DNA from: Chthoniobacterales bacterium | GTDB taxonomy: Bacteria; Verrucomicrobiota; Verrucomicrobiae; Chthoniobacterales; UBA10450 | Direction of reading: 5' to 3' | DNA length: 5,301 nt | Assembly: GCA_003244125.1 (NCBI GenBank) | Contig: QHBL01000145.1 | Span: forward strand, 1 to 5,301 | Shown: positions 1 through 5,301 of the stretch, in pieces | Position numbering within the stretch: the stretch's first letter is position 1 | Layout of the letters: each line of letters begins with the position of its first letter | Made by a program: the position numbers and the translations under genes | Notes under the pieces: model-generated | Database searches by the model: none | What the model saw: the letters and a program-made list of their open reading frames with translations, nothing else | Told to the model about the DNA's origin: nothing

Positions 1-44
1 GCACATATCCAAACAGGACGCGCCGCCGTTGTCGATTTTTAGAA

Positions 45-1832
45 ATGGCTGACTCAACTCCAGCGAGCCACACACGACCGACCGCGCGCCTGCTGCGGGA
101 GCTGAAGCTGCGTGTCTGGATCGCGGAGAAAATCCGGCCGAGCGATTTGCAGGTCACGCTCTTCTGGGCGGGCGTGATCGGATTTATCGGCGCACTCGTC
201 TCGCACCTGTTTCGGCTTGCCACCGAAGAGGTGCACTGGCTGCTGACGCAACACACCGGCGAATATGCGCGCACGTTTATGGAGTTGCCGCTCTGGCGGC
301 GGCTCATCACGCCCGCCATCGGTGGCGCGATCGCCGGCACGATTATTTTTCTGGGCGGGCGTTTTCGGCGCACAAAATACTCGACCGATTACATGGAAGC
401 GGTGGTGGTCGGCGAAGGCGTGATCTCCATCGGCTCGAGTATTGTGAAAACGCTTTCTGCCATGTTCAGCATCGCTTCCGGCGCATCGATCGGGCGCGAA
501 GGACCGCTGGTGCAACTCTCGTCATTGTGCGCGTCACTGGTGGGGCGGTGGCGCGACTGGTCAGTTCCGCGCAAACGGCTGCTGGTCGCGTGCGGCGCGG
601 CGGCAGGCATCGCTTCCGCTTACAACGCGCCGATCGCCGGCGCGCTCTTCGTCGCCGAAATCGTTCTCGGCACGATGGCGATGGAAATATTCGGGCCGCT
701 TGTCTTCGCGTCCGTTATTGCGACGCTAACGACTCAACGTTTCGCCGGCCCCAATCCTCTCTACGCCGCCTCCTTTGAGCTGCACAACGATTGGGAAATT
801 CTGCCCTATCTCGCGCTCGGGATTTTGCTTGGCCTGGCCGCGCCATGGTTTGTGCGCGCGCTGCGGTGGAGTGAAATCGCGTTTGGTAAAATTCCGCTGC
901 CGGTTTACGCGCGGATGGCGCTCGGCGGTTTGATTGTGGGCGCACTTACCATGGTGCGCCCGGAAGTGGCCGGTAACGGCTACAGCGCCATCGGCAACAT
1001 TCTCCAGGCACAGTGGCTTTGGAGCACGCTTGCGCTCGTGCTCGCCGGCAAAGTCATCGCCACCGCGGCGACGTTCGGCTCGGGCGCGGTCGGCGGCGTT
1101 TTCACTCCCACGCTGATGATCGGCGCGAGCGCGGGATTTCTCTTTGGCACCGGCGTCGAGTATCTCTTCGGCGTACATGCCACGAGCAGCCCGAGCGCGT
1201 TCGCGCTCGTCGGCATGGGGGCGTTTCTCGCCGCCACCACGCACGCGCCGATCATGGCGATGCTGATGCTCTTCGAACTCACGCTCGATTATCATCTCAT
1301 CCTGCCGCTGATGCTTGGGTGCATCGTTGCCTATTACGTTTCCGTTCGGATCGAGCCGCGCTCGATCTACAGCGAGTCGCTCAAACGCAAAGGCGCGTCC
1401 TATTTTGACGAGCGACTCGCGGATGTACGGCTGGCTGAATTGGTCAAACCTAACCCGGTCGCTGTACTCGAGACCGCGCCCTTCCACGAGATCGGGCAGG
1501 ACTTCATCACCCAGCGCTTTAATTACCTTTATGTCGTCGATCGGCAGCACCGGTTTAAAGGCGCGATTTCACTGCACGATATCAAGGCCTATCTGAATGA
1601 GCCGGAGCTCGCGAACCTGGTCATCGCGCGCGACATTATGCGCGAAGATTTTCGCACCATCGATCGCGACATTTCGGTGCGCGGCGCGCTCGACGAGTTC
1701 AGCCATCACGACGGCGAACGGCTGCCGGTGGTGAGCGATCGCACTTCGCGCAAACTCGTCGGCTCACTCTCGAAAACCGATCTCATCCTCGCGCTTTCCC
1801 ATCGCGAGAGTGAAGCGACGCAGGAGAAATGA
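45..1832 (+). CDS. ClC-family chloride channel/transporter with C-terminal CBS-domain pair
   Basis: Integral membrane protein of 595 residues that moves anions (Cl- or similar) across the inner membrane. Residues 36-435 form the ClC membrane domain. The gating-glutamate motif GREGP is at 150-154 (E152), followed by YNAPIAGALFVAE at 193-205 and GSGAVGGVFTP at 345-355. Y442 in RSIYSES matches the pore tyrosine of E. coli ClC (Y445). Residues about 460-586 form two CBS modules, which in this family bind nucleotides and tune gating. Two deviations are visible. The selectivity motif GSGIP reads GEGVI (123-127). The internal proton glutamate (E203 of E. coli ClC) aligns with I206, one place after the conserved E205. 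This suggests channel-like or uncoupled transport, which is inference. ATG 45 is the first start in a frame open to the window edge; no clear ribosome binding site precedes it, so an earlier start outside the window cannot be excluded. The stop directly abuts the stop of the convergent neighbour. Confidence 0.93.
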   Translation: MADSTPASHTRPTARLLRELKLRVWIAEKIRPSDLQVTLFWAGVIGFIGALVSHLFRLATEEVHWLLTQHTGEYARTFMELPLWRRLITPAIGGAIAGTIIFLGGRFRRTKYSTDYMEAVVVGEGVISIGSSIVKTLSAMFSIASGASIGREGPLVQLSSLCASLVGRWRDWSVPRKRLLVACGAAAGIASAYNAPIAGALFVAEIVLGTMAMEIFGPLVFASVIATLTTQRFAGPNPLYAASFELHNDWEILPYLALGILLGLAAPWFVRALRWSEIAFGKIPLPVYARMALGGLIVGALTMVRPEVAGNGYSAIGNILQAQWLWSTLALVLAGKVIATAATFGSGAVGGVFTPTLMIGASAGFLFGTGVEYLFGVHATSSPSAFALVGMGAFLAATTHAPIMAMLMLFELTLDYHLILPLMLGCIVAYYVSVRIEPRSIYSESLKRKGASYFDERLADVRLAELVKPNPVAVLETAPFHEIGQDFITQRFNYLYVVDRQHRFKGAISLHDIKAYLNEPELANLVIARDIMREDFRTIDRDISVRGALDEFSHHDGERLPVVSDRTSRKLVGSLSKTDLILALSHRESEATQEK

Positions 1833-2672
1833 TCAGTCGTGCTTTTGCAGCAGCCGATTGCGCGCGCGGTCGAGCTGGCGGCGTTCGCCCGCCGTGAGGC
1901 TGCCGATGCCGGACTTGGCGATCTTTTCCAGAATGGGATCGATTGATTCGTAAACGTCTTCTTCGTTGCGGCGCGGCGCTGCCGGTTTGGGCACGACTTT
2001 AAATTTCGGCTTCGGCTGCAAGTGGGCTTTGAAATTTTCCCACCAGGCCAGCTCGGTTCCGACGCCCTGCATGCGGATGAAGAGAAATGCGGCGCCGACG
2101 GTGAACCACAAGGCAACAAGATTATACCAGGGCTGCCCGGCCAGCATGGTGAGGGTATAGACCGCGGCCAGAATGAGCGCGGTCCATTTGGCCGTGATGC
2201 GCAGGAACATTTCGGCCGACGGGTAAATGGTGGCGAACGCGACGAAGATGCCGAAGTGCAGAATGGGCGAGCCGGCCAGCGCGGTTGGTTGAAGAAGTCC
2301 CCACAGCGTCAGCAGGAGTGTCGGCGCAAGAAGGAGGAGAAGGTAGAGGACGATGTAAGCTCGTTGACCGATGAATTTCTCCACTTCACGCCCGAAAACG
2401 AAAAGCATGTACATCTCGATAGCGAACCAGAGCAGATAATTCGGCGGATGAATAAAGGCGTAGCTGCCAAGGCGCCAGACTTCGCCGTGAAGGGTGCTGC
2501 TGCTCTCGAACATCAGCTCGTTCAGGACCGCGGCCGGGCCGAAGCGAAATAAAAACGGTGTCAGGACCGCGAAGAAGACATGCAGGCCCACGAGAATGGT
2601 GGTGACATCGACCGGCACGCGTCCCATCCAGGTGACCGGCTTGTAGTCGTCTGACGTGGTCACACCGAACAT
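1833..2672 (-). CDS. Rhomboid-fold membrane protein, probably catalytically inactive, with C-terminal SLT-type tail
   Basis: About six hydrophobic segments and the rhomboid loop-1 signature HGEVWRLGSYAFIHP support a rhomboid fold. In the 292-residue form that starts at 2711, the segments lie near 35-57, 92-107, 118-139, 148-163, 172-190 and 196-213, and the WR pair is at 79-80. The catalytic GxSG of helix 4 is replaced: aligning HFGIFVAFATIYP (152-164) with the usual IFGLL-AF-LLFP puts GSPIL where GASGA should be. The last helix (WYNLVALWFTVGAAFLF) has no histidine. It is therefore probably a pseudoprotease, role unknown. The cytoplasmic tail contains IDPILEKIAKSGIGSLTAGE, resembling the short C-terminal domain of many rhomboid proteins in Bacteroidota and relatives (DUF6576-like, from memory). 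Start choice: ATG at 2672 gives 279 residues. ATG at 2711 would add 13 residues that hold all three cysteines of the protein, an atypical composition. Neither start has a clear Shine-Dalgarno, so the start is uncertain. Confidence 0.8.
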   Translation of the reverse strand: MFGVTTSDDYKPVTWMGRVPVDVTTILVGLHVFFAVLTPFLFRFGPAAVLNELMFESSSTLHGEVWRLGSYAFIHPPNYLLWFAIEMYMLFVFGREVEKFIGQRAYIVLYLLLLLAPTLLLTLWGLLQPTALAGSPILHFGIFVAFATIYPSAEMFLRITAKWTALILAAVYTLTMLAGQPWYNLVALWFTVGAAFLFIRMQGVGTELAWWENFKAHLQPKPKFKVVPKPAAPRRNEEDVYESIDPILEKIAKSGIGSLTAGERRQLDRARNRLLQKHD

Positions 2673-2697
2673 GAAGCAATAAAAGGCGGTGCACTCT

Positions 2698-2727
2698 TTG
2701 ACGCAAGCCATGCCATTTGCGGAAAAT
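2698..2727 (+). promoter_or_regulatory. Candidate sigma70-type promoter for pckG
   Basis: TTGACG at 2698-2703 matches the -35 consensus at five of six bases. GAAAAT at 2722-2727 matches the -10 consensus at four of six, with an 18-base spacer. Transcription would start near 2734 and give a leader of about 46 bases before the pckG ATG at 2780. On the opposite strand, TTGCGT (2706-2701) and TTTTAT (2684-2679) with a 16-base spacer could serve the divergent membrane-protein gene and would start almost at its ATG (2672). Both are weak matches found by eye in a GC-rich genome whose sigma-factor preferences are unknown. Confidence 0.25.
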
Positions 2728-2779
2728 TTGCTTGGAGAAGCGCGCGAACAGACGAAGATTTCCGAATCGTTTTGCCCGC

Positions 2780-4594
2780 ATGGAGAAACTTGCGCCCGCT
2801 ATTTCGCCGCCTCCCGATATCGGGACGGCCCGGACGCAGAACAAAGCGGTGCTCGATTGGGTGCAATCGGTCGCACGTTTAACCCAGCCGGAAAATATCT
2901 TCTGGTGCGACGGCTCGGAGCGCGAAAATGATTTTCTTCTCGCCGAAGCCATGCGGCAGGGCACCGTCACCAAGCTGAACGAACAGAAGGTGCCGCGCTC
3001 GTATTTGCACCGGAGTAATCCCAATGACGTCGCGCGAGTCGAGCAGTTCACCTTTATCTGCATGCCGACGAAGCACGAAGCCGGGCCGACCAACAACTGG
3101 TTTGAGCCGGCGGCGATGTATCAAAAATTGCACCGGCTGCTGGCGGGCGCGATGCGCGGGCGGACGATGTTCGTCATTCCCTACATCATGGGGCCGCCGG
3201 ATTCGCCGCTAACCAAAGTCGGGTTTGAAATCACCGACTCGATCTACGTCGTGCTCAGCATGCGCATCATGACGCGGATGGGCGCGGTGGCGGTGAAGCG
3301 GCTGGGTGAAAACGTGAACGCCGAGTGGAATCGCGGCGTGCATTCATTGCTCGATGTCAATCCGGAGCGGCGATTCATCTGCCATTTCCCGCAGGATAAT
3401 GCCATCATCTCCGTCGGCTCAGGCTACGGCGGGAACGTTTTGCTTTCGAAGAAATGTCTCGCCCTGCGCATCGGTTCTTATCTCGCGCGCAAGCAAGGCT
3501 GGCTCGCGGAGCACATGCTCATTCTCGGAGTCGAGTCGCCTGAAGGTGAAAAACATTACGTGGCGGCGGCGTTCCCGAGCGCGTGCGGCAAAACCAATTT
3601 CGCCATGCTCATTCCGCCGAAGCATTTCGCCGGCTGGAAAGTGACCACCGTCGGCGATGACATCGCGTGGATGCAGATCGGCGACGACGGCCGGCTCTAC
3701 GCGGTTAATCCCGAGAACGGTTACTTCGGCGTGGTGCCGGGGACGAGCTACAAATCAAACCCGAACGCGATGAAGTCGATCGAGCACGACACGCTCTATA
3801 CCAATGTCGCGCTGAGCGATGACGGTGATGTCTGGTGGGAAGGCAAAGACGGCCCGCCGCCGCAGCACGCGATCGATTGGAAAGGGAACGACTGGACGCC
3901 GGAATCGAAAGAGAAAGCCGCGCATCCGAACTCGCGCTTCGCCACGCCCATGCGGAACAATCCGGTGCTCGATCCGCACGTCGAGGACGGCAAAGGCGTG
4001 CCGATCAGCGCCATCATTTTCGGCGGACGCCGCAGCGATACGATGCCGCTGGTTTTCCAGGCGCGCGATTGGGAACACGGGGTCTATGTCGGCGCGACCA
4101 TGGGCTCGGAGACGACCGCGGCCGCGACCGGCGCAGTCGGCCAGGTGCGCCGTGACCCGATGGCGATGCTGCCGTTCTGCGGTTACAACATGGGCGAATA
4201 CTTCAAGCACTGGCTGACCATCGGCCCGCGACTGAAGAACCCGCCGCTCATCTTTCACGTGAACTGGTTCCGCAAAGGCGGGGACGGGAAATTCCTTTGG
4301 CCCGGCTTCGGCGACAACATGCGCGTATTGCAATGGGTGATTGATCGTTGCACCGGTCGGGCCGGAGCCGCGGAATCGGCCATTGGTCTGGTGCCGCGGC
4401 CTGACGATCTCGACCTGGAAGGTCTCGCCGGCGTCTCCTCCGACACGATGCAGGAACTCCTCTCGGTAAGGCCCGAGGAATGGACGACGGAGCTCGAGAC
4501 GCAGTCGAAATTCTTCGAATCGTTAGGCGAAGACATGCCGCTCGAGCTCATCGCGCAGCACGATAAAGTCGCGGAGCGGTTCGGCCCACAGTAG
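2780..4594 (+). CDS. pckG: Phosphoenolpyruvate carboxykinase (GTP)
   Basis: Cytosolic enzyme converting oxaloacetate + GTP to phosphoenolpyruvate + GDP + CO2, the committing step of gluconeogenesis from TCA-cycle intermediates. The 604-residue product has the normal length of the GTP-specific family and looks intact. Visible motifs: NDVARVE (82-88, substrate-binding arginine R86), RTMFVIPYIMGP (128-139), GSGYGGN (213-219), metal-ligand candidates K224/K225 and H245, the P-loop AFPSACGKTN (264-273) with the reactive cysteine C269, GDDIAW (292-297) with metal-binding aspartate, GYFGVVPGTS (314-323), NWFRK (495-499) and FLWPGFGDN (505-513, guanine-binding region). The start is ATG 2780. It leaves 24 residues before the conserved LDWVQSVARLTQPENI, as in relatives. 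A TTG at 2717 in the same frame would add 21 basic, non-conserved residues and is rejected. No strong Shine-Dalgarno is seen. Transcribed divergently from the membrane-protein gene; a hairpin begins at the stop codon. Confidence 0.97.
   Translation: MEKLAPAISPPPDIGTARTQNKAVLDWVQSVARLTQPENIFWCDGSERENDFLLAEAMRQGTVTKLNEQKVPRSYLHRSNPNDVARVEQFTFICMPTKHEAGPTNNWFEPAAMYQKLHRLLAGAMRGRTMFVIPYIMGPPDSPLTKVGFEITDSIYVVLSMRIMTRMGAVAVKRLGENVNAEWNRGVHSLLDVNPERRFICHFPQDNAIISVGSGYGGNVLLSKKCLALRIGSYLARKQGWLAEHMLILGVESPEGEKHYVAAAFPSACGKTNFAMLIPPKHFAGWKVTTVGDDIAWMQIGDDGRLYAVNPENGYFGVVPGTSYKSNPNAMKSIEHDTLYTNVALSDDGDVWWEGKDGPPPQHAIDWKGNDWTPESKEKAAHPNSRFATPMRNNPVLDPHVEDGKGVPISAIIFGGRRSDTMPLVFQARDWEHGVYVGATMGSETTAAATGAVGQVRRDPMAMLPFCGYNMGEYFKHWLTIGPRLKNPPLIFHVNWFRKGGDGKFLWPGFGDNMRVLQWVIDRCTGRAGAAESAIGLVPRPDDLDLEGLAGVSSDTMQELLSVRPEEWTTELETQSKFFESLGEDMPLELIAQHDKVAERFGPQ
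2812..2825. repeat. 14-bp perfect palindrome in the 5' end of pckG
   Basis: TCCCGATATCGGGA is self-complementary over all 14 bases, 33-46 bases into pckG, in codons for the non-conserved PPDIGT stretch. It could be an operator for a dimeric regulator or a small mRNA hairpin near the ribosome-binding region. A palindrome of this length is only mildly unexpected by chance in a window this size, so function is not established. Confidence 0.3.
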
Positions 4595-4635
4595 CTGTCA
4601 CCGCGAGCCTGCCTCGCCAGCCTCAGGACGACAGC
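4594..4635. repeat. Imperfect inverted repeat after pckG, possible terminator or REP-like element
   Basis: Outer arms GCTGTC (4594-4599) and GACAGC (4630-4635) pair perfectly. Inner arms GAGCCTGCC (4606-4614) and GCCAGCCTC (4617-4625) pair at seven of nine positions around a two-base loop, with an unpaired bulge between outer and inner stems. It starts on the last base of the pckG stop codon, so it could end or stabilise that transcript. No T-run follows, which argues against a classical intrinsic terminator. Read on the minus strand it begins GCTGTCGTCCTGAG, close to the GCTGTCATTCTGAG that opens the repeat inside uvrA, so it may be a degenerate member of the same repeat family. Confidence 0.5.
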
Positions 4636-4687
4636 TTGGAAAGCGTCGGTTTGTTGCAGATTTAACCTGCCTCCCGGATAGTCTCCG

Positions 4688-5301
4688 GTGGTTCCGACAA
4701 AAGCTGAGAAACCGTGCGTGACCGCGCCCGCGGAGCGCGGCTGCGTCGAGATTCGCGGGGCGCGCCAGAACAATCTCAAAGGCATCGATGTCGATCTGCG
4801 GCTCGGCGAATTAACCGTAATCACCGGGCCGAGCGGCAGCGGGAAATCGTCGCTCGCCTTTGACACCATCTACGCCGAAGGGCAGCGGCGTTACGTCGAG
4901 ACGTTCTCGCCTTATATGCGGCAATTCCTCGACCGCATGGACAAGCCGCGCGTCGATGACATTCGTGGCATCCCTCCAGCCATCGCCATCGAGCAGGCGA
5001 ACCCGGTGAAGTCATCGCGCTCGACCGTCGGCACGATGACGGAGATCAACGATTACCTGAAGCTGCTCTGGCCGCGGATCGCCAGGGCCTTTTGCCCGGA
5101 TTGCGGGCGCGAGATCCGACCGGAAACGGCGACGTCGATTGCTGATGAAGTTTTCAGGCTATTTGCCGTGCCGGCTAAAGAAGCGGGGCCGCCCAGCTGT
5201 CATTCTGAGCGGAGTAGAGCGAAGCGGAACGGAGTCGAAGAATCTCTCATCATTCCTGTTGGGCAGAAAAAAAATAGAGATCCTTCGACTTCGCTTCGCT
5301 C
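4688..5301 (+). CDS. uvrA: Excinuclease ABC subunit A (UvrA), N-terminal part, cut by the window end
   Basis: UvrA is the ATP-dependent damage sensor of nucleotide excision repair and loads UvrB onto lesions. The 204 residues visible include VEIRGARQNNLK (20-31), the Walker A loop TGPSGSGKSS (46-55), FDTIYAEGQRRYVE (58-71), the Q-loop region AIAIEQ (98-103), RSTVGTMTEINDYLKLL (111-127) and the zinc-type pair CPDC (136-139), which opens the UvrB-binding region. The start is GTG 4688, with an in-frame stop at 4679-4681 and a weak GGA nine bases upstream. GTG 4718 is the alternative, and no ATG occurs before the conserved core. The variant ETFSPYMRQFLDRMDKP, in place of the usual ESLSAYARQFL, recalls an enlarged UvrA type seen in some Verrucomicrobiota, Planctomycetota and Bacteroidota (from memory). 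From residue 170 the frame is a translated palindromic repeat, not UvrA-like. Whether the gene stays functional cannot be seen here. Confidence 0.92.
   Translation, partial: MVPTKAEKPCVTAPAERGCVEIRGARQNNLKGIDVDLRLGELTVITGPSGSGKSSLAFDTIYAEGQRRYVETFSPYMRQFLDRMDKPRVDDIRGIPPAIAIEQANPVKSSRSTVGTMTEINDYLKLLWPRIARAFCPDCGREIRPETATSIADEVFRLFAVPAKEAGPPSCHSERSRAKRNGVEESLIIPVGQKKNRDPSTSLR
5195..5301. repeat. Palindromic repeat element inserted in the uvrA reading frame (right end outside window)
   Basis: The left arm runs from AGCTGTCATTCTGAGC (5195-5210) to GTCGAAGAATCTCT (ending 5247). The right arm begins AGAGATCCTTCGACTTCG at 5276. Comparing 5222-5247 with the reverse complement of 5276-5301 gives 21 of 26 identical bases, so the arms can form a long stem around a 28-base A-rich loop (5248-5275). 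The right arm is cut by the window; by symmetry it should end near AGAATGACAGCT. Elements with this TGTCATTCTGAGC...GAATCTC core are, from memory, abundant intergenic repeats in Acidobacteriota and Verrucomicrobiota genomes. Here the element lies in codons 170 onward of uvrA, and the frame stays open, giving SCHSERSRAKRNGVEESL and onward. The exact left boundary is uncertain by several bases. Confidence 0.8.

Follow-up and report, generated by a model that had tools for sequence, protein, structure and literature searches.

In-frame palindromes within proteins are best known from Rickettsia. The elements of this genus (RPEs) are dispersed and palindromic, lie in frame in unrelated protein genes and add a peptide to the products; according to excerpts of a 2024 review, a similar process in other prokaryotes is "conceivable" (PMC10969869). 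Intragenic REPs have already been reported for several species, including REPs in uvrA of Opitutus terrae, which belongs to the same phylum as the organism studied here, and different REPs at about one site in recB of two Xanthomonas species; as far as excerpts of that study go, many intragenic REPs are found in replication and repair genes, and chance is doubted as the explanation (PMC3733652). Because the REPs in uvrA of Opitutus are, by these excerpts, in print, the phenomenon as such is known in the phylum Verrucomicrobiota. The present analysis adds a palindrome family with its abundance and a count of how often one UvrA loop is reused; no description of this family was found in the open-licence PMC literature, which is weak evidence of absence.

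The window, i.e. the whole stretch of DNA that was analysed, comprises 5,301 nucleotides of a Chthoniobacterales bacterium. It encodes a CLC channel, a rhomboid-like gene and a GTP-type PEP carboxykinase, followed by the 5' part of uvrA. The features of this last part are:

4688..5301, + strand: 5' part of uvrA (long, tandem-unit, Chthoniobacterales type), cut by the window end; from the open frame and homology
5197..5301, + strand: palindromic interspersed element, in frame (CHSERSRAKRNGVEESLIIPVGQKKNRDPSTSLR...), right end missing; from folding, repeat scan and relatives
5199..5213, + strand: outer arm GTCATTCTGAGCGGA; exact match
5223..5247, + strand: left arm of the inner hairpin; from a focused inverted-repeat scan
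5276..5300, + strand: right arm of the inner hairpin, in which the window ends; from the same focused scan

We are highly confident that in this element one copy of a dispersed palindromic repeat lies in frame within a long UvrA, where it occupies a flexible loop of the UvrB-binding domain.

The uvrA frame starts with GTG at 4688 and contains no stop codon up to 5299, in agreement with a preliminary description made from the letters of the window, and the alternative frame at the left end of the element (TCA TTC TGA GCG GAG TAG) does have the two stops, TGA and TAG, that were named there. The long inverted repeat of that description (21 of 26 arm positions matching, loop of 28 bases) was recovered in the focused scan as inner arms of 25 nt each, which are 84% complementary and enclose a loop of 28 nt; a repeat scan of the entire window with default settings found 37 inverted repeats, and this arm pair is absent among the 25 of them that were listed. 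Although its outer right arm is cut by the window end, the element folds better than 200 of 200 dinucleotide shuffles as DNA (z -4.0) and better than 200 of 200 shuffles as RNA (z -3.9), while the complete homologous element of a relative (L006) reaches a z of -12.8. The window has no match in Rfam at the gathering score, and the element has none in phage records.

The uvrA product of the window matches UvrA chains in the PDB. Its best matches (L001-L030) bear the titles Verrucomicrobia/Verrucomicrobiota, Spartobacteria, Chthoniobacterales or Udaeobacter, with identities of up to 93%, and the match list below them also takes in other phyla; the nearest relatives are soil genomes or MAGs of the Chthoniobacterales (Verrucomicrobiota). 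In a protein alignment of 45 UvrA rows, from which two long proteins were left out, the C, P and C of the CPDC motif are nearly invariant.

A UvrA match was found in 209 of the 213 genomes of the order. Eighty uvrA loci were fetched from the Chthoniobacterales and 64 of them aligned (identity of at least 79.5%, translation of more than 400 aa); 13 of the 16 loci dropped fell below this identity, and three (L113, L119, L120) had translations of 400 aa or less. At the site of the element an insert of at least 8 aa is present in 27 of the 64 aligned UvrAs, spanning 8-70 aa. In the relatives the loop is bounded by ...REIRPETAKSIADQ... before and ...VLITFWV... after, and UvrA resumes past the insert. 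In several of the best-matching relatives the loop insert is palindromic and read as CHPERSEAKRNGVE...RDPSTSLRSAQDD, and others have a short loop; similar inserts occur at the site among the best 120 of 7998 homologous proteins, some of them in another reading frame (SVIPSEVEGS...). The peptide insert that had been proposed as tolerated is thus supported by homology, as similar repeats lie in frame at the same site and UvrA resumes after them. Other relatives lack the insert, and the standard site spacing of 30 is kept in 45 of 79 loci. The window itself ends inside the element, and by analogy with the relatives UvrA would resume past it here as well.

The preliminary description had also considered a recent disruption. 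In this case the palindrome would break uvrA in the organism of the window and would be tolerated thanks to a second UvrA. The window does end within the element, and a second UvrA is present in all five genomes checked. However, none of the 80 fetched loci is broken at the site: 79 are open through it and one stops there at a contig edge. Moreover, the phases in which the left and right arms of the window are translated (CHSER..., RDPSTSLR) match those of several relatives whose UvrA continues past the insert. The open frames of the inserted uvrA genes in the relatives make these genes look maintained, contrary to a disruption, which we regard as very improbable. Of the 79 open loci, five have a stop further downstream; L112 and L127 carry an insert, L086, L105 and L139 do not, and these stops may be real or assembly errors. 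When the insertion of real copies was simulated (13 copies, 45 positions, both orientations), the frame was kept without a stop in 165 of 1170 cases. Given the second UvrA, intact frames could nevertheless reflect a weaker constraint than that on a sole copy. This separate UvrA is 52-54% identical and has a clean site in all five genomes; read as far as the fetched DNA extends, its open frame measures 957-1061 aa in four of them and 487 aa in the remaining one. In three of the five genomes the separate uvrA lies about 7 kb off on the opposite strand of the same contig.

Assemblies tend to break at repeats, and the sequence of the window stops inside one, as would fit a contig end that is a false join of uvrA with a repeat. 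Such an artefact is scarcely credible, because in independently assembled genomes a similar element occupies this position and the sequence continues beyond it.

The effect of the insert on the protein was modelled with AlphaFold2 for the UvrA of L006, using its 357 N-terminal residues and 45 aligned sequences. The insert (about residues 161-210) has pLDDT values of 42-50, and the UvrB-binding domain around it (131-160, 211-330) has values of 84-98, with helix 145-156 and strand 214-222 preserved; the nucleotide-binding part is poor and the overall mean pLDDT is 68.6. With this model Foldseek retrieved the UvrA structures 3uwx, 4dfc (UvrA/TRCF core) and 3fpn (UvrA-UvrB interaction domains), and in the UvrA of 9gxk the loop position corresponds by sequence to residues 160-168 approximately. 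In the predicted structure the domain stays intact and the insert is a low-confidence loop; it lies in the UvrB-binding region, as had been expected from the sequence.

Typing the peptides by eye, we assigned 19 of the 27 loop inserts to the palindrome family of the window. The remaining eight divide into two copies of the GGTAGGGGCGG palindrome, an HLNPLP-type insert, two SAR...RGA-type inserts, a small palindrome and a pair of short scars. Recurrence was tested for 25 of the 27, the other two being of insufficient length; the insert DNA recurs off-site in 22 of the 25 within 1.59 Mb of fetched DNA, and an off-site match is absent from this DNA for three. The folding z is -3 or lower in 20 of these 25 inserts and above -3 in five. 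Exact matches to the GGTAGGGGCGRTTC palindrome of L102/L142 number 15 in G011 and seven in G166, the uvrA copies counted, so that this palindrome too is multi-copy. Two multi-copy palindromes, the family of the window and the GGTAGGGGCGG type (L102/L142), use one UvrA loop. The insert ACATGGGCTTCCAGCCCATG of L005/L092 was also tried as a repeat and rejected, as it has one exact match in its own genome and none in seven others.

The outer arm of the window's family, in the IUPAC form GTCATYCYGAGCGRA, is present in 108 of the 213 genomes of the order with 0-280 matches per genome, and the same pattern written backwards as a control gave one match altogether in these 213 genomes. The exact arm occurs in 17 of 18 genomes of the first set and in 40 of 288 genomes drawn from the phylum, mostly in few copies; 220 arms were found in G477, outside the order. 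A stretch of 400 kb from G004 holds 28 elements, 13 of them paired and 15 single arms. Complete copies are 78-143 bp long (the 13 paired ones of G004 78-131 bp, the L006 copy 143 bp). In G004 in-frame copies lie in three genes with Pfam domains, which encode an isoleucyl-tRNA synthetase (IleRS), a DnaE-type polymerase and a FadJ-like protein. Pfam domains are found on either side of the IleRS copy, and the other two copies lie on the downstream side of the last domain that Pfam recognises. Family arms are translated in more than one frame. In the IleRS linker before the anticodon domain, the window's family was recognised by eye in G004, G008 and G186 (27 of 30 genomes had a match), and other genomes have various other short sequences there. 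This linker (L194:2101-4929; L201-L230) is another reused landing site. ORF spans were also noted in G004 at 250121 and 300904, as was a plus-strand span at 68865.

Comparing the uvrA element with the described systems reveals both common features and differences. Like RPEs, it is a dispersed palindromic repeat that is inserted in frame in unrelated protein genes (uvrA, ileS, dnaE-type, fadJ-like), and the resemblance to RPEs noticed at the outset holds as an analogy, in the sense of "works like". It comes, however, from another phylum than Rickettsia and from soil genomes, and is likened to RPEs by behaviour, not by sequence. Further differences are the use of more than one reading frame for its arms and the convergence of several distinct inserts on a single loop. 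With the intragenic REPs of the GTAG/CGTC families, as far as these are described in the excerpts, it shares the occurrence of palindromes within repair genes including uvrA, in Verrucomicrobia. In contrast to these REPs, the family arm GTCATYCYGAGCGRA is without GTAG at its end, and complete family copies are longer than single REPs of 20-40 bp. As to the CGTC tag, GTCAT is preceded by C in five, by T in four and by A in two of the 11 readable among the 27 UvrA inserts. GTAG is present, though, in the GGTAGGGGCGG palindrome of L102/L142, a possible REP of the GTAG type. Like MITEs, the uvrA element is a short dispersed inverted-repeat element, too short to encode a transposase, but unlike them it is a nearly complete palindrome.

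RAYT-type genes score above the cut-off in 172 of the 213 genomes, both with and without the element. The arm, with at most one mismatch, was found in two of 20 RAYT loci, which included up to about 1.5 kb of flanking sequence, in one case about 190 bp from the gene, and in none of 30 RAYT loci from six element-holding genomes, for which the density of G004 predicts about nine arms. Both sets, which have three loci in common, represent a subset of the RAYTs. The RAYT gene flanked by the repeat, as known from REPs, was not seen as a rule in these 20 and 30 loci, and the data lend no support to a mobilisation by RAYTs of the kind known from REPs.

The presence or absence of the loop insert needs at least 15 changes on the 64-tip tree, compared with a mean of 20.3 (range 14-25) for shuffled labels; this is a quick tree with the insert columns excluded and 14 of 61 forks open, on which parsimony cannot separate gains from losses. 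Sister pairs have inserts in common, and the pattern is near random overall, so gain or loss must be frequent. By path the window, which covers 20% of the columns, is nearest to L082, followed by L141 and L138.

Variation is not confined to this loop. Other UvrA linkers vary likewise, in particular those after residues 257 (34 of 64) and 615 (29 of 61) of the reference L091, and an apparent copy of the window's family follows residue 865 in L082. In a number of genomes variable repeat-like inserts were observed in the linkers after residues 257, 615, 865, 1042 and 1637 of the same reference. The long UvrA contains a second internal unit, which is 41-45% identical to the query; complete-looking frames (L081-L160, L231-L245) are mostly about 1,850-2,200 aa long and include such a unit.

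The use of one loop by the window's family and by another multi-copy palindrome could also mean that the peptide or the hairpin was recruited to tune UvrB binding or the uvrA mRNA, the loop being a favoured target, and the doubts about chance raised for intragenic REPs in replication and repair genes (excerpts of PMC3733652) point in the same direction. The sequence and length of the loop insert, however, vary freely among the relatives, many loci keep the standard spacing as given above, and the similar variation of the other UvrA linkers and of the IleRS linker looks like tolerance. We consider an adaptive insert quite improbable. A wider proposal, which seems rather unlikely to us, is that the long tandem UvrA, backed by the second UvrA, serves as a landing ground for unrelated palindromes, with several linkers colonised repeatedly and in parallel, and that the inserts may tune UvrB hand-over and the mutation rate between lineages. 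If this were true, such a UvrA would be a natural insertion-tolerance experiment.

For the in-frame copy of a dispersed repeat, which is the reading we prefer, the following course of events can be envisaged. Family copies would be spread by some mobilising activity, would land regardless of function and would persist within a gene only if their length and phase preserve the frame and a disordered linker receives the peptide. The uvrA of the window would then presumably continue in frame and yield a functional UvrA that carries an additional peptide at its surface, and the second UvrA may further relax the constraint on the inserted one. The in-frame palindromes described here affect a DNA-repair protein and a tRNA synthetase of soil Verrucomicrobiota, and close relatives with and without the insert are at hand. 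Gain, loss, frame selection and the tolerance of new peptide segments therefore become countable in the Chthoniobacterales.

A further, degenerate inverted repeat is located upstream at 4593-4636 (AGCTGTCACCGCGAGCC...CAGGACGACAGCT), covering the end of pckG and the gap before uvrA. Its arms of 19 nt match by 74%, and it looks like a decayed relative of the uvrA element.
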